64,000 nt of DNA from Acidobacteriota bacterium (GTDB lineage Bacteria; Acidobacteriota; Terriglobia; Versatilivoradales; Versatilivoraceae), in contig JAJDUG010000078.1 in assembly GCA_022826755.1 (NCBI GenBank), forward strand, positions 1 through 64,000. The letters run 5' to 3'. Both the position numbers and the translations under genes were made by a program. The notes under the pieces were generated by a model that searched no databases, was not told the origin of the DNA, and saw only the letters and a program-made list of their open reading frames with translations. This document shows, piece by piece, positions 1 to 64,000 of this stretch (position 1 is its first letter; every line of letters starts with the position of its first letter).

Positions 1-169
1 GGAAGCCTTCACCACCGTCAACCTGGACTTTCTGCAGCACTACCGGCCCACCCGCAACGTGGTGCAGCGCCCTACCGTGGGGTCAGGAAAGGGAATCGCC
101 CTCACCGGCCACCACGAGTTGATGATCCCGCTGCTGGCCGCGGCCCTGGTGGAGCGCGACCGGGAATAG
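1..169 (+). CDS. C-terminal fragment of an unidentified protein
   Basis: An open frame enters from the left edge (first full codon at base 2) and ends at TAG 167-169, giving the last 55 residues of a protein. The tail contains the phrases RPTRNVVQRPT and TGHHELMIPLLAAALVE. I do not recognise the family from so short a piece. It is read in the same direction as the CPBP protease gene that follows about 70 bases later, so the two may be co-transcribed. The coding assignment rests on the open frame, its plausible composition and the tight spacing. Confidence 0.6.
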   Translation, partial: EAFTTVNLDFLQHYRPTRNVVQRPTVGSGKGIALTGHHELMIPLLAAALVERDRE

Positions 170-240
170 ACCCTCCCTGGCCGCGTTTGCGCCGAGCCTT
201 GTCGGGTGAGGACTCCTGTCCCGTTCCCGGCTCCTGCCTT

Positions 241-1053
241 ATGGCCGACACCGTTCCCAAAGAACCGTTCCCTGCTCCCGGTGAACCTGGCGGGCCGCCG
301 GCGCCTGTTCCGGTGTCCTTTCCGGTCTGGAACGGCCGCGACCTGCTGGAGTTGGCAGGTTTCTTCTGCCTGGGCCTGGTTGTGCTGATGCTGGGCGCCC
401 AGGCCGCCGGCTCCCTGCTCACTCTCTACCTGGGCCGACCGGCCCTGACCGCCGATCCGGTCTACCTGGGCATGGCTCAGATTCTGATGACCAACCTGCT
501 GAACGGGCTGGTGCTGTTTTTCATCTACCGCACCGTCACCGTGAAGTACCGGTCTCCCTTCTGGACCTCCCTCAAATGGAGGGAGCCCACGGCGGCCCCG
601 GCCGGCATCTTCCTGGTGTCGGGAGCCTTGCTGGCCTTGGTCATGGGGGCTCTCTCCAGCCGTATCCCCGGCATCGAGGATCTTCCCGTTACCGAGCTGC
701 TGCAGTACCCGCAGACGGCGGTGTTTCTGGGTGTGACGGCCATTGCGGTGGCTCCCCTGGTGGAAGAGGTCGTCTTCCGTGGATTCATCTTTCCGGTGCT
801 GGAACGCCGATGGGGATCGGTGGCCGCGGTGCTGCTGACGGCGCTGATGTTCACCTCCCTGCACGTCTCTCAGCTCTGGGGAAGCTGGATGGCCGTGAGC
901 CTGATCCTGCTGGTCGGCCTGGCGCTGTCGCTGGTTCGAGCACTGACCGGCGCCCTGCTTCCGGCATACCTGCTGCACCTGGCCTACAACGCCACCCTGT
1001 GCCTTTTGAGCCTGATCGGCCTGGCGCTGGAGGGAACGCCGGCTTCGGAGTGA
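241..1053 (+). CDS. CPBP-family intramembrane metalloprotease
   Basis: This is a polytopic membrane protein of 270 residues with the three conserved CPBP (Abi/Rce1-like) motifs: EEVVFRG near residue 175, a histidine in SLHVS near 208, and a histidine in LLHLAYN near 246. In this family the two glutamates and the histidines bind the catalytic zinc inside the membrane. Members process prenylated or membrane substrates, and some give immunity to bacteriocins; the substrate here cannot be told. The ATG at 241 is preferred over a TTG at 187, because the hydrophobic region starts only about 40 residues later. The gene converges on the DUF6807 gene with a hairpin between them. Confidence 0.85.
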   Translation: MADTVPKEPFPAPGEPGGPPAPVPVSFPVWNGRDLLELAGFFCLGLVVLMLGAQAAGSLLTLYLGRPALTADPVYLGMAQILMTNLLNGLVLFFIYRTVTVKYRSPFWTSLKWREPTAAPAGIFLVSGALLALVMGALSSRIPGIEDLPVTELLQYPQTAVFLGVTAIAVAPLVEEVVFRGFIFPVLERRWGSVAAVLLTALMFTSLHVSQLWGSWMAVSLILLVGLALSLVRALTGALLPAYLLHLAYNATLCLLSLIGLALEGTPASE

Positions 1054-1105
1054 GAGCAATTCCGCTCCCCGATTCCGCAAGACGTCGTTCAAGAATCCAG
1101 GTATC

Positions 1106-1126
1106 ACTCTCCCCTTGAGGGGGAGT
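1106..1126. terminator. Hairpin between convergent genes (dispersed copy)
   Basis: The sequence ACTCTCCCC-TTGA-GGGGGAGT forms a strong stem between the convergent CPBP and DUF6807 genes, where a bidirectional terminator is expected. There is no clear T-tract. Close relatives of the same hairpin occur at 11402-11422, 11651-11670 and 44837-44857, so it is also one copy of a dispersed repeat. Confidence 0.5.
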
Positions 1127-1135
1127 CTTCCTGGA

Positions 1136-2197
1136 TCACTCCTTCCCCTCCCCCTCCCCCTCCGCGAAGGCCTGGAATTCCTGCTCCACTCCCGTCTGGC
1201 CGGCGTCGCCGGAGTGGATGTAGACCCGGTAGTGGAAGCGCACGGTCTCTTGCTCGGGCAGCAGGTAGCTGCCGTCTTTGCTCTCGTCGCCGTAGAAGTC
1301 GTGCAGGCCGAAGGGGTTGGCGGCAAAGAGGGCATAGCCCCGGGCGTGCCAGTGGGTGGGATGGCGAAAGCTGCCGGGATGGTCCAGAACGGCCACGCCC
1401 AGGGTCTCGGAACCCACCCGGGTGGTGTAGTCCACCCAGCGGGCCGGCTTGCCCCAACAACCGGCCTCGCCTCGGGCGCCCTCCGAATTCCGCATCAGCA
1501 ACCCTGCCTTCTCGGTGAAGGGCTCGGCCAGCCGCATGCCGAAGGATCCCTCCTTGGTGTCGCCGAACTTCACCGGTCCGCCGGCAGCGGTGAGCTCCAC
1601 CTCCAGGTCCATCACCCGCGCCTGGGGCCGGTTGTAGATCCGGACCTCCCGGGTCTCGGCGAGCACCAGCTTGCCGCCGCCGGTCAACCAGTGGTTGCGG
1701 GACCGGAGCACGCCCACCTCCGCCCCGCTTTCGACGCGCTCGAATTCCTGGTGCCGGATGGTTCCGCTTTCCGGCGTCTCGCTCCAGAAATCCACCCCGT
1801 TGACGTCTCCGTGGGTGAACCAGACGCCGGTGTGGTGGCGGTGGTCCCGGCTCTCTCCGGGAATGTCCTCGATCATGGGATAGCCCCGGGTGAGGACCGT
1901 CCCCGAGGCCGAGCGCAGCGGGAAGAAGATGGGCTTGTTGTAGCCCTGGAAATGGTAGGAGGTGAAGGGCTTGCCGTCGATCACGATGTCGACCTGGCGG
2001 TCACCCTGTTTCAGGACAACCCCGCCCCTTCCGTTCTGGGAGGAGTGGCCGCCGTTCTCCTCCGGCCCCCCGCGCCCCGAGCAGGCCAGTTGCAGGCCGA
2101 AAGCGAGGGGGATCAGGAGTTTCCAGGCCCCGGAACGGGGACGTCCGAAGCCAGAAGCCCTGATGGGCGTTCGCGAAGCCGAGTGAAGTGTCTTCAT
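1136..2197 (-). CDS. Secreted DUF6807 (PmoA-like) lipoprotein
   Basis: The 353-residue protein has an N-terminal hydrophobic segment ending in LACSG, which looks like a lipobox, so it is probably anchored in the membrane and exposed to the periplasm. The rest matches the DUF6807 family (once called methane oxygenase PmoA-like), with the typical IEDIPGESRDHRHHTGVWFTHGDVNGVDFW region (residues about 109-138) and a conserved histidine-rich THWHARGYALFAANPFG stretch. Members are common in Acidobacteriota, Planctomycetes and Verrucomicrobia, often near sugar-degradation genes. No reaction is established for the family. The PmoA name does not imply methane oxidation here. Confidence 0.82.
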   Translation of the reverse strand: MKTLHSASRTPIRASGFGRPRSGAWKLLIPLAFGLQLACSGRGGPEENGGHSSQNGRGGVVLKQGDRQVDIVIDGKPFTSYHFQGYNKPIFFPLRSASGTVLTRGYPMIEDIPGESRDHRHHTGVWFTHGDVNGVDFWSETPESGTIRHQEFERVESGAEVGVLRSRNHWLTGGGKLVLAETREVRIYNRPQARVMDLEVELTAAGGPVKFGDTKEGSFGMRLAEPFTEKAGLLMRNSEGARGEAGCWGKPARWVDYTTRVGSETLGVAVLDHPGSFRHPTHWHARGYALFAANPFGLHDFYGDESKDGSYLLPEQETVRFHYRVYIHSGDAGQTGVEQEFQAFAEGEGEGKE

Positions 2198-2222
2198 GGG
2201 AAACAGCCTCCAATTCAGTGTT

Positions 2223-2245
2223 CCGGGAGCTGGGACCGCTCCCGG
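2223..2245 (-). terminator. Hairpin downstream of the HupE-like gene
   Basis: An 8-bp perfect stem (CCGGGAGC/GCTCCCGG) with a 7-base loop lies in the 99-base gap after the HupE-like stop and before the DUF6807 start, both on the minus strand. It has the position of an intrinsic terminator but no following T-tract. Confidence 0.35.
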
Positions 2246-2296
2246 GATGCCTTTGCGGTTGGCGCCGCCGCTCGGGTCCTCCGCATCCCGGGTGCT

Positions 2297-3409
2297 TCAG
2301 AGAACCCGGCGGAGAAAGCCGAACAGGCCCGCCCCCAGCAGCAATACCGAGGCCAGCCGCACCCACCAGGGGTGCCAGGTTCGCGTCAGGCAGGCTCGGT
2401 TGAGCAGATAAATCAGCCCCGCCGCCAGGGCCAGGGTGCAAGAGAGTCCGAGGATCCAGCCGAGGGTCCCCAAGCCCGAGACCTGGGATGCCCGGGCAAG
2501 CAGCCCCGAGGAGAGGTCGACCCCGAACAGCAGTCCGAAACAGCCCCCGATGGCCCAGCGGTCGGCGGTCTCCTTCACCAGCAGGTTCTCGGCCGCGATG
2601 TAGGCCAGGCTGAGGGCGGTGGCCGAAGCCAGAAAGGTTTCGGGGAGCCGGATCGGCGCCAGGGCGGCCAGCAGCGCCATCAATCCCTGCGCGGCCAGGA
2701 AGGCTCCCGCCACCCGGACGGCGCCGCCCGGGCCGGGGACCGTCAACAGCAACCCCAGCAGAAACCCGAGGGGGACGGGAGAGGTCGCCGCCTGCCTGGC
2801 GCCCGGGGCCAGGCCTCGAACCAACCGGCCGGCCCGCAGCCTCCATCCCCGTCCCACCTCCAGGCTGGCGGTCGGGTTCTCCAGGTTGAAGTCGAGATCG
2901 GCCAGACCTCCGGGATGGCGCACCCTGGCCAGGTTCCAGTGTCCCGAGTCGGTGAGGCCCGGCAGGGTTACCGTGAAGCTCAGCCGCTCGATGGTGGTCG
3001 CGAAGCGGTAGTGGACCAGGCATTCCAGTTCGCCCGGACCCGGACCCTGGCGCCAGTAGGTCAGCTCGGCGCGGCCCTCCTCCTCGGCGGACCGGATCCG
3101 ATAGTTGTCCACCAGGCGCGGAAGATGGCGGGGCAGGGCCCGGCTGACCTCTTCCCGGGAGATGAGGCGGTCCCGGTCGAGGTCCAGTTGGTCCACGAAG
3201 TCCAGGTCCCGCAGGTTGATCCGCAGCCGCAGTTGAGCCGTCGTTCCCTCAACCCGGATGTCGGAGTAGCTGACTCCGGTGGTGTGGGCGAATGAAGGAG
3301 GTGCGGTCATGAGGGCAATGGCGGTTGCGAAGCCCAGCCGGCGGGTCCATCTAGTAGTGAAGAGTGGAGAGTGAAGAGTGGAGAGTGATCTAGCCCGTGC
3401 GTCAAGCAT
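2297..3409 (-). CDS. HupE/UreJ-like membrane protein
   Basis: The protein has a signal-peptide-like start (RRLGFATAIALMTAPPSFA), a soluble extracytoplasmic domain of about 150 residues (beginning HTTGVSYSDIRVEG), then about seven hydrophobic segments from residue ~190. This is the layout of the HupE/UreJ_2 family, implicated in metal or protein handling; the substrate is unknown. The first 20 residues (including STLHSPLF) are encoded by a 7-bp tandem repeat and the adjoining repeat core, and no ATG/GTG/TTG lies in frame between that repeat and the signal peptide. Either the repeat now supplies the start codon (ATG at 3409) or translation begins at a rarer codon such as CTG. Confidence 0.72.
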   Translation of the reverse strand: MLDARARSLSTLHSPLFTTRWTRRLGFATAIALMTAPPSFAHTTGVSYSDIRVEGTTAQLRLRINLRDLDFVDQLDLDRDRLISREEVSRALPRHLPRLVDNYRIRSAEEEGRAELTYWRQGPGPGELECLVHYRFATTIERLSFTVTLPGLTDSGHWNLARVRHPGGLADLDFNLENPTASLEVGRGWRLRAGRLVRGLAPGARQAATSPVPLGFLLGLLLTVPGPGGAVRVAGAFLAAQGLMALLAALAPIRLPETFLASATALSLAYIAAENLLVKETADRWAIGGCFGLLFGVDLSSGLLARASQVSGLGTLGWILGLSCTLALAAGLIYLLNRACLTRTWHPWWVRLASVLLLGAGLFGFLRRVL

Positions 3410-3966
3410 CTTTTCGGTCTCGGCGCCGCCCTTCAGACAAGCCGCGCCCCCGCCCCCACGACGGGCGGATCATTCGAGAGTGAAACAGGGGGGCGTTGAT
3501 AAAGACGAACCACGAATGAACACGAATAGGCACGAATACAAATGGATCTCTTTCGGCTTTTCTTCGTGGCCTATCGGCAACCAGGACCCTGTCCGGTTGA
3601 TCCGGTTATCTACCTGTTGAACGTCGATGCACAGGATTAACAGGACGAGAGGATGTGGCACGGGAAGCTGACTGGCTGCGTTTGCCCTCACCCGAACCCA
3701 AGGGGCGTTCCCTTTGAGTGGGTAAAGAACATTAGTCTTTCTTCGTGTGTCTTCGTGGATAACTCTTTTTTCTGTTGTTTCAGCCAGGCACAGCCAACTC
3801 ATCAAGCGCTCGCCCGTCCCCCAAACCCCTGGCCGACCACTCTCCACTCCCCACTTTCCGCTCCCTACTCTCCCCCTTCTCCACTTCCTCTTTCAAACTT
3901 CCCCCTTCAAACTTCAAACTTCCCCCTTCAAACTTCCCCCTTCAAACTTCCCCCTTCAAACTTCCA
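3361..3966. repeat. Heptamer-armed repeat element, copy 1
   Basis: The left arm (3361-3388) is four 7-bp units of the type AGAGTGG/AGAGTGA. It is followed by a core (about 3389-3426) containing GTCAAGCATCTTTTCGGTCTCGG. The right arm (about 3837-3966) is a long run of 7-bp units on the opposite strand, CTCTCCA/CTCCCCA grading into TTCAAAC and TTCCCCC. The inside holds a CACGAAT-type repeat. Related arms and core occur at 43731-43930, 49520-49662 and 61642-61858. The interval between the two flanking genes (3410-3955) contains no gene that I can support. Confidence 0.75.
3462..3800 (+). repeat. CACGAAT-type dispersed repeat, copy 1
   Basis: The shared order of blocks is GATCATTCGAGAGTGAAACAGG, AAAGACGAACCACGAATGAA, CACGAATAGGCACGAATAC, TTCGTGGCCTATCGG, then TTCGTGTGTCTTCGTGGATA followed by a T-run. 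The same blocks recur in the same order at 37118-37350, and in part, on the other strand, at 10366-10490. Copies of such CACGAAT repeats are common in environmental bacterial genomes. No coding capacity is seen. Confidence 0.7.
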
Positions 3967-4726
3967 ACACCTGCTGCATCTCTTCATGTATCAGGCCGTT
4001 GGTGGCCAGCGTCTGCGGCTGGTAGATGGAGTAGTCGCGGCCGCTGAAGCGGCTCACCAGGCCGCCGGCTTCCCGCACCACCAGGAGGCCGGCTGCCGTG
4101 TCCCAGGGCTTCAGGCCGATTTCCCAAAAGCCGTCGAACAGCCCCGAGGCCACGCAGCACAGGTTGAGGGCCGCCGAGCCGTCGCGCCGGATGGACTGGG
4201 CCTGGCGCACGAAGGCGGAAAAATGTCGCAGGGCCTCCTCCGGGCTCTTCCGCACCTGGGGTGGAAATCCGGTGGCCAGCAGGGACCGCTTCAGTTCGTT
4301 CACCCGGGAGACTTCGATCCTTCGGCCGTTCCGAAAGGCTCCGCCGCCCCGTTCGGCCACGAACAGTTCCTCGGTCATGGGCTGGTAGACGGCCCCCACC
4401 AGGATGTCTTCGTTCTGTTCCAGGGCGACCGAGGTGCAGAAGACCGGGTATCCGTGGGCATAGTTGGTGGTGCCGTCCAGTGGATCGATGACCCACTTGA
4501 ACTCGGAGCTCTTCTCCGTGGCGGTTCCTTCCTCGGCCAGGATGGAGTGGTGGGGAAAACGGGAGGCCAGCAGATCCACGATTTCCTTTTCCGATCTCCT
4601 GTCGACCTCGGTGACCAGGTCGGCTTCGCCCTTGAACTCGACCGTCTTCACCCGCCGGTAATGTTCCCGCAGGATGTCCCCGCCCAGCCGAGCTGCCTCC
4701 ACGGCAACCCCCAGATAGTCGCGCAT
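3956..4726 (-). CDS. suhB: Inositol monophosphatase family protein
   Basis: This is a 256-residue Mg-dependent phosphatase of the inositol monophosphatase (SuhB) type. It carries the metal-binding glutamates in LAEEGTATE, the signature WVIDPLDGTTNYAHG, and the C-terminal WDTAAGLLVVREAGG motif. It should hydrolyse inositol-1-phosphate or a related sugar phosphate in the cytoplasm; SuhB homologues also act in rRNA transcription. The ATG at 4726 (MRDYLG) gives the usual family start; an in-frame ATG at 4780 would add an atypical basic leader. The last codons (LEV-stop) are written in the 7-bp repeat that follows, so the repeat supplies the stop codon TGA. Confidence 0.9.
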   Translation of the reverse strand: MRDYLGVAVEAARLGGDILREHYRRVKTVEFKGEADLVTEVDRRSEKEIVDLLASRFPHHSILAEEGTATEKSSEFKWVIDPLDGTTNYAHGYPVFCTSVALEQNEDILVGAVYQPMTEELFVAERGGGAFRNGRRIEVSRVNELKRSLLATGFPPQVRKSPEEALRHFSAFVRQAQSIRRDGSAALNLCCVASGLFDGFWEIGLKPWDTAAGLLVVREAGGLVSRFSGRDYSIYQPQTLATNGLIHEEMQQVLEV

Positions 4727-4851
4727 CGCCTGTCCGATCCTCCGCCTTTTCCGCCAGCCAATCCAGTAGAACATTATCATATAGCCCGGAAGCGGCTGCG
4801 GTATAATGGACCCAAGGATTCCAAACGGGTTTCATCGAAGGAGAGTTCAAT

Positions 4852-5253
4852 ATGGTGGTGAAAGCAAAGGACATGCTGCCCCTGTTGGGATGGCCGCTCC
4901 TGGTGGTGGCCCTCTCGGCGTCGGAACCGTCTTTTCCGGTCGAAGCCACCGAAGCCAAGGCCTCGCCGGCTTCCTCCGACGCCAAGGGCCCTTCCAGGAC
5001 GGCCGTGGCCGAGACCGGTCCGAGGGCCGATGAGGACCGGCTGATCCTGGTTCTGAGGACACGCGGCCATCGGATCACCGTGTACGGGGGAAACCGCTCT
5101 CCCCAATATACGGTGCATGACGCCAAGGGGGTCCTCCTGGCCCGGGAGATCGACGGTGCGGCGCTGAAGGAGAAATTTCCGGCGCTGCACGAGGTGGCCA
5201 CCGGGGTGGCCTGGTCGGGAATCCAGGGGCCGTTCGGCTACAGAGGGAGATGA
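4852..5253 (+). CDS. Small secreted or anchored protein of unknown function
   Basis: The 133-residue protein has a short hydrophobic N-terminus (LLGWPLLVVALSAS), a low-complexity linker rich in Ala, Ser and Glu, then a small domain (RLILVLRTRGHRITVYGG to GPFGYRGR). A ribosome-binding site GGAGAG lies seven bases before the ATG and a TATAAT box lies at 4802-4807. Its stop overlaps the next ATG (ATGA at 5250-5253), so the two genes are probably translationally coupled. I do not recognise the family. Confidence 0.6.
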   Translation: MVVKAKDMLPLLGWPLLVVALSASEPSFPVEATEAKASPASSDAKGPSRTAVAETGPRADEDRLILVLRTRGHRITVYGGNRSPQYTVHDAKGVLLAREIDGAALKEKFPALHEVATGVAWSGIQGPFGYRGR

Positions 5254-5495
5254 TGGCCAGGGGATGGGAGAGCAAGGCGGTCGAGGCGCAGATGGAGGAG
5301 GCCGGAGAGGCATTCCGGATGGGCAAGGCAGCCGCAAGACCCGCCGCTGGAGAAATCTCTCGAGAGCGCCGCTCCCTCCTCTTGGCCAGAACACGCATCC
5401 TGAATGAAATGGATGCGACTGCCAACGACCGCTACAGAGACCTGCTGGGAACGTCTCTGGCGGCCATCGAGAAGCAGTTGTCGGCATTGAAGTAG
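5250..5495 (+). CDS. Small helical protein, unknown function
   Basis: The 81-residue, strongly charged and probably all-helical protein begins at an ATG overlapping the previous stop codon by ATGA, with a GAGGGAG ribosome-binding site inside the preceding gene. There is no signal peptide or membrane segment. The sequence (for example EISRERRSLLLARTRILNEM) suggests a coiled-coil. The coupling with the small secreted protein upstream implies joint function, but nothing in either sequence tells what it is. Confidence 0.5.
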   Translation: MMARGWESKAVEAQMEEAGEAFRMGKAAARPAAGEISRERRSLLLARTRILNEMDATANDRYRDLLGTSLAAIEKQLSALK

Positions 5496-5571
5496 AGCTG
5501 TTCCCTCGCCGTCCCGCCACCCGCCCCGGGAGCCGGTCATTCCGTATTGTTTCCGAGACAGGACACTCGCA

Positions 5572-7878
5572 TTGTCCACCTTCCGCAGCCTCGCCTCCGC
5601 CCTGTTCCTGGTCTCCTGCCTGTTTCCGCTGGTTTCCCTGTCGGAAAGCGAGACCGGCGCAGGCGCTGCGGGCGGCGGCTGGCCGCCCTTGCAGGCGCAG
5701 GTGTTGGATTCCGACCGCAGGGCCATCGCCGGAGTCCGGGTATTGCTGGTTACGGAGGGGGGGCGTGTCCTGGCCGAGACCGTCACCGGTCCCCGGGGCG
5801 GCTTCCAATTCGCGACCGTCTCCCCGGAGGCCCGCTCCCTCAGGCTGAGCCATCCGGACTTCGAAGACCTCCTCGAGCCCCTCGGCAACTGGAAGTCGGC
5901 TTTTACCCTGGTTCCCCGGCCGGTGGAGCAGGCGCTGACGGTCACCGCCACCCGTTCGCCGCGCACCGGGAGAAACGTTCCCTCGGCGGTCTCGGTGCTG
6001 GGGGAACCGGAGTTGGGTCAGTCCCCGGCGATTACCGTGGATGACGCCTTGCGCCGGATTCCCTCCTTCAGCCTGTTTCGGCGCAGCAGCAGCCTGGTGG
6101 CCCACCCCACCAGCCAGGGCGTGTCCCTGCGGGGGATCGGACCCAGCGGCGTCAGTCGCACGCTGGTGCTGTGGGACGGGATGCCGCTCAACGATCCCTT
6201 CGGAGGTTGGGTCTACTGGAGCCAGTTGGACAAGTCCAGCCTGGAGCGCATCGAGGTGGTCCCCGGGGGAGGCTCCAGCCTCTACGGAAGCTCCGCGCTG
6301 GGAGGGGTGATTCAGGCCTTTTCCAGGGCGCCCCGGCCCCCGCGGTTCGAACTCGACCTGAGGGGCGGCTCCCTGGGCACCGCCCGCGCCGACCTGCTGG
6401 GCTCGGTCGGAGGGGAACGCTGGAGCGGACTGGTTTCCGGCTCCTTCTTTCGCACCAACGGATACCACGTGGTCGCTCCCGAGGACCGCGGCCCGGTGGA
6501 CAGGCCGGCCCGATCCCGCGCCTACGCCGTCCGTGCGGCCGCCTTCTACCAGCCTCGCCAGGGGACGCAGGGGACCTTGCGCCTGGAGCACTTCGGCGAA
6601 GATCGGGGAAACGGCACCCGGCTGAGGGAGAACGCCACCGACGTGACCCGGGTTCGAGCCCGTTACCGCCGGAAGGACGACCGGGGCAGGGAGTGGCAGA
6701 TCGGCGCCTACGGCCTGGCCCAGGCCTTCGACAGCAGCTTCACCGCCGTTCCCTCCCACCGGCAGTCGGAGTTCCTGACCCGCGAGCAGGAGGTCCCGTC
6801 CCGCAGCGCCGGCGCTTCCCTGCAGTGGACGGGGCCGCTGGGACAGCGCCACCTGGTGACTTCCGGACTGGATTGGCAATGGGTGAGGGGGCACAGCCGG
6901 GAGACCGGCTACCGCTCGGGGATTCCGGCTCAGTTTCAGGTGTTGGGCGGCCACCAGCAACTGGGCGGAATCTACCTCCAGGACCTGATGGCCCTGGCGC
7001 CGCGCTGGCAGCTTCAGCTCGGCGCCCGGCTGGACGGCTGGTTCAACCACGATGCCGTCCGCGATCAGGTTCCGCTCCCTTCCGGGACCTCCACCGTCCT
7101 TGAGTTTCCCCGGCGCGGCGGCGGCATGCTCAGTCCCAGGGGCGGGGTCTCCTATCACGCCACCGAGGCCCTTACCTTCAGGGGAGCCGTCTACCGCAGC
7201 TTCCGGGCGCCCACTCTCAACGAGCTCTACCGCGGATTTCGGGTGGGCAGCGTGGTGACCCTGCCCAACGAGAACCTGCGGCCGGAGACGCTCCGGGGAG
7301 CGGAGGCGGGCGTGGACTGGTACGGCGGGTCCAGGCTCAGGGGACGGCTGACCGCCTACTGGAACGGTCTGAGCCAGGCCATTTCCAACATCACCCTGGA
7401 GACCGCGCCGGCGCTCATCACCCGCCAAAGGCAGAACGTGGGGCGTGTCGACGCCCGCGGCCTGGACGCGGACCTGTCGCTGCGGTTGAACCGGGACTGG
7501 AGGCTGCGGGGAGGCTACCTGCTGGCCGATTCCACCTTCGGCCGCTTTCCGGAGAACCCCGGGGTGGAGTCGAACCGGCTGCCCCAGGTGCCCCGCCATC
7601 GGCTCACGGCCTCCCTGAGCTATGCGCGCCCCGATGTCCTCAACGCCTTCCTGATGGCCCGTTTGGTGGGCCTGCAGTTTGACGACGATCACAACCTCCG
7701 GCCGCTGGCCGGGACCACCCTGCTGGACCTTCACCTGTCCAGAAGGGTACACCGCAACCTGGTGCTGACCTTTGCCGTGGAGAACCTTCTCGACCGCCGG
7801 GTTCCGGTCTCGAATACCTCGGTGCTGGGCATCGGCCCACCTCGGATGATCACCGCCGGCCTCCGCCTGGCCTGGTAG
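5572..7878 (+). CDS. TonB-dependent outer-membrane receptor
   Basis: The 768-residue protein starts at TTG with AGGA eight bases upstream and has a signal peptide ending near residue 25. Next comes a carboxypeptidase-regulatory-like domain (residues ~40-110: VLDSDRRAIAGVRVLLVTEG), a plug domain (~130-240, with RIPSFSLFRR, GIGPSGVSRTLVLWDGMPLND and the GGSSLYGSSALGGVI motif), and a 22-strand-type barrel ending in an aromatic residue (AGLRLAW). Receptors of this kind take up iron chelates, cobalamin or sugars using the TonB-ExbBD system; the ligand is not evident. No typical TonB box is obvious. It stands alone, 90 bases before the LarA-like gene. Confidence 0.9.
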   Translation: MSTFRSLASALFLVSCLFPLVSLSESETGAGAAGGGWPPLQAQVLDSDRRAIAGVRVLLVTEGGRVLAETVTGPRGGFQFATVSPEARSLRLSHPDFEDLLEPLGNWKSAFTLVPRPVEQALTVTATRSPRTGRNVPSAVSVLGEPELGQSPAITVDDALRRIPSFSLFRRSSSLVAHPTSQGVSLRGIGPSGVSRTLVLWDGMPLNDPFGGWVYWSQLDKSSLERIEVVPGGGSSLYGSSALGGVIQAFSRAPRPPRFELDLRGGSLGTARADLLGSVGGERWSGLVSGSFFRTNGYHVVAPEDRGPVDRPARSRAYAVRAAAFYQPRQGTQGTLRLEHFGEDRGNGTRLRENATDVTRVRARYRRKDDRGREWQIGAYGLAQAFDSSFTAVPSHRQSEFLTREQEVPSRSAGASLQWTGPLGQRHLVTSGLDWQWVRGHSRETGYRSGIPAQFQVLGGHQQLGGIYLQDLMALAPRWQLQLGARLDGWFNHDAVRDQVPLPSGTSTVLEFPRRGGGMLSPRGGVSYHATEALTFRGAVYRSFRAPTLNELYRGFRVGSVVTLPNENLRPETLRGAEAGVDWYGGSRLRGRLTAYWNGLSQAISNITLETAPALITRQRQNVGRVDARGLDADLSLRLNRDWRLRGGYLLADSTFGRFPENPGVESNRLPQVPRHRLTASLSYARPDVLNAFLMARLVGLQFDDDHNLRPLAGTTLLDLHLSRRVHRNLVLTFAVENLLDRRVPVSNTSVLGIGPPRMITAGLRLAW

Positions 7879-7968
7879 CGGCGAGCAGTTTTCGTGGTAT
7901 ATTGATCGACATTTTCAGGCGCTTGGCGGACCGAAGCGGTTGTCGCCAACCGTCTCTCAGGAGCGGCC

Positions 7969-9225
7969 ATGGCATTCCCCAGGGTGGTTCGGGTCAGGCA
8001 GCGTTTCCAGTCGACCCGGGTGGATGACATTCCGGCCGGAGTGGCCCGCGAAGTCGCCCGGCTCGATCTGGGCAGCCGCCTCAAGCCGGGGGACAGCGTG
8101 GCCGTCACCGCCGGCAGCCGGGGCGTGGCCAACATCGCCGCCATCACCCGCAGCCTGGCGCAAGAGTTGAAGGAGCGGGGGGCCCGGCCCTTCATCGTTC
8201 CCGCCATGGGAAGCCACGGGGGCGGGACGGCCGCCGGACAGCGCGGCGTGCTGGAGCGCTACGGCATCACCGAGGCCGCCATGGGCGTACCCATCCGGGC
8301 CACCATGGAGACTCGTCCCATTGGAGAGACCCGGGACGGAATCCCGGTGGTGCTGGACCGGAACGTCCTGGAAGCCGACCACGTCGCGGTGGTCAACCGC
8401 ATCAAGCCCCACACCGACTTCGACGCCGAGATCGAAAGCGGCCTCACCAAGATGATGGCCATCGGCCTGGGGAAGCATCAGGGGGCCATTCGCTATCACC
8501 GGGCCAACAAGCGCCATGGCTACTATCGGGTGCTGACCGGGGTGGCCGAAGTGGTCAGGCGGCGCTGCAGCATTCTGCTGGGGTTGGGGATCGTGGAGAA
8601 CGGCTACGATCAGACCGGGGTCATCGAGGCCATGACCTCGGCCGAGCTGTTCGAGGTGGAGAAGCGGCTGCTGAAAGTGGCCAAGTCCTGGCTGGCCCGC
8701 ATTCCCTTCGACCGGGGTGACCTGCTCCTGGTGGACGAGATGGGGAAGAACGTCAGCGGGACCGGCATGGATACCAACGTCATCGGCCGGCGGGCCGGCT
8801 CCGGCAAGCCCTTCGCCGGCGCTCCCCGCTTCTCGCGCATCGTGGTGCGGGACCTGACCCCCGAGTCCTACGGCAACGCCATCGGGGTGGGAATGGCCGA
8901 TGTGGTGACCCGACGCCTGGTGGACAAGATCGAGACCCGACCCACCTACGTGAATGCCCTCACCAGCACCAACCTGGAGAGCGTCCGCATTCCCGTGACC
9001 GTGGACTCGGACCGCGAGGCGCTGGAGACGGCCATCTCCACCAGCAGCGCCTCCAGCGGAGAGGACTGCCGCATGGTCTGGATCCGCAACACGCTGAAGC
9101 TGGACCGCTTCGTGGCTTCCGAAGCCCTGCTGGACGAAGCGGGGGCCAACCGGGACCTCCAGGTTCTGGGGCGCCTGGGGGAACTGGATTTCGACGCGCA
9201 GGGCAATCTGAAAAACCTGCTCTGA
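7969..9225 (+). CDS. LarA-like nickel-pincer isomerase family protein
   Basis: The 418-residue protein belongs to the broad lactate-racemase (LarA/DUF2088) superfamily, most like the group described as nickel pincer cofactor-dependent isomerase group 22. It has the N-terminal AGSRGVANIAAI, PAMGSHGGGTAAGQ and VNRIKPHTDF signatures, with the histidine and lysine residues used in LarA-type enzymes. Such enzymes racemise or epimerise alpha-hydroxyacids using a nickel-pincer nucleotide made by LarB/C/E, which are not in this window. The 2-hydroxyacid dehydrogenase 55 bases downstream makes an alpha-hydroxyacid substrate likely. Confidence 0.75.
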   Translation: MAFPRVVRVRQRFQSTRVDDIPAGVAREVARLDLGSRLKPGDSVAVTAGSRGVANIAAITRSLAQELKERGARPFIVPAMGSHGGGTAAGQRGVLERYGITEAAMGVPIRATMETRPIGETRDGIPVVLDRNVLEADHVAVVNRIKPHTDFDAEIESGLTKMMAIGLGKHQGAIRYHRANKRHGYYRVLTGVAEVVRRRCSILLGLGIVENGYDQTGVIEAMTSAELFEVEKRLLKVAKSWLARIPFDRGDLLLVDEMGKNVSGTGMDTNVIGRRAGSGKPFAGAPRFSRIVVRDLTPESYGNAIGVGMADVVTRRLVDKIETRPTYVNALTSTNLESVRIPVTVDSDREALETAISTSSASSGEDCRMVWIRNTLKLDRFVASEALLDEAGANRDLQVLGRLGELDFDAQGNLKNLL

Positions 9226-9280
9226 GCCGTCGGATCGGCGGCGCCGGAGGCCGGCTCGGCGGGGAGCGGAAGGAGACGAC

Positions 9281-10255
9281 ATGTTCAAGGTGGTGGCGGT
9301 GGATTCGGTGCGCATGGTCCCCACCGTGGAAAAGGAGATTCTGGCCGAGGCCGGCGCCGAGCTGGTTACGGCCGACTGCCATGGCGAAGAGGACGTCATC
9401 CGGGCCACCCGGGACGCCCACGCCCTGCTGGTCTCCCTCAGCCCGATCACCCGTCGCGTGATTGCCTCCTGGAACCGGACCAGAGTGGTCGCGCGCTACG
9501 GCATCGGCGTGGACACCGTGGACCTGGAAGCGGCCACCGATCATGGGATCCTTGTCACCAACGTGCCCGACTTCTGCTATGACGAAGTGTCGGATCTGGC
9601 CATGAGCCTGATCCTGGCGGTGACCCGCAAGGTGGTCAGGATGCACTCCCTGGTTTCGAGGGGGGTCTACAACCGCAAGCTGGCCGCGCCCGTTTACAAG
9701 GCCCGCGGCCAGACGCTGGGACTGTTGGCGTTCGGCCACATCGCCCGGGCGGTGGCCGGGAAGGCCGCGCCCTTCGGCTACAGGATCCTGGCTCACGATC
9801 CTTACCTGCAGCCCGGTAGTCTGGCCGGCTATCCGGTGGAACTGGTGGGGCTGGAGGAGTTGCTGACCAGGTCGGACGTGCTGTCCATCCACGCCCCCTT
9901 GACCTCGGAGACCCGTCACCTGATCGGTGAGCCCCAGTTGCGCCTGATGAAACCCACCGCCTACCTGGTCAACACCTCTCGCGGGCCGGTGGTGGATCAG
10001 AAGGCCCTGACCCGGGCCCTGCAGGAAGGGTGGATCGCCGGGGCGGGCCTGGACGTCCTGGAAAAGGAGCCGCCCGACCCGGACGACCCCATTCTGGGGC
10101 TGGACAACGTGGTGCTCACCCCCCACTTTGCCTCCTACACCGAGGAAGCCTACGTGGAGGTCCGCGAGAAAGCCGCTCGCCAGGTGGTCCAGGTGCTGCG
10201 TGGCGAAGTCCCGAGCTACCTGGTGAACCGGGAAGTTCTGAAGGGAAAGGGCTGA
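9281..10255 (+). CDS. D-2-hydroxyacid dehydrogenase (C-terminal-binding-protein type)
   Basis: The 324-residue NAD(P)-dependent dehydrogenase has the catalytic-domain start MFKVVAVDS, the nucleotide-binding loop TLGLLAFGHIAR, and the catalytic Arg (NTSRGPVVD), Glu (LEKEPPD) and His (LTPHFASYTEEA) of the D-isomer-specific family. It is closest to the CtBP-like group and would interconvert a 2-hydroxyacid and a 2-ketoacid in the cytoplasm. It follows the LarA-like isomerase on the same strand and probably shares its transcript, so the pair may channel one epimer of a hydroxyacid into oxidation. Confidence 0.85.
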   Translation: MFKVVAVDSVRMVPTVEKEILAEAGAELVTADCHGEEDVIRATRDAHALLVSLSPITRRVIASWNRTRVVARYGIGVDTVDLEAATDHGILVTNVPDFCYDEVSDLAMSLILAVTRKVVRMHSLVSRGVYNRKLAAPVYKARGQTLGLLAFGHIARAVAGKAAPFGYRILAHDPYLQPGSLAGYPVELVGLEELLTRSDVLSIHAPLTSETRHLIGEPQLRLMKPTAYLVNTSRGPVVDQKALTRALQEGWIAGAGLDVLEKEPPDPDDPILGLDNVVLTPHFASYTEEAYVEVREKAARQVVQVLRGEVPSYLVNREVLKGKG

Positions 10256-10365
10256 GACCGAAGGTGAAGGCGGTCCCTTTGATCCCGTGCATCCATGTTC
10301 ATAGAGAATAGAGTGCAACCAGGTCACAGGGCGCTTGCCTGTTCCCGGAACCTGCGACTTGTTGT

Positions 10366-10490
10366 AAAACAACCCTGTTTCACTCTCGAAGGGTCCGCCC
10401 CGAGGTGGCGGGCGGGGGCGCTGCTCGTCGTTGAATGAGTCCATCTGTATGGGTGTCTATCGGTGTTCATTCGTGGTTCGTCTTCATTGA
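10366..10490 (-). repeat. CACGAAT-type dispersed repeat, copy 2 (partial)
   Basis: On the minus strand this reads GAAGACGAACCACGAATGAA, and further on TTCGAGAGTGAAACAGGG, the same blocks as at 3462-3800 but in changed order and spacing. It fills most of the 280-base gap between the dehydrogenase and doxX. No gene is supported in the gap. Confidence 0.6.
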
Positions 10491-10535
10491 CGGCCGCGTG
10501 CAAGTTTCGGTTTGTCAATCCTGAGGAGGGAAACC

Positions 10536-10931
10536 ATGGCTCGAACATTTGCCGGCAAGGATTGTAGTGAAATCACTCTCAATGCCCTGCGCATCATGAC
10601 CGGATTCCTGATGATGCCGCACGGGGCCCAGAAGCTGTTCGGAGCCCTGGGACGGGAGGCCGTGCCCCTGGCCTCGCTTCCGGGGGTTGCCGGGGTGCTG
10701 GAGTTCTTCGGAGGGCTGGCGATACTGGTGGGGTTCTATACCCGACCGGTGGCTTTCGTCCTGTCCGGCCTGATGGCGGCCGCCTACTGGCTGGCCCACG
10801 GCACCAAGGCCTTCTGGCCGATTCTCAACCAGGGCGAGCTGGCCGCCCTCTACTGCTTCGTCTTTCTCTACCTGGCGGCCAAGGGCGGCGGCGACTGGTC
10901 CATCGACGGCTGCATGGGCAAGAAGGGCTGA
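10536..10931 (+). CDS. DoxX family membrane protein
   Basis: The 131-residue protein has four predicted membrane segments and the DoxX signature RIMTGFLMMPHGAQKLFG, then LEFFGGLAILVGFYTRP. DoxX proteins sit in the inner membrane and are linked to quinone-dependent thiosulfate oxidation or oxidative-stress responses, but most members lack a proven activity. The ATG at 10536 is chosen because GAGGAGGG lies six bases upstream. It appears to be a single-gene unit, followed directly by the repeat block. Confidence 0.85.
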   Translation: MARTFAGKDCSEITLNALRIMTGFLMMPHGAQKLFGALGREAVPLASLPGVAGVLEFFGGLAILVGFYTRPVAFVLSGLMAAAYWLAHGTKAFWPILNQGELAALYCFVFLYLAAKGGGDWSIDGCMGKKG

Positions 10932-10984
10932 CGGCGCCGGGGGGGCAGGCGACCCCTCCCTGGCTGGAGCCTCGGCGTCGGCTC

Positions 10985-11885
10985 CCCACCCGGGAACGCG
11001 GGCGTCCCGCCCGCACATTTACCCGGCACAGCGTAGGCCGACTGCGCCGCTGGGATGGAACGGTAGCGGGGCCTTGCCGTTCATTCGGACTGGCCAATGC
11101 CGTACACGCGGGCACGGTGGCTGCCTGGCTGCAACGTCCCGCTGACGCTCCACCACCTCCAGCCAGGAATAAGGTTGCGGGCGTCCCGCCCGCACATTAG
11201 CCCGGCACAGCGTAGGCCGACTGCGCCGCTGGGATCGACCCGGTAACGGGGCCTTGTCTTTCATTTTGACTGGCCCATGCCGTACACGCGGGCAGGGTGG
11301 CTGCCTGCCGGCAACCTTGCGCTGTCGCTCCGCCACCTCCAGCCAGGAATAAGGATGCGGGCGGGACGCCCGCGTTCCCGGGTGGGGCTTCGCCCTTGTC
11401 AACTCCCCCTTACGGGGGGAGTGATACTTGGGCTTGCAAACGGCCCCTTGCCCGGCGCAGCCTTGACCGACTCCGCCACTGGGATGGAACGGCAACGGGG
11501 CCTTGCCTTTCATTCGGACTGGCCATCGCCGTACACGCGGGCAGGGTGGCTGCCTGCCGGCAACGTTGGGCTGACGCTCCGCCACCTCCAGCCAAGAATA
11601 AGGATGCGGGCGGGACGCCCGCGTTCCCGGGTGGGGCTTCGCCCTTGTCAACTCCCCCTTTCGGGGGAGTGATTCTTGAGGTTTGCAAACGGCCCCTTGC
11701 CCGGCGCAGCCTTGGCCGACTGCGCCGCTGGGATGGAACGGTAGCGGGGCCTTGCCTTTCATTCGGACTGGCCAGCGCAGTTCACGCCGGCGGGGTGGCT
11801 GCCTGCCTGCAACGTTGCGCTGACGCTCCATCTCCTCCAGCCAGGAATAAGGTTGCGGGCGGGACGCCCGCGTTCCCGGGTGGGG
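10985..11885. repeat. Block of four tandem 180- to 250-bp repeats
   Basis: Four degenerate copies share the landmarks GGCCGACTGCGCCGCTGGGA (starting 11036, 11215, 11465 and 11714), ACACGCGGGCAGGGTGGCTG and CCACCTCCAGCCAGGAATAA. The first step is about 180 bp and the next two about 250 bp. The longer copies carry about 70 extra bases with a C-rich/G-rich hairpin (11402-11422, 11651-11670). Each copy ends in the palindrome GCGGGCG-GGA-CGCCCGC (or its TCC variant) at 10998, 11177, 11357, 11606 and 11855. Long open frames cross the block on both strands, but I regard them as by-products of GC-rich repeats. No gene is supported between 10932 and 11995. Confidence 0.85.
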
Positions 11886-11995
11886 GGCTGAGGCGGCGTC
11901 GCGTGAGTGACTGCCGGGGGCCTGGGGAGGTCTCGCAGGAAGGCCCCAACGCCCATCACCCCACGCCCCCGCCCTGCGCGGGACCACCCCGACAG

Positions 11996-12991
11996 CTATT
12001 GGCTTTTCGCCATGGTGCAGGCCAGGTGGATGGCCTTGACCATGCTGGCCGGGTTGGCCTTGAGCCGGCCGGCGATGTCGAAGGCGGTGCCGTGGTCCAC
12101 CGAGGTGCGAACGATGGGCAGGCCGATGGTGATATTGACGCCGCTGTCGAAACCCATCAACTTCAAGGGGATGTGACCCTGGTCGTGGTAGAGGGCCACC
12201 ACCAGGTCGAACTCGCCTCGGTTCATGCGATGGAAAACGGTGTCCGGGGAGATCGGACCTTCGGCGTCGAGGCCTTCGGCCCGGGCCGCCTCGATCGCCG
12301 GCAGGACCTCGTCGGCTTCCTCGGTGCCGAACAGGCCGCCCTCGCCGGCGTGGGGATTGAGTCCGGCCACGGCGATGCGGCTGCGCCGGAGGCCCAGTTG
12401 TTGCAGGGCCAGGCGGCCGAACCGGATGGTCTCCAGAATGCGCGGCGCCCGGATTCTCTCCAGGGCCTGGCGCAGGGCCAGGTGGGTGGTGACGTGGATG
12501 GCCCGGAGGTGGTCCACCACCAGCAGCATGCGTACTTCGGAGACCCGGCACAGCCCGGCCAGGTACTCCGTGTGTCCGGGAACGCCGATGCCGGCCAACT
12601 GGGCGGCCTCCTTGTGGATGGGGCCGGTCACCAGGGCATCCAGCCTCCTGTCCAGGCAGCCCGATACTCCCGCCCGAATGTAATCCAGGCTGGCTCTGCC
12701 GCACTCCTTGCTCACCCGCCCCAGTTCGATCTCGGAAAAGCGGATGTTCTTCAGGTCCAGCAGATGGATGCAGGTGGGATCGTGTCCGGGCGAGGCCGCT
12801 TCCGCCACCGGATGGACCCGTCGCCGGGGCAGCAGCCGCGAGGCGTAGTGGGCTACGGTGGATTCCTCGCCGATGATGACGGGAACGCACTGTCGCTCCA
12901 CCGCCGGGTCCAGCAGGGCCTTGAGGGCCACCTCGGGGCCGATGCCGGCCACGTCGCCGAGGGTGATGCCGATGCGGGGCTTCCGGTTCAT
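11996..12991 (-). CDS. pdxA2: PdxA2-type 4-phospho-D-threonate/erythronate dehydrogenase
   Basis: The protein has the PdxA fold signatures IGITLGDVAGIGPEVALKAL, VTGPIHKEAAQ, GHTEYLAG, NPHAGEGGLFG and the metal-binding ALYHDQGHIPLK region. In PdxA-type enzymes three histidines bind the divalent metal and the enzyme oxidises and decarboxylates a 4-phospho-hydroxyacid. The direct link to a DUF1537 kinase, rather than to pyridoxal genes, points to the PdxA2 role in D-threonate or D-erythronate breakdown, giving dihydroxyacetone phosphate. The start MNRKPRIGI at 12991 fits the family. An upstream ATG at 13054 overlaps the kinase stop codon, so translational coupling is possible. A vitamin B6 role remains the alternative. 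Confidence 0.82.
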   Translation of the reverse strand: MNRKPRIGITLGDVAGIGPEVALKALLDPAVERQCVPVIIGEESTVAHYASRLLPRRRVHPVAEAASPGHDPTCIHLLDLKNIRFSEIELGRVSKECGRASLDYIRAGVSGCLDRRLDALVTGPIHKEAAQLAGIGVPGHTEYLAGLCRVSEVRMLLVVDHLRAIHVTTHLALRQALERIRAPRILETIRFGRLALQQLGLRRSRIAVAGLNPHAGEGGLFGTEEADEVLPAIEAARAEGLDAEGPISPDTVFHRMNRGEFDLVVALYHDQGHIPLKLMGFDSGVNITIGLPIVRTSVDHGTAFDIAGRLKANPASMVKAIHLACTMAKSQ

Positions 12992-13043
12992 GGGCATGGG
13001 GAACGGCCGCCGTCGCCGGGGCGCAGGGGGGCGGAGCCGAGGA

Positions 13044-14333
13044 TCATAGCACATCCTCCGAGGCAGGCCGCCCGGTCAGGAAGAGGGCGATGTCGCAGAG
13101 CGTATCCGGGTTTCCGAACCCTCCGGCCTTGGTCACCAGCGGCCGTCCATCCATCCGGCCTCCGATCCAGCGGCCCCAGGGGATGCCGGGTTCCACGTCC
13201 CCCAGAATGCGGATTCCCCGGGCGCCGCACTGCTCGTAGACCTTCAGGGCCGTATCCCCTCCCACCAGGATGTTGGCTCGCGGTTCGCCGGTGTCGAACA
13301 GGCGGCAGGCGGCCGATTGCAGGGTCTGCTGCAGGCGTTGCAGATGGCTTCGGGAGCGGATTCGCTGTTCCAGGCGCAGGCACAAGGCCACCGATTGCTG
13401 GCGCGCCAGCGCCTCCAGGGCAGGTCTCAACCTCTCTTCCAGGCGGGGCGGGGAATCGGCATCCTCGTCCCGAAGAGTGATGACGGTGGCCAGGCCCCGC
13501 CTGCCGAGCTGTTCCAGTTGGGCCTTGTTGACCAGGTTGAGGCTGCCGCAAATCAGGAGCACCGGTCCCCCGGATTCCGGGCCGGGCAGGTCCACGCCGG
13601 TCGGAGCGCGCCCCCAGCTCAGGGGAAGCACACCGGCCAGTCCGGCCGATCCCACCCACAGGACAGCTTCGTCCAGACGACGTCCGGTCAGGGCCAGCCG
13701 CTCCAGGTCGGCGTCGGACTCGATATCGAACAGGAGCACCCGATGCCCCTTGCGGCGGGCCGTCAGGATGCGCTTCTCGATGACGGCCGGCGGCCGGCGC
13801 AGCAGGTCGCGGCGCAGCAGTTCGACCTGGGAGCCGAACTCGGCCCCCAGCCGGCCCAGGAGATTCCCGCTGTCGATCCCTGAAGGCCCGGCGCCTCGCG
13901 CGGGGCGCTGCGGCGGAGGACGGCCGTCCAGCAGCAACCTTCCTCCCCGGCTGGTCCTTCCCCAAGCCGGGAAGGCGGGAGCGACAATGGCGAGATCGGG
14001 TCGCGCCGCGGCCATGACGGCGGCCAGTTCCTGGCACCAGGGCCCCTTGAGGGTCGAGTCGATCTTCTTGTAGACAGGACGGCTGCCGGAACTCAGCAAC
14101 GACCTGGCCGAGCGGGCGGCCACTTGCCGGGCCCGTTCGACGGGCAGCCCTCGCGAAGCCGTATTGACCACCAGTAGATCGAGGTCCGGACCAAGGTCCG
14201 GGGCGGAGGCGCCGGTCATGGCCACCCGCATGCCGTAGCGGCAGAACTGGGCGGCGGTGTCGCAGGAGCCGGTCAGATCGTCGGCAATCACCGCCAAGGG
14301 AGGCAGTGGGCCGGATGCAGCAGGTCGGGACAA
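13044..14333 (-). CDS. DUF1537 four-carbon acid sugar kinase
   Basis: The 429-residue protein matches the OtnK/DtnK-type kinase family: N-terminal VIADDLTGSCDTAAQF, KKIDSTLKG (substrate binding), GSAGLA, and C-terminal ATP-binding LVGGDTALKVY and TKAGGFGNPDTL. It would phosphorylate a four-carbon aldonate (D-threonate or D-erythronate) at C4, the substrate of the PdxA2 gene that follows. The TTG at 14333 has GAGG seven bases upstream and gives a normal family length. The longer frame starting at 14585 runs through the MITE-like element at 14353-14618, so its extra 84 residues are probably not native. Confidence 0.83.
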   Translation of the reverse strand: MSRPAASGPLPPLAVIADDLTGSCDTAAQFCRYGMRVAMTGASAPDLGPDLDLLVVNTASRGLPVERARQVAARSARSLLSSGSRPVYKKIDSTLKGPWCQELAAVMAAARPDLAIVAPAFPAWGRTSRGGRLLLDGRPPPQRPARGAGPSGIDSGNLLGRLGAEFGSQVELLRRDLLRRPPAVIEKRILTARRKGHRVLLFDIESDADLERLALTGRRLDEAVLWVGSAGLAGVLPLSWGRAPTGVDLPGPESGGPVLLICGSLNLVNKAQLEQLGRRGLATVITLRDEDADSPPRLEERLRPALEALARQQSVALCLRLEQRIRSRSHLQRLQQTLQSAACRLFDTGEPRANILVGGDTALKVYEQCGARGIRILGDVEPGIPWGRWIGGRMDGRPLVTKAGGFGNPDTLCDIALFLTGRPASEDVL

Positions 14334-14352
14334 GGCAGGCCTCGCGTGCTTG

Positions 14353-14618
14353 TGTCCTGTCCGAGAAATAGGGTTGCCATCTTTCGGAGCGCAACGGGGC
14401 CGGATTCTAGGAGCGACGAGGAGCCAATGCTCATTCATTGCGAGGAGGAGCGACGACGAAGACGGTGCCGTTCCGCCCGAACCCGGAGGGCCGATGGAGG
14501 TTCCCCGGAGAGAGGGCACAGCGGTGCTTGTTCGCTGAAACGCCAAGGACATCTCGAACCAACCGTCACCAAGTGGAACCTCCATCGGAGATGGTAATCT
14601 TATTTCTCGGACAGGACA
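14353..14618. mobile_element. MITE-like element with perfect terminal inverted repeats
   Basis: The ends GTGTCCTGTCCGAGAAATA (14352-14370) and its exact reverse complement (14601-14619) bound about 268 bases with no transposase gene. The element separates the GT9 stop codon (TAG 14619-14621, touching the right end) from the start of the DUF1537 kinase (TTG 14333, 20 bases inside the left end). No clear target-site duplication is visible. The likely origin is a deletion derivative of an insertion sequence whose family I cannot name. Confidence 0.72.
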
Positions 14619-15509
14619 CTACAGAATCGACAGCACCTGCTCGACGCCGGGCCGGCGCAGAAGCTGAACCCGAGGGCCTCGGGGAGCCCAGACCCGGGAG
14701 TCGGTATCCAGAAACAGGGCGATGGTGCGGATTCCCAGGGCAGCCGCCAGGTGGGTGATCCCGCTGTCGTTGCCGATGTAGAGCCGGCAGCGGCTCAGGA
14801 CGGCGGCCAGCCGGCTCAGGTTCTCGATTCGCACCCTCTCCCAGCGGACCGAAGACCCGGTCAGGCCGTGCCGAACCTCTTTGACCGTCTCGCCGTCCAG
14901 CGGCCCTTCCAGCAGCAGAAGGCGGCAGTTCGGATCGCGGGACAGGCTTCGCCCCACCTGGGCGAAGTGAGGGGCCGGCCATCGCTTGGGCTTGCCGCTG
15001 GCCCCCGGATGGACCGCGACTCTGGGGTTTCCGGGGCGGGCGGCCCAGAAACGCTCGGCAAATCGATCCTCATCCCGGGACCATTGAATCCGAGGGATGG
15101 CCGAGAAACCCGGGGTGGATCCGAAGATCCGGTCGAGCTGAGCCCTCCTGAATTCGATCATGTGGAGACCGGACTTTCGGGGCAGCGCCCGAAGGAAGTC
15201 GACCCGGGGGTGGATGGCCCGGATGCGGCCCACGAATTCCGGATTGCCGCTCCCCCGCCAGGAGATGATTCTGTCAAAGGTCCGCAGGCGCCTCAGGCAC
15301 TCCTGCCCGGGCGGATAGCTCTCGATGCCGGTGTCCTGCAGGGCCTCGGCGGAGTCGACGTAGCCGAGAGATCGGGCAAGCGGCAGATTGCCGCGGGCCA
15401 CCCAGAGTTCCATCCGATCCGGGCGGAGGTGGGACTGCAGCCAGGCCACCGCGGGCAGTGTCACGATGAAGTCGCCGATGGCGCCGGGAATGATCGAAAG
15501 GAGATGCAA
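14619..15509 (-). CDS. Glycosyltransferase family 9 (heptosyltransferase-like)
   Basis: The 296-residue protein has the GT9 N-terminal motif IIPGAIGDFIVTLPAV, a central VAVHPGASGKPKRWP (nucleotide-sugar binding) and the C-terminal YIGNDSGITHLAAALG motif. GT9 enzymes such as WaaC/WaaF transfer heptose to lipopolysaccharide core at the cytoplasmic face of the inner membrane. The protein is slightly shorter than typical members. It starts at TTG 15509 with a weak ribosome site. Its TAG stop directly touches the right end of the MITE-like element, so sequence downstream of the stop has been replaced. Confidence 0.85.
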   Translation of the reverse strand: MHLLSIIPGAIGDFIVTLPAVAWLQSHLRPDRMELWVARGNLPLARSLGYVDSAEALQDTGIESYPPGQECLRRLRTFDRIISWRGSGNPEFVGRIRAIHPRVDFLRALPRKSGLHMIEFRRAQLDRIFGSTPGFSAIPRIQWSRDEDRFAERFWAARPGNPRVAVHPGASGKPKRWPAPHFAQVGRSLSRDPNCRLLLLEGPLDGETVKEVRHGLTGSSVRWERVRIENLSRLAAVLSRCRLYIGNDSGITHLAAALGIRTIALFLDTDSRVWAPRGPRVQLLRRPGVEQVLSIL

Positions 15510-15715
15510 GGCCCGATTTTTCCTGCCGGATCAGCCACCCATTATGGCCGAGCACGGCGGGAAAGAACAGTGTTGTCACTGGCTGGAGGGGGTGCTAGGC
15601 TAGGTGAAGTGCCGCCCGATTCCGCGGCAGGCTGCCGGGAAAGGGCGGATGAGGGCTGGTGCCTGGTTTCCAATGGAGCAGTCCCGGGTGGGCCGCCCGG
15701 GTGATCCGAAATCCC

Positions 15716-16747
15716 ATGATGTTTGCCTGCAATCGAAACAGTGCATCGGCTCTGGCCTTGCTTCTCCTGGTTGGAGGAGGCTGCAGCTCGGGGCCCAAGG
15801 TGAGCTCCGACACCGCGGCCATCGTCAATGAAGCCGAGATCAAGATGGCCGCGGTCAACAAGCGCTTCGACGCTCAACTCCGGCAGAGTCCCCGGGCGCC
15901 GTCGCCCGAGGAGGCTTCCACCTTCAAGCTCAACATCCTGAGCCAGCTCATCAACGATGAGATCCTCATGCAAATGGCCGCCGCCGACAGTCTGACCGCC
16001 AGCGATGCCGAGGTCAGCACCCGGTTCACCGACTTCAAGAAGAACTACACCGAGGAGAAGTTTCAGGAGTTCCTCAAGGAGCAGGGGGTCACCGAGGAGG
16101 AGTTCAAACAGACCCTGCGCAAGGGAGCCACCATCGAGAAGCTCTACAACAAGGAGATCACCTCCAAGATCTCGGTGACCGAGGCCGAGATCGAGCAGCA
16201 CTTCGAAGAGAACAAGTCCAACTACAACCTCCCCAAGGGTTGGCGCCTCGCCCACATTCTCATAACGGATTCCAAGGAGTCCGGGATCAACAATACCCGG
16301 AGCGACGACGCCGCCACTCCCGCCGAGGCCAAGAAAAAGGCCCGGCTTCTGATGCGGCGGCTGCTGAACGGCGAGGATTTTGCCCGCCTGGCGGTGGAGT
16401 ACTCCGAGGACGCCGAGTCCGCCCCTCGGGGCGGGGACCTGGGATTCGTCACCGAGCAGCAGATGGAGACCGTCAGTCCCGAGCTCAAGAAAACGGTCCA
16501 GAAACTCAAGGTGGAGCAGGTCTTTCCCAGCCCCATCCGCATCGGCTACGGCTACCACCTGGTCAAGCTCCTGGCCAAGGAACGCGGCGGGCAGCATGAG
16601 CTGAGCGAACCGCAGGTCCAGGCGGATGTTCGCCAGACCATCTTCAACCGCAAGGAAAACCTGCTGAAGACAGCCTACCTGGAAGTTATCCGCAACCAGG
16701 CCCAGATCAGGAACGTGCTCGCCGAGAAGCTCCTGGACAGCCGGTAG
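15716..16747 (+). CDS. Parvulin-type peptidyl-prolyl isomerase lipoprotein
   Basis: The protein begins MMFACNRNSASALALLLLVGGGCSSG, a lipoprotein signal with lipobox GGGC. It is followed by a SurA/PrsA-like helical N-domain (IVNEAEIKMAAVNKRFDAQL to about residue 160), then a rotamase domain (about 185-305: RLAHILITDSKES, FARLAVEYSEDAESAPRGGDLGF, IRIGYGYHLVKLL). It should act in the periplasm as a foldase or chaperone for exported proteins. The ATG at 15716 is chosen because it begins the signal peptide; the longer open frame from 15659 adds 19 non-signal residues. Its last 16 codons and following DNA are echoed at 17872-17945. Confidence 0.88.
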   Translation: MMFACNRNSASALALLLLVGGGCSSGPKVSSDTAAIVNEAEIKMAAVNKRFDAQLRQSPRAPSPEEASTFKLNILSQLINDEILMQMAAADSLTASDAEVSTRFTDFKKNYTEEKFQEFLKEQGVTEEEFKQTLRKGATIEKLYNKEITSKISVTEAEIEQHFEENKSNYNLPKGWRLAHILITDSKESGINNTRSDDAATPAEAKKKARLLMRRLLNGEDFARLAVEYSEDAESAPRGGDLGFVTEQQMETVSPELKKTVQKLKVEQVFPSPIRIGYGYHLVKLLAKERGGQHELSEPQVQADVRQTIFNRKENLLKTAYLEVIRNQAQIRNVLAEKLLDSR

Positions 16748-16916
16748 TTCCGTCGGCCGGCGCCGTCCTCCCTTCTCCCTCGGCTCGTCCCGCAAAGCCC
16801 CGCCGCCAATCCGCAAACCTTCCCAACACATCCGGTAAGAGCCTGAAGATAAACGGTCTTTCCTGACAATTACCACGACCTGCCGAGAAATGCGGGCTAG
16901 AATGGAGTATCCCCGC

Positions 16917-17006
16917 GGAGGCGTGGCAGAGTGGTCGATTGCGGCGGTCTTGAAAACCGTTGTACCTTGACGGGTACCGTGGGTTCGAATCCTACCGCCT
17001 CCGCCA
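16917..17006 (+). tRNA. tRNA-Ser (UGA anticodon)
   Basis: The 90-base cloverleaf has acceptor stem GGAGGCG/CGCCTCC, anticodon loop CTTGAAA (anticodon TGA, reading UCA), a long variable arm as in serine tRNAs, GGTTCGAATCC in the T arm, discriminator G and an encoded CCA. A TAGAAT box lies 13 bases upstream. No second copy of its 3' end is seen nearby, so there is no sign of a tRNA-type attachment duplication. Confidence 0.95.
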
Positions 17007-17135
17007 AACACCCTTCCAAAGCCGTCCAATAAAATCCAACTCATCGCCGTGCACACTGGGCGGCAATCGTGCGGCTTGCGATCACACAGGACCGCAAGCC
17101 GATTCGGCCTCAATAAGATTGCATTCATTTCCGTT

Positions 17136-17163
17136 ATATCTTACTATTCGTAAAATAAGATAT
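17136..17163 (+). promoter_or_regulatory. Palindromic operator before the MazEF-like module
   Basis: The perfect 8-bp inverted repeat ATATCTTA...TAAGATAT with a 12-base spacer lies in an AT-rich patch 17 bases upstream of the antitoxin ATG. AbrB-type antitoxins autorepress by binding such palindromes. Its use as the operator here is inferred from position and symmetry. Confidence 0.55.
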
Positions 17164-17179
17164 TTAGTGAAACCAGCCA

Positions 17180-17404
17180 ATGGAACTCGCCAAGATCACC
17201 GCACGCGGGCAGACCACGATTCCCAAGAACATCCGTGAGGCGGCCAATCTGGTTGAGGGAGATGTGATTGCTTTCGTGATCGAGGGCGATCATCTGGTGG
17301 TGCGCAAGGTGACGCCCGGGCGGGACGACTACCTGCAAGGCCTCTCCGAAGTTCTGAGTGAATGGATTTCGCCCGAAGACGAGGAAGCGTGGCGTGACCT
17401 TTGA
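17180..17404 (+). CDS. AbrB/MazE-type antitoxin
   Basis: The 74-residue protein starts MELAKITARGQTTIPKNIREA, a typical SpoVT/AbrB swapped-hairpin DNA-binding domain, followed by an acidic C-terminal tail (SEWISPEDEEAW) of the kind that neutralises MazF toxins. It overlaps the toxin gene by 11 bases and lies behind a palindrome, the classic autoregulated arrangement. Confidence 0.85.
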   Translation: MELAKITARGQTTIPKNIREAANLVEGDVIAFVIEGDHLVVRKVTPGRDDYLQGLSEVLSEWISPEDEEAWRDL

Positions 17405-17729
17405 ATCGCTTGATGTGGTTGTCGTCCCTTTTCCTTTCACGGATCGCCGGACCAGCAAGCGCCGGCCGGCATTGATCGTCTCATCGTCAGGCTTCAATCG
17501 AGCCCACGAACAATTGATCCTGGCCATGATCACCTCGGCCGGGAGCGACTGGCCCAGCGACGTGGCGGTCCGGGGATGGCGGGAAGCCGGCCTCAACGTT
17601 CCCTGCAAGGTCCGCTTCAAGCTCTTCACTCTCGACGACTCTCTGATTGTCCGCAAGCTCGGGAGGTTGTCGAAAGAGGATGGCGAAGAAGTGAAAAATG
17701 CAGTGGGGCAGGTTGTGGCGAGCAACTGA
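17394..17729 (+). CDS. MazF/PemK-type toxin
   Basis: The 111-residue protein starts at GTG (TFESLDVVVVPFPFTDRRTSKRRPALIVSS), the N-terminal beta-barrel signature of MazF/PemK mRNA interferases, with the conserved R-P-A-L-I-V and later AMITSA strands. It would cleave RNA unless bound by the MazE-like antitoxin encoded just upstream. The GTG at 17394 overlaps the antitoxin reading frame and is preferred to an in-frame ATG at 17358 lying deeper inside the antitoxin gene. Confidence 0.82.
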   Translation: MTFESLDVVVVPFPFTDRRTSKRRPALIVSSSGFNRAHEQLILAMITSAGSDWPSDVAVRGWREAGLNVPCKVRFKLFTLDDSLIVRKLGRLSKEDGEEVKNAVGQVVASN

Positions 17730-17871
17730 CAACTGTCCTGCGCCGCCGGCGAATCGGTCGGTTCACTCCGGAGTCTTCGGGTGTGGGTCGCTCCTCTTCC
17801 GGGACCAATCACGCGATTGCTCCGGGATGGGAACCTCCGGTCGGGGTTGGTGAGAATTCCCCGTAGCGATG

Positions 17872-17945
17872 CCCCGATCAGAAACGTGCCTGCCGAGAAT
17901 CTCCTGGACAGCCGGAAGTCCGGGCCGTCGGCAGCGCTCCTCTAT
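17872..17945 (+). pseudogene. Degenerate duplicate of the parvulin gene 3' end
   Basis: About 70 bases here match 16702-16775, the last codons of the parvulin gene and the sequence after its stop. The shared blocks are GATCAGRAACGTG, GCCGAGAA and CTCCTGGACAGCCGG; some 40 of the best 47 positions agree. The echo would read IRNVPAENLLDSR, but the stop codon is changed to AAG and no upstream coding part is present. The two copies are in direct orientation and flank tRNA-Ser and the MazEF-like module. Confidence 0.65.
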
Positions 17946-17980
17946 CCCGGGGCAGGGCGCCACTGACCCTGTGCAGACCA

Positions 17981-18940
17981 ATGAAGAAGACAGAGGTCCA
18001 TTCCATCGATAGAGGTGTTCTGGCCCGGGCTCAAGGGTGCCTGCTTGGCCAGCTCGCGGGGGATGCGCTTGGCAGCCTGGTGGAATTCCGGAGTGAGGAG
18101 GAGATCCTCCGGGAATATCCTGACGGAGTCCGGGATCTTGCTGACGGGGGGACTTGGAATACGATTGCCGGGCAGCCTACCGACGATTCCGAACTGGCTC
18201 TGTCGCTGGCGCGGGTTCTGGTGCGACTCGGCGGATACGACACGAGGGAAGCCCGCAAGGCCTACGTTTCCTGGCTGGACTCCGAGCCCTTCGATTGCGG
18301 GGCGACCATTCGCTCCGCTTTGCGGGGGCGCCTGAACGCAACAAGCCAGGCAAACGGCGCCATGATGCGCATCAGCCCGCTGGGGATCTTCGGTGCCCGC
18401 CACGCCCTGCCGGAGGTGGCGGAGTGGGCCCGGCAGGATGCGGCCCTCACCCATCCGAACCCGGTCTGCCGGCAGGCGAACGCCCTGTTCGCCATGGCGA
18501 TTGCCCATGCGGTCCGTTCGGCCCGCAGCGCCATGGAAGTCCACCAAGGGATCGCGGAGTGGGCCCGGCAGGGGGACGTCGATGCTTCGATTCTTGACGT
18601 CGTTGCTACGTCCGCCAGTGCTCCTCCAACGGAGTACTCCCGTCATGAAGGCTGGGTTCTCATTGCCTTCCACAACGCTCTCTGGCAGTTGCTCCATGCT
18701 TCGAACCTGGAGGAAGCCGTGGTCGATACCGTCATGAGAGGTGGGGACACCGACACCAACGCGGCCATCTGCGGAGCCTTGCTCGGGGCCGTGCACGGGC
18801 TGGAGGCCGTTCCCGACCGATGGACGGCGTGCCTTCGGAACTGTCGCCCCCTGGCTGGACAGGCTCATGTCTTCCGCCCTCGGCCCCGGCGATTCTGGCC
18901 GGTGGATGCGCTGGCGTTGGCGGAGCGGCTGATCCGGTAG
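17981..18940 (+). CDS. ADP-ribosylglycohydrolase family protein
   Basis: The 319-residue protein has the DraG/ARH family signatures: GCLLGQLAGDALGSLVEF near residue 20, the metal-binding PTDDSELAL near 68, NGAMMRISPLG near 126, and C-terminal GGDTDTNAAICGALLGAVHG near 253. The Asp/Asp-Thr residues that bind the paired magnesium ions are all present, so an active hydrolase is likely. It would remove ADP-ribose from proteins, nucleic acids or small molecules. It stands alone, next to the MazEF-like module; no ADP-ribosyltransferase partner is visible. Confidence 0.88.
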   Translation: MKKTEVHSIDRGVLARAQGCLLGQLAGDALGSLVEFRSEEEILREYPDGVRDLADGGTWNTIAGQPTDDSELALSLARVLVRLGGYDTREARKAYVSWLDSEPFDCGATIRSALRGRLNATSQANGAMMRISPLGIFGARHALPEVAEWARQDAALTHPNPVCRQANALFAMAIAHAVRSARSAMEVHQGIAEWARQGDVDASILDVVATSASAPPTEYSRHEGWVLIAFHNALWQLLHASNLEEAVVDTVMRGGDTDTNAAICGALLGAVHGLEAVPDRWTACLRNCRPLAGQAHVFRPRPRRFWPVDALALAERLIR

Positions 18941-19229
18941 GACTGGGCCGGGGCGGGACAAGCGACGGTTCCCGGGATGAGCGCGTCGCATACCCCTTCT
19001 TGTCAACGGACAGTGCGTGGGAGTTGATCTGGCGAGCTGAAGCCCGCTCGATGAGTTCAGGACTGACCCGGTGCCCTTCGATCGACTTGCGGGTAACCGG
19101 GCGCGACTTCAACCTTGGCCACTCCAGGGCCAGGGAAGAGGGGATTCCCTGTCGGACACTCTTGTCCAGCGTCATCCACAAGAACCGGCCGCCCGTCTCA
19201 CGGAGAAGAGATAGGCTGTTCCGATTGGA

Positions 19230-19257
19230 TTGCTTGTCACAGGTGCGGTAGTATAAC
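19230..19257 (+). promoter_or_regulatory. Possible promoter of the polyketide operon
   Basis: TTGCTT and TATAAC are separated by 16 bases and lie about 115 bases before the PKS start codon. The GGAGG ribosome site sits 14 bases before that ATG. The remainder of the 430-base gap (18941-19370) shows no gene that I can support on either strand. Confidence 0.4.
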
Positions 19258-19370
19258 CGTGTACCGGCGGGATGGGGCAGGGCGGCCCCGGTTGGCTGTC
19301 AGTCCCCTGTCGAGGTTAGCCGGAGGGGATTGCAGTTCCGGAGACGGGAAATGGAGGTCCGCGCGCAGCC

Positions 19371-22300
19371 ATGAACTCAGCCGATCCCGATAACGCCGTT
19401 GCCATCGTCGGATATGCCTACCGGATGCCGGGAGGAATTCGCACCGACGACGACTTCTGGCGTCTGCTGAGCGAGCGCGAGATCATTCGCGAGCCGGTCA
19501 CCGAACGCTACGGCAGGGGCTATCAACCCGTAGGTGGATTCTCCGGCCCGGGTCGCTTCGCCAGTCCCTACGAGGGCTTGATCCGAGAAGATGGGGAGAA
19601 GCTCTTCGACCGGAGTCTCTTCGGGCTCTCCCACAACGAAATGTTGGCCATGGACCCTCAGGTCAGGATGTTGTTGAGTTGCGCCTGGGAGACCTCCGAG
19701 CGGGCCGGCTGGGATCTTCATTACTTGCGCAACAGCCCCACCGGTGTCTTCATCGGCGCGCAGGTTCCGCCGGTCGCCAACTGGCGCTCCCTGTATGGCG
19801 CCACCCAGTTTGACGTGATCACCATCAGCCTGTCGATGCTGTCCAACCGCATCTCCTACCACTTCAACTTGATGGGACCGTCGGCCACCTACTGCACGGC
19901 GTGTTCCGCCAGCCTGACCGCCCTGCACGCTGCCATGAACGCGCTTCGCTGCGGGGACTGCGAGCAGGCCCTGGTCGGGTCCTCCAACTATCTCGGCACA
20001 GCCAGGGTGAGTGCTTCCTTCAATGCTCTGGGTGTCATCAGTCCCGACGGCCGGTGCCACTCCTTCGATGCGGAAGCCAACGGCTACATGCGCTCGGAAG
20101 GCGCCTTCGTCTTTGCGGTCAAGCCGCTGAAGGCTGCCGAAAGAGACGGCGACCGCATCCACGCCGTAGTCGAGGCGACCGCGGTCAATGCCGCCGGGGC
20201 CGCCGACGGCAGCGCCGGTCTGGCTCAAGGACGTTACATCACGGCGCCGACCCGTCATGCCCAGGTCGAACTGATGCGCAGGGCCTGTGCCCGTTCGGGA
20301 CATGCTCCCCAGGAATTCGACTACATCGAAGCCCATGCCACCGGCACCGTGGTGGGGGACCGCATTGAGGGGAACGCCATTGCAGAAGCCTACGGTGGGA
20401 ATGGCCGGGCATTTCCGCTGCGAATCGCCAGCGTCAAGAGTAATCTGGGTCACATGGAAGCCGCGGCGTTCAGTTGCGCCCTGCTCAAGGTCATCCTGAT
20501 GATGCAGCGGCGCACCTTCGCACCGATTTCGAAGAATTTTCTGGTTCCCAATCCGGAAATCGACTTTGAACGTTGCCCCATGCAGGTGCAGACGACCTGC
20601 GAGCCCTTTCCCGAGCACCCCGTGGTGGTCGGCATCAACTCCTTCGGCTTCGGCGGCGCCAATGGGCACTGCGTAGTTCGGGAATACCGTCCCTCCCGGC
20701 CGCGCATCTGGTCGGTGGCCCTGGCTCCGGAGGCCGGCTTCATGATCCCCCTGTCGGCCCGCACCTCCGGCGCGCTGGAAAGGAGTGCCGGGCAACTGCG
20801 GAAAATGCTCTGTGAGCAAGAGATGGACTTGTATGCGCTGGCCGGCAATCTGAGCCGTCGCCGTACTCATTTCGCTGCGCGAGCATCCTTTGCAGTTCGC
20901 TCCCGACAAGAATTGATCGAGGCCCTCGACGCCTTCGCGGGAGAGCCGTCGCCGGTTGCCATGGTGGAGGAGAAGGAGCGGCGACTGGCCATGGTTTTCT
21001 CCGGACAGGGTACCCAGTGGGCCGGCTGCGGCCGGTCCCTCTACGATGCCCATCCCGTGTTCCGCCGCGTCATCGATGCGATTGAGGAGCACTGGAGGGA
21101 ACACTCGGAAATCTCGTTGCGCCAAGCCTGCTTCCGGGCCGATCAATCGGCGCTGAACGAAGTCGAGTTGGCCCAGCCCGTCATCTTCATGATTCAGTGC
21201 GCCCTGGTGGATCTGTTCAAGACCTGGGGGGTCTATCCGGACTGCGTGGTGGGCCATAGTTCCGGGGAAGTCGCTGCCGCCTACGCCTGTGGAGCAATCT
21301 CGTTGGCCGATGCAACCCGGCTGGTTTTCCATCGCGCCACCCTGCAGCAGCGCACGGCCGGTTCGGGCCGCTTGCTGTCGGTCGGCCTGGATCGGCCGGG
21401 TCTGGAGGACCTGCTCGAATCGTTGCAAGTTCCCTTCAAAGCTCACCAAGGCCGAAATGGAGAGGTTGAGATCGCCTGCGAGAATGCGCCGGCCAGCACC
21501 GTCATCTGCGGCCGGGAGACCCTCCTGCTCCCCATCATGGAGGAACTGGACCGGCGCAACCTGCAGAACCGGCTCATTCCCGGAAATATCGCCTTCCACT
21601 CCAGCGCCATGGATCCGATCAGGGAGGATGCCCTGGCGGCCCTGTCGTTCCTGAACGACCGCGGCTTCGACGCCGAGGTGCCGTTTGTTTCCTCGGTCAC
21701 CGGTGAGAATACCCGGCGTCTCGACAACGCTTACTGGTGGTCGAACATTCGACAGCCGGTGCGGTTCCTGGCGGCAATGGAAACCATCATGAGGGATCAT
21801 CGGCCCGAGGTGTTGCTTGAAATCGCGCCTCACAGCTCTTTGCAACCCGTCATCGCCCAGTGCCTGGAGGGCGGCGATCCCGTGCCGGTATGCATTCCGA
21901 CGCTCATGAGAGACACCGATGTCCGCCTCGGCTTCCATCAGGCCCTGGGAGCCTTGTTCAGGGCCGGCGTGGAGCTGGACTTCGCGGCCCAGTATCCCCG
22001 GCCGGAACCCGTTGCCCATCGGCTTCCCGGCTATCCCAGAGAGGATCAGGCCACCATCGATCTGAAGTGCGATGATGAGATGTTTCTGCGGCAAGGCGGC
22101 TTTTCACAAGGCCCGTTGATTGGGCGCAAGGTTCCCTCCGACCACTTGCTCTTCGAAGCCCGGCTTTCCGACGAGGACTTTCCCTGGCTGACGGAGCACC
22201 TGGTCCATTACGCGGCCATCATGCCGGCAGCCGGTTACATTGAACTTATCCTTCAGGCGTTCGCAGGGGCCCCGATTCACATTGAGGTTCTCGAATTTCT

Positions 22301-25300
22301 TCAGCCCTGTCCCATTCCCAAGACACCGGTACGCCTGCAGACGGAATTGCGTGCACTCGCCAATGTTCCCGACGCCTACACTTTCACCATCTCCTCACGG
22401 TCCTATGAGGTCGAAGCCGGCAGCGAGCTGCATTGCCGCGGCAAAGTGCGCCTTCTCAAGGACGATCAGGCGGTGGAGGTCCCGGCCCGCCTGGAAGAGA
22501 TCGACACCACCCGCTTCGAACGTTCGGTGATTGCCGACGAGAGTGATTGTTACGAACGCTTTGAGGCGGCGCTCAGCGAGACCTTTCAATATGGTCCCCA
22601 TTTCAGAACCATGAAGCGGGTCCGGATGGATATGTCGACCCGGGCTTATCTTGTCGACGTGGAAATGGACGAGAGACTGTGGAGGACCGGACGGGAGGAA
22701 GGGTATGTCGCCTCGGTCCCGATCCTCGACGGGGGACTGCAGATATTCCTTTACAACCTGATGCTGGGCGCCGATCACTTTGCCATACCCCAGCGTGCCG
22801 AACGGGTGACGTTTCTTCGTCCTCCGACCTCGCCGCGGATCACGGTTCACGTGACCAAGCCTGCCGACGGTTGGTACCGTGTGAACGAAATGGGCCAGTA
22901 TTGTGTGCATTACGGGGAAACGACCGGTGGCAGCGTCAGTTTTTATGACAACCAGACCGGGGAACTCATCGCGCACATCCGCGATTACATCTCCTTCGTA
23001 TCCAATCCTCGCTGGGGCGACTTGCCGCGCAGCAAGCACAGGATCTCGTGGCAACCGAAGATTCTCCCGGTCGGGCAGTCGCTCCTGGACCGGCTGCCCC
23101 ATGGCGAGATTGATCCTCCTGCGCTCATTGCAGCCCTGGAACAGTCCGAACAGGGCCAACGCTACGCTTGTCATATCGTCGAGTTTGCCGGTGGCCGCAA
23201 ACCCGATCAGACGATCCTCACACAGTGCATCGACCATCTCTCCAGTTCGGGTGGGCCCTCGGAGTTCTGGATGGTCAGCGACAGCGAGGAGACCTCCCGC
23301 GCCCACTACGAGGCCTTCCACCGCCAGCCGGCTGCGCTGCGGTTCGAAACTCTGGACCCATCCCTGCAAGCGGATCTGCGGAAAGGCCTGTTGCGTCCGG
23401 GGGCTGCCGAGATCATTTTTCTGCATTGGGATGATGGGCCCTTCGAGCCGGAGCGTTGGCGGTTTCTACTGAGAGTGGCGGTTGCCGGTGGTCTGGCCCT
23501 GGTCTGTCACGACGAGGGCGACCTCATCGAGCCGGGCGAAGGCTGGATGATGGTGCGTTCGGGACGGCGCACGACCCTGCTGCAGGCGAGGCTGTCCCGG
23601 TCGGTTTCCTCCGACAAAGTAAGTCTCTCCGGCCCCCGGTGGGTGCTGGGCGAGCCCCATAGCCGGGCAGCCGAGTGGGTGTCCCTGCTGGATGCGCCCG
23701 GGGTGCGCCTGATTCCTCCGGAGATTCTTCGCGATGGCAATTACGAGACACTGGAAGAGTGGCCGCAAGTGACCGACCTGCAAGCGATCGACTTCTTCTG
23801 CGGGACCGACCCCGACGATCCGACAGGCGAAAGAGCATCGGCGCAACTCATTGCCTTTGTCAGGGCTCTGGTTTCCCACAGGCTTGAGCACGGACATCAG
23901 CCCTGCCGCTTGACCGTGGTGACGAATCTGGCCGCGTTCCAGGTGGAGGAGCCGCGGGGGAGTGCCCTGTGGGGAGCGGCTCGGAGCATGGCTCTCGAAG
24001 TCGGCGAGGAAGTCGGGATCGATTTTCGGCTGGTGGACTTGGGCGGTCCCGAGGACCTCGAGGCTTTGGCCGGTCTCGCACGGTGCGACTTGCGCGAGCG
24101 GGAACTGGCCGTGCGGCGGAATCGCTTGTGGGCGCCGCGACTGGTCAGTATTCGAGAGAGATATCCGTTGGTGCCCGCGGGGGAAGATCCCGCTCAACGC
24201 CTCACCCTGGAGAGCCCTGGCCAGATTTCCGGTCTGGAAATGAAGACCTACCCACTCCCGGGGTTGGGGGCGGACGACGTGGAAATCGAGGTGGCGGCCG
24301 CGGCACTCAACTTCCGCGACATTATGGTCACGCTGGGATTGTTGCCGGCATTGGCCTACGAGCGCTCGGCCCTGGGACGCGAAGTCGGCATCGAGGCCTG
24401 CGGAATCGTACGCCGCGTCGGGTCGAAGGTGCGCCACTTTCGCGCCGGCGATGCGGTGGTGTTCACCCAAGGCGGTTGTGTCGCCAATCGCGTTGTGGTC
24501 AACCAACATCTGGTGTTCGGAAAGCCGGATCGCTTGAGCATGGAAGAGGCCGCGTCAGTATTGTCGGTCTATGTCACCGCCTACTACTCCCTGATTCACC
24601 TGGCTCGTCTGCGCAAGGGACAACGCGTTCTCATCCACTCGGCCATGGGCGGAGTCGGGCAGGCGGCCATCGCCCTGGCAAAACACGTGGGCGCGGAGAT
24701 TTACGCCACGGCCGGCAGTCGGAGCAAGCGCGAGAAATTGCTGGGGTTGGGAGCACGGGCGGCCTTCGATTCGCACAGCTTCGATTGGTACGACGGATTG
24801 ATGGAAGCCACCGGTGGCCAGGGTATCGACGTGGTCTTGAATTCCCTGGCCGGCCGCCACATCGAATTGTGTCTGCAGGCCCTTCGCCCGGGCGGTTGGC
24901 ACTGCGAGATCGGCAAGGTCGACATCTATGCCGACAACGAGCTCGGCCTGCGTATCTTCCGCAAGAACCTGCGCTTCGCGGCCATCGACGTGGACCGCCT
25001 GATGGTCGACGACCCCTATCTCTCGCACCGGCTCTCACAAGCCTGCCTGGATCTGCTGGGTGAAGGGGCGTTACCGGCGCTGCCGGTCACCGTCTTTCCC
25101 TACAAGGACTTCGCCAGCGCCCTTCGCTTGATGACAACCGGTCAACACCAGGGGAAACTGGTGCTGAAGGCTCCCGAAACTCCGGCCGCTGCCGGTTTCT
25201 CGGTTGCCGACGTGCGGCCGTTTCTCGATCCCGATGCCACCTATCTGGTGACCGGTGGTCTGGGGGGCTTCGGGCTGCGGGTGCTGCCTTACCTGGCGGC

Positions 25301-26411
25301 TGCAGGCGCCCGCCATATCACCCTGATGGACCGGGACCCCGAACGCCGTCGGACTGCCGACTGGGTCCGTCAGTCAAGCGCTCTGGTCTACATGGATGAG
25401 AGGGTGGAGTTCGACATCGTTCAGGGAGACGTGTCGGTGGAAGAGGATGTCCGACGCTGTATCGCCCAGTTGCAACGACCGCTCAAAGGCGTGTTTCACC
25501 TGGCCGGGGTGCTGGACGACCATTTGTTGGTCGACATGTCGAACCAGTCCGTGGCCAAGGTATTCGCTCCCAAGGCCTCCGGCGCCCTCCACCTGCACCG
25601 GGCCACCGAAGGCTGCCCACTCGATTACTTCGTTCTGTTTTCCTCCACTGCCTCGGTGTTGGGCAACCCTGGACAGGTCAACTACAGCGCGGCCAACTCT
25701 TTCCTGGACGGTTTGGCTGCCTGTCGCCGTCGCCAGGGCCTTCCCGGTCTGTCCTACAACCTGGCCGCCGTTTCCGACGCCGGCATGGCCGCGCGCAGTT
25801 TGCCCGTGCTGCGAATGATGAGGGCCGCGGGCATACCGCCGGTGAGCAGCCAGTTCGCCGCGTCCAACCTGGACCACGCCCTGCGTACCATGTCTGAAAA
25901 CGACCACTTGATCACGGCCCTGTTCGAAGGCCCGACCTGGACGGTGGACCTTCCCGATTACATGCGGCTCGGGCGTCTGATGCAGAATCAGGATGCCTTT
26001 GAGGTCGGTGAGGCCGGAGAGCTTACTGTCGACAGCGTAGTGGCTCAGATTGCCGCCAAGGTGGCCGATCTCTGCGGCCACGACGAGGGCGGCGTGGAGG
26101 AACCCCTGTCCAGCTTCGGGCTGACCTCGATCTCGGTTGCCGAGTTGGGAACCTTCATCCAGACCCAGTTCAACTACCGGGTGAGCGCTCTGGAACTGAT
26201 GACCACGGCCTCTACTCTCTCGTTGGCCCGGGACATCCTGCTTGGGAAGGAGAATGTCGAGGAGGTCCAGGACGAGACGGAGGCGGTCGGAGCCAAGGAG
26301 GCCGGCCTGGTAGGCTCTAAACGGGTCCGCCGCGCACCGTCGGTTTTTGCCAGTCCACTGGATGACCACTTTCCGCAAGGTGTCGGAGATTTGTCGGGCG
26401 CCGCCGAATAA
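19371..26411 (+). CDS. Highly reducing type I polyketide synthase, single module
   Basis: The 2346-residue multidomain enzyme reads, in order: KS (residues ~1-430; Cys177 in TACSAS, His in EAHATGT and in SNLGHMEAA), AT (~540-850; FSGQGTQWAG and GHSSGE), DH (~915-1200; His943 in WLTEHLVHY, Asp in DGGLQ near 1120), a structural psi-KR (~1230-1590), ER (~1615-1930; HSAMGGVGQAA), KR (~1950-2130; GGLGGFG and NYSAANSF) and one ACP (~2215-2285; Ser in FGLTSIS). There is no thioesterase, loading module or methyltransferase. One module with a full reducing loop suggests iterative synthesis of a reduced chain on the ACP. The DH motif has Tyr where the HxxxGxxxxP glycine is expected. It heads an operon with the radical SAM and reductase-sulfotransferase genes. 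Confidence 0.92.
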   Translation: MNSADPDNAVAIVGYAYRMPGGIRTDDDFWRLLSEREIIREPVTERYGRGYQPVGGFSGPGRFASPYEGLIREDGEKLFDRSLFGLSHNEMLAMDPQVRMLLSCAWETSERAGWDLHYLRNSPTGVFIGAQVPPVANWRSLYGATQFDVITISLSMLSNRISYHFNLMGPSATYCTACSASLTALHAAMNALRCGDCEQALVGSSNYLGTARVSASFNALGVISPDGRCHSFDAEANGYMRSEGAFVFAVKPLKAAERDGDRIHAVVEATAVNAAGAADGSAGLAQGRYITAPTRHAQVELMRRACARSGHAPQEFDYIEAHATGTVVGDRIEGNAIAEAYGGNGRAFPLRIASVKSNLGHMEAAAFSCALLKVILMMQRRTFAPISKNFLVPNPEIDFERCPMQVQTTCEPFPEHPVVVGINSFGFGGANGHCVVREYRPSRPRIWSVALAPEAGFMIPLSARTSGALERSAGQLRKMLCEQEMDLYALAGNLSRRRTHFAARASFAVRSRQELIEALDAFAGEPSPVAMVEEKERRLAMVFSGQGTQWAGCGRSLYDAHPVFRRVIDAIEEHWREHSEISLRQACFRADQSALNEVELAQPVIFMIQCALVDLFKTWGVYPDCVVGHSSGEVAAAYACGAISLADATRLVFHRATLQQRTAGSGRLLSVGLDRPGLEDLLESLQVPFKAHQGRNGEVEIACENAPASTVICGRETLLLPIMEELDRRNLQNRLIPGNIAFHSSAMDPIREDALAALSFLNDRGFDAEVPFVSSVTGENTRRLDNAYWWSNIRQPVRFLAAMETIMRDHRPEVLLEIAPHSSLQPVIAQCLEGGDPVPVCIPTLMRDTDVRLGFHQALGALFRAGVELDFAAQYPRPEPVAHRLPGYPREDQATIDLKCDDEMFLRQGGFSQGPLIGRKVPSDHLLFEARLSDEDFPWLTEHLVHYAAIMPAAGYIELILQAFAGAPIHIEVLEFLQPCPIPKTPVRLQTELRALANVPDAYTFTISSRSYEVEAGSELHCRGKVRLLKDDQAVEVPARLEEIDTTRFERSVIADESDCYERFEAALSETFQYGPHFRTMKRVRMDMSTRAYLVDVEMDERLWRTGREEGYVASVPILDGGLQIFLYNLMLGADHFAIPQRAERVTFLRPPTSPRITVHVTKPADGWYRVNEMGQYCVHYGETTGGSVSFYDNQTGELIAHIRDYISFVSNPRWGDLPRSKHRISWQPKILPVGQSLLDRLPHGEIDPPALIAALEQSEQGQRYACHIVEFAGGRKPDQTILTQCIDHLSSSGGPSEFWMVSDSEETSRAHYEAFHRQPAALRFETLDPSLQADLRKGLLRPGAAEIIFLHWDDGPFEPERWRFLLRVAVAGGLALVCHDEGDLIEPGEGWMMVRSGRRTTLLQARLSRSVSSDKVSLSGPRWVLGEPHSRAAEWVSLLDAPGVRLIPPEILRDGNYETLEEWPQVTDLQAIDFFCGTDPDDPTGERASAQLIAFVRALVSHRLEHGHQPCRLTVVTNLAAFQVEEPRGSALWGAARSMALEVGEEVGIDFRLVDLGGPEDLEALAGLARCDLRERELAVRRNRLWAPRLVSIRERYPLVPAGEDPAQRLTLESPGQISGLEMKTYPLPGLGADDVEIEVAAAALNFRDIMVTLGLLPALAYERSALGREVGIEACGIVRRVGSKVRHFRAGDAVVFTQGGCVANRVVVNQHLVFGKPDRLSMEEAASVLSVYVTAYYSLIHLARLRKGQRVLIHSAMGGVGQAAIALAKHVGAEIYATAGSRSKREKLLGLGARAAFDSHSFDWYDGLMEATGGQGIDVVLNSLAGRHIELCLQALRPGGWHCEIGKVDIYADNELGLRIFRKNLRFAAIDVDRLMVDDPYLSHRLSQACLDLLGEGALPALPVTVFPYKDFASALRLMTTGQHQGKLVLKAPETPAAAGFSVADVRPFLDPDATYLVTGGLGGFGLRVLPYLAAAGARHITLMDRDPERRRTADWVRQSSALVYMDERVEFDIVQGDVSVEEDVRRCIAQLQRPLKGVFHLAGVLDDHLLVDMSNQSVAKVFAPKASGALHLHRATEGCPLDYFVLFSSTASVLGNPGQVNYSAANSFLDGLAACRRRQGLPGLSYNLAAVSDAGMAARSLPVLRMMRAAGIPPVSSQFAASNLDHALRTMSENDHLITALFEGPTWTVDLPDYMRLGRLMQNQDAFEVGEAGELTVDSVVAQIAAKVADLCGHDEGGVEEPLSSFGLTSISVAELGTFIQTQFNYRVSALELMTTASTLSLARDILLGKENVEEVQDETEAVGAKEAGLVGSKRVRRAPSVFASPLDDHFPQGVGDLSGAAE

Positions 26412-26458
26412 GAGACCATCCACCGACTGCAAAGAAAAATTCGGAATGGAAGGCGGCC

Positions 26459-28177
26459 ATGCCTCACGCGCTTCTGGTATATCCCGAACACCCCCCTGCC
26501 TACTGGGGAGCCAAGTATGCTCTGGAATTGCTCGGTATACAGGCAGCCTTCCCCCCTCTGGGCCTGCTCACCGTCGCCGCCATGTTTCCACCAGGATACG
26601 ACCTCCGCGTGGTGGATATGAATGTGACTCCCTTGCAGGAGGCGGACCTGGAGTGGGCCGACCTGGTGTTTACATCCACCATGATTGTTCAGCGAGCCTC
26701 CCTGCAGGCAGTGACCGAGCGCTGCAATCGGGCCGGCATTCCGGCGGTGGCCGGAGGCCCCTTTCCCACGTCGTATCACGAGGAGATCGAAGGCGTGGAC
26801 CATTTCGTGCTGGACGAGGTGGAGGAAACCTTTTCCGGATTTCTGCGCGACCTGGAGACCGGCACGGCCAAAGCCATTTATCGGGAGCCGCGAAAACCGG
26901 ATGTGAGCCGGACGCCCCTCCCGCGTTTCGACCTCATCGATACCAACGCCTATCACTCCATGTGCGTGCAGTTCTCCCGAGGATGTCCGTTCGACTGTGA
27001 ATTCTGTGACATTATCAAGCTCTTCGGGCGCGTGCCCCGGACCAAGTCACCCGAGCAGATGATCCGGGAATTCGATTTCCTGTATCGATTGGGATGGCGA
27101 GGCCCCCTGTTCCTGGTTGACGACAACTTCATCGGCAACAAGCGAGAGGCGTTGGAGCTGCTGCCGGTGGTCGCCGAGTGGCAGAAAGCCCGTGGCTACC
27201 CGTTCTCCCTGTTCACCGAGGCGAGCGTGAATCTGGCCCGAACGGATGAACTGATGGATGCCATGATCGAGGCCGGGTTCAATTCGGTGTTCCTGGGCAT
27301 TGAAACCCCCAACCCCAGGGCCTTGCTCAAGACCAAGAAGCCACAAAACGTCGGCAAAAAGGAAGAGGATTATCTCCTCCATGCCGTGCGCAAGATCCAA
27401 CACAAGGGGATGCAGGTCACGGGAGGCTTCATTCTGGGTCTGGATGAAGATGACGAGGGTGTGTTTGACGAGCAGATCGACTTTATCCAGCGGGCCGGCA
27501 TTCCCATGGCGCCGATCTATATGCTGGTTGCTCTAAAGGGCACGGATCTCTATGAGCGCCTGAAAAGGGAGGACCGCCTGCTGGACGCACCCATCGAAAT
27601 CGACGCCACCAGCTTGAACTTCAAGCCGGGGATGAATCCCAGGACATTGGTCGAGGGATACCGGCGCGTGATCAGTACCATTTACGACTCCACCCTCGAG
27701 AATTACTTCAAGCGTTGCCTGACCTTGTTCGAACACCTCAGGCCCGTCCCGCACCTGCAAAAATCCAGGAGCAAGAGTGCGCTGTTTGTGGAACTCATGG
27801 GTGTGCGGAACCGACTCTCCTCCCGGCAACTCCCGGCCTACAACAAGTTCGTTGCCAAGGTCTCCAGGGACCATCCCCGAATGCTACCTGAGGCGATTCG
27901 CCTGGCCGCCCTGGGCTACCACTTCGAAAAGGTCACCCGCCAGCAGATTGCGATCAACGAGTTCAAGAAGTTTGTAACGGCCGAGTTGGAGGAGGTCAAG
28001 GAAGCGTCCTCGCACCGCGCCAGGGCAGTGGAAGCAGTCGGGGAACGGAAGCAAGCGTTGCTGACGCGAGTTCATGAGCGCTATCGATCGATACCCGCTG
28101 ACTTTCGTTACCAGGGAGACGGCGTCGAGCATGCGTTGGCGAGTTTCCGATCCGCCGTGAATGAGCAGGTCGACTGA
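26459..28177 (+). CDS. Cobalamin-binding radical SAM enzyme (DUF4070/HpnP-like)
   Basis: The 572-residue protein has an N-terminal cobalamin-binding-like domain (residues ~1-150, including AAFPPLGLLTVAAMFPPGY), then a radical SAM core with the CxxxCxxC cluster motif CPFDCEFC (Cys176, 180, 183) and a C-terminal DUF4070-type region (PIYMLVALKGTDLYERL). Its nearest characterised relatives that I know are hopanoid and bacteriochlorophyll C-methylases and other class B methyltransferases. It could methylate, or otherwise modify, an unreactive carbon of the polyketide chain. It lies 47 bases after the PKS with GGAAGG before its ATG and 64 bases before the reductase-sulfotransferase gene. The substrate is inferred only from context. 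Confidence 0.88.
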   Translation: MPHALLVYPEHPPAYWGAKYALELLGIQAAFPPLGLLTVAAMFPPGYDLRVVDMNVTPLQEADLEWADLVFTSTMIVQRASLQAVTERCNRAGIPAVAGGPFPTSYHEEIEGVDHFVLDEVEETFSGFLRDLETGTAKAIYREPRKPDVSRTPLPRFDLIDTNAYHSMCVQFSRGCPFDCEFCDIIKLFGRVPRTKSPEQMIREFDFLYRLGWRGPLFLVDDNFIGNKREALELLPVVAEWQKARGYPFSLFTEASVNLARTDELMDAMIEAGFNSVFLGIETPNPRALLKTKKPQNVGKKEEDYLLHAVRKIQHKGMQVTGGFILGLDEDDEGVFDEQIDFIQRAGIPMAPIYMLVALKGTDLYERLKREDRLLDAPIEIDATSLNFKPGMNPRTLVEGYRRVISTIYDSTLENYFKRCLTLFEHLRPVPHLQKSRSKSALFVELMGVRNRLSSRQLPAYNKFVAKVSRDHPRMLPEAIRLAALGYHFEKVTRQQIAINEFKKFVTAELEEVKEASSHRARAVEAVGERKQALLTRVHERYRSIPADFRYQGDGVEHALASFRSAVNEQVD

Positions 28178-28241
28178 CGCGCGCACTCGGTGGCGACGTA
28201 GAGTGCCGCGCCCAATTTGCCCTGTTCCAAGGAAGGAGCAT

Positions 28242-30758
28242 ATGACCGAAAGAACCGACGCCGACACGACGGTGGAGCCGATCGTCGGGACTCTGCCCCC
28301 GCATTGCCAGAGAGACGTCGAAACACTGCGGCGATTCATTCATGCCTCCGTCAGTCAGGAGAGGCCGGCCGATCCCGTGTCTCCGGCTGATTTTCGAGAG
28401 GTCCTGCTGACCGGAGCCACCGGATTTATCGGTCGTTTCCTGCTGCGCGACCTGTTGCGGCAGAAGCCGGATCTGGTCGTGCACTGCCTGGTCCGGGCCG
28501 ACGATGCCGCGGGTGGGTACCAGCGCCTGTGCGCTGCCCTCCAAGAAGCTGAAATCTGGGATGAGTCGTTCGCCTCGCGCATCCGAGCGGTGGCGGGAGA
28601 TCTCGGCCAAGCCCGATTCGGGCTGGGGGAAGGAGAATTCAACGACCTATGCCGGCGGATCGACGCCGTATACCATCTGGCTGCCTCCATCAGTCTCGCG
28701 ACCTCCTACATGGCCATCCGCGAGCTCAATACGCTCAGCCTCCGGAATGTGCTCGAATTGTGTTTGCGGCAACGCTTCAAGCACCTGTTCTACGCTTCGA
28801 CCATGGCCGTGTTCCCGCAGTACTTTTTTGCCTTCGCCCGCGAATTCAAGGGCAGCCGCATCGACCACCAGATGCAGCCGGACCTGGCAACCATGAAGAA
28901 GAAGTACCCCATCGGATTGCTTGGTTATCCCTGGAGCAAATTGACCGCTGAACAGATCCTGCTTTTTGCCCGGCAAGCCGGACTGCCGTTGGCGATTTTC
29001 CGGCTGCCTCAAACCGCCGTGTCCGGCATGGGAATCGTCCAACCGAGCGATCTCACGATGAAGATACTGGCCGCGGTGGTCGATTCCGAAACCATGCCCG
29101 CGGGATTCTCCTTTCGATCCAACCACGAGGCGGTCGATACTTTGAGTCGAGCCTGTACGGCCATTTCCCTGAATCCCGAACGGCGGTTCACCATCTACCA
29201 TTGCTGCAACCCTCAGTTGGACTACTACAACCTGGAACTCGCCGACTTTGGAGTCTATTTCCCGGAAGTTCCCTACGAGTCGTTCAAGCAGTCCTGCCAG
29301 GCCCGTGGCGAGGATTCGATACTGCACGGTCACTGGGCCGTGCTCGATCATTTTGGCAAATACTGGTTCAGCAACGACAAGCCTGCGGGTCGGCTGCCCA
29401 TGAGTGACCGTGCCTTCCGCGAGGACTGCCCGCACCCGATCAAGTGGCCGAGCGTGTTGACCAAGCTCAGGCGTTCCTATCAACGGGGGCAAGAGAATCG
29501 CCGAAATTGGCCCTATCCCTCGTCCCATGGCCGACTCGACTTTGAAGGCTTGATGTCGCGGGCTGAACACTATGCCGAGGATTGCAAGGTCTCCTTCGAA
29601 CAGGCCTATCCCGAATGGATGCGTCGCAATCTGCAACAATTGGTTCTGGGATTCAAGGCGTCCGATGCCAATCTGCTGGAGAACAAGGTGGTTGATATCG
29701 TCTTCGACCTCAGCCGTCTCTTGATGATCAATGCCGGGTTCGCCCGCGAAAGACAGCAGTACAGGGAGATCGAACAGGAGGAGATCACGTGCCCGGTCTT
29801 TATTGTCGGGATCAATCGCACGGGTACGACCTATCTGCATCGGCTGTTGGCCCGTGACCCGCGGTTTTGGGCGCCGCGGGGCTACGAGTACACCGCGCCG
29901 CGTCTGTCACGGGATGAATACGCCACGATTGCGCTTACGCCGGAAGACCCACGTCGGGCGTGGGTCGAGGAGATGATCGACTCATCCGATATCAACGAGC
30001 TGTTCAAAGGGGTTCACGACTTCAATGTGGACGAACCGACGGAGGATTTCCCGCTATTGAGCATGGCCTTCGGATCATGGACCGCGACCGTTCGGTTCCA
30101 TGTCCCGGAGTTCGGCCGTTGGCTGGATGCCACCGGTGTGCGGCATGCCTACGCCCATCACCGCCGCACCATGCAGAACCTCAGTTGGCAGCGTCGGCAG
30201 CGCCATCCTCGCCAGGTGGGGCAGTGGCTGTTCAAGATGCCCTTTCATCTCATGGAGTTGGAGGCCCTCGTCCGGACCTATCCCGATGCCCTCTTCATCC
30301 AGACCCATCGGAGCCCGACTCGATTCATGGGTTCCTGGAACAGCTTTGTGGAAAGGGCCCGCTCGCTTGTCTACGAGCCACAGCCACGAGAGATCCTCGG
30401 CGCCGAGCAGTTGGCGTTCATGACCGGCATGGTGGACAGGGGTGTTCGATTCCGGGAAGCCCACCCCGAGCTGGAGCACCGCTGGATGGACGTGAACTAC
30501 GTGGACCTGGTGGAGGATCCGATGGCCGTGGTCCATCAAATCTATGAACGGTTCAACTGGCCGCTCAAGCAGGGGGCGATCACCGCCATGGACGACTGGC
30601 TGAACCGGCAGGGACAGCGCCGGCGCAAGGAACCACGGCACCGCTACCGCCTGGGGGACTACGGTCTGACGTCGGAGGAGGTCAACGACGCCTTTGCAGG
30701 TTATCGCGCCTTTCTGACCCGCAGGTCCATTCGGAATTCCGGCCTGCAACGCTACTGA
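28242..30758 (+). CDS. Thioester reductase-sulfotransferase fusion protein
   Basis: The 838-residue protein joins two enzymes. Residues ~50-380 are a thioester-reductase-like short-chain dehydrogenase (NAD_binding_4/male-sterility type) with the cofactor loop LLTGATGFIGRFLL and catalytic Ser/Thr (YASTMAVF) and Tyr229-x3-Lys233 (YPWSK). A linker follows, and residues ~515-800 are a sulfotransferase with the PAPS 5'-phosphosulfate loop FIVGINRTGTTYLHRLL and the 3'-phosphate motif QTHRSPTRFMGSW. The first part could reductively release the polyketide from the ACP as aldehyde or alcohol; the second could sulfate a hydroxyl. The ATG at 28242 follows AAGGAG by five bases; an upstream in-frame ATG overlaps the previous gene. 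It ends the operon. Confidence 0.88.
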   Translation: MTERTDADTTVEPIVGTLPPHCQRDVETLRRFIHASVSQERPADPVSPADFREVLLTGATGFIGRFLLRDLLRQKPDLVVHCLVRADDAAGGYQRLCAALQEAEIWDESFASRIRAVAGDLGQARFGLGEGEFNDLCRRIDAVYHLAASISLATSYMAIRELNTLSLRNVLELCLRQRFKHLFYASTMAVFPQYFFAFAREFKGSRIDHQMQPDLATMKKKYPIGLLGYPWSKLTAEQILLFARQAGLPLAIFRLPQTAVSGMGIVQPSDLTMKILAAVVDSETMPAGFSFRSNHEAVDTLSRACTAISLNPERRFTIYHCCNPQLDYYNLELADFGVYFPEVPYESFKQSCQARGEDSILHGHWAVLDHFGKYWFSNDKPAGRLPMSDRAFREDCPHPIKWPSVLTKLRRSYQRGQENRRNWPYPSSHGRLDFEGLMSRAEHYAEDCKVSFEQAYPEWMRRNLQQLVLGFKASDANLLENKVVDIVFDLSRLLMINAGFARERQQYREIEQEEITCPVFIVGINRTGTTYLHRLLARDPRFWAPRGYEYTAPRLSRDEYATIALTPEDPRRAWVEEMIDSSDINELFKGVHDFNVDEPTEDFPLLSMAFGSWTATVRFHVPEFGRWLDATGVRHAYAHHRRTMQNLSWQRRQRHPRQVGQWLFKMPFHLMELEALVRTYPDALFIQTHRSPTRFMGSWNSFVERARSLVYEPQPREILGAEQLAFMTGMVDRGVRFREAHPELEHRWMDVNYVDLVEDPMAVVHQIYERFNWPLKQGAITAMDDWLNRQGQRRRKEPRHRYRLGDYGLTSEEVNDAFAGYRAFLTRRSIRNSGLQRY

Positions 30759-30845
30759 GCCCGACTGGATTGGCTTACGGGGGCAAAGGCTGTGCCGGCC
30801 GGGTCTTCGTTCCGGCAGGCTACCTCGCTTCGGCCGCCAGGGCCG

Positions 30846-31496
30846 TCATTTTTCCGCTTTTGCAACAACGTCTTCGAGCACTGTTTCGGCGGATTTGAAC
30901 ATTTCCGTCAGAAGCTGCTTGCGCCGGGTCTTCAAACGTTCGACATACAGCCACAGGGCGTTGGTGATTCCGGCAACCACCGCCTCCCGGGTCGTGAGCG
31001 GGAGAGTGCGGTCATTCTGGTATTCGTATTTCTCAATGGTGAAGTTGGTGATGTGCTGGATGTTCTCTCCGACGATATCGAAATCGACGGAGCTGCGAAG
31101 CGGAATGGTCTTGCCCGCCTGTGCTGCTTCCTCCTCGTCGCCGACGTCGGCCTTCCCGGTGATGGCTTCGATGGCCGCACTCTGCGAATCGTAAATCGAC
31201 ATGATCCCATGAAAGCCGCTGACGGTGACAATCTCGCGGATCGAATCGGAGAGGTTGCAGATACCGAAGGCCTTGCCTTCCGGGTTGAATTTCTTGGCGA
31301 TGATCAGGCAGACGCGAAGGCCTGCGCTGCTGATGTAGCCCAATTGCCCGAAGTCCAGGATCATGGCCCGTTCATCGGGATCGATTCCGGCTTCCAAGAC
31401 ATTCTGGACTTCAATGTAGTTGTTCCCGTCGATACGACCGATCGGCGCAGCGATCAGAATGCCTTCTCTACGGCTCCACTTGACTTGGGCTGGCAT
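30846..31496 (-). CDS. STAS-domain regulator (anti-sigma-factor antagonist-like)
   Basis: The 216-residue protein has an N-terminal STAS domain (residues ~8-115) with the phosphorylatable serine motif YISSAGLRV (Ser56/57), as in SpoIIAA-type antagonists. A second, mostly helical region follows after residue 125 (NDRTLPLTTREAVVAGITNALW). Similar two-part proteins occur in cyanobacteria (Slr1659-like). It lies between the polyketide operon and the MFS gene, on the opposite strand, and shares a divergent promoter region with the MFS gene. A role in controlling the cluster is an inference from position. No partner kinase or phosphatase is present in the window. Confidence 0.8.
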   Translation of the reverse strand: MPAQVKWSRREGILIAAPIGRIDGNNYIEVQNVLEAGIDPDERAMILDFGQLGYISSAGLRVCLIIAKKFNPEGKAFGICNLSDSIREIVTVSGFHGIMSIYDSQSAAIEAITGKADVGDEEEAAQAGKTIPLRSSVDFDIVGENIQHITNFTIEKYEYQNDRTLPLTTREAVVAGITNALWLYVERLKTRRKQLLTEMFKSAETVLEDVVAKAEK

Positions 31497-31679
31497 GGCG
31501 TTACTCCTTTCAGGTCAGACATCCGGAAAAACCTGTGCATCATAGCATGATACGTGGCGGATGCGGTCGTATTGGGTTGCCGTGCGGCGTGTTTCTGTAG
31601 ACACCGCGAAGTTTGTTCACGGAATTGCAACAGCCCGAGGTCGCCACTTGAGCCGGATCGACAAACGTGAGCGAGGACG

Positions 31680-33308
31680 ATGCCATTGAACCCGGACTCG
31701 ATCCGCCGGAGGAGAGCCGCCACCGATCCATCGGCGGCGGGAGGCTCCCTGCAACTTTCCGGAAGACAGCTCTTGCTGGCCATGACCGGCGTGATGACGG
31801 CCATGTTTCTGGCTGCCGTGAGTCAGATCAATATCGCCACCGCAATGCCTCGCATCCTGGCCGACCTGGGCGGGTTCGACCGCTACGCCTGGGCTGCGAC
31901 CGCATACCTGGTTGCCTCCACCGTTGCGATTCCCATCGCGGGCAGACTGGCCGATCTGTTCGGACGCAGGCTGTTCTTCATCCTGGGCCTGGCGATCTTC
32001 ATGATCGGCTCGGTCGCGGCGGGTTTGAGCCAGTCGATGAACCAGCTCATCGCTTCCCGCGCCATCATGGGCATCGGTGGCGGCACTCTCATGACCAACA
32101 GTATCGCCGCCGTCGCAGACCTGTTCCCAGCGGGAGAACGGGGCAGGTACATGGGGTTGATCGGTCTTGTCTTCGGCCTGTCTTCGGTGATCGGGCCGCC
32201 GGTGGCCGGTTTGATCACCGACACCTTGTCCTGGAACTGGGTCTTTCTGCTGAACGTTCCGGCCGGAATCCCGGTGTTGCTGTTGATCGTTCGGGCTTTC
32301 CCAGGGATCGCTCCCGCTGGCGGGAAGCGCAAGCTGGACTACCCGGGAATGGCCGCCCTGACACTGGCGGTGGCCTGCCTGATGATCGCGCTCTCCCTCG
32401 GAGGCGTTCACTACCGGTGGAGTTCGCTTCAGGTCGGCGGACTCCTGGGTTTCGGATTGGCGATGGCCGTGATCTTCCTGGTGATCGAGTCCAGGTCCGA
32501 CTCTCCCATCATGCCCCTGGAAATTTACAGAAACCGGGCGGTGGCGGTTTCCGTGATGGTCACCCTGCTGACCGGATTCGGATTGCACAGCACGGCGCTC
32601 TTGATCCTGCTCTACTTCCAGGGGGTGGCGGGCTCAACCGCGACCGGCAGCGGCGGCCTGCTGACCCCCATGATGCTTGCAATGGTATTCGGGGCCATCG
32701 TGTCCGGGAGACGGCTCTCCGGAATCGGAGGGAACTACCGGAGGCAGGCCCTGATTTCCTCGGGAGCCATGGCAGTGGGCATCTTTCTCCTCTCCACCAT
32801 GAACGAGAATACGAGTCTTGCCCGGGCGGTGGCCTACGTTTCGCTTGCGGGGCTGGGACTGGGCGGCGCCATGTCCACCTCCAACCTGGCCGTCCAGAAC
32901 TCGGTCCCCCTCCGGCTGGTTGGCAGCGCCACCGCCGCGATTCAGTTCTCCAGGTTGTTCAGCGGCACGCTGGGTCTGGCCGTGTTGGGGGTCGTGTTGG
33001 CGGTGAGCTTCTCATCCAGGTTGGAGGAAACCCTCCCGGAATCCGTCAGGGCCGGGCTTGCCCAAGGGCAGTTCGAGGCCGTCAGGCAGAACCCGCGGGC
33101 GCTTGTCGATCCCTCGGCGATCGAGGCGCTGAGAACCGGCTTCGAGGAGAGGGGGCTGGACGGCATTCGGATGGCGGACAGGTTGCTCGGCGCACTCAGG
33201 TCGGCGCTGGTCGGGGGATTGGGAGATGCCTTCACGCTGAGCGCGCTGGTGGTGGCACTTTCGTTCCTCGCCGCACTGTTCCTGAGAGTCGAGCAGCGGA
33301 GAGGCTGA
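31680..33308 (+). CDS. MFS transporter, DHA2 (EmrB/QacA) type
   Basis: The 542-residue protein has about 14 membrane segments and the DHA2 signatures: AVSQINIATAMPRI in TM1, GRLADLFGRR between TM2 and TM3, and SRAIMGIGGG in TM4, with motif C-like GPPVAGLITD in TM5. Proteins of this group export hydrophobic or amphipathic compounds in exchange for protons. It reads in the same direction as the polyketide genes, from its own start beyond the STAS gene, and is a fair candidate exporter for their product. The C-terminal extracellular loop (~residues 440-510) is long and charged. Confidence 0.88.
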   Translation: MPLNPDSIRRRRAATDPSAAGGSLQLSGRQLLLAMTGVMTAMFLAAVSQINIATAMPRILADLGGFDRYAWAATAYLVASTVAIPIAGRLADLFGRRLFFILGLAIFMIGSVAAGLSQSMNQLIASRAIMGIGGGTLMTNSIAAVADLFPAGERGRYMGLIGLVFGLSSVIGPPVAGLITDTLSWNWVFLLNVPAGIPVLLLIVRAFPGIAPAGGKRKLDYPGMAALTLAVACLMIALSLGGVHYRWSSLQVGGLLGFGLAMAVIFLVIESRSDSPIMPLEIYRNRAVAVSVMVTLLTGFGLHSTALLILLYFQGVAGSTATGSGGLLTPMMLAMVFGAIVSGRRLSGIGGNYRRQALISSGAMAVGIFLLSTMNENTSLARAVAYVSLAGLGLGGAMSTSNLAVQNSVPLRLVGSATAAIQFSRLFSGTLGLAVLGVVLAVSFSSRLEETLPESVRAGLAQGQFEAVRQNPRALVDPSAIEALRTGFEERGLDGIRMADRLLGALRSALVGGLGDAFTLSALVVALSFLAALFLRVEQRRG

Positions 33309-33344
33309 CGGCCCTTTTCTCCGCGGGGAACGGGGGATAAGGAT

Positions 33345-33361
33345 GCGGGCGGGACGCCCGC
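33345..33361. repeat. GCGGGCG/CGCCCGC palindrome (dispersed copy)
   Basis: A 7-bp perfect stem with a 3-base loop lies between the convergent MFS and ankyrin genes. It is one of seven copies in the window (also 10998, 11177, 11357, 11606, 11855, 44725), usually preceded by AATAAGGATGCGGGCG-like sequence. Position fits a bidirectional terminator or REP-like role. The rest of 33309-33457 shows no gene. Confidence 0.7.
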
Positions 33362-33457
33362 GCTCCCGGGGGGCGACGCGCGGCCACGCCGGGTCGCTTC
33401 ATGACCAACTCGAATGCCTGCAGGCGAGCGTCCAGCCTGTCATCGCCCCCGGACTCC

Positions 33458-34150
33458 TCAGTTGGACGACTCGAACTGCGCCACGTGAAGGCGGATATAG
33501 GTCCTGGTTCCCTTGAGCGCCTCGTTGGCCTGGGCCAGGTCCCAGGGCGTCTTGCCCTCGGCATTCCGAGCATTGGCGTCGGCTCCGGCCTCCAGCAGCA
33601 GGTCGATCACGGCTGGAACCCTGCCGCTTGCAGCGGACTGATGCAGGGGTGTGCGGCCGGCGTTATCCCGGGCCTCCAGGTTCGCCCCAGCCTCGATCAG
33701 CACCCTCGTCACTGCCGGGTTCGGGTTTGCCCGGGCGGCATCGTGCAGTGGCGTGTTGCCGGACTTGTTGCGCACGTTCGGATCGGCTCCGGCGGCAAGA
33801 AGCGCCTCGATGACCGCCGGATTCCGGTTGCCCCAGGCCGCCAATACCAGCGGGGTATTGCCGTTCCTGCTCCGGGCATCCGGTTTTGCTCCGGCCGCCA
33901 GCAGCGTTTTGACCACCGCAGGATTCTTGCTGTTCCAGGCCGCCAAGTGCAGAGGCGTGCGGCCGGCTTCCGTCTGGGCTCCGACGTCGGCGCCGGCATC
34001 CAGACAGGAGGTTACCTCCTCGACGGTTGCTTTCAGGAAATACTCCCGCGTGTTCCACTGTTCGCAGGCCGGGTCCGGCTGAGCTGCAAGAGTGGAAGCA
34101 AGCAGCAACAGCGCAAACCGGCTGCCGCCGGAAACGAGCTTGAATGTCAT
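33458..34150 (-). CDS. Secreted ankyrin-repeat protein
   Basis: The 230-residue protein has a signal peptide (MTFKLVSGGSRFALLLLASTLAAQ) and five ankyrin repeats of about 33 residues (TEAGRTPLHLAAWNSKNPAVVKTLLAAGAKPDARS and relatives). Ankyrin repeats bind other proteins; the signal peptide places this one outside the cytoplasm. The start at 34150 is fixed by a strong GGAGGGG ribosome site eight bases upstream; the longer frame from 34270 lacks one. Partner unknown. It is divergent from the Cache protein gene, with about 190 bases between them. Confidence 0.87.
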   Translation of the reverse strand: MTFKLVSGGSRFALLLLASTLAAQPDPACEQWNTREYFLKATVEEVTSCLDAGADVGAQTEAGRTPLHLAAWNSKNPAVVKTLLAAGAKPDARSRNGNTPLVLAAWGNRNPAVIEALLAAGADPNVRNKSGNTPLHDAARANPNPAVTRVLIEAGANLEARDNAGRTPLHQSAASGRVPAVIDLLLEAGADANARNAEGKTPWDLAQANEALKGTRTYIRLHVAQFESSN

Positions 34151-34338
34151 GGCATTACCCCTCCTGTAAAATACTGCTGGTAAGGAAGTTGATCCGTTCC
34201 GACCGGGACAGCCGGCGCTCACGCAGTCTACCACCAAACCGCCGGAGTTTGAAGGCATCCGGCAACCCATGGAGAAATTTGGGGCGTGATGGATCTTAGT
34301 GGGTGTACGGCTTAATCGCGATGCGGTAAACTACGGGC

Positions 34339-35343
34339 ATGAAAAAACCGCATTGTCGTTCCATTTTTATTCCCATGCTTCTCTCCCTGGTCTCTCCGGC
34401 CCTGGCTACCGAGGATACGTGTGCCGACCGCTCCATCGTGGCCGGCGCCGTCCGGACGTTGCAGGACGCCAAGACTCTGACCCAGTGCGCCTACGAGTTT
34501 GTCCAGGAGGTGGGCTTCGAGGAGGCCCGCAGGGCCTTCAACGAGGAGGAGCGCTGGAAGAGCGGCCCGACCTATGTCTTCGTCTCCGAGGTCACGCCGT
34601 TGAGCGACCAGGCCCGGCTGTTCGCCTTTCCGCCCGCTCGGGAAAGGGAAGGGGGCTCTCTGGGCCTGCTGATCGATGTCTACGGCAACGACTACTACAA
34701 GGAACAGCACCGCATCGCCAGCGGGTTCGGCGAGGGCTTCATCTATTACTCCTTCCTCAACCCGGAGACAGGCAGGGACGAGCCCAAGGCCACCTACATC
34801 AAGAGCATCGACTGGCAGGGGAACTCGGCAGCGATCGGGGTGGGGGTCTACCGGCGCGACCTGCCCGGCACCTGCCGGAGCGAGGAGGTCAGCGCCTCCA
34901 TGCTCGACTCGGAGCCTTCCGAGGCGCGGCTGCAGGAGTTCGTCCGCTGCGCCGCCATGGAGTTGGATTCCATGGGGTATTTCGCCACGGTCAGCCTGGC
35001 CAACGATCCCCGCTGGAAGAGCGGCTCCATCTACCTGTTCGGACTGGACACCTACGGCTACACCTTCTTCAGCGGCTCTCCGATGGATTCCCGGATCGGT
35101 TCGGAGCTGTCCTCCGACACCATCGGGGGCTTCGGGGGCCGGAATGTTCTGGGGGTAGCCGATGCCTTCGGCGAGTCCTTCCTCTACTACTCCAACCGGA
35201 ATCCGGCCACCGGCCAGTGGCAACGCAAAGTGACCTTCGTCAAGAGGGTCACCTCCTTCGGGGTTCCGGTGCTGATCGGCGCAGGCTATTACCTGGATTC
35301 AAGCCAACCGGACGAAGTCGCGCCGGCGGCAGGGTCGCAGTAA
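34339..35343 (+). CDS. Secreted protein with two tandem Cache-like domains
   Basis: The 334-residue protein has a signal peptide (FIPMLLSLVSPALA) and two similar halves. Each contains RWKSG...Y(V/L)F followed by a glycine-rich GEGFIYYSFLNPETG or GESFLYYSNRNPATG motif, then a predicted beta-strand ending in IGVGVYR or IGAGYYL. This is the fold pattern of single-Cache ligand-binding domains, which normally form the sensor part of chemoreceptors or kinases. Here there is no membrane segment or signalling domain after them, so it may be a free periplasmic ligand binder. The ligand is unknown. Confidence 0.75.
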   Translation: MKKPHCRSIFIPMLLSLVSPALATEDTCADRSIVAGAVRTLQDAKTLTQCAYEFVQEVGFEEARRAFNEEERWKSGPTYVFVSEVTPLSDQARLFAFPPAREREGGSLGLLIDVYGNDYYKEQHRIASGFGEGFIYYSFLNPETGRDEPKATYIKSIDWQGNSAAIGVGVYRRDLPGTCRSEEVSASMLDSEPSEARLQEFVRCAAMELDSMGYFATVSLANDPRWKSGSIYLFGLDTYGYTFFSGSPMDSRIGSELSSDTIGGFGGRNVLGVADAFGESFLYYSNRNPATGQWQRKVTFVKRVTSFGVPVLIGAGYYLDSSQPDEVAPAAGSQ

Positions 35344-35387
35344 GGGGCCTGGCCGCCGGCCGTTCACCCGGGTGGAATCTCCGCGGG

Positions 35388-35710
35388 TCAGAAGCGGTAC
35401 CTGAGTCCGAGCGTCACCCCCCGATACCGGAAGCTGCTGAGCGTCACCGTTCCCGAGAACGGCGTGGTTCCGTGCGCGGCCCGCCGAAGGCGTAGCCGGC
35501 GCTGAAGCCGCCCGTGAATCCCATGCCGGGCGAGAAGCCGTTGGAGGAGAGCTGGCGCGGCGTCGTGTCCATGCAGGCCGGGTCACCGCTCGGCGCCAGT
35601 GCCGGATCACGGAGCTGTTTGAAGAACCCATCCAGGCCGGTTACAATCTCGCTGCTCCTGCAGTGGAATGCAACAGCGCCCCGGCTCCAGCCCTGCATCA
35701 ACCACGCCAA
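35388..35710 (-). pseudogene. Remnant of an outer-membrane beta-barrel protein
   Basis: On the minus strand one frame reads GFFKQLRDPALAPSGDPACM to GGFSAGYAFGGPR (about 35480-35640). A second frame continues with FSGTVTLSSFRYRGVTLGLRYRF and a stop at 35388-35390. The final aromatic residue and alternating pattern are those of a barrel C-terminus. A frameshift near 35480 separates the pieces and no N-terminal signal or start is found. The gene is therefore broken, unless the sequence contains an assembly error. The surrounding gap (35344-36105) holds nothing else certain. Confidence 0.5.
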
Positions 35711-35911
35711 TCATGACCAACCGGAATAACATCCGTTCCTGGCTGTCTATCCTGCTTCCGAAGGAGCCTGCTCCACCAGCATCATGTGGCCTGGAACGGT
35801 TCAAGGCTCGGGGTTGACGTTCTGCAGATTGTCACGAGAAGAAATTGAAGAATACCTCTCAGGCAACAATCACTGCCTGACCCGGGAACCGCTCCTCTTG
35901 GAGCCGCCGAC

Positions 35912-36085
35912 TCACCTCAGGATCTCGCGTTCTTCCTTCTCACCGGCGACGTCCTCCCGGGTTGACCTGGCCTGGCGGACAACAGCGCCGTTGAGACGGG
36001 ATTCATCGTGGAGCGCCGCAGGGTAGGTTGGAGCCGACGAGGCCTTCGTGGGGGCGGTGTTCGCCACGGTGGCCGAGGGAGACAT
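35912..36085 (-). CDS. Possible small protein, unknown
   Basis: A 57-residue frame starts at ATG 36085 (MSPSATVANTAPTK) and ends in a highly charged tail (STREDVAGEKEEREILR). It overlaps no better candidate and lies directly downstream of the U32-like gene on the same strand. There is no recognisable domain and the ribosome site is weak. It may be real or a chance frame. Confidence 0.28.
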   Translation of the reverse strand: MSPSATVANTAPTKASSAPTYPAALHDESRLNGAVVRQARSTREDVAGEKEEREILR

Positions 36086-36105
36086 GAGCGGGATCGTATC
36101 ATGGA

Positions 36106-37035
36106 TCAGATCTCCGGGATGGCCAGGTCGGACGCGCCCGGCCGGGACATGACGGCGTCCGGGTAGTAGCGCTCGATCAGGTCGGCCGCGATGCGGGCGC
36201 GGCGGACGCGTTCCCTGGAAAGGGCGATGGCGGTGGGATCGATGTGGGTCCCGCTGGGGTAGATGTCGGGGGCGTTGCGCAGGCCCAGCTTGACATAGAC
36301 GGGGGAGAGCAGCCGGATGAATTCGGGGATCTCGAAGTGGCGGACGAATCCTCCGAAGTTGTCGGGAGTCTCCACGTAGAGGTCCAGCGGCAGGGAGACC
36401 GCCTCCCGGATGGAGGCCAGCAGCGGCAGCGGCAGGTCGGAGGAGACGTTGAAGGTGTTGCCCCCGAAATCTTCCAATATCTTGACGGAAATCGGATTGG
36501 TGGCGCTGAGCTGGACCGAGATCTTGACCACCAGGTTGGCGGGCAGCTCCCCCGATTGCTTCAGTTGATTGACCAGCCACAACAGCCCCAGGTCGGCCAC
36601 CAGGATGCCCCGCAGCCCCAGTTCGCATCCACGCTTGATGTCCTCCACGGCGTATACGACCTGGTCCATCCCCCTCAAGCCCAGGCCGATGTTCTTGCCG
36701 GCGGCCGTCAGGGGCTGAGCTCCGATATCGAAGGTGGCCCGCGGTCCCACGAACAGGCTCACCTCCATCTGTTGGTCCCGGGCCATCTTCAGCATGTCCT
36801 TGATCTCGTCGTCGGTCATCAGCATGATCCCGCTGCCCTGGCTGACCCGGTGGATGGTGAGCCGGTAGCGCTCGGCTTCCTCGATGACCGCCCGCAGGCA
36901 GCGCGGGCCCTCGACGCTGGGGATTTCGAAGCGATACTGAGCCCCGTCCGGAAAACGCTTGGGCGTGCTCCGCAGGGCGTAGCCGTCGCCCGAGGGGAGA
37001 CCGAGCTTTTTCAAGTAATCGCGAGTCGCCTTCAT
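36106..37035 (-). CDS. U32-peptidase-like TIM-barrel protein
   Basis: The 309-residue protein reads DGAQYRFEIPSVEGPRCLRAV, then VSQGSGIMLMTDDEIKDML, LFVGPRATFDIG, LGLRGILVADLGLLWLV, and VKLGLRNAPDIYP, with evenly spaced strand-helix units of a TIM barrel. It resembles a family annotated as U32-like peptidases in actinobacteria and Acidobacteriota. U32 proteins include collagenases and enzymes such as YegQ/TrhP that hydroxylate tRNA or ubiquinone, so peptidase activity is not assured. It lies between repeats and shows no clear operon partner. Confidence 0.7.
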   Translation of the reverse strand: MKATRDYLKKLGLPSGDGYALRSTPKRFPDGAQYRFEIPSVEGPRCLRAVIEEAERYRLTIHRVSQGSGIMLMTDDEIKDMLKMARDQQMEVSLFVGPRATFDIGAQPLTAAGKNIGLGLRGMDQVVYAVEDIKRGCELGLRGILVADLGLLWLVNQLKQSGELPANLVVKISVQLSATNPISVKILEDFGGNTFNVSSDLPLPLLASIREAVSLPLDLYVETPDNFGGFVRHFEIPEFIRLLSPVYVKLGLRNAPDIYPSGTHIDPTAIALSRERVRRARIAADLIERYYPDAVMSRPGASDLAIPEI

Positions 37036-37117
37036 GGTTGGTTCCTTTCCGATCGGATGGGGCGGTTTGAAGTGTCTTCTCGGGAGCGGGCGACGCCGGC
37101 AGATCCGGCCCTCACCC

Positions 37118-37350
37118 TGGCGGGCGAATCATTCGGATGTCAAACAGGTGGTCGCTGATAAAGACGAACCACCAATGCACACGAATAGGCACGAATACGA
37201 AGGGGTCTCTTCGAGTTTTTTTCGTGGCCTATCGGGAGCACGGAAAGGTTCCGGTTCCCCTCGGCGTCTCGCTTCGTGTGTCTTGGTCGTCCTTCGTGTG
37301 TCTTCGTGGATATCTCTTTTTTTTCTGTTCACTATCCACTATTCACTGTT
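37118..37350 (+). repeat. CACGAAT-type dispersed repeat, copy 3
   Basis: The same blocks as at 3462-3800 appear in the same order: CGAATCATTCG..GTCAAACAGG, AAAGACGAACCACCAATGCA, CACGAATAGGCACGAATAC, TTCGTGGCCTATCGG, TTCGTGTGTCTTCGTGGATA and a T-run, then degenerate heptamers (ACTATCCACTATTCACTG). It fills the 338-base gap between the U32-like and M23 genes. No gene is supported inside it. Confidence 0.7.
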
Positions 37351-37373
37351 GTTTCAAGCAAGTCCCGCCCCAT

Positions 37374-38813
37374 TCAATGCCCATCAGGCGGGTCTTTTGC
37401 CTGGTGCTCCCGAATTCTGTCCAAAACACGCTCCCGAATCCACTTGGGGTCCCACCACTCGGTGGGGTTGACGGGGATTCCGTGCAGGAAGAGCCCGAAA
37501 TGAAGATGGTCGCCGGCCGCCAGGCCGGTGGCGCCGCTGCGGCCCAGCACCTGGCCCTTGCCGACCCGGTCGCCGGCCGCTACGGAGATGGAGCTGAGGT
37601 GTCCATAGAGGGATAACAGCCCGCAGCCGTGGTCCAGCAGGATGGTGTTCCCATAGATGCCCAGCAGGTCGGCGTAGCGCACCACGCCGTCGTTGGAGGC
37701 TTCGATGGGGTAGTGCTTCACGACCGACAGGTCAAAACCGACGTGGTCCTGGCGGTCGATCTCCCGGCCCTCATAGAGGTAGGTGCGGTGATCGGCGAAG
37801 AGGGACTCCACCTTGGATCGGCTGAGCTGGGCGAAGGCCTCGGTCCATAGAAACCGCGGCTCGGACCGGCTGGACACCTGCTTGATCTTCTCGTGGTTGG
37901 CCTGCCGCAGCCCGTCGTTGATCTGGAGGAAGTCTTTCACCAGGTCGCCCTGGCGGGAGAGCTGAGGATTTTCGTTGAGGATCGCCGGAACCACCTGCTG
38001 CAGGAAGGCCGGACTGAGCCGGATGGTGCGCTGCCGGAACTTTCTGGGAAAGAGCTTGTACTGAAAGCGGGCCTCCGACCGGTTCCCGGCCGCGTCCACG
38101 GCCACCAGCTTCATTTCCGGATCGGGTCCCAGGTTGTAGCGATAGCCGAAAACGCAGAAACGGACCTGCTTGTCGCCGTCGGGATCGGCCGCGTATCCCG
38201 GAAAGAAGTCGGGACCCACCTGGACTCCCGAGACCTCGGTGTCTTCTCCCACCCGGTAGAGAACGCAGGCCGAGCCGCCTTGGGTGATGTAGTGCTGCGC
38301 CGACAGCGCCTGGAGGGTGGGGGGGCGGATGTCGAAGCTGAAATCCCGTTGCAACCGAGTCCGGTTCCCGCCGAAGAACCGGCGATAGGAGTGGTCGCGG
38401 GCGCTGATCGACAGCCGCGCGGGGCCTTCCCGGATCTGGTGGCTGGACGCCATCATCTCGCCCAGGTCGAAGCGGGCCGAAGATTGAGCGCCGCTCCGCT
38501 GGAAGAAGAGCAGCCACGGCCCCGGGTAGCTCCGGTCGATCAGAGGGAACATCCGGTCCTCTACCTCGAGCACCGCCGAAAGCTGCTTCAACCCGGACTG
38601 GGCATCCTCGACCTCGATCACCAGAGAGGGGTTCTTGCCCAGGGCGGTAAAGTCGCGGTCCAGGCTCACGGCGGGCGGCTGCCCCTCCCAGCGGCCCAGC
38701 CAAAGCGAGAGCAGGCACCAGAGGAGGAAGGCTCCCAGCGGCAGGGCCCACAAGATCAGTGGCGGTAAGCGATTGGGGAGAGCCGGCTTCCGGTAGGGTA
38801 TGAATGGTTTCAC
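37374..38813 (-). CDS. M23-family metallopeptidase, membrane-anchored
   Basis: The 479-residue protein has one N-terminal membrane segment (ILWALPLGAFLLWCLLSLWL, residues ~21-40), a long extracytoplasmic region with an immunoglobulin-like pattern, and a C-terminal LytM/M23 domain (from about residue 355). The zinc ligands are visible: His and Asp in HVGFDLS, and the HLHFG motif, with LYGHLSSI between. It probably cleaves peptidoglycan cross-links, or regulates enzymes that do, in the periplasm. It is on the same strand as, and about 80 bases downstream of, radC. Confidence 0.88.
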   Translation of the reverse strand: MKPFIPYRKPALPNRLPPLILWALPLGAFLLWCLLSLWLGRWEGQPPAVSLDRDFTALGKNPSLVIEVEDAQSGLKQLSAVLEVEDRMFPLIDRSYPGPWLLFFQRSGAQSSARFDLGEMMASSHQIREGPARLSISARDHSYRRFFGGNRTRLQRDFSFDIRPPTLQALSAQHYITQGGSACVLYRVGEDTEVSGVQVGPDFFPGYAADPDGDKQVRFCVFGYRYNLGPDPEMKLVAVDAAGNRSEARFQYKLFPRKFRQRTIRLSPAFLQQVVPAILNENPQLSRQGDLVKDFLQINDGLRQANHEKIKQVSSRSEPRFLWTEAFAQLSRSKVESLFADHRTYLYEGREIDRQDHVGFDLSVVKHYPIEASNDGVVRYADLLGIYGNTILLDHGCGLLSLYGHLSSISVAAGDRVGKGQVLGRSGATGLAAGDHLHFGLFLHGIPVNPTEWWDPKWIRERVLDRIREHQAKDPPDGH

Positions 38814-38893
38814 GTTTTTTGCCGTCCGGTCCCGAATTCCCCTGGATTATAGCTCGGTCCGGAGGAGGGAGAAAGAGGTGGCTCCCCACTCCC

Positions 38894-39595
38894 TCACAGC
38901 AGGCGGTGCTCGGCGAAGCTGAAGCAGTCGTTGCCGCCGATGACGATGTGGTCCAGCAGGGAGATGTCCATCAGGCCGCAGGCCCGCTGCAGCTCCCGGG
39001 TCACCTGGCGGTCGTCCGGGCTGGGGGAGGGGTTGCCCGAGGGATGGTTGTGGACGGCCACCATGGCGGCGGCATTCAACTGCAGGGCCCTCCTGACGAT
39101 TTCCCTCGGAAACACGGTGGCGCTGTTGAGGGTGCCCTGAAACATCTCCTCCACCGCCAGGACGTGATGCCTGGTATCCAGAAAGACCACGGCGAAGGTC
39201 TCCCGGTCCCGATCCCGGAACCTGCCGCAGAGCAGCCGCTGGACGTCCCGGGAGTGTCCGATGAAGGGTCCCCGCTGCATTTCCTCGGCCATGTAGCGCA
39301 CGGTCACGGCCGCCAGCGCCTTCAGGGTGGCCACCTTGGCCTCCCCCAGTCCCTTGATGCCGCCCAGCTCCTGCTGGCTGGCCTTCAGCAGGCCGCGAAA
39401 CCCGCCGAAGTTCTGGAGGAGTTGGCGGGAAAGGTCGAGCACACTGGTCCCCTTGATTCCCACCCGCAGGAAGATGGCCAGCAGTTCCGCGTCGCTGAGG
39501 GCATCGGCGCCGCGGGTCAGGAGACGTTGGCGGGGCTGCTCCGACTTCGGCCAGCCGCTGACCCATTTTTCGGAGACACGTCGCTTGGAAGCCAC
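38894..39595 (-). CDS. radC: RadC family JAMM/MPN+ protein
   Basis: The 233-residue protein starts at GTG and has an N-terminal helix-hairpin-helix part (ALSDAELLAIFLRVGIKG and GIKGLGEAKVATLKAL) and a C-terminal JAMM metalloprotease-like domain with Glu in VEEMFQG and HNHPSGNPSPSPDD (around residue 181). RadC was once thought a repair protein; its biochemical role is unsettled. It is a normal full-length member. A second JAMM domain occurs in this window, fused to a helicase (44917-47451). Confidence 0.92.
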   Translation of the reverse strand: MASKRRVSEKWVSGWPKSEQPRQRLLTRGADALSDAELLAIFLRVGIKGTSVLDLSRQLLQNFGGFRGLLKASQQELGGIKGLGEAKVATLKALAAVTVRYMAEEMQRGPFIGHSRDVQRLLCGRFRDRDRETFAVVFLDTRHHVLAVEEMFQGTLNSATVFPREIVRRALQLNAAAMVAVHNHPSGNPSPSPDDRQVTRELQRACGLMDISLLDHIVIGGNDCFSFAEHRLL

Positions 39596-39777
39596 GGTTG
39601 GGGTAGGGTTCCAACGGATTCAAAGCGGGACCGTACAAGGCGCAACAGCACGGCCGCTCTGAATGCATCGATGGACTTTGGATCGGGGAGAAGGTTTAAG
39701 GGAGGGAGAGCAATCGGACAGGTATTCTACCCCGGTTGACCTCGCCGCTCAACAGGAACGGGGTGAAAACCCGCCGA

Positions 39778-40332
39778 TTACAGTCCCAGCCGGGCTGCAA
39801 TGCCGCTCATGGCCTGAATGCAGAAGGCGATGTGCTCGTTCAGCTCCACCTCCAGGTCGGCGGCGCCGGTGAGGATGTCCTCCCGGCTCACCGATCGGGC
39901 AAAGGCCTTGTCCTTCAGCTTCTTCCTGACCGATTTCGGCCGGAGCCCTTCGATCTTGCGGTCCGGGCGCACCAGGGTCACCGCCGTGATGAAGCCGGAG
40001 AGCTCGTCGCAAGCGAACAGCACCTTGTCCACCAGGTGGTCCCGGGGGCAGCCGGTCCAGTGAGCATGGGACTTGATGGCGTAGATCACGTCCTCCGGAT
40101 AACCCTGTTGCTTCAGGATCCGGGCGCCCTTTTCGGGGTGGTCGGGAGGGTTGGGGAATCTCTGGTAATCGAAGTCGTGCAACAGGCCCACGATGCCCCA
40201 TTTCTCCACGTCCTCGCCGTACTTGCCGGCATAGGCCCGCATGCAGGCCTCCACGGCCAGGGCGTGCTTGATGAGGCTGGGGTTGGTGGTGTACTCCTCC
40301 AGCAGCTCGAAGGCGGATTGCCGCTCCAGCAT
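39778..40332 (-). CDS. HD-domain hydrolase
   Basis: The 184-residue protein is a small HD-type phosphohydrolase with LIKHALAVEACM, the HD pair in GLLHDFDYQRFP, HPEKGARIL and a further histidine and aspartate in SHAHWTG and CDELSGFI. Standalone proteins of this type probably hydrolyse nucleotides or other phosphoesters with divalent metal; the substrate is unknown. The ATG at 40332 begins the family N-terminus (MLERQSAFELLEEY); the longer frame upstream is polA antisense. It lies 70 bases after polA on the same strand. Confidence 0.85.
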   Translation of the reverse strand: MLERQSAFELLEEYTTNPSLIKHALAVEACMRAYAGKYGEDVEKWGIVGLLHDFDYQRFPNPPDHPEKGARILKQQGYPEDVIYAIKSHAHWTGCPRDHLVDKVLFACDELSGFITAVTLVRPDRKIEGLRPKSVRKKLKDKAFARSVSREDILTGAADLEVELNEHIAFCIQAMSGIAARLGL

Positions 40333-40402
40333 ATGACCTCTCTTTCCAATGAAACCGTCGTGGCCCACAGGGGCTCTCCGCGGTCGGCGGCCGAGGAAGC
40401 CT

Positions 40403-43033
40403 TCAGGTTTCCATCCAGTTCCGGCCGACCGCCACGTCCGCCACCAGGGGGACCGAGAGCGAATGGACCGACTCCATTTCCTCCTTGACCAGAGCCTGCA
40501 GGGCCTCCAACTCCTCATCGGGGACCTCGAAGACCAGCTCGTCGTGGACTTGCAGCAACATCCTGGAGTCGAGCTTTCGTTCGCGCATCTCTCGGTGGAT
40601 GCGGATCATGGCCAGCTTGATCAGGTCGGCGGCGGTGCCCTGAATGGGTGAATTGACGGCCGTCCTCTCGGCAAACTGGCGCAGGCCGGGATTGCGGCTG
40701 TTGATGTCCGGGATCTGCCGCAGCCTTCCGAAGAGAGTGCGTGTCGTCCGGCTTTGGCGAGTGTCCCGGATGGTCTGATCGATGAACTGCTTGACGCCCC
40801 GATACCGTTCGAAGTAGCGCTGGATGAATTCCTGGGCGTCGCGGTGGGAGATCTGCAGCTCCCTGGCCAGGCCAAAGGCCGTCTGGCCGTAGATGATTCC
40901 GAAGTTGATGGCCTTGGCGCGCCGGCGCATCTCGCCGGTCTGGAGCAGGGGGTCGATGCCGAACACCTCGCTGGCGGTCCGGGTGTGGATGTCCTCGTTC
41001 TTGCGGAAGGCATCGAGCAGCACCGGGTCCTCGGAAAGATGGGCCAGGATCCTCAGCTCGATTTGCGAATAATCGGCCGACAGCAACCGGCAGCCCTGGC
41101 CGGCCACGAAAGCCGATCGGATCTGTGCGCCGAGCTCGGAGCGGATGGGGATGTTCTGCAGGTTGGGGTCGCTGCAGGACAGCCGGCCGGTGGCGGCCAC
41201 CGTCTGGTGGAAGGAGGGATGAACTCGCCGGGTCCGAGGATCCACCAGGCGGGGAAGCGCGTCCAGGTATCCGGACTTGAGCTTGGCGATCCGGCGGTAC
41301 TCCAGCATCAGGCGGGGCACCTCGTAGTCCTTGGCCAGGTGTTCCAGCACCTCCACCGAGGTGGAATACTGGCCGGATTTCTTGAGTCTTCGAGGCGTGG
41401 GCAGGTTGAGCCTGTCAAAGAGAACCTCTCCGAGCTGCTTGGGCGAATTGAGGTTGAACTCGGTCCCGGCCACCTCGTAGATCCTCCGGGTCAGGGAGTC
41501 GGCGGTCCGCTCGAATTCCTCCGACATCTTCCGGAGTGCGGCGGCGTCGACCTGAATCCCGTTCCACTCCAGCTCTGCCAGCACCTCGACCAGGGGCAGG
41601 TCGATCTGCCGGTAAGCCTGCTCCAGCCCCGAGGATTCCAGTTGGGGACTCAACTGCCCAAAGAGCCGTTCAACGGCGGCGCAGCGGCCCCCGGCGTCCG
41701 GCGGCGCCTCCTCCCCCAGCAGGGCGAAGGCGATTTCGCTCAAGCCATGGTTGCTCCGATTGGGCTGCAGCAGGTAGGAGATGAGCATGGCGTCTCCCTG
41801 CAGACCCTTCAGCTCCAGGCCGAGATGCCTGGATACCAGGTGGGCCGGCTTGGCATCGTAAAAGACCTTGCCGATTTCCGGATCTTCCCAGAACTCCCTG
41901 AGGTCCGCCAGGCCCGGGGCGGCTCCATCTTCCAGGTCGAGGGTCCAACCCGATTTCCCGGCCATCACCGCCAGGCTGCGGGGACGGCGGCACAGCGAAT
42001 CCTCCGGGTCGGTCTCCAGCCAGCAGGTGCAGGAAGTGGACGAGCGCGCCTGCTCCAGCAAAGTCCGAAGCTGGCGAGGGGAGGCCAGTCGCTGAAATTC
42101 CACCGGCTCGGCCCGGGCCGGCGACGCGCCCCCCTCCACTTCCTTGAGCATGGTTTGAAAGCCGAGTTGGGTCAGCAGGGGCCGGAGTCGGTCCGGGTCG
42201 GGTTCCCGAACCTGCAGGGTTTCCCAACTGAAGTCGATGGGCACCGCGGTATCGATGGTGACCAGTTCCTTGCTCTGCACGATCTGCTCCCGGTGGTTCT
42301 GCAGGGACTCGCGGTAGGTCTTGCGCGAGACCTGTTCGCTTTGCTCCAGCAGGGCTTCCAGGCTTCCGAAGCGAAGCACCAGGTTGCGGGCTCCCTTCCC
42401 GCCGATGCCCGGGGCGCCCGGGACGTTGTCCACGCTGTCTCCCATGAGCCCCAGCACGTCCACCACCCGTTCGGGGGCGACCCCGAAGAACTCCTCCACC
42501 TTGGAGGCGTCGAAGAGGGTGTCGGTCTTGGATTGGTGAAGCACCCGGGTCCTGTCATTCACCAGTTGGAACATGTCCTTGTCGTTGGAGACGATGGTGG
42601 TTTCCCAGCGATTCTCGCCGGCCTTCCTGGCCAGGGTTCCGATGATATCGTCGGCTTCGAAGCGGTCCTTCTGCAGGATGGGGATCCGCATGGCCCGGCA
42701 GAACTCCCGAATCACCGGGAGCTGGGAGGCCAGGTCTTCAGGCATCCGTGGACGATTGGCCTTGTACTGCTCGAAGGCCTCATGCCTGAAGGTCGGTTGG
42801 TCGGTGTCGAAGATGACGGCCAGATAGTCGGGCCGGTGCTGCCGGATCAGCTTGCGCAGCATGGCCGCAAATCCATAGACGGCGTTGGTGGGATGCCCCT
42901 GGCTGTCGGTCAGGCCGCGGATGGCGTAGTAGGCCCGAAAGATGTGGGACATGCCGTCCACCAGAAACAAGCGCCGGGCCGGGGTTGGGGCAGGGGACGG
43001 AGAGGGGGTAGCCACCGGTGGATCTTCCTCCAA
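40403..43033 (-). CDS. polA: DNA polymerase I
   Basis: The 876-residue enzyme has the N-terminal 5'-nuclease domain (LFLVDGMSHIFRAYYAI, FEADDIIGTLA, VSNDKDMFQLV, GDSVDNVPGAPGIGGKGA), a central 3'-5' exonuclease-like domain and a C-terminal family A polymerase (motif A LSADYSQIELR; motif B RRRAKAINFGIIYG; motif C LLQVHDELVFEVP). It fills gaps in repair and removes RNA primers. The exonuclease domain appears inactive: the first metal-binding DxE motif reads WLE and the second region reads FYDAKPAHL, as in Bacillus-type enzymes that lack proofreading. It lies eight bases downstream of the cytochrome c gene. Confidence 0.95.
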   Translation of the reverse strand: MEEDPPVATPSPSPAPTPARRLFLVDGMSHIFRAYYAIRGLTDSQGHPTNAVYGFAAMLRKLIRQHRPDYLAVIFDTDQPTFRHEAFEQYKANRPRMPEDLASQLPVIREFCRAMRIPILQKDRFEADDIIGTLARKAGENRWETTIVSNDKDMFQLVNDRTRVLHQSKTDTLFDASKVEEFFGVAPERVVDVLGLMGDSVDNVPGAPGIGGKGARNLVLRFGSLEALLEQSEQVSRKTYRESLQNHREQIVQSKELVTIDTAVPIDFSWETLQVREPDPDRLRPLLTQLGFQTMLKEVEGGASPARAEPVEFQRLASPRQLRTLLEQARSSTSCTCWLETDPEDSLCRRPRSLAVMAGKSGWTLDLEDGAAPGLADLREFWEDPEIGKVFYDAKPAHLVSRHLGLELKGLQGDAMLISYLLQPNRSNHGLSEIAFALLGEEAPPDAGGRCAAVERLFGQLSPQLESSGLEQAYRQIDLPLVEVLAELEWNGIQVDAAALRKMSEEFERTADSLTRRIYEVAGTEFNLNSPKQLGEVLFDRLNLPTPRRLKKSGQYSTSVEVLEHLAKDYEVPRLMLEYRRIAKLKSGYLDALPRLVDPRTRRVHPSFHQTVAATGRLSCSDPNLQNIPIRSELGAQIRSAFVAGQGCRLLSADYSQIELRILAHLSEDPVLLDAFRKNEDIHTRTASEVFGIDPLLQTGEMRRRAKAINFGIIYGQTAFGLARELQISHRDAQEFIQRYFERYRGVKQFIDQTIRDTRQSRTTRTLFGRLRQIPDINSRNPGLRQFAERTAVNSPIQGTAADLIKLAMIRIHREMRERKLDSRMLLQVHDELVFEVPDEELEALQALVKEEMESVHSLSVPLVADVAVGRNWMET

Positions 43034-43040
43034 CCGGCCG

Positions 43041-43388
43041 CTATTCGGCGAATTTCCGGATGACTTCGGTTACCAGGGCCTTGATGGTTTCCGGGCTCAG
43101 GTTTTTCTTGGTGCCCTCGCCGAAGGCCGGCATCTTGATCGTTCCCTCGCCGGACCCCTTGGTGATGGCCTCGATCAACTGCTCGTCGGTGCGTTCGGCT
43201 TGCCAGTCCTTGCTGGTGAAGTCGGGGGTCTTCATGACGGAAAGCCCCTTGCCGTCGGCCTTGTGGCACATGGCGCATTCCTTTTTGTAAGTCCCCGAGA
43301 CGTCCGGCGGGTCTTCCGCAAATCCCGGTGGGGCGTTCAGCAGCATCAATCCTAGAATTCCGGCTGGTAATCCGAATCGACCGATCAT
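43041..43388 (-). CDS. Monohaem cytochrome c
   Basis: The 115-residue protein has a signal peptide cleaved after GFA, a single haem-binding motif CAMCH (Cys38, Cys41, His42) and a likely axial methionine in KMPAFG (Met86). It is a small periplasmic class I electron carrier. It starts at ATG 43388. It sits directly ahead of polA with only seven bases between them, though no functional link to DNA repair is implied. Confidence 0.9.
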   Translation of the reverse strand: MIGRFGLPAGILGLMLLNAPPGFAEDPPDVSGTYKKECAMCHKADGKGLSVMKTPDFTSKDWQAERTDEQLIEAITKGSGEGTIKMPAFGEGTKKNLSPETIKALVTEVIRKFAE

Positions 43389-43730
43389 CGGGTCCTGTCC
43401 TCCTGGGTTGTTTCAAGAAACGGGCTCGCCTCCCTGGTGAATGGCTGCCATCCGGTCGGGAAGCGGCGGGCGGGATACTGACTCCGCCCGAAATTATAGC
43501 CCAACTTCCGGCGAGGGAACCGCCAAAGGGGGATATCTCCTGGAAAATCCTTTGTCACCAGGGGCGTATTAACCTCGAAATGCCGCAGCCGCGAAGCGGC
43601 GAATCAGTGGCGTCGTTCGGGAATGCACCGACGTGTCAAGAGCACGTTTTCGGCTCCCTGTTTCATCCCGTATGATCCGCCCTGTCGTGGGGGCAGGGGC
43701 CCGGCTTGCCGGAACACCCGTGTTCCGGAC

Positions 43731-43930
43731 AAGTGGAGAGTGACGAGTGGATAGTTATTTGATCGACAGGTTAAGCATCTTGTCGGTCTCGGTGTAACCG
43801 TTCAAGCGCATCCACGTCACACGGCGCCGGTCCGCTCCCAAAACCCTCCGACGACCCCTCTCCACACTTCAAACTTCAAACTTCAAACTTCAAACTTCAC
43901 ACTTCAAACTTCACACTTCAAACTTCACAC
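43731..43930. repeat. Heptamer-armed repeat element, copy 2
   Basis: The left arm is AGTGG-AGAGTGA-CGAGTGG, followed by the core TTATTTGATCGACAGG, TTAAGCATCTTGTCGGTCTCGG. The right arm (43861-43930) is ten opposite-strand heptamers, TTCAAAC and TTCACAC. The right arm ends two bases from the TGA stop of the GT2 gene. A hairpin CCGGAACA-CCCG-TGTTCCGG (43709-43728) stands just outside the left arm. The rest of 43389-43932 shows no gene. Confidence 0.75.
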
Positions 43931-43932
43931 CC

Positions 43933-44664
43933 TCACCGATATCTGCCGGTTAGCTGATTCCAACGAATCAGGAACAAGCCGAGAATCATCTTGAGGCCGT
44001 CCTGCAGCAGGCGGACCTTGGTTCCTTCGGCATGGTTCCATCGTATGGGAACCTCTTCGAGCCGGAGGCCGCGAGTCCTGGCCAGGAAAAGGATCTCCGG
44101 ATCGAATCCGAAACCGGCGATGCGCTGGCGCGCCAGCACGGGGAGCATGGGTTCTCGCCGGAAAGCCTTGAAACCACACTGAGTGTCCCGAAAGGGCAGG
44201 CCGGTCAGGAGGTGTACCAGGCGGTTGAAGAGGCGCCCGGCGTGCTCCCGGAAGGCGGACTGGCGTGTTCCGATGAGTGAACGGTCCAGAGCCCTGGAAC
44301 CGAGTGTGAGGTCCCGCTTGCCCCGGACAATGGGGTCCAGAAGCTTGCACATTTCCTCGATGGGTGCGGACAGGTCGGCGTCGCTGATCAACACCACCTG
44401 CCCCTTGGCTTCCAGGACGCCGTTTCTGACGCTGAATCCCTTGCCCAGGTTTCGAGGGTTGTCCACCAGGCGCAGGTTGGGCCAATGCCTGGCGCAGCCG
44501 GCAACCAGGGGGCCCGTCCGGTCCCGGGACCCGTCGTTGACCACCAGGACTTCCGCCCGCAGCGACTGGCTCCGGAGGTAGTTGCACACCGTCTCCAGGG
44601 TCTGCTCGATTCGTTCCGCTTCGTTGTAGGCGGGGATGACAATGGAAAGGAAGGGCGGCTCCAT
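43933..44664 (-). CDS. GT2 glycosyltransferase, dolichyl-phosphate type
   Basis: The 243-residue protein has the GT-A start LSIVIPAYNEAERIEQTLE, the acceptor loop VLVVNDGSRDRT, RNLGKGFSVRNG, the metal-binding ISDADLSAP and the C-terminal DTQCGFKAFRRE motif of dolichyl/polyprenyl-phosphate glucosyl- or mannosyltransferases. It probably moves a hexose from a nucleotide sugar to a polyprenyl phosphate at the inner membrane. There is no C-terminal membrane segment. Its stop codon lies two bases from a heptamer array. Confidence 0.88.
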   Translation of the reverse strand: MEPPFLSIVIPAYNEAERIEQTLETVCNYLRSQSLRAEVLVVNDGSRDRTGPLVAGCARHWPNLRLVDNPRNLGKGFSVRNGVLEAKGQVVLISDADLSAPIEEMCKLLDPIVRGKRDLTLGSRALDRSLIGTRQSAFREHAGRLFNRLVHLLTGLPFRDTQCGFKAFRREPMLPVLARQRIAGFGFDPEILFLARTRGLRLEEVPIRWNHAEGTKVRLLQDGLKMILGLFLIRWNQLTGRYR

Positions 44665-44724
44665 ATCGCTTACCCATTATGATACACGAGCGACGGACTG
44701 GAGGTGTCGTTCTGGGGAGTTTGT

Positions 44725-44857
44725 GCGGGCGGGACGCCCGCGTTCCCGGGTGGGCATCCTCCACCCAACAAACCGGGAACGTGATTTACACCACGCCCAG
44801 GAATGGGGCAAGGGGCCGTTTGCAAGCCTCAGTATCACTCCCCCCTTGAGGGGGAGT
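44725..44857. repeat. Composite repeat: palindrome plus C/G-rich hairpin
   Basis: GCGGGCG-GGA-CGCCCGC (44725-44741) with GTTCCCGGGTGGG is followed by GCAAGGGGCCGTTTGCAAGC and the hairpin ACTCCCCCC-TTGA-GGGGGAGT (44837-44857). The second half is the reverse complement of the extra module in the longer tandem repeats at 11401-11455 and 11651-11705. It lies in the 252-base gap after the helicase gene. No gene is seen in the gap. Confidence 0.75.
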
Positions 44858-44916
44858 CGGAGAGGTCGAGCCGAATGGCGAAGGCTGATGCGGAGGGGGG
44901 CAGACGGCGGGGTTTG

Positions 44917-47451
44917 TCAGGTGCCCGTCCCGAAAAACTCTCTGAGGTTCTCAAGGACCAAGTCGCTGCTGCCGGTCACGCGCCGGCAGTCGGGAAGCGA
45001 ATCCAGGAAGGTGCGGCCGTAGGACTTGTCCAGGACCCGCCGGTCCAGAATCAGGATGCATCCGCGATCCTTGCGGTCGCGGATTAGGCGTCCAAACCCC
45101 TGCCGGAAGCGAATCACGGCTTGCGGAACGATGTACTCGAGGAACGGATCGCCGTTCCGGTTCCGGATGGCCTCGACCCGTGCCGCCACCACCGGGTCTC
45201 GTGGGACGCTGAAGGGAAGCTTGGTCAGAACCAGGTTCTCCAAGGCCTCCCGGGCGACGTCCACGCCTTCCCAAAAACTGGCGGTGGCAAACAGAACGCT
45301 GGTCTTGTCCCTCTGGAAATGGCCTGTGAGCCGGTGTCTGGGGGCGTCCCCCTGTTTCAGGGCGGCAATCCCCAATCGGCTCAGGGGCTGAGCCAGGCGC
45401 TGGTAGGTGCGGCTCAGCAGGGCGTAGGACGTAAAGAGCACCAGGGCCTTGCCTTGGGAGGATTCCAGGGCCTTCAACAGAAACCGGCCGAGGGACTCGG
45501 CGAAGTCGTCGTGGTCGGGATAGGGCAAGTCGGTGGGAATGGCCAGCACGGCTTGGCGCCGGTAGTCGAAGACAGGAGGGAGCGCCAGCTCCACCAGGCG
45601 CGAGTCCGGATCGTGCTGAAGCCCCAGCCGCTCTTTCAGGTAGTCGAATCGCTTCCTGCTGGTCAGCGTGGCGCTGGTCATCACCACGGTTTCGAATCGT
45701 TCGAAAACGTTCTGACGAAGGAGGTCGCCGATAAACAGGGGGACTTGACGGAAGGTTACCCGTTTGCCTGATCGGCCCGGAGACCATTGGATCCACCGGA
45801 CCTTGTCGCTCTCCTGAGCCCCGAAGATCTCGGCCAGGGTGACTGTTGTCGCCTCCAGCCGGTCGGTCAGGGCATTCAGCTCGATTCTCTGGCGTTGCAG
45901 GGCCTCACGAGTCTCCTCCGAAAGGTTGGTCAGCAGCCGATCCACCGCCCGCAGGTTGCCGTAAAGGATCTGGGCGGCCTGCAAGAGTTGGTGGATTCGG
46001 GCAAGGATAGCGACCTTCCAGTCTTCCTGCCGGTAGAGGTCACTGGTGAAGCGGACTTTCCTTTCCGCGGAGGGTTCGCGGCTGCGGGCCTCGAACCAGC
46101 GGGCGCAGTCGTTGAAGACCCCTTCGGCCAGAAACGAGGCTTGCTCCAGTTCCGGCAGCAGGCGGCTTCGGACGTGTTCCTCGATACGATCCGACAGATC
46201 GGGATCGACCTGCTTTCCCAGGGAGCGGAGTCCGGCCAACAGTATGGGGATGGCCCCTTTCTCGCGGACGGTCCCCCGTTTTCCGACCTGGTAGAAGCGC
46301 GCCAGGAGCCGGCGCAAGGAGAGCTTGGAAACCTGCGCGCCAAAGTACTCGGTGGCGATGTCTTCCATGTTGTGGGCTTCATCCAGAATCAATTTGGAAT
46401 AGGGTGGGAGGACGGCGGCATCGTGGTATCGCCCGGTGGCTCGGCGTACGGCCAGATCGGCGAACAGCAGGTGGTGGTTCACCACCAGCAGGTCGGCCGC
46501 GGCCGCCTGGCGCCGCGCCTTGTAGAAGAAACAGCGGCTGTAGTGATCGCACTTGATTCGAGTGCAGGTATCGCTCTCGCAGGCTACTTTTTCCCAAAGG
46601 GCGGAGGAGACATTGAGAGACAGGTCGGACCGGCTGCCGTCCGAGGTCTGCCGAGCCCACTGGGATAGTGCGGTGAAATCGGACCACTCCTCCTCCAGAA
46701 ACAGCTTGCCCTGCCGATCCAGGGCCTGCAGCTTGTCCAGGCACAGATAGTTGCTCCTTCCCTTGACCAGCACGGCGTTGAATTCACAGTCCAACACTTG
46801 CTGAAGCAGCGGAATATCCTTGTGGATCAACTGTTCCTGCAGGTTGATGGTGTTGGTGGAGACCACGACCCGCTGCCGGTTGCGAGCTGCCCACAGGATT
46901 GCCGGAACCAGGTAGGCCAGGCTCTTTCCGGTGCCGGTGGCGGCCTCTATCAGGGCCACCCGGGAATGGTTGAAAGTCTCTGCTACGGATTTGGCCATCC
47001 GTTCTTGAGCCGGCCGGTGCTGGTAATCGCTGAATCTCTTGGCAAGAGCCCCCGCGGGGGCGAAGAGTTGGAGGATTTCGGAAACCTCGAGCGTCGGAGA
47101 AACGGGTTTTCCGAATGCCTCCACGACGACATAGACCTTGTCCACCGAGTTGTTGACGATATAGAAACCCACCCCCTGGTTGCCGTAGTGGGCAGCCAGA
47201 TCGAGGTCTGCCTCGGAAGGGACCAGGTGTCCCGAAGGATGGTTGTGGAGGATCACGTCTCCCGGAGAAGCCACCTGGAGAAGGGCGGGAACGGCCGAGT
47301 CATTGCCCCGGGCCAGAGGATCGACCTCTTGAACGACCCCGGTCTCGTCGGTCGTTCCCAGGAAGAAGACCTCGTTGCCTTGCGCTTCCTGAATAGTGAA
47401 CCGCAGGATCCGGAGGGCCGCGTCGGAACAGAGATCTGGAAGGCGGGACAT
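44917..47451 (-). CDS. JAB (RadC-like)-DinG helicase fusion
   Basis: The 844-residue protein begins with a JAMM/JAB domain (residues ~1-125; Glu27, HNHPSG at 69-74, Asp82) joined to an XPD/DinG-type superfamily 2 helicase. The helicase shows Walker A EAATGTGKS (~169-177), the four iron-sulfur cysteines (ACES, DTCTRIKC, SRCFF), DEAH in LILDEAHNMED and a C-terminal motif VI-like QGFGRLIRDRKDRG. DinG enzymes unwind DNA, R-loops or G-quadruplexes in the 5'-3' direction. The JAMM part may be a peptidase or a protein-binding module. It is divergent from the ParA gene. Confidence 0.9.
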   Translation of the reverse strand: MSRLPDLCSDAALRILRFTIQEAQGNEVFFLGTTDETGVVQEVDPLARGNDSAVPALLQVASPGDVILHNHPSGHLVPSEADLDLAAHYGNQGVGFYIVNNSVDKVYVVVEAFGKPVSPTLEVSEILQLFAPAGALAKRFSDYQHRPAQERMAKSVAETFNHSRVALIEAATGTGKSLAYLVPAILWAARNRQRVVVSTNTINLQEQLIHKDIPLLQQVLDCEFNAVLVKGRSNYLCLDKLQALDRQGKLFLEEEWSDFTALSQWARQTSDGSRSDLSLNVSSALWEKVACESDTCTRIKCDHYSRCFFYKARRQAAAADLLVVNHHLLFADLAVRRATGRYHDAAVLPPYSKLILDEAHNMEDIATEYFGAQVSKLSLRRLLARFYQVGKRGTVREKGAIPILLAGLRSLGKQVDPDLSDRIEEHVRSRLLPELEQASFLAEGVFNDCARWFEARSREPSAERKVRFTSDLYRQEDWKVAILARIHQLLQAAQILYGNLRAVDRLLTNLSEETREALQRQRIELNALTDRLEATTVTLAEIFGAQESDKVRWIQWSPGRSGKRVTFRQVPLFIGDLLRQNVFERFETVVMTSATLTSRKRFDYLKERLGLQHDPDSRLVELALPPVFDYRRQAVLAIPTDLPYPDHDDFAESLGRFLLKALESSQGKALVLFTSYALLSRTYQRLAQPLSRLGIAALKQGDAPRHRLTGHFQRDKTSVLFATASFWEGVDVAREALENLVLTKLPFSVPRDPVVAARVEAIRNRNGDPFLEYIVPQAVIRFRQGFGRLIRDRKDRGCILILDRRVLDKSYGRTFLDSLPDCRRVTGSSDLVLENLREFFGTGT

Positions 47452-47508
47452 GGTCGGTCCGGAGGGAGGGGCGGACGTTGGCCGGCCGAGAAGAATCTTA
47501 TCACTTTT

Positions 47509-47537
47509 TTGACTTCAGGAGTGTACGTTAGTAGGAT
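47509..47537 (+). promoter_or_regulatory. Promoter before the ParA gene
   Basis: TTGACT and TAGGAT are separated by 17 bases and lie about 110 bases upstream of the ParA ATG, in the AT-rich divergent gap with the helicase gene. Two TGTAC repeats flank the -10 box (47523 and 47537) and could be operator half-sites, perhaps for the ParA or ribbon-helix-helix protein. Confidence 0.5.
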
Positions 47538-47644
47538 TGTACAGCAGTAGGTGTTCAAGAATATGGGTGTATGAGCCTGGCAAGCCGCTTGGGCCGCGGG
47601 AGCGGCAGTGGTGGGGCGGAAGCCGGGTCTGAGCAGGGGGGAGG

Positions 47645-48274
47645 ATGAAGACCGTTTCTGTGATCAGCCAAAAAGGCGGGGCCGGCAAGACGACAATGGC
47701 GCTGCACCTGGCGGTGGCTTCAGCGTTGTCGGGGCGGAACACGGCTGTCATCGATCTCGATCCGCAGGCCTCCGCGGCCAACTGGGCCGACCGGCGGGAG
47801 ACCGAGGTGCCGGTGGTGCTGTCGGCTCATGCCAGCAGGCTGCGCCGGGAAGTGACCCGGGTGGCCATCATCGGGGGCGAGATGCTCTATCTGGATACGG
47901 CTCCCCACTCGGACGGCTCGGCGCTGGAAGCGGCCAGGCTGTCCGACCTGGTGCTGATTCCCTGCCGTCCGGCGATCCTGGATCTGGACGCCCTCAACAA
48001 CAGTCTGGATTTTATTCGTACCGCCCATAAGCCGATCTGCGTGGTGCTCAACGCGATCGCCTCGGTCGGTCACGACGCCGACCAGGCCGTCGAGGCGCTG
48101 CAGGGACTGGGGGTGGAGATCTGTCCGGTTCGGTTGGGAAACCGGGTGGCCTTTGCCCGCTCGCTGATCACGGGACAGGTGGCCCAGGAGTTCGATCCCA
48201 AGGGTAAGGCGACCGCAGAGATGGAGCGGCTGCACCAATTCGTTCAGAGTCGGGTAGGTAAGTCGGGTAGGTAA
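47645..48274 (+). CDS. ParA-family ATPase, plasmid-type
   Basis: The 209-residue protein has the deviant Walker A KGGAGKTT in VISQKGGAGKTTMALHL, followed by VIDLDPQASAANW and YLDTAPHSD. It is short and lacks the N-terminal helix-turn-helix of ParA of type Ia, so it resembles the small type Ib ParA of plasmids. It is paired with a ribbon-helix-helix gene 26 bases downstream, as in ParAG-like systems. GGAGG lies before the ATG. Its stop codon lies in a 13-bp tandem duplication. Whether it segregates DNA or cargo, or is an orphan, cannot be told. Confidence 0.85.
   Translation: MKTVSVISQKGGAGKTTMALHLAVASALSGRNTAVIDLDPQASAANWADRRETEVPVVLSAHASRLRREVTRVAIIGGEMLYLDTAPHSDGSALEAARLSDLVLIPCRPAILDLDALNNSLDFIRTAHKPICVVLNAIASVGHDADQAVEALQGLGVEICPVRLGNRVAFARSLITGQVAQEFDPKGKATAEMERLHQFVQSRVGKSGR
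48249..48274 (+). repeat. Perfect 13-bp tandem duplication at the ParA stop
   Basis: GTCGGGTAGGTAA occurs twice in tandem (48249-48261 and 48262-48274) and encodes the last residues of ParA. Because 13 is not a multiple of three, the duplication set the current C-terminus. It may also be an operator for the ribbon-helix-helix gene 26 bases further on. Confidence 0.7.
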
Positions 48275-48300
48275 ACTGTGAGCAAATGGAGGCTTTCCGG

Positions 48301-48519
48301 ATGGCTAACAAATTCGCCACTGCCTTGAAACCGAAGGAGACGCCCCGGCGGCGTGGCCGACCACGCCGGGAGACGCGGCACATCGGGGGACACTTCCCTC
48401 CGGAAACGGTGAAGCAGCTTCGACTCATTGCCGTCGAGGAGGACACGACCTCTCAAGCGCTTCTCGAGGAAGCGCTGGAACTTCTGTTCCATTCCCGCGG
48501 CAGGCGTTCGATCGGTTAG
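48301..48519 (+). CDS. Ribbon-helix-helix protein (ParG/CopG-like)
   Basis: The 72-residue protein is strongly basic at the N-terminus (PKETPRRRGRPRRETRH), followed by HIGGHFPPETVKQLRLIAVEEDTTSQALLEEALELLF, a single RHH DNA-binding unit. The arrangement after ParA suggests the centromere-binding partner that doubles as repressor. GGAGG sits eight bases before ATG 48301; an earlier ATG at 48286 overlaps that site and is less likely. It is followed 26 bases later by pyrD. Confidence 0.75.
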   Translation: MANKFATALKPKETPRRRGRPRRETRHIGGHFPPETVKQLRLIAVEEDTTSQALLEEALELLFHSRGRRSIG

Positions 48520-48545
48520 CGATCTCCTGAGACGGAACACCAGCC

Positions 48546-49460
48546 ATGGTCGATCTGAGAACCGAATTCGCCGGTATCAGGCTGAAGAACCCGGTGATGA
48601 CCGCCAGCGGCACGTTCGGTTACGGAGAAGAGTTCAGCCGGTTGGTGGATTTGAACCGGCTGGGGGGCATTATTGTCAAGGGATTGTCCATAGAACCGAT
48701 GGCAGGCGCCGAGGGTCCTCGGCTGCACGGTACAGCCATGGGCATGATGAACGCCGTGGGTCTGCAGAACGTGGGAGTGGGCGAGTTCGTATCCAGCAAG
48801 CTGCCCTTGCTTCGTGATTATCGGACCCGCGTTCTTGCCAACGTCTTCGGATTTGCCACCGAAGAGTACGTGCAGGTGGTGGAGGTGTTGAACGAGTCTG
48901 AAGGACTGGCTGGCTATGAACTCAACATCTCCTGCCCCAACGTGAAGTCCGGGGGACTGATGTATGCCTCCGATCCGGGCGCTACCCGGGAGGTGGTGGA
49001 AGCCGTCAAGTTGCGGGCTCGCCGTCCGGTGCTGGTCAAGCTGTCTCCCAACGTGACCGACATCAGGGAGCTGGCCAAGGCCGCCGAAGATGGAGGGGCG
49101 GACGCGCTCAGTCTGGTCAACACGCTGACAGGCATGTCGGTGGACGTGGAGAGCTTCCGCCCGCGGTTGGGGAACATCACGGGAGGCCTCTCCGGGCCGG
49201 CGATCAAGCCGGTGGCCTTGAGGATGGTCTACGAGGTGGTGCGGACGGTAAAGATTCCGGTCGTGGCCATTGGCGGGATCCGGACGGCCGAGGACGCGCT
49301 GGAGTATCTGATCGTGGGAGCCAAGGCCGTGCAGGTGGGAACGGCCAACTTTGTGGACCCGCAGGCTCCGCTGAAGGTGATACGGGGGCTGGAGGAATAC
49401 TGCCGGCGCAAGGGTTTCCCCTCCATCCGCTCGGTGATCGGCCGGCTACGAGTTGACTGA
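48546..49460 (+). CDS. pyrD: Dihydroorotate dehydrogenase, class 1B
   Basis: The 304-residue flavoenzyme has SGTFGYGEEF, GIIVKGLSIEP, GLQNVGV, and NISCPNVKSGG with the catalytic cysteine (Cys130) that marks the class 1 enzymes, plus GGLSGPAIKP and GGIRTAEDALEYLIVGAKAVQVGTA. Class 1B members usually use NAD with a PyrK iron-sulfur partner; pyrK is not in this window. It forms orotate in pyrimidine synthesis. It follows the ParA/RHH genes, so it may be co-transcribed with them. Confidence 0.93.
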   Translation: MVDLRTEFAGIRLKNPVMTASGTFGYGEEFSRLVDLNRLGGIIVKGLSIEPMAGAEGPRLHGTAMGMMNAVGLQNVGVGEFVSSKLPLLRDYRTRVLANVFGFATEEYVQVVEVLNESEGLAGYELNISCPNVKSGGLMYASDPGATREVVEAVKLRARRPVLVKLSPNVTDIRELAKAAEDGGADALSLVNTLTGMSVDVESFRPRLGNITGGLSGPAIKPVALRMVYEVVRTVKIPVVAIGGIRTAEDALEYLIVGAKAVQVGTANFVDPQAPLKVIRGLEEYCRRKGFPSIRSVIGRLRVD

Positions 49461-49519
49461 GCAGCCCCGTCCCCGTGTTGGATCGAACAGGGTGAAACAG
49501 AGGGCTTCCGGGCAAGTAA

Positions 49520-49662
49520 AGAGTGAAGAGTGGAGAGTGAAGAGTGAAGGATATTGGGAGCAGGCAAGTACGTTGTGACGTGGTTTTGCTGGGACCGACA
49601 AGGTGCTTGACCTGTCGATCAAATAACTAGCCACTCTTCACTCTCCACTCTTCACTTTTCAC
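49520..49662. repeat. Heptamer-armed repeat element, copy 3
   Basis: The left arm (49520-49547) is four AGAGTGA/AGAGTGG units. The right arm (49631-49662) is the same units on the other strand. The core, next to the right arm, reads on the minus strand TTATTTGATCGACAGG, TCAAGCACCTTGTCGGTC. The complete inverted structure of about 140 bases could fold back on itself. It sits between pyrD and pyrF; no gene lies in this 275-base gap. Confidence 0.8.
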
Positions 49663-49735
49663 CCAGCCGCACCCCCGCCCCACGGGACGGGGCAGATCAA
49701 ACGAAGCGAAACCAGGATGTTTCAGGCGGGGGAGA

Positions 49736-50440
49736 ATGAAGGCTGAAGATCGGATCATTATCGCCCTGGACGTCGACTCTCCCGACGAGGGTCTGGGATT
49801 GGTGCGGCAGTTGCGCGGCCGGGCGGGCCTGTTCAAGGTGGGCAGTCAACTGTTCACGGCGACGGGGCCGCCGGTGGTGTCCGGGATCCTGCAGATGGGG
49901 GAGCGGGTATTCCTGGACCTGAAGTTCCACGATATTCCCAACACCGCCGCCAAGGCCGCCCTGGCCGCCCGGGCCATGGGCGTCTCCATGATCACCGTTC
50001 ACGCCGGAGGGGGTTCCGCAATGTTGTCGGCGGTGATGGGGGCTCTGAAATCGGCTCCGCCGGAGCCGAAGCGTCCCCTGGTTCTGGCGGTGACCCTGTT
50101 GACCAGCCTGGCCGCCTCCGACCTTGAACGCCTTGGAGTCGCCGGTACTCCGGCAGACCAGGTCCTGCGGCTGGCCGGGACGGCCCTGGAGGCCGGCGTG
50201 GATGGCCTGGTGGCCTCTCCGGCCGAAGTCGCCCGGTTGCGCCGGCACTTCGGTTCCTCCCCTCTCCTGGTGACCCCTGGAATCCGCCCCGCCGGGGCAG
50301 CCCTCAATGACCAGGCCCGGGCAGCCACGCCGCCAGAGGCTCTCGGGGCCGGCTCCGACTACCTGGTGATCGGCCGGCCGGTAACCGCGGCTGCCGATCC
50401 TCTCCGCAGTTTGAACCGCATTATCGAAACGATCCGATGA
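49736..50440 (+). CDS. pyrF: Orotidine 5'-phosphate decarboxylase
   Basis: The 234-residue protein has the catalytic LDLKFHDIPNT motif (Asp61, Lys63, Asp66), the ALDVDS start and VTPGIRPAG and GSDYLVIGRPVTAA phosphate-binding segments. It makes UMP, the last step of pyrimidine synthesis, and is a standard-length class I member. It is separated from pyrD by the heptamer repeat element and is probably expressed with it. Confidence 0.94.
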   Translation: MKAEDRIIIALDVDSPDEGLGLVRQLRGRAGLFKVGSQLFTATGPPVVSGILQMGERVFLDLKFHDIPNTAAKAALAARAMGVSMITVHAGGGSAMLSAVMGALKSAPPEPKRPLVLAVTLLTSLAASDLERLGVAGTPADQVLRLAGTALEAGVDGLVASPAEVARLRRHFGSSPLLVTPGIRPAGAALNDQARAATPPEALGAGSDYLVIGRPVTAAADPLRSLNRIIETIR

Positions 50441-50462
50441 ATGGTTGTTTTCCACAATCCGA

Positions 50463-51119
50463 CTACGGCAGGACTATTTTGGGTGAGTCCTCGAGAGGGG
50501 GCCGCTCTTTGGTGGCTTCCGACACCATGGTTGAAAGCCAGTCCAGGAATTCCCGGCTTCTGGGACGTGACGGGTCGGAGCGGTTCGCCATTTCCAGATT
50601 CAATTGCAGGCAATCCAGCACATCGGCTGTCTTGGGGGTGGAAGCCGAGAGATCCTCGGGTTTCCGGCGCTTGTCCAACAGGGACTTCAGCGATCCGTAA
50701 AGGGCTTTCCGAGTGAGGGTGTCGGGCACGTGGTCGTAGTAAATGCCGCCTTCAAGTGTCCGATAGGTTCGAGCCAGCCGTTCCAGGACCTCCCGAACAT
50801 CGGCATCCACCAAGGACGGGAACTCGGAGCGGGACTGGTCGATGGTGGTCCACAGACCCATGAGCAACTCCATGTTCCTGGCCTGGAAGTCTCGGCTCCA
50901 CAGTCTTTCGGTCAGTTGGACCGCTTCACCCTGCCTGAACCTTCGGCTCCGTTCGTATTCCCGTCCCGAATGCAGGTAGACACAGTCGGCCGGGCAGTCG
51001 ATCTCCACCTCTCTCTTTTGTCCGCAGCAGACCGCGCAGATGTGGGCCTGCTTGGCCGGACAAAACCGCTTGGCCTTGCGGCCCTCGCACAAGGGGCATT
51101 TTCGCTTTGAGGGCGTCAT
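50463..51119 (-). CDS. Zinc-finger protein of unknown function
   Basis: The 218-residue protein starts with a cysteine-rich cluster (CPLCEGRKAKRFCPA, CAVCCG, CPADC; at least eight cysteines in the first 45 residues), which resembles a double zinc ribbon. A helical region without recognisable motifs follows. Proteins with this start are found in Acidobacteriota, but I cannot give a function. It is convergent with pyrF. Confidence 0.75.
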   Translation of the reverse strand: MTPSKRKCPLCEGRKAKRFCPAKQAHICAVCCGQKREVEIDCPADCVYLHSGREYERSRRFRQGEAVQLTERLWSRDFQARNMELLMGLWTTIDQSRSEFPSLVDADVREVLERLARTYRTLEGGIYYDHVPDTLTRKALYGSLKSLLDKRRKPEDLSASTPKTADVLDCLQLNLEMANRSDPSRPRSREFLDWLSTMVSEATKERPPLEDSPKIVLP

Positions 51120-51273
51120 GGAAAGGTTGGGAAGCTCGGAATTATCCGGGAAGCGCGGCCCGGAACCGGCGGAAAATCACCAGCTCTCGGGCCCCTCGCC
51201 ACCGTGTTCCGGCATACTATCACGGCCGGTGACCGTTCGTCAGGCCCGCGCCCCGCGACAATCTATAATGGTA

Positions 51274-51301
51274 TTGACATCAATCGGTTGCGGGCTATAA
51301 T
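51274..51301 (+). promoter_or_regulatory. Consensus sigma-70 promoter before the GWxTD gene
   Basis: TTGACA and TATAAT, both perfect hexamers, are 16 bases apart and lie about 70 bases upstream of the preferred start of the GWxTD gene. A further TATAAT (51264-51269) precedes it. Confidence 0.7.
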
Positions 51302-51370
51302 CAATAAGATTCCAGTCCACTTTCCAGTGCCGCAATCCGACCGATGTCACGTGGACTGAGAGGACTGTCC

Positions 51371-52999
51371 GTGAGAGCGCGCAAGCCAAGCCGGTTCATC
51401 CTCTTCTGCTGGGTGGCCGCGGTTCTGATAGCGGGTCGACTCCCCGGGGAGGCGGCCCAGGGTGAAGAGCAGCGGGAGAAGTCCCTCAAGCGGGAAACCT
51501 CGGATCGCTATCTCAAGAAGTGGATTCGTGAAGATGCCCGTTACATCATTACCGAGGAAGAAAAGAAGGCCTTCCGGCAGTTGACCACCGACGATGAGAG
51601 ATACCAGTTCATCGAACAGTTCTGGTTGAGGCGGGACCCCAATCCCGATACGACCGTGAACGAGGCCAGGGATGAACATTACCGGCGCATCGCCTATGCC
51701 AATGAGCGATTTTCATCCGGGACCCCGGGGTGGTTGACGGATCGGGGGCGGATCTACATCACCTTCGGCCCCCCCGACGAGATCGAGTCCCACGCGGGCG
51801 GCGGGCGCTACGCCCGCCCCATCGACGAAGGCGGAGGAATCACCAGCACCTACCCCTTCGAGATCTGGCGCTACCGCCACCTGCAGGGGCCGGACCTGGG
51901 CAATGAAGTGCTGATCGAATTCGTCGACCCCACCATGACCGGCGAATACCGCATGACCATGGATCCCTCCGAGAAGGACGCCTTGCTGTATGTCCCCAAC
52001 GCCGGGCTGACCACCATGGAGAGCATGGGAATGGCCAGCAAGGCGGACCGCTTCACCGATCCTTCCGGGATGGCTCTGGGGGCCTCCCCCGGCGGCCGGA
52101 GCCGGCGGTACAATCAGTTCGAGCGCCTCTCCCAATATGCGGCCCTGCAGCGCCCCCCCAAGGTCAAGTTCACCGACCTGGAGGCGGTCGTCAACACCAA
52201 GATTTCCTACAACCTGCTCCCCTTCAATTCCCGAACCGACTTTCTGAGGATCACCGAAGATACCGTGTTGACGGCCATCACCGTCGAGCTGCTCCACAAG
52301 GATATGACTTTCAAGGATCAGGAGGGAGTTCGCCGGGCTCAGGCCAACATCTTCGGAAGGGTGTCCACCATCACCGGCCGCGTGGTTCAGGTCTTCGAGG
52401 ATTCGGTCGCCAAGGACGTTCCGAACTCCCTGTTCAAGAAGACCCTTGCCGGAAAATCCCTCTATCAGCGCGCCGTGCCCTTGCGCTCCGGCCGCTACAA
52501 GCTGGAGTTGGTGCTCAAAGACCTGCACAGCGGCAACGTGGGGACGGAGTACGTCGGAATCGTGGTGCCCAAGTATCAGGACGACCGGCTGGCCACCAGC
52601 AGCCTCATCCTGGCCGACCGCATCGAGAAACTTCCCGACCGGCAGGTGGGGCGGGGAATGTTCGTGATCGGTGAAACCAAGGTCCATCCCAATGTGAGCG
52701 AGCAGTTCAATCGGGAACAGAGCCTGGGGATCTACTTCCAGGTCTACAACTTGACCCTGGATCAGGAAACGAAGCGGCCCTCGGCCACCATAGAGTACCG
52801 TTTCAGGAGAGACAAAGAGGAAATCGCGCGATTACAGGAGGACCAGCAGGAGCTGGTGGGGGCTTCCCGGCAGATGACCTTGGCCAGGAAGGTCTCGCTC
52901 AAGCCCCTGCAACCCGGCCGCTACCACCTGGAGGTCAAGGTGACCGACAAGTTGTCGGACCGCTCGGTCGTCCAGGTCGGACGCTTCGAGGTGCACTAA
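51371..52999 (+). CDS. GWxTD-domain secreted protein
   Basis: The 542-residue protein has a signal peptide (ARKPSRFILFCWVAAVLIAG) and a GWxTD domain with ARYIITEEEKKAFRQL, FWLRRDPNPDTTVNEARDEHYRRIAYAN and PGWLTDRGRIYITFGPPDEIE, then a beta-rich C-terminal half. GWxTD proteins are typical of Acidobacteriota and some other phyla, and their function is unknown. The GTG at 51371 follows AGAGG by about eight bases and starts at the signal peptide; an in-frame ATG at 51344 has no clear ribosome site. The stop codon lies at the left edge of a MITE-like element. Confidence 0.88.
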   Translation: MRARKPSRFILFCWVAAVLIAGRLPGEAAQGEEQREKSLKRETSDRYLKKWIREDARYIITEEEKKAFRQLTTDDERYQFIEQFWLRRDPNPDTTVNEARDEHYRRIAYANERFSSGTPGWLTDRGRIYITFGPPDEIESHAGGGRYARPIDEGGGITSTYPFEIWRYRHLQGPDLGNEVLIEFVDPTMTGEYRMTMDPSEKDALLYVPNAGLTTMESMGMASKADRFTDPSGMALGASPGGRSRRYNQFERLSQYAALQRPPKVKFTDLEAVVNTKISYNLLPFNSRTDFLRITEDTVLTAITVELLHKDMTFKDQEGVRRAQANIFGRVSTITGRVVQVFEDSVAKDVPNSLFKKTLAGKSLYQRAVPLRSGRYKLELVLKDLHSGNVGTEYVGIVVPKYQDDRLATSSLILADRIEKLPDRQVGRGMFVIGETKVHPNVSEQFNREQSLGIYFQVYNLTLDQETKRPSATIEYRFRRDKEEIARLQEDQQELVGASRQMTLARKVSLKPLQPGRYHLEVKVTDKLSDRSVVQVGRFEVH

Positions 53000-53125
53000 A
53001 CCCGCATGTCTCACCGGGTCGCTGGATACACTGTGGAAGGCCGTCCAAATTCAGGACTTTATCGGACCTTTTGTGACTACTTTGCAATTGCAGACGGCGC
53101 GCCCCCCCGGTGAGACATGCGGGTT
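52999..53125. mobile_element. MITE-like element with perfect 20-bp inverted repeats
   Basis: AACCCGCATGTCTCACCGGG (52999-53018) and its exact reverse complement (53106-53125) bound 127 bases without coding capacity. The left end overlaps the last base of the GWxTD stop codon TAA (52997-52999). The right end carries the first ATG (53117) of the next open frame. Most likely a deletion derivative of an insertion sequence; no target duplication is obvious. Confidence 0.78.
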
Positions 53126-53155
53126 GACCTCCCGGAGCGTCATGGGTTCGGAAGA

Positions 53156-54877
53156 ATGAATACGAGGAAACGCTCGATGCGAATCGGTCACACGACTGTC
53201 GTGCTACTCATTGCCCTGCTGGCTGGAGGGGTCCTGCACGCCCAGGCGGCGGCACAGGACGACCGCGGGTACATCTCCGGGTTCGTCAAGGACTCACGAG
53301 GAACACCGCTCGGAGGCGTGCTGGTTACCGTTCTGCAGGGAGCCTTCAACCCCCGAGTGGTTCAGAGGGTCACCACCGACGGATTCGGTCATTTTGAGAT
53401 CAAGGACCTCTTGCCCGGTTCCTACTCTCTGAGCGCCAGCCTGGCCAGCTATCTGCCCATGTTGCAGTCGGGAATCGAAGTGGTGGCCGGCAAGATGGAG
53501 CGCCTCAACCTCAGCTTGCAGAATCTCTATCTCCAGACCCTTTCCCCGGGGGCGCCGGGCGATCGTTCCTCTGCCCCGCAGGAGGACATCGGTTCGGTGT
53601 TGAGGATGGCTTCCTCCACCCGACCGATTCTGCGATTCCAAGGGACCGGCCAGCGCGCCGACCTGGAGCTCGATCTGGAATCGCCCCGAGCGGCGGCTCC
53701 GGTCGACCAGGGGTGGCGCGGCTCGGTTCACGTCTACTCCACCGCCTATTCCGCCGATCCGGACCTGTTGGACCTGGGTGGGGCCTTTACCGAGTTCGTC
53801 TTCGTAAAGGACCTCAATTCGAACTCCCGATGGTTGATGGCCGGAACGGTTTCCGAGAGCGGCTTCACCGAGCTGGACTCGCTGATCCGGTGGAAAAACC
53901 TGAAGGGGCACAATCCGTCCCTGCGGGTGAGCTTGGGCAGCTTCCCCTACTTGGATCGACAGGTTCCATCCGAAAAGGGGCACCTTCAGCGGCTCAATCT
54001 CTTCAACCTGGACTTTGAGGACGAGGTGGCCATCTCCGAGATGATCTCGGCGTTTTACGGGGTAGAGCTCCTGGCCACCGATCCCTCGGTGAAGGCTCGG
54101 CGGGTGCGACCGCGCTGGGGTTTGAGAATGAAGCCCCATCCCGCCTACCAGGTGGCGTTCATTCGCACCAAGTCCATGCCGCGGCTCCATCGCACGGTTC
54201 CAACAGAGTCCGGGGAAGAGCTTTCATTTTCGTCTCCTTTCCTGCACCCCTTCGGGAGCAGGATGCGCCTGGGTCAAACCGAAGCCACCCACACGGAAAT
54301 GGCGGTGGACCACGAGCTGGGCAACGGGTCCCTGTTGGCCGTGGGGGTCTATTCGGATGAGTTCTCTCCGGGCAGCGCCTGGGCGCTAGCCGGGTCGAGG
54401 AGTATCGTCCCGGCCTCCTCCAAGGGCGTTCGAGTCGCCTACGGGCGTCCGCTGGGTCACGGTGTTCACACGGACCTGGGATACACCTTCGGAGGAGGGA
54501 CGCAGTGGGGGCACGGCGCATTCGACCTGACGCCAAGAAACTATCACGTGATGGTGGCCCGGTTGAAAGCGCAGGCGAATTCCTCCGGGACACGAGTGGC
54601 CGCGACCTATCGGTATATCTCGGGCGTTTCACTCACCCTCATCGATCCCTACCAGGAGTATTTCGAGAGTTCCGCTCCCGGTTTGAGTCTCATGGTGACT
54701 CAGTCCATACCCTACGTAGGGCGGTTCATTCCGGGAGAGCTGGAAGCGCAGCTCGATGTCCACAATCTCTTCGATCAGCATCGGTTCGACTTTACCGAGG
54801 CTGCCAGTGAGTCAAGACGCTCCGAATTCCTCCAAACCCCCCGGTCATTGAGGGGTGGCATCCGACTCAAGTTCTAG
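53156..54877 (+). CDS. Outer-membrane protein with carboxypeptidase-regulatory domain
   Basis: The 573-residue protein has a signal peptide (MRIGHTTVVLLIALLAGGVLHAQA) and a CarboxypepD_reg-like domain (residues ~35-115: ISGFVKDSRGTPLGGVLVTVLQG, GHFEIKDLLPGSYSLSASLASY). The rest is beta-rich with alternating aromatic residues and ends GIRLKF. This is the pattern of TonB-receptor-like barrels, without an evident plug. The start at 53156 avoids the MITE-like element, whose right end supplies the ATG of the longer frame (53117). An even later ATG at 53177 begins the signal peptide itself. Ligand unknown. Confidence 0.7.
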   Translation: MNTRKRSMRIGHTTVVLLIALLAGGVLHAQAAAQDDRGYISGFVKDSRGTPLGGVLVTVLQGAFNPRVVQRVTTDGFGHFEIKDLLPGSYSLSASLASYLPMLQSGIEVVAGKMERLNLSLQNLYLQTLSPGAPGDRSSAPQEDIGSVLRMASSTRPILRFQGTGQRADLELDLESPRAAAPVDQGWRGSVHVYSTAYSADPDLLDLGGAFTEFVFVKDLNSNSRWLMAGTVSESGFTELDSLIRWKNLKGHNPSLRVSLGSFPYLDRQVPSEKGHLQRLNLFNLDFEDEVAISEMISAFYGVELLATDPSVKARRVRPRWGLRMKPHPAYQVAFIRTKSMPRLHRTVPTESGEELSFSSPFLHPFGSRMRLGQTEATHTEMAVDHELGNGSLLAVGVYSDEFSPGSAWALAGSRSIVPASSKGVRVAYGRPLGHGVHTDLGYTFGGGTQWGHGAFDLTPRNYHVMVARLKAQANSSGTRVAATYRYISGVSLTLIDPYQEYFESSAPGLSLMVTQSIPYVGRFIPGELEAQLDVHNLFDQHRFDFTEAASESRRSEFLQTPRSLRGGIRLKF

Positions 54878-54902
54878 CCCGCGTTTTTCCTAGAGCAAGG
54901 CA

Positions 54903-57740
54903 ATGGTTGCCAATTTCGGCTTCAAGACGACTCTGATCGTTCTTCTCACCGCGTGCCTGGCGGTGATCGGCATCCAGAATATCCGGCAGAAGCGGCAGCA
55001 TGTCACGCCGGATGACGGGAGCGGTTGGATCAGGACCTCCCGCGGCGTGGAAGCCTTCATCGTGGAAGAGGGAGGCGCCGCCGATCGGGCGGGCATTCGC
55101 AAGGGTGACGTGCTGGTGGCCATCAACGACAGGCCGATCACCCGGGCAACCCAGGTTTCGGAGGAACTGGATCAACTGGGAGTGTGGTCGAAGGTGCAAT
55201 ACTCCCTGACACGCTCGGGGGCCGGTTACGACACCACCCTGGTGATCAGTCCCCAGCCGACCAATCTGCGCCTGAAAGGGTTTCTGGAATCGGTCGGCTT
55301 CCTCTATCTTCTCATCGGTGTCTTTATATTTCTGCGCAGATGGCAAGCCAAAGGGGCTTTGCACTTCTACACCATCTGCCTGGCCTCTTTCGGGGTCTTT
55401 GCTTTTTCCTATACCGGGAAGCTGAACGTTTTCGATTGGGGAGTCTATTGGCTGGATGCCGTCTGCCTGCTGTTCCTGCCGCCGCTGTTTCTCCACTTCT
55501 GTCTGAGCTTCCCCCATCCCAAGTCGTTCCTGGAGCGTTACGCCCCTCTGAAGATCGTCCTCTACCTGCCGGCCCTGCTGCTGCTCGGGATTCAGGTGCT
55601 GTTCGTCTTCAACCTGTTGCTGGTCGAGGCGCCGCTGAGGACCCGGATTCTGCTGGATCGGCTTCACATGCTCCATTTCGCCGGTCTGTTCGTCCTGGGG
55701 ACGTTGGCCCTGGCCCACACCTACTGGGCCAGCACCAACCAGATCCTGAGGCAGCAGATGAAGTGGATCGTAATGGGAACTGTCGTCGGGACCCTGCCCT
55801 TCTTCCTGGTCTATGCCGTTCCCTACTGGATGGGAGTCGTTCCCACGGTCTGGATGGAGATCACGGTGCTGCCGCTGGTGCTGATCCCGCTGACCTTCGG
55901 GTACGCCATCATCAAGTTCCGCCTCATGGATGTGGACATCATCTTCAAGAAGGGGATGGCCTCGACGCTGGCCTCGTTGGCCAACGTGGGTTTCTACCTG
56001 GGACTGCTCGCCATCGTCAGCCAGGTGTTCCATGCGTCCGGAGCCCAGTCCATCAATTGGTACGCCATGATCTCGGTGGTGGTGGCGGGATTTGCCTTTG
56101 TCCCCTTGCGCAACTGGATTCAGTCCAAGGTGGACCAGTACTTCTACAGGGACCGATACGACTACCGGCAGACCCTGATCGAGTTCGGGAAGAAGCTCGG
56201 CTCGGAGGTGAACGTCTCCCGGCTGCTGGAGTCGGTGACCGAAAAGATCAGCACGACTCTTTCGGTGGACAAGGTGGCCGTTTTTCTGGGGGAGGAGGGC
56301 CACTCGCAGCAGTTCCGCCTGGCCAAGTCGGTGGGCCTGCCGAGAGAGCCCCACGGCTTGGACCTGGGCTATCTGCATCCCCGGAATCCCTCCCTGGCCA
56401 AGGGCTTTCTGTTTTACGAGGACCTCAGGAGTCTCATGGCGGAGAGGCCGGAGCATCGTGAAGCCATGGAACAACTGGGGCTCCACTACTATCTTCCCTG
56501 TGTCGCCAAAGGGGAGACCATTGCCTACCTGGGACTGGGGCGGACCCATCGAGGCGACTTGCTCACCAGCGAGGACGTGGAGCTTCTGCATACCATCGCC
56601 GGCTACGTGGCCATCGCTTTGGAGAATTCCCGGCTGTATTCGTCCGTTCACCAGAAGGCGGAAGAGCTCCGGCAGCTCAAGGAATACAGTGAGAGCATCG
56701 TCGAGTCCATCAGCGTAGGGGTGGTGGTGGTGGATCTGGAGGAACGGATCGAGAGCTGGAACCCTCAAATGGAAGCCCTGATGGGAGTGCCCAAGGACCA
56801 GGTCATCGGCAAGAGGGTATCCGAGGTGCTCCCGGAGAACCTGGTCCGGGAGATGCGGATGCGAATGGGGCCCGACCCCTCGGGGCATTCCGAGGTCTTC
56901 CGGCTCTACAAGTGCCGACTCAAGATTGGCGGGGACCTGCGCGTGGTCGACGCCACCGTTACCCCTCTCATGGACAAGGATCGGGGAGTCACCGGTCGGA
57001 TCATCATCCTGGACGACAACACCGAGCGGGTCCAGATGGAAGATCAACTGGCGCAATCGGAGAAATTGACTTCGATCGGGCTGTTGGCCGCCGGTGTGGC
57101 TCACGAGGTCAATACACCGCTGGCGGTGATCTCCACCTACAGCCAGATGCTGGGCAAGCAGTTGAGCGAGGACGATCCCAAGGCGAAAATGATGGGGAAG
57201 ATCGTGGCGCAGTCCAAGCGCGCCTCCGAGATTGCCAACCGCCTGCTCAACTTCTCCCGGACCGAGGGAACAGCCTTTCGGGAGTTGGAGATCAACGGCG
57301 TTATTTCCGAAACGTTGTCCCTGTTGGAGCACCAGCTCAAGGCAGCCAAGATCCGTCTGAGGACGGATTTGGGCTCCACCGCCGTCCGGGTCCACGGCAA
57401 CCCCGGAAAGCTGCAGCAGGTGTTTCTCAATCTGTTCATCAATGCCAAGGACGCCATGCCCGGCGGGGGAGAATTGCTGGTCAGGACCTCCACGCCGGAT
57501 TCCGTGTTCCGGGTCGAGATCGAGGATACCGGCAACGGAATTCCCGCGGAGCACCTGCAGAAGATCTACGATCCCTTCTTCACCACCAAGGAAATGGGAC
57601 GGGGCACCGGGTTGGGACTTTCGGTGACCTACGGGATCGTTCAGGAGCACTCGGGAAACATCATGGTGGATTCCAAACCGGGTCAGGGCACACGATTCAT
57701 CGTGGAGTTACCTGCCGCCAGGAAGGTGGCCAATGTCTGA
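54903..57740 (+). CDS. Membrane histidine kinase with PDZ, GAF and PAS domains
   Basis: The 945-residue protein has a membrane segment (residues ~7-23), a PDZ domain outside it (~45-120; EEGGAADRAGIRKGDVLVAIN), about eight membrane segments (~130-400), a GAF domain (~430-580), a PAS domain (~600-715) and the kinase core: H-box His734 in GVAHEVNTPLAV, N-box NLFINAKDAMPGGG, G-boxes DTGNGIP and GRGTGLGLSVTYG. It probably senses an envelope signal and phosphorylates the response regulator encoded next, whose start overlaps its stop by eight bases. A PDZ domain in a sensor suggests recognition of exposed protein C-termini. Confidence 0.9.
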   Translation: MVANFGFKTTLIVLLTACLAVIGIQNIRQKRQHVTPDDGSGWIRTSRGVEAFIVEEGGAADRAGIRKGDVLVAINDRPITRATQVSEELDQLGVWSKVQYSLTRSGAGYDTTLVISPQPTNLRLKGFLESVGFLYLLIGVFIFLRRWQAKGALHFYTICLASFGVFAFSYTGKLNVFDWGVYWLDAVCLLFLPPLFLHFCLSFPHPKSFLERYAPLKIVLYLPALLLLGIQVLFVFNLLLVEAPLRTRILLDRLHMLHFAGLFVLGTLALAHTYWASTNQILRQQMKWIVMGTVVGTLPFFLVYAVPYWMGVVPTVWMEITVLPLVLIPLTFGYAIIKFRLMDVDIIFKKGMASTLASLANVGFYLGLLAIVSQVFHASGAQSINWYAMISVVVAGFAFVPLRNWIQSKVDQYFYRDRYDYRQTLIEFGKKLGSEVNVSRLLESVTEKISTTLSVDKVAVFLGEEGHSQQFRLAKSVGLPREPHGLDLGYLHPRNPSLAKGFLFYEDLRSLMAERPEHREAMEQLGLHYYLPCVAKGETIAYLGLGRTHRGDLLTSEDVELLHTIAGYVAIALENSRLYSSVHQKAEELRQLKEYSESIVESISVGVVVVDLEERIESWNPQMEALMGVPKDQVIGKRVSEVLPENLVREMRMRMGPDPSGHSEVFRLYKCRLKIGGDLRVVDATVTPLMDKDRGVTGRIIILDDNTERVQMEDQLAQSEKLTSIGLLAAGVAHEVNTPLAVISTYSQMLGKQLSEDDPKAKMMGKIVAQSKRASEIANRLLNFSRTEGTAFRELEINGVISETLSLLEHQLKAAKIRLRTDLGSTAVRVHGNPGKLQQVFLNLFINAKDAMPGGGELLVRTSTPDSVFRVEIEDTGNGIPAEHLQKIYDPFFTTKEMGRGTGLGLSVTYGIVQEHSGNIMVDSKPGQGTRFIVELPAARKVANV

Positions 57741-59133
57741 GCACGCCGGATCCATTCTGGTGGTCGACGACGAGCCCGCGATTCGCGAGAGTCTCGAGGT
57801 CCTGCTGTCCGAAGCCAACTACAAGGTGGCCCTGGCTGAGGGCGGTCTGGACGGGTTGAAGAAGCTGGAGTCCGACCTTTTCGACCTGGTGCTGCTGGAC
57901 GTCATGATGCCCGACAAGAACGGATTGGAAGTGCTGGATGAGATCGGCCGTTCCTCCCCGGAAACCGCCGTCATCATGATCACCGCTTTCGGCACCATCG
58001 AAAATGCGGTGCGAGCCATCAAGTCCGGAGCGGTGGACTACGTCACCAAGCCCTGGGATAACGAAAAGCTCCTGTTGGACATCCGAAACGGGATTCAACA
58101 GCGCAAGCTTCAGTATGAGAACCGGGAACTGAAGCGCGCTCTCAAGCAGCAGTCGGGATTCGCCAACATGGTTGGCAAGAGCGAGCAGATGGTGAAGGTG
58201 TTCGACCTGGTTACCCAGGTGGCTCAGAGCCGGAGCACGGTGCTGATTCAGGGAGAGAGCGGCACCGGGAAAGAGCTTGTCGCCAAGGCGATTCATGCCA
58301 ACAGCAGCCGCTCCAAGAAAGCCTTTGTGACGGTGAACAGCGGCAGCCTTCCCGCCGACCTGCTGGAGAGCACGCTCTTCGGACACCTCAAGGGCGCCTT
58401 TACCAGCGCCGTCGCTTCCAAAAAGGGGCTGTTCGAGGTGGCGGACCAGGGGTCGATCTTCTTTGACGAGATCGGATCGGTAGGGCTGGAGACTCAGGCC
58501 AAGCTGCTAAGGGTGATTCAAGAGAAAGAGTTCATGCGCCTGGGTGGAGTGGACACCATTAGAGTGGACGCGCGGATCATTGCCGCGACCAACGTGGACC
58601 TGAAGGCTTTGGTGGAGCAAGGCACCTTCAGGGAAGACCTTTTCTACCGCCTGAATGTGATTTCCGTTCAACTGCCTCCGCTGCGGGAGCGCAAGGAGGA
58701 CATACCGCTGCTGGTCAATCACTTCTTGACGAAGTTCAGCCAGGAGAACAACAAGACACTCGGGCCGGTTTCTCCCGAGATCATGAGGCTCCTGGTGCAA
58801 TACGACTGGCCGGGAAACGTGAGGGAACTGGAGAATGTCATCGAACGGGCGGTGGTGTTGAGCACATCTGACGATTTATCCAGAGATCTGATCTCCCATG
58901 AGGTCAAGCCTTCTTCACCGATTCACAAGACCAACGGCATGCCTGCCATGGACGGCAAGCCGCTCGGCGAAATCCTGGATTCCTTTGAGAGAGATGTGAT
59001 CTTGCAGATGCTGGAGAGTGTCAATTGGAGTCAGACCGAGGCGGCCGAGCGGTTCGGATTGCCCCTCTCCACGCTCAACTCCAAGGTCAAGCGCCTGGGA
59101 ATCGACGCCAAGCGCAGGCGCTTGCGACAGTAG
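57733..59133 (+). CDS. NtrC-family sigma-54-dependent response regulator
   Basis: The 466-residue protein has a receiver domain (Asp56 in LVLLDVMMPDKNG), a AAA+ domain (Walker A GESGTGKE near residue 175; Walker B SIFFDEIGS; VDARIIAATN; FYRLNVISVQLPPLRER) and a C-terminal Fis-type helix-turn-helix (WSQTEAAERFGLPLSTLNSKVKRLG). It should activate sigma-54 promoters in answer to the kinase. The sigma-54-contacting loop reads GAFTSA (near residue 221) in place of the usual GAFTGA. It overlaps the kinase gene and is followed by the TPR and pta genes. Confidence 0.92.
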   Translation: MSEHAGSILVVDDEPAIRESLEVLLSEANYKVALAEGGLDGLKKLESDLFDLVLLDVMMPDKNGLEVLDEIGRSSPETAVIMITAFGTIENAVRAIKSGAVDYVTKPWDNEKLLLDIRNGIQQRKLQYENRELKRALKQQSGFANMVGKSEQMVKVFDLVTQVAQSRSTVLIQGESGTGKELVAKAIHANSSRSKKAFVTVNSGSLPADLLESTLFGHLKGAFTSAVASKKGLFEVADQGSIFFDEIGSVGLETQAKLLRVIQEKEFMRLGGVDTIRVDARIIAATNVDLKALVEQGTFREDLFYRLNVISVQLPPLRERKEDIPLLVNHFLTKFSQENNKTLGPVSPEIMRLLVQYDWPGNVRELENVIERAVVLSTSDDLSRDLISHEVKPSSPIHKTNGMPAMDGKPLGEILDSFERDVILQMLESVNWSQTEAAERFGLPLSTLNSKVKRLGIDAKRRRLRQ

Positions 59134-59187
59134 CCCCCGCCGTTCTCACCCTGCCGCCTGTCGCCGTTCTTGCCGGCCCGAGTGTCC

Positions 59188-60294
59188 ATGAAACGCCTGA
59201 TTCCCGCGTTCCCGCGCAGAGGACCAGTATTGCGGATTGCCCGGACCCTGGGCCTGTCGATTGTGTTCGGGATGGTTGCGCTTCCCGCCGCCGCTGATTG
59301 GCTCATGGGGCTGAGCTACTACCACCAGGGGAAATACCGTCGAGCCGTCGAGGTCCTTCTGGCCGAAGTCAGGGAGAATCGCCAGGATGCGCTCATCCTT
59401 CGAATTCTGGGTCTCAGCTACTACCAGTTGCGCGACTATGATCAGGCGGAGACCTTTCTGAAAAGCGCTCTGGAACTGAAACCCGACTTCGAGGCGGAGT
59501 TGGGCCTGGCCCGGGTTCAGGCGGGGCGCGGCAACTTCGATGGAGCCCTTCAGTCGCTTGACGAGGGGCAGGCGTTCATTCAGACCGATCGTCACAGATT
59601 CCAGTATCACTTTTCTCGGGGTTCGATTCTGTTGCGGCAGGGCCATCCTGACCTGGCCCTTGGGGAATTCAAGAGGGCCGAACCCTTTGCAGGCAAGCAG
59701 CCCGCCTTCTTTGCGCAAATGGGCAGCCTGGAGTACAGCCTGGGGCGGATTCCGGAAGCCCTGGCGGCCTTGGAGCGGTCTTTGAAACTCAACCGCGGCC
59801 AACCGGAAGTCCTGGTGTCCCTGGGCGAAGTCCGCTTGCGGCTCTCGGCAACCGAAGGCGGCGCGGCCAAGGCAAACCATTTCGACCGGGCCGTGGCCCT
59901 GGCGGAGGAGGCGCTGGCCCTGAGTCCGGACAGCCTGGCGGCGCACCACCTGGCGGGCAGGGGCCACTTGGGATTGACGGCTTTTCCCAATGCCGAGAGA
60001 CACTTTCGCAAAGTCGTTGCTTTCGACAGAAAGCATCCGGGGATCCTCTACAGTCTGGGGCAGGCTCTCATTGGATTGCACCGGTACCCGGAAGGGAGCG
60101 TGGCCCTGGAAGAGGCCGTTGAAGAAGATCCCGGCAATCCGGACATCCACTACGCATTGGGGTTTTGCCGGGAAAAAACGGGAGATTTCCGGCAAGCCCT
60201 GGACTCCTATCGGCAAGCCCGTCAATTGCGTCCCGACCCGGAGTTCAAGGCCGCCGAGGAGCGCTTGGGAAAGCGGCTGGAATCTGGCAGGTGA
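59188..60294 (+). CDS. Periplasmic TPR-repeat protein
   Basis: The 368-residue protein has a signal peptide ([18 protein letters not shown]) and about eight tetratricopeptide repeats (for example [73 protein letters not shown]). It is probably a protein-protein interaction scaffold outside the cytoplasm. ATG 59188 is preferred to the TTG at 59170. It lies 54 bases after the response regulator and 13 bases before pta, within one probable operon. Confidence 0.82.
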
Positions 60295-60307
60295 GCGAGG
60301 AATCGCC

Positions 60308-61333
60308 TTGATCAAGTCATCCGTTCTGGAGCAGTTGAGCCGCAGGGCCGCCGCAGCCGGCAAGCATATCGTGCTGCCGGAAGGAACCGACGAGCGCATA
60401 CTGGAAGCGGCCGCCAGGATTCAGGACCATGGGTTGATGCGGCTGACTCTCCTGGGGGACCCTGGCGTCATCGCGGAGAAGGGCAAGGCCCTGGGTTTGA
60501 ACCCGGAATCGGTCGGGATCATCGACCCCGGGCGCTCGCACAGGTTGAACCACTACGCCGGGCTCTACCATGACAGCATGAAGTCCAAGGGCGTCACCCG
60601 GCAGGAGGCGGCCCGACAACTGGAACACCCCCTCTATTTCGGAAACGCCATGGTGAGCTGGGGAGATGCCGACGGCTCGGTGGCCGGGGCAAGCCATACC
60701 ACGGCCGAGACGGTCCGGGCGGCCTTGCGGTGCATCGGGCTGCAGGACGGTTGTTCCCTGGTCTCCAGCTTTTTTCTGATGCTTCTGCCGGGAGGTTCCG
60801 GCCGGGAGGAGCATCCCCTGATCTTTGCCGACTGCGCCGTGGTGCCCAATCCGGATGCTTCCCAGTTGGCGGATATCGCCATGGCGACAGCCCACAGCAC
60901 CCGGGCGCTGCTGGGGGTGGAACCCAGGGTGGCCATGCTCTCGTTCTCCAGCAAGGGAAGCGCCCGCCACCCCCTGGTGGACAAGGTGGTGGAGGCAACC
61001 CTCACCGCCCGAGAGCGTTATCCCGGCTTGCAGGTGGACGGTGAACTGCAGGTGGATACGGCCCTGATAGAGGAGATCGGTCGTCGGAAAGCGCCGCAAA
61101 GCCCCGTGGCCGGACAGGCCAACACGCTCATCTTCCCGGACTTGCAGGCAGGCAACATCGCCTACAAGCTGGTGGAGCGCCTGGCCGGCGCCCAAGCCGT
61201 CGGTCCGGTGCTGCAAGGATTGAAAAAACCTGCCAACGACCTGTCCAGGGGCTGCACGGCCCAGGACATCGTCAACACCGCGGTGGTTACCGCGGTCCAG
61301 GCGGGGAACCCGCCCCCGTCACCGGGGAGGTGA
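60308..61333 (+). CDS. pta: Phosphate acetyltransferase
   Basis: The 341-residue protein matches the short single-domain Pta/Ptb family: [26 protein letters not shown]-like [55 protein letters not shown], and [38 protein letters not shown] (residues about 275-311). It interconverts acetyl-CoA and acetyl phosphate. No ackA is seen in the window. Translation starts at TTG 60308 after GAGG; the longer frame upstream lies within the TPR gene. Confidence 0.9.
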
Positions 61334-61353
61334 TGAGAACGGGATTGTCTTCG

Positions 61354-61557
61354 TCAGCGCGACTCGGCGTCTCTTCGCTGCTTTTTTCGGCTCCGCTTGC
61401 GAGCCAAGGCCTGCTTGACCCGTTTTTTTTCGCCCGGTTTCAGATAAAAGGAGTGCCGCTTTACTTCCTTGATGATGTCTTCGGTCTGGACCTTGCGCTT
61501 GAAGCGCCGCAAGGCGTTTTCCAGGCTTTCGCCCTCTTGAACCCTGACTTCCGCCAC
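61354..61557 (-). CDS. rpsU: Ribosomal protein bS21
   Basis: The 67-residue basic protein starts at GTG with a strong GGGGTG-type ribosome site. It begins AEVRVQEGESLENALRRFKRKVQ, the bS21 signature, followed by the usual basic tail (KKRVKQALARKRSRKKQRR). It binds the small ribosomal subunit. It is convergent with pta, with 20 bases between the stops. Confidence 0.95.
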   Translation of the reverse strand: MAEVRVQEGESLENALRRFKRKVQTEDIIKEVKRHSFYLKPGEKKRVKQALARKRSRKKQRRDAESR

Positions 61558-61641
61558 TCTGTTTCACCCCCCTTGGGTGCGTCGATAATGGCAGGATGGT
61601 AGGTAAATCCCCGACTGCCTGTCAAGGGATAACCACTCTTT

Positions 61642-61858
61642 CGAGTGGAGAGTGAAGAGTGGAGAGTGAAGAGTGGAGAGTGGGGAGTGGAGAGTGGGGA
61701 GTGGGGAGTGAAGAGTTGGGAGGGGAGAGTGGTCAGCCGAGGGATTGGGCAACAGGCAACCGCCTGATGATCTGTTTACGCTTGTTGAAAGACTGCGCCG
61801 AGGTCGACAATATGCTCTACGTACCGATCAAGTAACTCTCCACTCTCCACTCTCCACT
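61642..61858. repeat. Heptamer-armed repeat element, copy 4
   Basis: The left arm (61642-61732) is thirteen 7-bp units, mainly AGAGTGG, AGAGTGA and GGAGTGG. The right arm (about 61836-61858) is three opposite-strand CACTCTC units. The core beside the right arm reads on the minus strand AGTTACTTGATCGGTACGTA, GAGCATATTGTCGACCTCGG. The right arm ends six bases from the stop codon of the DUF3857 gene. The 306-base gap 61558-61863 shows no gene. Confidence 0.8.
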
Positions 61859-61863
61859 GCCTT

Positions 61864-63876
61864 TTACTGCCTCATCAGCACCACCGGCGCCTGGTCGGCC
61901 GCGATCATCCGGTCGAAGAACTCCTTCACCGAGGCGTAGTCCTCTGGTGGAACCACGGCGTTGTCGAGTTCGAGATGGCGCTTGAAGAAGAGCTTGCCGG
62001 CTTCGACGCGCCAGTCGGCGCGGTAGCGTCCGAACGGGGTGGCGAGCGCCACGGGCTCCGGCATCTCATCCACCGTGAATCCCAGGGGAAGATCCACCTC
62101 CACGGTTTCCTGGAAGCTGTCGGCTTCCAGGACGACGGCGTACCTGCGCTCGGTCTGGTTCAGATAGGTGAACCCTCGATGGGGCGCCACGGCCGGCTTG
62201 AAGATAAGGAGATACCGGCCCACCGTTCTCCCGTAGGCAAGCGCGGTGAAATCGACGTCCACGAAAAAACCGCCCCGATTCCGCTCGCCGGCTTCGATGC
62301 TGGACACGTTGGCCCCCGGAGCGCCCCGGGAGACCCAACGCTCGATGACCCTGCGGTAGTCCCTGTTCCCCAGGCTTCTGTGAAGGCGGCGATTCCTGCT
62401 GGCGGCGCTCCCTTCCAACTGCTCCCGAATCTGACAGCCGATCGATCCGTCATGGGACAGGCTCATGGTGACGTGGCGTTTGAGGAGGTTGGCTTGGGGA
62501 GGGGAAGCCGGGGCGCGCAGCAGTTCACCCCCCCTGGGCCTGACCAGCAGCGCCAGGCTGTCCTGCTGGTGGGCGGGAAGGTAGCCCAAGGGCGTGTAGC
62601 GGTCGGTCGGGTCGAACAGAAGGAGTTTCCCCCAATCGCCGGCCGAGGCTACAGCGGGCGCTTCCAGCTCTCCAGAAAACCTGACGGCGATGATGACGTG
62701 GTTGAATTGCTGCGGAGAGGGCCAATCGGGCCGCACATAACGGCGATTGCCGGAAAAGATCGCTACCGGGTAGGACTCGACGCCCACCGCCGCCAACAGC
62801 GAGCGCATGAGGTTGACCTTGTCCTTGCAGTCTCCATAGGCCTTTTGCAGCGTCTCCCCCGCGGGACTGGGCTGGTATCCGCCGCCGCGCCCGACCCCCA
62901 ATTGGATGGAGGCGTACTTGATGCGCTGGGAGAAATCGGCGATGGCCTCGATTTTCTCGAGCTGGCTTGCCTTTCCCGCGGTCAGGTCCTGCGCCTTGGC
63001 GATGACGGCCCGGTCGGGCCTGGCCCGGGGGTCGGCAAGGGAGGCCAGCCAGGCAGAAACCTGGCCCCACTCGCGGAAGGTCGGCCCGGCGGCCTTGACC
63101 TGGGAGGGAGGAAAGTAGCTGACGTTGATCCGGGGTACGATCGACCTCAGCCCGGGCCGGGCGGGTTCCTCCGAGACCGGGGGCAGGCGTTCCAGTTGCC
63201 AGGTGTAGGAGGAGCCGTTCACCAGGGGCTCAATGGGTGCGTGGTTGTCCGTGACCGATTCAGCCGTCCAGCCCGAAGGCAGCTCCAGGCGGAAGCGGGA
63301 GAGCAGAGCCGGCAGATCGTTCTGAAAGCTGAAGCTGAACTGGGTAAAAACCGACCGGTCTTCCAGGACCGATTCGTAGCCGAACACTGAACCCGTATCG
63401 GCGTCGGCCATGCCACGGATGGACGACTCCCGCGACTCGTCATAGACATCGTAGACATCGTCTTCCACCAGCGAGACATCGACAATGTCCTTCTTGCGAT
63501 AGGTTTTCGAAGCGCCGGAGGGGTAGAGCATCCAGGCCTCGAGCCGGCGGACCTTGCCGCTGTCGCTGCCATAGATCACAGTCCCGCGAGCTTTCCGTCG
63601 GCCTTCCCGGGTCAGGACCTTGACGGCCTTCCGCACCGAGGTGGTGACCTTGCCATCCGGCTCGACGGTCACGGTGGTTTCGTCGAGAAGAACGACGGCT
63701 CCCACCTCGCTGTCGTATTCCGGGACTTGGCTGGAGGCCAGCTCAGTGAGCCAGGAAGGGGCCCGTTTGGCAGCCACGGAGGGGGAGGCAATGCAGGCCA
63801 GGACCAGGGCGGCCGCCCACGGCTTGACCCGCCACCGGTCAATCCGCCGGCGGTCTGCGGGTGAGCGTGAGCACAT
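61864..63876 (-). CDS. DUF3857/transglutaminase-domain secreted protein
   Basis: The 670-residue protein has a signal peptide (WAAALVLACIASPSVAA), an N-terminal DUF3857 domain (LLDETTVTVEPDGKVTTSVRKAVKVLTREGRR to about residue 240) and a transglutaminase-like domain (~290-430). The last has the catalytic Cys in AYGDCKDKVNLMRSLL, His in QFNHVIIAV and Asp in LLFDPTDRYTPLG. A beta-rich C-terminal domain follows. Such proteins are common in Bacteroidota and Acidobacteriota and probably act in the periplasm on peptides, with no proven substrate. The start overlaps the preceding gene by 38 bases. Confidence 0.85.
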   Translation of the reverse strand: MCSRSPADRRRIDRWRVKPWAAALVLACIASPSVAAKRAPSWLTELASSQVPEYDSEVGAVVLLDETTVTVEPDGKVTTSVRKAVKVLTREGRRKARGTVIYGSDSGKVRRLEAWMLYPSGASKTYRKKDIVDVSLVEDDVYDVYDESRESSIRGMADADTGSVFGYESVLEDRSVFTQFSFSFQNDLPALLSRFRLELPSGWTAESVTDNHAPIEPLVNGSSYTWQLERLPPVSEEPARPGLRSIVPRINVSYFPPSQVKAAGPTFREWGQVSAWLASLADPRARPDRAVIAKAQDLTAGKASQLEKIEAIADFSQRIKYASIQLGVGRGGGYQPSPAGETLQKAYGDCKDKVNLMRSLLAAVGVESYPVAIFSGNRRYVRPDWPSPQQFNHVIIAVRFSGELEAPAVASAGDWGKLLLFDPTDRYTPLGYLPAHQQDSLALLVRPRGGELLRAPASPPQANLLKRHVTMSLSHDGSIGCQIREQLEGSAASRNRRLHRSLGNRDYRRVIERWVSRGAPGANVSSIEAGERNRGGFFVDVDFTALAYGRTVGRYLLIFKPAVAPHRGFTYLNQTERRYAVVLEADSFQETVEVDLPLGFTVDEMPEPVALATPFGRYRADWRVEAGKLFFKRHLELDNAVVPPEDYASVKEFFDRMIAADQAPVVLMRQ

Positions 63877-64000
63877 GGTTGTCCTGGCGGTGGATGTAAT
63901 CGAAGGTTCGCTTGATTTGGGGATAGGCGTCTGAGCGGAACAGTATGTTTCCGTTGTCTCCGAAGCGAAAACTGCGGCGGTAGGTCAACCCGTTGCCGTC
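63839..64000 (-). CDS. C-terminus of a second DUF3857-like protein (partial)
   Basis: A minus-strand frame enters from the right edge and ends at TGA 63839-63841. Its last 53 residues contain LTYRRSFRFGDNGNILFR and PQIKRTFDYIHRQDNHVL, the type of tail seen at the end of DUF3857-transglutaminase proteins. It overlaps the start of the downstream member of the pair (ATG 63876), which suggests a coupled operon of two related proteins. Family assignment is tentative. Confidence 0.6.
   Translation of the reverse strand, partial: DGNGLTYRRSFRFGDNGNILFRSDAYPQIKRTFDYIHRQDNHVLTLTRRPPAD

Follow-up and report, generated by a model that had tools for sequence, protein, structure and literature searches.

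The swf genes make up one of the two polyketide synthase (PKS) families that dominate sponge metagenomes. The cluster was described in 2013 from symbionts of the sponge Plakortis simplex by Della Sala et al. (PMC3908369), and POR_0547-0550 of an Aplysina "poribacterial" symbiont were re-read as swf in the same work. In that description swfA encodes a protein of 2349 aa with the domain order KS-AT-DH-ER-KR-ACP, swfB a protein of 839 aa with a reductase (R) and a sulfotransferase (ST) domain, and swfC, which is optional and absent in PSA11D7, a protein of 585 aa. Expression of swf in E. coli rendered no new compound, and the E. coli AcpS fails to activate the ACP of SwfA (PMC3908369). Later, swf-like clusters were reported in Nitrospirota, Latescibacterota and Acidobacteriota, independently of taxonomy (2022; PMC9426513), and in Thalassonella (2023; PMC10227082). 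A search of the literature on alkyl sulfates in sponge symbionts found nothing on swf beyond these three papers.

Gene content and identity of the locus

The window analysed here is a stretch of 64,000 nucleotides from the genome (assembly size 4.6 Mb) of a Versatilivorator-like acidobacterium (Candidatus Versatilivorator), most likely associated with sponges. The MAG sets behind this genome and its relatives are presumably sponge-derived, as their names and the cited papers indicate. A PKS gene is followed by genes for a B12-binding radical SAM protein and for a thioester reductase-sulfotransferase, with a STAS gene on the opposite strand and an MFS pump gene downstream (Table 1). A preliminary description made from the letters alone had given this gene content with its spacing and strands, including the STAS and MFS genes, and the ORF and Pfam/NCBIfam domain calls agree with it to the base. 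Both gaps that it gave within the core, of 47 and 64 bases, hold, the second with swfB starting at ATG 28242; the longest swfB ORF opens at 28161, but the later start is the most likely one because homologues begin there. The PKS had likewise been rightly taken as single-module, fully reducing and devoid of a thioesterase, since it carries KS, AT, DH, ER, KR and a single ACP, and Pfam found neither a thioesterase nor a methyltransferase domain in it. Because all-against-all ORF clustering was swamped by shadow ORFs, only families coinciding with real genes were kept.

Table 1. Features of the swf locus (positions in the window; aa, residues of the encoded protein)
Feature	Position	Strand	Basis or remarks
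swfA, KS-AT-DH-ER-KR-ACP PKS, 2346 aa	19371..26411	+	Pfam/NCBIfam; swf signature motifs
KS domain, about aa 8-436	19392..20678	+	active-site TACS, HATGT, NLGH
AT domain, aa 542-868	20994..21974	+	IAFH motif
DH region, aa 915-1158	22113..22844	+	HxxxYxxxxP at H943, DGGLQ at 1120
ER domain, aa 1633-1932	24267..25166	+	HSAMGGVG
KR domain, aa 1956-2135	25236..25775	+	TGGLGGFG, FSSTAS, YSAAN
ACP domain, aa 2226-2284	26046..26222	+	phosphopantetheine Ser in GLTSI
swfC, B12-binding + Radical_SAM + DUF4070, 572 aa	26459..28177	+	Pfam/NCBIfam; CxxxCxxC at aa 176-183
swfB, thioester reductase + sulfotransferase, 838 aa	28242..30758	+	NAD_binding_4 + Sulfotransfer_3; start from homologues
R domain	28407..29126	+	GATGFIG Rossmann loop, YPWSK (YxxxK)
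ST domain	29793..30566	+	GINRTGTT 5'-phosphosulfate loop, HRSPTRFMGS 3'-phosphate motif
Terminator-like hairpin, weak	30831..30845	+	between convergent swfB and STAS; count not above chance
STAS (anti-anti-sigma type), 216 aa	30846..31496	-	Pfam/NCBIfam; swf-associated helical C-terminal extension
MFS exporter, DHA2/EmrB-type	31680..33308	+	Pfam/NCBIfam

By its sequence, this gene group is the swf cluster (swfA, swfC, swfB), since its motifs and gene content match those published and its order A-C-B equals that of POR_0547-0550 (PMC3908369). The match, which was made through published motifs, architecture and sizes, extends to every swf feature examined, that is, the architecture and motifs of SwfA, the R and ST domains of SwfB and the CX3CX2C motif of SwfC. 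SwfA shows DPQVR at residue 95 and HATGT at 322 in the KS domain, and FSGQGTQW (543), QCALVDL (609), GHSSG (628) and IAFH (740) in the AT domain. QCALVDL is one residue off the published QCALVEL, the last residues of which are variable among swf AT domains (PMC3908369). IAFH suggests malonyl-CoA as the AT substrate; the motif GHSSGE has been noted as unusual for malonyl specificity (PMC3908369).

Other assignments were rejected. The sup cluster, our first hypothesis, does not fit because the KS motifs are DPQVR and HATGT instead of DPQQR and HGTGT, the standard motifs that sup PCR primers target, and because the R-ST protein that defines swf is present. A capsule PKS of the WcbR/RkpA type was discarded since DPQQR/HGTGT are not intact and no capsule genes lie among the adjacent genes (14619-35343). 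Termination as in olefin synthases or CurM is likewise disfavoured, given that the ST is not followed by a thioesterase and no core protein contains a TE domain.

A promoter scan of the region found no promoter. Terminator-like sites numbered 14, against 11.0 +/- 3.2 in shuffled sequence, which is no excess over chance, and no such site lies on the + strand in either of the two core intergenic gaps.

Proposed pathway and its alternatives

We infer each chemical step, the structure of the product, its export and the regulation of the pathway, and we consider it probable that SwfA, SwfC and the R and ST domains of SwfB act in that order to give a methyl-branched long-chain alkyl sulfate, with the STAS protein as putative regulator. 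SwfA would act iteratively, probably on malonyl-CoA, and the acyl chain growing on its ACP would come out largely reduced, a saturated chain being expected from the full set of reducing domains and the malonyl-type IAFH motif; the KR and ER may nevertheless be idle in some cycles, so that the chain could be unsaturated. SwfC, dependent on B12, would probably add one or more methyl groups to unactivated carbons of the chain. The R domain would then take the chain off the SwfA ACP, converting the thioester to an aldehyde and this to an alcohol, which the ST would sulfate with PAPS, and the adjacent MFS pump could perhaps export the product. For the supply of PAPS the genome encodes an APS kinase domain. 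It also encodes two ACPS-family proteins, one of them a frame of 277 aa in another PKS region, whose size is that expected of an Sfp-type PPTase.

That the three-gene combination matches no characterised pathway, as the preliminary description had it, does not stand, because swfA-swfC-swfB of PMC3908369 is that match; the chemistry it put forward fares better, the same steps having been proposed in PMC3908369 and being strengthened by natural fusions. In three loci (L077, L078 and L080), found in Williamsia and Saprospiraceae MAGs, SwfA and SwfB form one ORF of 3179-3198 aa with the order KS-AT-DH-ER-KR-ACP-R-ST and nothing after ST. The fusion implies that the ACP from which R frees the chain is most likely that of SwfA itself, and that the substrate of ST would be the product of R; it is the best evidence in this analysis in support of reductive release followed by sulfation. 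The ST could instead provide a leaving group, as in CurM and the olefin synthases, leading to an alkene or another non-sulfated lipid. ST domains of the broad family do so in curacin A, as discussed in PMC3908369, but we find this quite improbable here, since the locus lacks a thioesterase or decarboxylase domain, and indeed any thioester-hydrolysing function that we could find, R precedes ST in one protein, the fused forms terminate in R-ST, and an alcohol made by R would have no beta-carboxylate to drive elimination.

In the PDB, the R domain is related to that of MxaA and to a chain of a type I PKS, and the ST domain to two sulfotransferase-family chains, 2zq5 and 2z6v. Motifs of the GINRTGTT and HRSPTRFMGS types are the usual PAPS contacts. 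It can also be the case that R is redox-inactive or halts at the aldehyde, and that ST sulfates some other hydroxyl, such as a leftover beta-hydroxyl. R domains performing two- and four-electron reductions are both known, and an iterative PKS may run cycles in which only the KR acts (PMC3908369); however, the Rossmann loop and YxxxK of SwfB are intact here and invariant across the genus, and MxaA is among the best PDB relatives of R, so that we regard this variant as unlikely.

SwfC is probably a C-methyltransferase acting on the chain, a role suggested by its family together with the optional, copy-number-variable presence of its gene. SwfC combines B12-binding, radical SAM and DUF4070 domains, an architecture that may be that of HpnP-type methyltransferases, HpnP itself carrying DUF4070. 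Among characterised enzymes HpnP is the nearest to SwfC, which groups with radical SAM methyltransferases, HpnP included (PMC3908369). Among plasmid sequences the closest relatives of SwfC, at 35-42% identity, are B12-binding radical SAM proteins, one of them annotated as a methyltransferase. An AlphaFold model of SwfC was poor (pLDDT 60), too weak for a fold search. HpnJ, HpnR and a protein of the ladderane type are also among the NCBIfam neighbours of SwfC, an indication that B12 radical SAM proteins carry out varied lipid chemistry, and other lipid-type clusters are found in sponge symbionts (PMC9426513). The product could therefore be a membrane building block, either a branched alcohol or the precursor of a sulfated headgroup, in which case the radical SAM protein would join or rearrange chains rather than methylate them. 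We hold this to be unlikely because the conserved core contains no gene for a glycerol- or headgroup-transferase, a terminal sulfate would block further coupling at that end, and the easy gain, loss and swapping of the pathway would be odd for core membrane lipids.

Distribution and exchange of the core genes

Scanning a SwfB alignment against 84,980 genomes rendered an R-ST protein in 37 loci (L049-L085, the last two partial). The carriers belong to Latescibacterota, Nitrospirota, Acidobacteriota, Gemmatimonadota, Rhodothermales, Rhodobacteraceae and Gammaproteobacteria, with distant relatives (45-49%) in Williamsia, Saprospiraceae, a second member of Rhodothermales and Arenicellales. SwfA directly adjoins SwfB in nearly all the loci whose contig extends far enough, and SwfC is found in most loci, between A and B, before A (L083) or after B (L075). 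It is missing from L053, L061, L070, L074, L077-L080 and L082; its absence from many complete swfA-swfB loci indicates that methylation is optional. The three core genes are conserved together, a point on which the preliminary description had made its reading depend: most related loci carry all three in one and the same order, far beyond what chance would give. No relatives were found in viral contigs, and no record of the plasmid collection held most of SwfB, so that a plasmid vehicle finds no support in that collection.

A degraded or chance neighbourhood without joint function might be thought of given that swfA is frameshifted in several related MAGs and that G001 and L085 retain just a decayed remnant of SwfB next to an intact STAS gene; one lineage of the genus has lost the cluster. 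We consider such a neighbourhood extremely improbable for the locus studied here, since its three core genes are intact ORFs with dN/dS of 0.15-0.27 against the congener loci L039, L042 and L043 (SwfA 0.18-0.20, SwfB 0.24-0.27), values that indicate maintenance under purifying selection, and since core order is kept in loci assigned to more than five phyla, a conservation that already refutes such a reading. Moreover, the breaks in swfA sit in homopolymers: those of L050 and L075 fall at the same residue, about 620, each in a poly-G run one base beyond what the frame needs, and those of L058 and L063 in other homopolymers. This location makes assembly error or slippage likelier than a programmed frameshift, to which the shared break point of L050 and L075 had at first suggested.

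The STAS gene is regarded, from its genomic linkage, as a fourth component of the cluster. Its product bears a C-terminal extension to which Pfam gave no match and which a predicted model of moderate confidence (pLDDT 76) folds as two long helices. This C-terminal part occurs in 3 of 199 Acidobacteriota genomes, exactly those with SwfB, although two of them share one genus and count as about two independent cases. In Latescibacterota, Nitrospirota and Gemmatimonadota the STAS gene immediately precedes swfA, where it is often split into two ORFs or represented by its C-terminal part alone; in G146 it is convergent and downstream of swfB, as at this locus. Anti-anti-sigma ORFs (ORF15, 18, 19 and POR_0546) were already present in PMC3908369, outside its operon count. 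The STAS protein may regulate swf. The MFS gene is conserved in the genus, and a relative with 41-42% identity adjoins swfB in Latescibacterota L049/L050; the pump is likely an accessory of the locus, not a universal part of it.

Within the genus, the flanks (STAS, MFS, ankyrin and Cache genes) are syntenic with 80-95% DNA identity, while the core shows only 64-83% against L040-L043. Measured against L042, core dS reaches 0.8-1.1, and flank dS 0.39-0.44. In the SwfB tree this locus and L055 group with Latescibacterota (100/98), L059 and L068 fall elsewhere, and L062 and L043 lie near the base. Forcing monophyly of the genus costs 252 log units for SwfB (AU p 4e-6) and, under a simpler model and with long branches outside the genus, 467 for SwfA. 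Since the core is not monophyletic in spite of its syntenic flanks, it was exchanged in place, and since SwfA and SwfB indicate different neighbours for this locus, the core itself is a mosaic. swfC is single here; three congeners have two tandem copies, and most of the cluster-bearing congeners two radical SAM copies. SwfC of this locus groups with Latescibacterota L049 (100/97), a short and possibly misbinned contig (the contigs with L050 and L051 measure 2.5 and 6.3 Mb), and apart from both copies of the congeners, copy 1 and copy 2, so that the single gene here is a different cassette and not what remained after one duplicate was lost.

The cluster and its proposed chemistry were already known (PMC3908369); new here are the SwfA-SwfB fusion, the STAS linkage, the in-place exchange of the core, the two radical SAM copies in most cluster-bearing congeners and the loss in one lineage. 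The exchange within the genus shows a pathway that behaves less like a lineage trait than like a function which the sponge community shares and can swap. It is possible, and we put it forward tentatively, that swf is a symbiosis cassette swapped whole among sponge bacteria of many phyla, providing shared methyl-branched alkyl sulfates under the control of a dedicated STAS protein. If so, the sponge holobiont would have these alkyl sulfates in common as surfactant- or signal-like lipids, and SwfC would be an optional module setting their branching. The fusions and a swfC copy number of 0, 1 or 2 predict that the alkyl sulfates of the variants differ in methyl branching.

Comparison with described systems

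The locus shares with swf as published for PS11G3 and PSA11D7 (records JX946307 and JX946308) and for POR_0547-0550 the same three proteins, domain order and signature motifs, and its proteins have 2346, 838 and 572 aa against the published 2349, 839 and 585. Anti-anti-sigma ORFs and a permease resembling SupE also lie beside the PS11G3 copy (PMC3908369). The present locus differs in that STAS is here one protein of 216 aa, convergent and downstream, whereas published swf has two short ORFs upstream of swfA, as well as in the host, an acidobacterium whose congeners have two swfC copies. HpnP-type enzymes act on hopanoids, while SwfC is encoded beside a PKS. The sup cluster, with SupA (sponge symbiont ubiquitous PKS), is also a mono-modular sponge-symbiont PKS system, independent of taxonomy and with a related permease, SupE. 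Finally, the coccidian type I FAS, to which the comparison extends by description (PMC3908369), also ends in R-ST, as do the fused SwfA-SwfB proteins, but it is multimodular and from protists, whereas this SwfA is mono-modular and bacterial.

Neighbours and loss of the swf locus

Ankyrin-repeat proteins, one of which is encoded beside the swf locus, are common in sponge symbionts. The ADP-ribosylglycohydrolase gene had no match in genome G001, nor within 2.1 kb upstream of swfA in genome G004. In one lineage of the genus, represented by the decayed loci L044 (G001) and L085:7648-8840, swfA, swfC and the MFS gene have been lost, while the STAS gene is intact and adjoins a broken swfB remnant, which in G001 is also adjoined by the PPIase gene (window:15659-16747).

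Features flanking the swf locus and swfA frameshifts in relatives
Feature	Location	Strand	Remark
Ankyrin-repeat protein	window:33458-34270	-	synteny kept beside swf locus, whole genus
Cache-domain protein	window:34339-35343	+	synteny kept beside swf locus, whole genus
ADP-ribosylglycohydrolase gene	window:17981-18940	+	immediately upstream of swfA
swfA frameshift	L050:2900-3080		break in G or C homopolymer
swfA frameshift	L075:4680-4860		break in G or C homopolymer
swfA frameshift	L058:4240-4440		break in G or C homopolymer
swfA frameshift	L063:2540-2700		break in G or C homopolymer

Other radical SAM and PKS genes of the genome

The genome encodes a second B12-radical SAM-DUF4070 protein (L131:4698-6455, contig C8), adjoining a mandelate racemase/enolase-type gene, and two more large PKS ORFs (L132:3429-13715 on C2; C12:2557-11058). 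The C2 ORF carries two KS domains and a C-methyltransferase-type domain, and near it lies an ACPS-family gene of PPTase size.

Frameshifts in swfA

In all four related MAGs with a broken swfA the frameshift falls in a G or C homopolymer, and these breaks may represent either assembly errors or slippage/phase variation. That of L058, at about residue 1117, lies close to the published POR_0547/POR_0548 split in the Aplysina symbiont copy (residues about 1105-1108; PMC3908369).
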